The translations under genes were made by a program, and so were the position numbers. From contig JANQRM010000602.1 of NCBI GenBank assembly GCA_028284565.1, positions 1 to 9,177 of the forward strand: a DNA stretch of 9,177 nt, written 5' to 3'. How positions within the stretch are numbered: the stretch's first letter is position 1; each line of letters starts with the position of its first letter. The DNA comes from Anaerolineae bacterium. Its GTDB lineage: Bacteria; Chloroflexota; Anaerolineae; Aggregatilineales; Phototrophicaceae. A model generated the notes under the pieces. It was not told where the DNA came from, did no database searches, and saw only the letters and a list, made by a program, of their open reading frames with translations. Of the stretch, positions 1 to 9,177 are shown piece by piece.

Positions 1-1383
1 ACCGAGCAATTCATCAATCTCGGTCATATGCACACCCAGCCGTTGTCGCGCCAAGTTCTTCAAACCCAAGAAACGACTAATTGGGTCGAATACCCATTCA
101 GCCAGCATGGTATCAAACTCAATTGGCGCAACATCCACCCCATAGCGTTGCATTACTACCAAATCATAGGTCGCATTATGGGCAATTTTGGGGATATTAG
201 GATTAGTCAACGCAGGACGGATCGCCTCTATCACTGTATCGAGTGTCAATTGCACACCCTCATCATGCCCCACTGGAATGTAATAGCCTGTTTCGCCATC
301 GACAGCTAGCGCAATCCCGACTAAATCAGCAATCGAGGGGTCAATCCCTGTCGTCTCAACATCCCACGTGATGGCTTCAGCACCGTTCAACGTCTCGACC
401 AAATCCGCAAGAGCTTTCTCATCCTGAACAATCACCGTCGGCACAACCTCTTCGGGTTCTGGCGCGCCACTATCACTATCTGCCATCTTGAATAACGGTA
501 ACTGACCGATATCACCCAAACCTAAACGGTCTCTCAATTGACGAAATTCCAATTCGCCAAAGAGCTTATCGACCTTCATCACATCATAATCTTGCGCGAC
601 ACAAGCCTCCAAATCGAGTTGCACGTCCACATCAGTGAGAATAGTCGCCAGCTCATAGCTGAGATAAGCCATCTCGCGTCCCTCAGTAAGCTTTTTGTGA
701 TTCGCTCCTTTGATGTTATCGAGGTTGGCGTAAATATTGTCGAGCGACCCATATTCAAGCAGGAGTTTTGTCCCCCCTTTTTGACCAATCCCTTTCACAC
801 CCGGAATATTATCCGAGCTATCCCCCATGAGGGCTTTCAAATCAATCAATTGTAGCGGTTCGAGACCGTCATACTTTTCTCGGAACATTGCCTCATCATA
901 AGCAATATCGCTGGCATTCCTTTGTGGCAACTGCACCCGTACATTCGGCGAAAGCAACTGCAAGATGTCGCGGTCTCCTGTGATGATATGCACATCCACA
1001 TCTTGTTCAGAGGCTTGCTTGGCAATCGTCCCAATCACATCATCCGCTTCATAACCATCCAATGCCAAAATCGGGATATTAAATGCACTCACCACCTCTT
1101 CGATACGAGGCAGTTGTCGCGCAAGGTCATCCTCCATCTTCTCGCGCGTGCCTTTGTATTCATCAAACACTTTATCGCGTCCACTCAAGCCACGATCAAA
1201 AGTCAATGCCAGATAACGGGGTTTATCATTCTGCAATATATCAAGCAATATGCGGGTAAAGCCAAAGGTCGCATTCGTTGGCTCACCAGAGCGTGTAGAA
1301 AAACCTCGTGCGGGCAAGGCAAAATATTGGCGATAAGCAACCGCATGTCCATCAATCAAATACAATACAGGACGTTTCGACAT
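1..1383 (-). CDS. polA: DNA polymerase I, N-terminal part (runs off the left edge)
   Basis: This encodes the first 461 residues of DNA polymerase I, which removes RNA primers and fills gaps in replication and excision repair. The frame is open to base 1, so the polymerase domain lies outside the window. Residues 1-290 are the 5'-nuclease. Its metal-binding acids are visible: D11 in LIDGHAVAYR, D63, E112/D114/D115 in GYEADD, D137/D139 in TGDRD, and D188/D191 in MGDSSDN, followed by the helix-hairpin-helix GVKGIGQKGG. From about residue 335 a 3'-5' exonuclease begins. It keeps the ExoI DxE (D341, E343 in WDVETTG) and the ExoII N403/D407 in HNATYD, so proofreading is probably active, unlike Taq polymerase. 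The usual TFR and MPxxL signatures near residues 66-87 are altered (SGRD, MEDDL). The start ATG at 1381-1383 begins at the family's normal N-terminus and follows a purine-rich stretch (AAAGAAAGAC) as a weak ribosome site. Confidence 0.97.
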   Translation of the reverse strand, partial: MSKRPVLYLIDGHAVAYRQYFALPARGFSTRSGEPTNATFGFTRILLDILQNDKPRYLALTFDRGLSGRDKVFDEYKGTREKMEDDLARQLPRIEEVVSAFNIPILALDGYEADDVIGTIAKQASEQDVDVHIITGDRDILQLLSPNVRVQLPQRNASDIAYDEAMFREKYDGLEPLQLIDLKALMGDSSDNIPGVKGIGQKGGTKLLLEYGSLDNIYANLDNIKGANHKKLTEGREMAYLSYELATILTDVDVQLDLEACVAQDYDVMKVDKLFGELEFRQLRDRLGLGDIGQLPLFKMADSDSGAPEPEEVVPTVIVQDEKALADLVETLNGAEAITWDVETTGIDPSIADLVGIALAVDGETGYYIPVGHDEGVQLTLDTVIEAIRPALTNPNIPKIAHNATYDLVVMQRYGVDVAPIEFDTMLAEWVFDPISRFLGLKNLARQRLGVHMTEIDELLG

Positions 1384-1417
1384 CAAATTTGTCTTTCTTT
1401 TTCAAAAGAACATATGG

Positions 1418-1430
1418 GCTATAGTATAGC
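1418..1430 (-). promoter_or_regulatory. Candidate polA promoter -10 inside a short palindrome
   Basis: On the minus strand a TATACT hexamer (1423-1428) lies about 40 bases upstream of the polA ATG. It sits within a perfect 13-base palindrome, GCTATA-G-TATAGC as read on the plus strand. No convincing -35 is present at 16-18 bases (CTGTCG or TGTCGT at best). The position suits a promoter, and the palindrome could let a protein bind over the -10. Both readings are inferred from pattern alone. Confidence 0.35.
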
Positions 1431-1458
1431 GCGATAAATGCAACTACGACAGGTCATA

Positions 1459-1495
1459 AGTGAGTGATTAGCCAAGATCGCTATTATCACTCACT
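1459..1495 (-). repeat. Strong imperfect hairpin between the signalling gene and polA
   Basis: The arms AGTGAGTGAT (1459-1468) and ATCACTCACT (1486-1495) are perfectly complementary. An inner pair, TAGC (1469-1472) with GCTA (1480-1483), extends the stem to 14 bp, with a two-base TT bulge and a 7-base loop. It lies 70 bases beyond the stop of the upstream signalling gene and 75 bases before the polA start. No T tract follows on either strand, so it is not a classic intrinsic terminator. It could stabilise the 3' end of the upstream mRNA or act as an operator. Confidence 0.6.
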
Positions 1496-1513
1496 GAAGC
1501 AACTGTTTAGAAA

Positions 1514-1531
1514 TTGAAATCCTGATTTCAA
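1514..1531 (-). terminator. Perfect 18-base palindrome, possible weak terminator
   Basis: TTGAAATC and GATTTCAA flank a two-base centre, giving a perfect inverted repeat 34 bases after the stop of the 911-residue signalling gene. On the minus strand the 3' arm is followed by TTTCTAA. An RNA stem of 7 A/U-rich pairs with a 4-base loop and a short U stretch is therefore possible. The weak stem and broken U tract make termination doubtful. A palindromic protein-binding site is the alternative. Confidence 0.35.
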
Positions 1532-1565
1532 GAGACAATAGCGCCTGACATCTGTCCTCTGGTGT

Positions 1566-4301
1566 CTAATATCTATTAAAAGCAATGAACTCTTGAATCT
1601 CCTCGTCAGACATCGCCCGCCCCGGCTTCAAGACCAAATAGCCATCTGCCCACAAAGAATCAGCTTGCAAACGGTCATCGATCGAACTAGCAACATCCGC
1701 AGACCGCACCATCAACTTGCGAATTAGCGCACTCGGCCTCTCTGATTCAGGTGCGTCCGCTTGCAAATAGAGATAATCCCCTTCACCATCGAGGACTTCA
1801 ATTTGCCAACCCAGCTGTTTCAACCAGTTCGCCAAATCCGCCAGAATTGCTGTGACCACGGCATCCGACAGTTGCTTATTAGCGTCCTGCACGATCCAGA
1901 CGAAGGTATAAGGTGCAAGCGGTCCCGGGTCAATAACGGACGAATCGTCGATAATTGCACCGGCTCCGGAAACAGAAGAATCAGCAATTAGTTCACCATC
2001 CTCTGGTACAGCAGACAACGCCTGCGATAAACGTTTCCCCTGCTGCCGAATCAGTCGCAATTGCTGTGTCCCACTGAACACCATCGACAAGGTGAATTCA
2101 CCGCCTGCCGTCCGCTTGGAGAACAGCATATAGTCTTTCCCACTTGCTGGTAGTGTCAAAAAGCGAATCCGAGATTGGTCATCTTTGGCATCCCAATCGC
2201 CTTCAATTGCCATTTCAATGTCTTGTATATCTTCATCAGGCATCGCCCCTGCTTGCGCCACAATCACATTATCTTGGGTCAACAGGGTCGCTTCTGCTGA
2301 GAGTTCCAATGAAACTTGTGTCAAAGTCAATGCCAATTGTGCGATGTACGCTTCTTCATCTGATTGAACGGGTTCGTCAATGATTTCTTCGCCATCGTCA
2401 ATCACGTCTTCGACGAGGGGTGCTTCATCCTCATATTCAGATACTGGCTCGACATCATCGTCTATCGCATCTTCAATTGCAGGAGCATCGTCCTCAAATT
2501 CAGCTTCCGGCTCAAATGCGTCCTCGATAAGATCATCAATAACTGGAGCGTCATCAAATTCAGATACTAGTTCGCCTTCGGCAACATCATCAATGACAGG
2601 AACATCATCCTCTATTTCCAGTTCGGGTTCATCGTTGATGTAGTCTTCCTCCGGTTCGTCAGCAACTTCCGTTTGATACGATTCCGCCTGCTCAACCGCT
2701 TCATCAACGACATCCTCAATTTCGTCCCACTCATCAGCAATAGGCTCTTCAATGACTTCATCCAAGTCATCAGCATAATCTGCTTCATCAACAACGGGGA
2801 CTTCGTCCGTTGCTTCATCTTCAAACGGAATAAAATCGGGTTCGTCGTCGTCACTAGATTCAGACGAATCCTTCTTGATGACAGGGGCAACATCCTCGTC
2901 CAGTTCCACTGCTTCTCGCGCAATATACGCATTCGCATCGGTTTCTTCTTCAACAGGAAGTGCATCATCATAATCATGCACATCTGTGTCGACATCGGAA
3001 TAGTCCTCATCGCCTTCCATCAGTTGCCACCCAATTTGCGATGGCGACACCCCTGCAATGGTGTCCGGTTCATCCTCTTCAATCACAGGTTCATCGACTA
3101 CTGAACTGGATACAGGGGTCTCATCCGATTCATAGTCGTCCTCAACAAGTAAATCCAACTCATCTTCCAACGGTTGTGAACGCACTTCGGGCGAGATACG
3201 GTCTGTCGTTAAGCTACCGGGGTCGCTTTCAAGCATATCCATATCCGAGGGTTGAGTGGTCGAAGAAGTATATTCTGAAACAGGCAACTCATCGGGCAAG
3301 AAGTCTGGTTCGCGGGTGTACTGTTCACTTTCCAGCACCCATGACGGAAGCGGTTCAATCCCCTGCTTATCAGGGGGCAATTGTTCCCGAATATTGTCAA
3401 ATAGTTCTTCTAACGAGAAGGCTTCAATGGGTGTGGTGTTATCTAACGCGGTTTCTAGGATGAGTGCCGCCGGAATAAAGCCATCATCTTGTGTTTCAAC
3501 CTCATCAAATTCAATCGCAGGCGAAGGTTCAGTATCCCCGTCATCGTCTGTCCACGAATCCAGCAAACCACTGACATCCGTATCCATCATACCGACAACC
3601 AAATCACGCACAGTCCCACTATCCTCAAAGTTCGGCATGGGAGGCTCTTCTGCGGCTAACTTCTGGAAGGTCTCATCTGCAATATTTTTCGTCGGAGGCG
3701 GGACATCTGTCACAAATTCGACTTTTTCACCATCCTCTGAGATGACAAATTCCATCGACTGCGATTCCTGAAAACTGTCATCTTCATCATCTAGTAGTAA
3801 CTCATCTTCTGCTTGTGAGTCGGCTTCCGCAACCGGCGTATCCGCGTCATCCGAAGCAATGACATAATTTGTCGTATCTTGATTGTCTTGAGCCGGCGAT
3901 TGCGCGGTATCGGGTAAATCCTCATCCATAGAGGGTGACGCTTCTTCAAGAAAAGGAATCAACTCCCTTGCCGTAATTGGAATATCCACCACCCCAGTAA
4001 GGTTGAGGTCATGAGCCACAGCATGCAGTTCTTCGTCCTCATCATCGGGTCCAATTAAGATGCCCATCTCAGGACGAATCGTTTGGAGGCGCAAGACCAA
4101 ATCCGGTCCGGGCATATCGGGCAAGTTAAAATCAACCAGCGCGACATCCTGCACACTTTGTTGCAAAAAGACAATCGCATTCTGTGCCGACGTAAACGAT
4201 GACACCAGATAATCACCCGTTTGCTCCAATGCCTGAATAATCGACACCGAAAATCCAACATCTTGTGTGATAATCAGCACCCGCTTGGGGACTAACGCCA
4301 T
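1566..4301 (-). CDS. Receiver-like / acidic linker / Roadblock-like / inactivated Y1-transposase-like fusion protein
   Basis: This is a 911-residue cytoplasmic protein without signal peptide or membrane segment. Residues 6-120 resemble a response-regulator receiver: the phosphoacceptor D57 is present (ALVDFNLPDMPG), but the acidic pair is reduced to D14, the switch Thr is G84 and the invariant Lys is I107. Residues 125-650 are acidic and of low complexity; I counted 108 Asp/Glu against 3 Lys/Arg in residues 401-650. Residues 650-762 resemble a Roadblock/LC7 domain (ATLLTQDNVIVAQAG, then LSMVF before an Arg/Gln-rich helix). Residues 796-911 follow the Y1 (IS200/IS605) transposase pattern: FVW, LGWQIEVL, then DYLYL where the HxH would be, SALIRKLMVRSA, LWADGYLV and a final EEIQEFIAF helix. 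The HUH histidines are Y843 and Y845, and the catalytic Tyr position is F905, so it should not cut DNA. An AGGA lies 10 bases before the ATG. The role is unknown; a non-catalytic signalling or scaffolding protein is my inference. Confidence 0.9.
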   Translation of the reverse strand: MALVPKRVLIITQDVGFSVSIIQALEQTGDYLVSSFTSAQNAIVFLQQSVQDVALVDFNLPDMPGPDLVLRLQTIRPEMGILIGPDDEDEELHAVAHDLNLTGVVDIPITARELIPFLEEASPSMDEDLPDTAQSPAQDNQDTTNYVIASDDADTPVAEADSQAEDELLLDDEDDSFQESQSMEFVISEDGEKVEFVTDVPPPTKNIADETFQKLAAEEPPMPNFEDSGTVRDLVVGMMDTDVSGLLDSWTDDDGDTEPSPAIEFDEVETQDDGFIPAALILETALDNTTPIEAFSLEELFDNIREQLPPDKQGIEPLPSWVLESEQYTREPDFLPDELPVSEYTSSTTQPSDMDMLESDPGSLTTDRISPEVRSQPLEDELDLLVEDDYESDETPVSSSVVDEPVIEEDEPDTIAGVSPSQIGWQLMEGDEDYSDVDTDVHDYDDALPVEEETDANAYIAREAVELDEDVAPVIKKDSSESSDDDEPDFIPFEDEATDEVPVVDEADYADDLDEVIEEPIADEWDEIEDVVDEAVEQAESYQTEVADEPEEDYINDEPELEIEDDVPVIDDVAEGELVSEFDDAPVIDDLIEDAFEPEAEFEDDAPAIEDAIDDDVEPVSEYEDEAPLVEDVIDDGEEIIDEPVQSDEEAYIAQLALTLTQVSLELSAEATLLTQDNVIVAQAGAMPDEDIQDIEMAIEGDWDAKDDQSRIRFLTLPASGKDYMLFSKRTAGGEFTLSMVFSGTQQLRLIRQQGKRLSQALSAVPEDGELIADSSVSGAGAIIDDSSVIDPGPLAPYTFVWIVQDANKQLSDAVVTAILADLANWLKQLGWQIEVLDGEGDYLYLQADAPESERPSALIRKLMVRSADVASSIDDRLQADSLWADGYLVLKPGRAMSDEEIQEFIAFNRY
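2382..2621 (-). repeat. Four tandem ~20-residue acidic repeats within the signalling protein
   Basis: Residues 561-640 hold four degenerate copies of a unit that begins E-[FIY]-[ED]-D, continues with AP or VP, a small hydrophobic pair and an acidic pair, and ends in an acidic tail. Visible copy cores are EDDVPVIDD, FDDAPVIDD, EDDAPAIED and EDEAPLVED, spaced 20-21 residues apart. The copies have diverged in protein and in DNA, so this is an old duplication. The regular spacing of hydrophobic pairs in an acidic background suggests a multivalent binding segment. Confidence 0.75.
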
Positions 4302-4353
4302 AAACTCACGATCCTATCTTGCTGAGTCAACAGGCAACACCCATTGCCCATAA

Positions 4354-4463
4354 ATCGAAACCAAACATAACCATAGCTCTATTGTACCCAGATGCGAAAA
4401 GAATAAAAACAAGCGAGTATAAAAAGCGTCTAAAAACGCCCTTAAACAACCATCGAAACCAAA
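4354..4463. repeat. Perfect 12-bp direct repeat in the divergent intergenic region
   Basis: ATCGAAACCAAA occurs at 4354-4365 and again at 4452-4463, in the same orientation and 98 bases apart. The 234-base region between two divergent genes (4302-4535) contains both. The first copy lies between the minus-strand gene's -10-like hexamer and its ATG. The second lies just upstream of the plus-strand gene's -10-like hexamer. This placement fits a shared regulator site, but no regulator is identified. The rest of the region is A-rich, and I see no other structure in it beyond the promoter hexamers. Confidence 0.5.
4381..4386 (-). promoter_or_regulatory. Possible -10 hexamer for the signalling-protein gene
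   Basis: The minus strand reads TACAAT here, the same -10 hexamer used by the better promoters in front of the lipoprotein gene and miaB. The spacing to the ATG is about 79 bases. No good -35 is found at 16-18 bases (TTTTTA at 17), so the call rests on the -10 alone. Confidence 0.3.
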
Positions 4464-4479
4464 AAGCCTTAATTTCGTC

Positions 4480-4485
4480 TACAAT
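4480..4485 (+). promoter_or_regulatory. Possible -10 hexamer for the plus-strand unknown gene
   Basis: TACAAT lies 50 bases upstream of the ATG at 4536. The -35 region is A-rich and does not match the consensus. It overlaps one copy of the 12-bp direct repeat, which would suit activator-dependent transcription if the repeat is functional. Confidence 0.3.
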
Positions 4486-4535
4486 TATGAAGCATATTTA
4501 CAAAAGTCACACAATGTATCATTCAGGATCGAACC

Positions 4536-5165
4536 ATGACAAAGCAACTAGAGCAAATCGCTGAACAGGTCAAATACCACCAACTCGATGTACTCGTCGG
4601 ACAATCTGTTCAAGTCGACAGTCTCGAAACATTAGTGTCCAATGTACAAGACTTGCTGGCAACCCAGTTAAATAATCATATTCCCTATATTGGACGCTGG
4701 AATACGAACCCCAACATAGACAACCCACCAAATGACACGGAGTATGTTTTCGCCAGCATAGGAAATTTTGATATGAAATTCAATTGGTCGAATCAAACAG
4801 CAGACTATCCCTTTCAATCTGGGATGGCTTTCCTTGAAGAGATGGAAATCGACTTACTCATGGAATTACATGGAAATCTAATTGATGATTTAAGTCAGCA
4901 AGTATCAGAAGGCAAGATGTACTTATTGTTGTTATTCGCTATCGACAATAAACATGAACCGTTCGCGGACTTCCGAGAGAAAATTAGACACAAAGACAGC
5001 GAGGCAATCAAGACAGCTGAGGCGGGTTTTCCAGCAAGCTATTTTCCGGTCAATTGCCAGATAATTGCCTCTGCAGTGACCAATGCACCCGCACTATGGA
5101 TTCGTTATAGTGTGTTATGGATGTACACGTATCTATACAACTATCGGCAACTTACTCTGCCGTAA
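4536..5165 (+). CDS. Hypothetical protein of 209 residues
   Basis: I do not recognise this protein. It is the only plus-strand gene in the window, with AGGAT about 9 bases before its ATG and protein-like codon use throughout, and no open frame opposes it on the minus strand. It has no signal peptide. The N-terminal 45 residues look helical and polar (KQLEQIAEQVKYHQ). The middle holds a W/N-rich stretch (GRWNTNPNIDNPPND) and a leucine-rich helix with MEIDLLMELHGNLIDDLSQQ. The C-terminus is aromatic (LWMYTYLYNYR) but too short and polar to be a confident membrane helix. Its last 14 bases overlap the 3' end of the convergent lipoprotein gene. It reads like an accessory cytoplasmic protein; it may be a lineage-restricted ORF. 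Confidence 0.65.
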   Translation: MTKQLEQIAEQVKYHQLDVLVGQSVQVDSLETLVSNVQDLLATQLNNHIPYIGRWNTNPNIDNPPNDTEYVFASIGNFDMKFNWSNQTADYPFQSGMAFLEEMEIDLLMELHGNLIDDLSQQVSEGKMYLLLLFAIDNKHEPFADFREKIRHKDSEAIKTAEAGFPASYFPVNCQIIASAVTNAPALWIRYSVLWMYTYLYNYRQLTLP

Positions 5166-6303
5166 CTGTCACACGCAGAATTGCAGAATTATTCACTTCG
5201 CTCGATTCGCTGACTTCGTTATCAGAGTCCGCTTTCACTTCGAGGATAAACTCGCCAGCAGTGTCAAAGGTCAAATCAACAGACAAGATGAAGCTCGAAC
5301 CATCCGCCAAGTCAGAAATCCGCGCCACTTCAATCTCTTCATTGCCATCAAAATCCACGATTGTCAAAAATTCACCACTATCACCCAAGCCGAGATTGCT
5401 AATGGTAATCGAATACGACGAGGTGACATCACTATCACCACTCGCTATCACCAAATCCTCTGCACCAGAGAAGTCCGTTACAATCAAATCAGGAGGTCGT
5501 GGGACGGGCGTGTTGGATGGAACAGGAGTATTCGTAATTTGTGGTGTATTCGTCGGCGTGCTGGTGGGGGGAGTCGGTGGAGTCGCCGTGACAGGCGGTT
5601 GAGCCATAGGAACGTTCAAGCAATTACCATATTGCGTCGTGAAATCCGCACTCACCCAGCCTTCTTGCCCACCCACATTCAGCTTCCACCATGTATTATT
5701 CCCCAAACGCCCGATAATCGGAGCCAGCGTCCCTGTGGATAGCACCGTAATCACGTCAAAGTCGGTACTCGGTCCCTGACGGAAATTCAAACCCGTATTC
5801 GTCAATGCCCGACACACCCCATCATTCGGAATCTGTGGCACATTCACGTTCCCAATGGGTGTCGCTGTCACCTGTGCTTGACTACCACGTATGGTCACTT
5901 GAATATCTGTGGGGTCACTCACGACTGCACCGCGATATGCCAAGACTCGCATCGTAATTGTCCCTGCCGCGCGTGGCGTATAATCCAAAATCGCGCTCAT
6001 TGTCGTATCACCATTCAACTGCTCAGATGATACAGTTTTCACAATCTGATTATTGACCCACAATTGCATCCTCGTGACCCCGACGCTATCCGTTGCATTG
6101 GCACTGACCAATATTTCTTCACCCACCACGAACTCGTCGCCAGCAACAGGCGATAAGACACTCACCAGTGGTTTTTCGGTCTGGAAATCCGTGGTTGGCG
6201 TTGGCGTGATAAGCGGTTCAGCCGTTGGTGAATTGTTGCTCAAGTTACACGCAGTCAGCAGGCTCAAGCACATCAACACAAATAGAGTCACACGGGCGAT
6301 CAT
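5152..6303 (-). CDS. Secreted lipoprotein with Ig-like, SH3b and CARDB-type domains
   Basis: This is a 383-residue exported lipoprotein, likely anchored to the cell surface. Residues 1-19 are a lipoprotein signal peptide with lipobox LLTAC, so C19 would be the acylated residue. A short Thr/Pro-rich tether follows. Residues 45-138 look like a bacterial Ig-like domain (VSVLSPVAGDEFVVGEEILV, with a strand LWVNNQIV). Residues 163-228 form an SH3b domain (LNFRQGPSTDFDVITVL, WWKLNVGGQEGWVSADF) bracketed by C164 and C228, which could form a disulfide. Residues 235-271 are a Pro/Thr linker built from NTPVP-like units. Residues 271-380 match a CARDB-type beta-sandwich (DLIVTDF ending in SSEVNNSAILRVTV). 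SH3b domains commonly bind cell-wall peptides; the ligand here is unknown. AAGGAT lies 5 bases before the ATG, supporting this start. It ends inside the convergent unknown gene, with no separate terminator. Confidence 0.9.
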   Translation of the reverse strand: MIARVTLFVLMCLSLLTACNLSNNSPTAEPLITPTPTTDFQTEKPLVSVLSPVAGDEFVVGEEILVSANATDSVGVTRMQLWVNNQIVKTVSSEQLNGDTTMSAILDYTPRAAGTITMRVLAYRGAVVSDPTDIQVTIRGSQAQVTATPIGNVNVPQIPNDGVCRALTNTGLNFRQGPSTDFDVITVLSTGTLAPIIGRLGNNTWWKLNVGGQEGWVSADFTTQYGNCLNVPMAQPPVTATPPTPPTSTPTNTPQITNTPVPSNTPVPRPPDLIVTDFSGAEDLVIASGDSDVTSSYSITISNLGLGDSGEFLTIVDFDGNEEIEVARISDLADGSSFILSVDLTFDTAGEFILEVKADSDNEVSESSEVNNSAILRVTVTAE

Positions 6304-6335
6304 AGCTTATCCTTCGATTCGTCAGGTACAGTTTG

Positions 6336-6364
6336 ATTGTATCATTAGCTAATCTTACAGACAA
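6336..6364 (-). promoter_or_regulatory. Sigma-70-type promoter of the lipoprotein gene
   Basis: On the minus strand TTGTCT (6359-6364) and TACAAT (6336-6341) are separated by exactly 17 bases. The predicted start would fall near 6329, giving a leader of about 25 bases that carries the AAGGAT ribosome site. Matches are 4 of 6 at -35 and 5 of 6 at -10. Confidence 0.6.
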
Positions 6365-6408
6365 CAAACGACAAGCCACCGTTCCATCTATGAGAAGTCA
6401 TCATATGA

Positions 6409-6424
6409 AGTCAGATAGTCAGAT
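6409..6424. repeat. Two-copy tandem 8-mer
   Basis: AGTCAGAT is repeated twice head to tail in the gap between the lipoprotein promoter and the terminator of the V4R gene. It lies 45-60 bases upstream of the lipoprotein -35. It is short enough to be chance. A further GAAGTCA lies just upstream at 6394-6400. No function is assigned. Confidence 0.4.
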
Positions 6425-6500
6425 TAGCCCTCTGGCACTCAGCCCTTAAACTCATCACTAACTTTTCACTTTCTACTTGCCCACTTTCCACTCACAATAC

Positions 6501-6527
6501 AAAAAGCCCCAACATCGGTCAGGGCTT
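6501..6527 (-). terminator. Intrinsic terminator of the V4R gene
   Basis: Read on the minus strand, AAGCCC (6527-6522) pairs with GGGCTT (6509-6504) around a 12-base loop, and the T run continues to 6501. It begins 29 bases after the stop codon of the V4R gene. The stem is short but GC-rich at its core, with the U tract directly attached, which is the normal intrinsic terminator layout. Confidence 0.7.
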
Positions 6528-6555
6528 CAAATTATCCGTTAGAGTGGGTTTAGTT

Positions 6556-7194
6556 TTAACCAATCGGCTCTTTCCAGATCGTGAAGCGACACATATCGTC
6601 GCCCACCGCCATACACGAGGTTTCATCAACCTTGAACTCTTGCCCACCCGATACCCACCGCAGACCTTCTTGTAGCAAACCTGTCGCCACAAAACAGCAA
6701 GGCTTCTCCGCTTTCCGTTCCCAGCAGACTGGGCTACGCTCAATTGTGTAGATAATCTTGTCCGTGCCTTCTTCATACACATGCGAAATCTGGTCAGAAA
6801 ATTGCATAAAGATGTTTGCCATGGCTGGCACACCGATTTTCAATTTCGCATTCAAAGGCAACACCTTAAACGCAAGGTCACCCACACCCGCCAGCGCACC
6901 AAATGCCCGCAAGCCACGCGCAAACGTCGCCCGACCTGCCCGCAATGCCAGCCCACGTCCACCGCGCGGACCGTACATTTCTTCCAAAGCCATGTTGAGT
7001 GCCGTGTAATCGGCAAAATCGAATTCCTTTTCGAGGTTATCTGGCGGATAATTGTTGATATATTCCGACAAGCCCGCCAAGTTCAAAATCGCGTTCAGAC
7101 CGTTTTTCCCCATCACCTCTTCCATCGCTTCAATCGTGATGAGTGCAAATTTATTCGGGTAGTAGTAGCCCGCCTTTTTTCTTTCAGGTGGCAT
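6556..7194 (-). CDS. V4R (4-vinyl reductase-like) domain protein
   Basis: This is a 212-residue soluble protein whose C-terminal half matches the V4R domain, a small-molecule-sensing fold shared with hydrocarbon-binding proteins and the BchJ family. The signature is the cysteine pattern: C157, then CCF (C166, C167), then ETSC (C194) followed by GDDMC (C202), with the typical GxxxEGLRWVSGG helix-turn between. Cysteines at these positions often bind metal or ligand in the family. Residues 10-60 (YYPNKFALITIEAMEEVMG) resemble the N-terminal helical region of stand-alone V4R proteins. The Gly/Arg-rich segment 77-100 (GPRGGRGLALRAGRATF) is a distinctive basic stretch. A strong GGAGG (7203-7207) lies 8 bases before the ATG. 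It is probably expressed alone, from its own promoter to its own terminator. The ligand is unknown; an actual vinyl-reductase activity is not supported. Confidence 0.85.
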   Translation of the reverse strand: MPPERKKAGYYYPNKFALITIEAMEEVMGKNGLNAILNLAGLSEYINNYPPDNLEKEFDFADYTALNMALEEMYGPRGGRGLALRAGRATFARGLRAFGALAGVGDLAFKVLPLNAKLKIGVPAMANIFMQFSDQISHVYEEGTDKIIYTIERSPVCWERKAEKPCCFVATGLLQEGLRWVSGGQEFKVDETSCMAVGDDMCRFTIWKEPIG

Positions 7195-7220
7195 ATACTC
7201 GACCTCCAGTTCGGCAAGTT

Positions 7221-7250
7221 AGTATAGATGCTTTAATGCACGGTTTTCAG
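7221..7250 (-). promoter_or_regulatory. Promoter of the V4R gene
   Basis: On the minus strand CTGAAA (7245-7250) and TATACT (7221-7226) are 18 bases apart, with 4 and 5 of 6 consensus matches. The predicted start near 7214 would leave a leader of about 20 bases containing the GGAGG ribosome site. It lies in the 166-base gap after miaB, where I found no convincing miaB terminator. Confidence 0.5.
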
Positions 7251-7360
7251 AGTCTTTATGATAGTGCAAGTCATGAACTTTAGCAATGAATGCGACCATG
7301 TATTGGTGAACATTTGCACATTTCTTACACAAGTATACGCAGACGTGCGATTTGTGCCAA

Positions 7361-8737
7361 CTAGTTCGCCAAAACAATCAAGGGATCGTGTTGCGTTTGG
7401 GTCGCAGGCAAGCGTCCTTGCATACTCCACGGACCTGTCCACGTCACTTCGACATCAACCAATTGTCCCTTCAAATCCCCTTTTGCCTCAAAGAAGATCA
7501 GCTTATTCTGTGGAGTCCGTCCGCGCCATTTACCCTTATGCAAATCCTCTACTAGCACCTCGACATTCTGCCCCAAATACGGCTGATTAATCTCCGCGAC
7601 AACCCGCTTCTGCACATCTTCTAACAGGCGGAAGCGACGCATCTTTTCCTCTTCCGGAACATCGTCGTCCATTTTACGGTCACTCACCGTCTGCGGACGC
7701 GGACTGTAACGTGCCAGATGAGCCTTATCAAGTTTCAATTCGTCAAGGATGTGATAAGTATCCATGAATTGCGCATCAGTCTCACCGGGGAAGCCTACGA
7801 TAATATCCGTATGTATCGCCACGTTAGGGATAATATCTCGAATTTGATGCACCAACTGACGATACTGCTCCGCTGTATACCCGCGACGCATATTTTCTAG
7901 CACGAGGTCATTCCCCGCTTGAATCGGCACTTCGATATGAGGCATGACATGAGGCAATTCAGCCACGGTTTCCAGCAACTTATCCGTCATCCAATTCGGA
8001 TGGCTAGTCAAGAAGCGGATACGCTCAAATCCAACTTCCTCAGCCGTGTCATCCACAATCCGCAACAAATCTGCCAAATCAGGACCATCAGAAATATCCT
8101 TGCCATAACGATCCACAATCTGACCGAGCAAGGTGACTTCTTTTACGCCTTGTTGCGCCAGACTACGAACATGCGCCACAATCTCGCCTACTGGACGACT
8201 CCGCTCCACACCTCGACGGAAGGGAATAATGCAAAACGTACACGCATGAGAACAGCCATATACCACAGGCACATGCGCCGTGACCAAATTGCCACGTTCA
8301 TGCAACGGCAAGATTAATTCACCATCTTGTAATGCATCCCGTTGTTGACGTGCTTCGGCTTCTAAATCAAGAGCTTCTGCTTCATCCACCCGTTCAGACA
8401 AAAATTCAACCATCGACTCCGGCTGTGACGGTGGCATAAACACATCGACAAAGGGAAGTTTCTTTCGCATCCACAACGGGTCTTTGACACCGACCATACA
8501 CCCCATGACACCAATCACCATGTCGGGCTGGTCTTTCTTCATCGCATTCAACAGATGCAGACGATTCAAGCCACGGTCTTCCGCACTCTGACGCACCACA
8601 CAGGTATTCACCACCTGAATTTCTGCGTCTTCTGGGTTCGTCGCCGCTTGATGTCCCATCTTTTCCAATTCAGATGCCAACAATTGCGAATCCGCCGTGT
8701 TCATCTGGCATCCAAATGTCCAAATATGATAGTGCAT
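7361..8737 (-). CDS. miaB: tRNA-2-methylthio-N6-dimethylallyladenosine synthase (MiaB)
   Basis: A 458-residue radical-SAM methylthiotransferase. MiaB adds a methylthio group to i6A at position 37 of tRNAs that read codons beginning with U. The N-terminal UPF0004 domain (residues 1-115) supplies three Cys for the auxiliary [4Fe-4S] cluster: C10 (TFGCQMN), C46 (NTCVVR) and C80 (MGCM). The radical-SAM cluster motif is C162-x3-C166-x2-C169 in YGCSHACTFC. Further family motifs are HIEVPIQAGND, MRRGYT, TDIIVGFPGET and ARYSPRPQT. Residues 385-443 form the C-terminal TRAM domain, which binds tRNA. The usual GQNVxxYG is GQIVDRYG (residues 205-212). Length is normal for the family. The ATG at 8735-8737 is fixed by an in-frame TAG upstream; the nearest AAGGA is unusually far, about 16 bases, so initiation may be weak. 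A related methylthiotransferase such as MtaB or RimO fits less well. Confidence 0.93.
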   Translation of the reverse strand: MHYHIWTFGCQMNTADSQLLASELEKMGHQAATNPEDAEIQVVNTCVVRQSAEDRGLNRLHLLNAMKKDQPDMVIGVMGCMVGVKDPLWMRKKLPFVDVFMPPSQPESMVEFLSERVDEAEALDLEAEARQQRDALQDGELILPLHERGNLVTAHVPVVYGCSHACTFCIIPFRRGVERSRPVGEIVAHVRSLAQQGVKEVTLLGQIVDRYGKDISDGPDLADLLRIVDDTAEEVGFERIRFLTSHPNWMTDKLLETVAELPHVMPHIEVPIQAGNDLVLENMRRGYTAEQYRQLVHQIRDIIPNVAIHTDIIVGFPGETDAQFMDTYHILDELKLDKAHLARYSPRPQTVSDRKMDDDVPEEEKMRRFRLLEDVQKRVVAEINQPYLGQNVEVLVEDLHKGKWRGRTPQNKLIFFEAKGDLKGQLVDVEVTWTGPWSMQGRLPATQTQHDPLIVLAN

Positions 8738-8772
8738 AATGCTGTATCTCTATTCCTTAAAAAGTGAAACTC

Positions 8773-8801
8773 ATTGTAACGAAAGCCCCATACAGCGTCA
8801 A
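8773..8801 (-). promoter_or_regulatory. Sigma-70-type promoter of miaB
   Basis: On the minus strand TTGACG (8796-8801) and TACAAT (8773-8778) are separated by 17 bases, each with 5 of 6 consensus matches. This is the best promoter in the window. The predicted start near 8766 gives a leader of about 28 bases. The -35 overlaps the TGA stop (8798-8800) of the small gene upstream. Confidence 0.65.
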
Positions 8802-9106
8802 TGTACCGTCTCACACGGAACAGCCTGCAACTCAACCATCCCCACATCACCAGATTCCGGCAATTCAATCCGCAAGACATTCCCCTCCAACATGACCCAA
8901 TCCGTCACATCCTCATGAAAATTCCCTACATCACCCACCGCACCTACAACTGAGTCCCGCAAAACAATCACACTCCCCTCCACTGCCCCACGTATCACCA
9001 GCCAATACCGCAAGCACTGTGTCATCGGCTCCAAATCAAACTGCGATTCCGCAATCCTGTCTGACTTCCAATCCAAATGAAGCGGTACCCTCGATAGACT
9101 GGTCAT
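8798..9106 (-). CDS. Small hypothetical protein, 102 residues
   Basis: I do not recognise this protein. It has no signal peptide or membrane helix. It is rich in Val and in alternating hydrophobic/polar stretches (RYWLVIRGAVEGSVIVLRD, WVMLEGNVLRIELPE), which suggests a small beta-sheet or beta-barrel fold, with an acidic overall charge. AGGGA lies 6 bases before the ATG at 9104-9106, which supports translation. The gene sits 60 bases upstream of miaB, and its stop lies inside the miaB promoter, so no terminator separates them and some read-through is likely. The 71 bases between its start and the right edge show no convincing promoter (a TATTAT without a matching -35). Confidence 0.6.
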   Translation of the reverse strand: MTSLSRVPLHLDWKSDRIAESQFDLEPMTQCLRYWLVIRGAVEGSVIVLRDSVVGAVGDVGNFHEDVTDWVMLEGNVLRIELPESGDVGMVELQAVPCETVH

Positions 9107-9177
9107 GGCATATCCCTGTTGCAGTTGAGATGAAACATTGCCATAATAACAGACCTATTGAAAAAGAATTGTTAGAG

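Follow-up and report, generated by a model that had tools for sequence, protein, structure and literature searches.

The locus studied here raises the question of why a signalling-type protein ends in a transposase domain that has lost its nuclease residues, and of what such a domain may still do there. We analyzed a stretch of 9,177 nucleotides from an Anaerolineae bacterium (the window), whose features are collected in Table 1.

Table 1. Features of the window, with coordinates from its first nucleotide
Feature	Positions	Strand	Basis or remark
polA, 5' part, cut by the window edge	1..1386	-	Pfam 5_3_exonuc_N, 5_3_exonuc, DNA_pol_A_exo1; downstream neighbour
911-aa receiver - acidic linker - Roadblock-like - inactive Y1 protein	1566..4301	-	
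Inactive Y1 transposase (HUH) domain, residues 796-911	1566..1916	-	
F905 at the catalytic tyrosine position	1587..1589	-	alignment, family counts
Y843-L844-Y845 at the HUH motif position	1767..1775	-	alignment, family counts
Roadblock/LC7-like domain, residues 654-767	2001..2342	-	
Acidic linker, long, residues 116-653	2343..3956	-	
Receiver domain, residues 8-115	3957..4280	-	Pfam PF00072; residue counts
209-aa ORF between the family gene and the SH3/CARDB gene	4536..5165	+	no significant Pfam match
SH3_3/CARDB/Big_7 protein, lipoprotein-like start by eye	5152..6303	-	upstream neighbour, many loci
V4R-domain protein	6556..7194	-	recurring neighbour
MiaB-like protein (UPF0004, Radical SAM, TRAM)	7361..8737	-	recurring neighbour

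Domain layout and the lost transposase site

We observed that the Y1_Tnp profile (PF01797) matched the window protein with 27.9 bits (cut-off 23) and 56 of 60 homologues at E 0.01 or better. TnpA was named for this domain by searches with profile, sequence and fold alike, in agreement with the original prediction, which had seen IS200/IS605 TnpA in residues 796-911. The domain has the fold of these transposases (PDB 2f4f, 2ec2, 2a6m, 2xm3) and shares with them the order of elements, the length, and the W and Y positions 802, 884 and 888. Unlike them, the family domains lack the HUH motif and mostly the catalytic tyrosine, are mostly acidic, are fused to receiver and Roadblock-like domains, and usually occur in one copy. 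In the window protein the H-u-H motif of an active transposase was absent, with Y843 and Y845 in place of the histidines, and F905 stood where the last helix should carry the catalytic tyrosine. Both replacements had been predicted, and the alignment and the family counts bear them out.

H-x-H was seen in none of the 164 family domains resolved at both histidine positions (from 166 distinct domains), a sample that leans towards dead domains because dead domains were used as the search seeds; the dead-seeded profile also recovered short ORFs with H-x-H. The commonest states at positions 843, 845 and 905 were YYF (89 domains) and FYF (31). In the main clade these positions were aromatic in 95, 94 and 99% of domains (n = 145, 145 and 146), and 137 of 146 carried F at 905. 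Four further residues of this clade, P893, G894, R895 and E901, are new and near-invariant; they sit between the final strand and the final helix. The third metal ligand position (Tyr+4; Q, or N in TnpAREP) holds N909 in the window, E, Q and A being commoner in homologues.

As controls we took 20 loci with short Y1 ORFs from related genomes, of which 19 gave aligned rows (L080 gave none). H-x-H was present in 17 of the 19, one had H-x-R and one (L075) was a dead stand-alone copy. The catalytic tyrosine was found in all 13 controls resolved at this position; six were unresolved there.

Some family members keep part of the old site. P0114-P0121 and L054 form a clade of receiver-Y1 proteins, mostly of 453-468 aa, in which seven proteins retain the second histidine and the tyrosine (Y-H-Y). 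Judged by their residues, these look like an apparent intermediate of the catalytic loss. A single histidine is retained in a few other family domains, and tyrosine in some relatives.

The junction of the Y1 domain to a receiver and a Roadblock-like domain, also part of the original prediction, was confirmed by a PF00072 match and by the Roadblock fold. PF00072 scored 33.4 bits in the window protein (cut-off 30.2) and matched 47 of 60 homologues at E 0.01 (one row being a C-terminal piece). The phosphoacceptor D57 is present, as it is in 62 of 69 rows, a count that depends on the alignment. The first acid of the acid pair and the conserved lysine are missing, so that the window receiver does not hold the full set of aspartate, acid pair and lysine; across the rows, with the same dependence on the alignment, lysine was seen in 15 of 69 and the acid-pair positions were variable. 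From these residues, we read the receiver as degenerate, with its aspartate retained. The middle domain has a Roadblock/LC7 fold, the closest chains being MglB and EGO/Ragulator. Since the Robl_LC7 profile of Pfam matched none of 60 and 15 members at E 0.01, this assignment is by fold only.

The linker carries blocks common to the homologues (EEPPMP..E..GTV.DL, ILE.ALD.STP, PLPSW and REPDFLPE in the consensus of 60 rows), with traces in the alignment of L046, L047 and L050. The first, third and fourth of these resemble docking motifs.

Distribution, selection and descent

A protein search with residues 650-911 returned 97 rows including the window's own, and 94 of the other 96 were 34-50% identical over 88-100% of the query. 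All rows with an organism name were labelled Anaerolineae, Aggregatilineales, Phototrophicaceae or Chloroflexota; one (P0031) was additionally labelled Chitinophagaceae by one source. Some of these proteins are called RayT or transposase by annotation pipelines and in databases, which misleads annotation. In a genome scan, the window protein alone as query found nothing; the alignment as query found 21 loci, all titled Chloroflexota and 12 of them 'Anaerolineae bacterium'.

We then have three samples of genomes. In the order to which G001 belongs (the L001 genome, titled Aggregatilineales), a family match was present in 86 of 101 genomes, in 84 of these in an ORF of at least 300 aa; among the matches listed, only G275 had two such ORFs. 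In the class sample, close profile matches were found in 63 of 396 genomes, short TnpA-like ORFs included. In the phylum sample, wider profile matches occurred in 90 of 400 genomes, and at least 29 genomes, all in the class, had a match in an ORF of at least 430 aa at E 1.1e-20 or better; among the remaining phylum matches listed, two weaker ones lay in ORFs above 430 aa (G601, with an internal stop, and G610). The family is usually a single gene per genome, in Anaerolineae of the phylum Chloroflexota.

Eight distant members were examined for the architecture. Pfam placed Y1_Tnp above cut-off in six, below it in L050 and absent in L056, and the receiver above cut-off in five and weaker in three. 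Where they aligned (seven of the eight), a Roadblock-like block or the family alignment lay between receiver and Y1. In a model of L054 (mean pLDDT 73.9), receiver, Roadblock-like and Y1 elements follow one another as in the window protein; the matches listed in a fold search with the distant-member model were receiver chains.

The inactive state is common to an order and extends beyond it, and the domain is under purifying selection. Its dN/dS was 0.028-0.226 in 15 close pairs, some with high dS. In 11 of 14 computable pairs it was lower than that of the preceding 145-residue stretch, which holds the Roadblock region, and in three it was higher. In a tree of 62 domains, a starred branch (100/99) separated 18 of the 19 control ORFs (17 with H-x-H, one with H-x-R) from all 44 dead domains, stand-alone copies among them; the tree was built on 118 columns, too few to settle much of the remainder, and 36 of its 58 inner branches were not starred. 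Conserved reuse of a dead domain, as originally predicted, is upheld by this breadth and selection, and the finding of no H-x-H homologue among the resolved domains argues against the recent decay that had been named as its alternative.

No clear insertion-sequence hallmark was seen at the family gene of the window. By eye, no tnpB was present among the window ORFs; three inverted repeats (arms of 8-13 nt) were seen at 1459-1543 and none at 4290-4560. A search of the window against Rfam gave no match. In phage and plasmid records, tblastn with the Y1 domain as query found nothing at E 1e-5, a result that says little because ordinary TnpAs, surely present there, were not reached either.

RAYTs are described as HuH/Y proteins tied to REP sequences (PMC6006769, PMC8266576). 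Like TnpAREP/RAYT, the present proteins are chromosomal, housekeeping-like, domesticated Y1 proteins; unlike them, they are without H-x-H and mostly without the tyrosine. A dead domain that is joined to signalling domains and preserved by selection in the majority of an order's sampled genomes represents a second route of domestication. The tree of a large Y1 family survey kept only sequences with HuH and Y motifs (PMC6006769), and would therefore leave a dead lineage out. The literature accessible in part held no description of the receiver - Roadblock-like - Y1 architecture.

In Myxococcus polarity, a Roadblock/LC7 protein (MglB) and a response regulator (RomR) likewise bring the Roadblock fold and a receiver together in signalling. 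MglB and RomR are separate proteins, whereas here both domains are in one chain, and we know of no Y1 domain in either of them. A further comparison is with the polyomavirus T antigen and papillomavirus E1 origin-binding domains, HUH-type folds that likewise work without catalysis; these bind DNA and are part of viral helicases.

Stand-alone Y1 proteins of 144-219 aa without H-x-H were also observed (L090-L096; e.g. L092:1615-2199, minus strand). They are related to the L057-type domain, Y1_Tnp was the sole Pfam domain in the five scanned, and four copies were seen in genome G387.

Gene neighbourhood and the polA link

The polA part in the window encodes the 5'-3' exonuclease domains and the start of the 3'-5' exonuclease domain; three full-length downstream neighbours at other loci had both exonuclease domains and the polymerase domain. 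After removal of repeats of the same place, and with the window excluded, there were 61 distinct family genes, 59 of them at informative loci (1.4 kb or more downstream, or polA seen). At 41 of these 59, polA followed on the same strand no more than 1 kb downstream, with gaps of -4 to 757 bases; at L008, where the family gene was not in the ORF set, the polA ORF follows its match. The link is found not only in the window and within the order but also in L057-L060, a diverged group with only 18-23% identity to the window in the Y1 domain. The 18 loci without it include the L050-L053 group, L048, L054 and L056, as well as closer members such as L003, L010, L012, L016 and L017. At L049 and L104, polA lies 2.5-2.9 kb downstream.

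A link to DNA polymerase I is suggested from gene order alone, and the neighbour points to a role in DNA metabolism without demonstrating it. The linkage makes such a function directly testable. Neither the polA neighbour nor the degenerate receiver had been part of the original prediction.

Upstream, genes for the SH3/CARDB, V4R and MiaB-like proteins are found again at some of the loci. With 76-81% identity to its counterparts at other loci, the V4R protein ranks above most neighbours.

Possible roles of the inactive domain

We favour, with a probability of roughly 55%, the reading that the Y1 domain, once captured, was stripped of its nuclease residues and retained in a signalling-type scaffold as a module without enzymatic activity. 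The capture of the IS200/IS605-type domain would have happened early in Anaerolineae, at the C-terminus of a receiver-linker-Roadblock protein, with retention following the loss of the nuclease residues. As the cutting residues are long lost and the domain is yet kept by selection, its role is probably that of a non-cutting contact module, and we infer that the whole protein is a scaffold without catalysis. The receiver and the Roadblock-like domain may receive signals or partners, the conserved short motifs of the acidic linker could dock further ones, and the old metal and tyrosine site would now be a cluster of conserved aromatic residues (Y/F, Y, F). TnpA functions as a dimer (PMC6006769). 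The dead domain may dimerise in the same way and present a protein-binding surface; considering the TnpA dimers, the acidic surface and the aromatic site, dimerisation or protein contact appears to be its likeliest role.

The main rival, which we consider possible but doubtful, is that the dead domain still binds single-stranded DNA or hairpins without cutting and tethers the protein to DNA, e.g. at replication forks. This would account for the polA neighbour, since that linkage also fits a nucleic-acid role. The Y132F mutant of ISDra2 TnpA was crystallised with DNA (entry title of 2xo6), so that loss of the tyrosine alone need not abolish binding.

The charge of the domain bears on this rival in both directions. 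The median net charge was +6 in the H-x-H controls (n = 10, the best-covered of 17 rows, seven being omitted for gaps), -2 in L054/L057-type rows (n = 13) and -7 in the other family rows (n = 142), the window lineage. An arginine follows the first strand in all 16 resolved controls; at this position about 1% of the main set had K or R, and proline was commonest (97 of 144). Residue 869 was R or H in 15 of 17 controls and E or D in 59% of the main set. With several basic residues of TnpA lost, DNA binding in the window lineage becomes less likely; nucleic-acid binding was one of the three roles originally proposed, beside those of a sensor and of dimerisation. On the other side, the main set retains K or R at 805 (64%) and 864 (66%) and has gained arginine at 866 (73%) and 895 (97%). 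All 13 of the less acidic L054/L057-type rows have K or R at 864, and in L054 and L058-L060 the domain is slightly basic (+2). On balance, these residues make TnpA-like DNA binding appear disfavoured in the window lineage, and less so in the diverged lineages.

It is unlikely that the old metal and tyrosine site has turned into a conserved aromatic pocket which recognises a ligand or peptide, and that the pseudo-receiver, Roadblock-like and pseudo-transposase parts form a catalysis-free adaptor coupling DNA polymerase I or repair to Anaerolineae signalling.

We regard as quite unlikely that the Roadblock-like domain serves an MglA-like small GTPase as its GAP or scaffold, with the Y1 domain only stabilising the dimer. 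The nearest folds (MglB, EGO/Ragulator) point that way, as does the regulation of small GTPases by Roadblock proteins described in PMC4316618 and PMC9481161. However, PF00025 was absent in five carrier genomes (G267, G784, G793, G794 and G803), though this profile may miss some GTPases. In at least ten other carriers PF00025 matched only an ORF of about 420-540 aa, a length that does not suit an MglA, and among the minority of neighbours that were domain-scanned no GTPase gene turned up next to the family gene. Across the order, PF00025 matched 96 of 101 genomes, which makes the co-occurrence test too unspecific to use.

Catalysis by another route, through tyrosine, glutamate or the new PGR...E residues, is very improbable: these four residues are new and near-invariant, but both histidines and mostly the tyrosine are lost, the replacements are aromatic and the position of the third metal ligand varies among homologues. 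A decaying transposase that was recently inserted or fused by read-through, for which the missing catalytic residues and the RayT or transposase annotations might speak, has next to no probability left, being refuted by the conservation found, namely the same architecture, mostly in single copy, with a common gene order across the order and beyond, and the low dN/dS.
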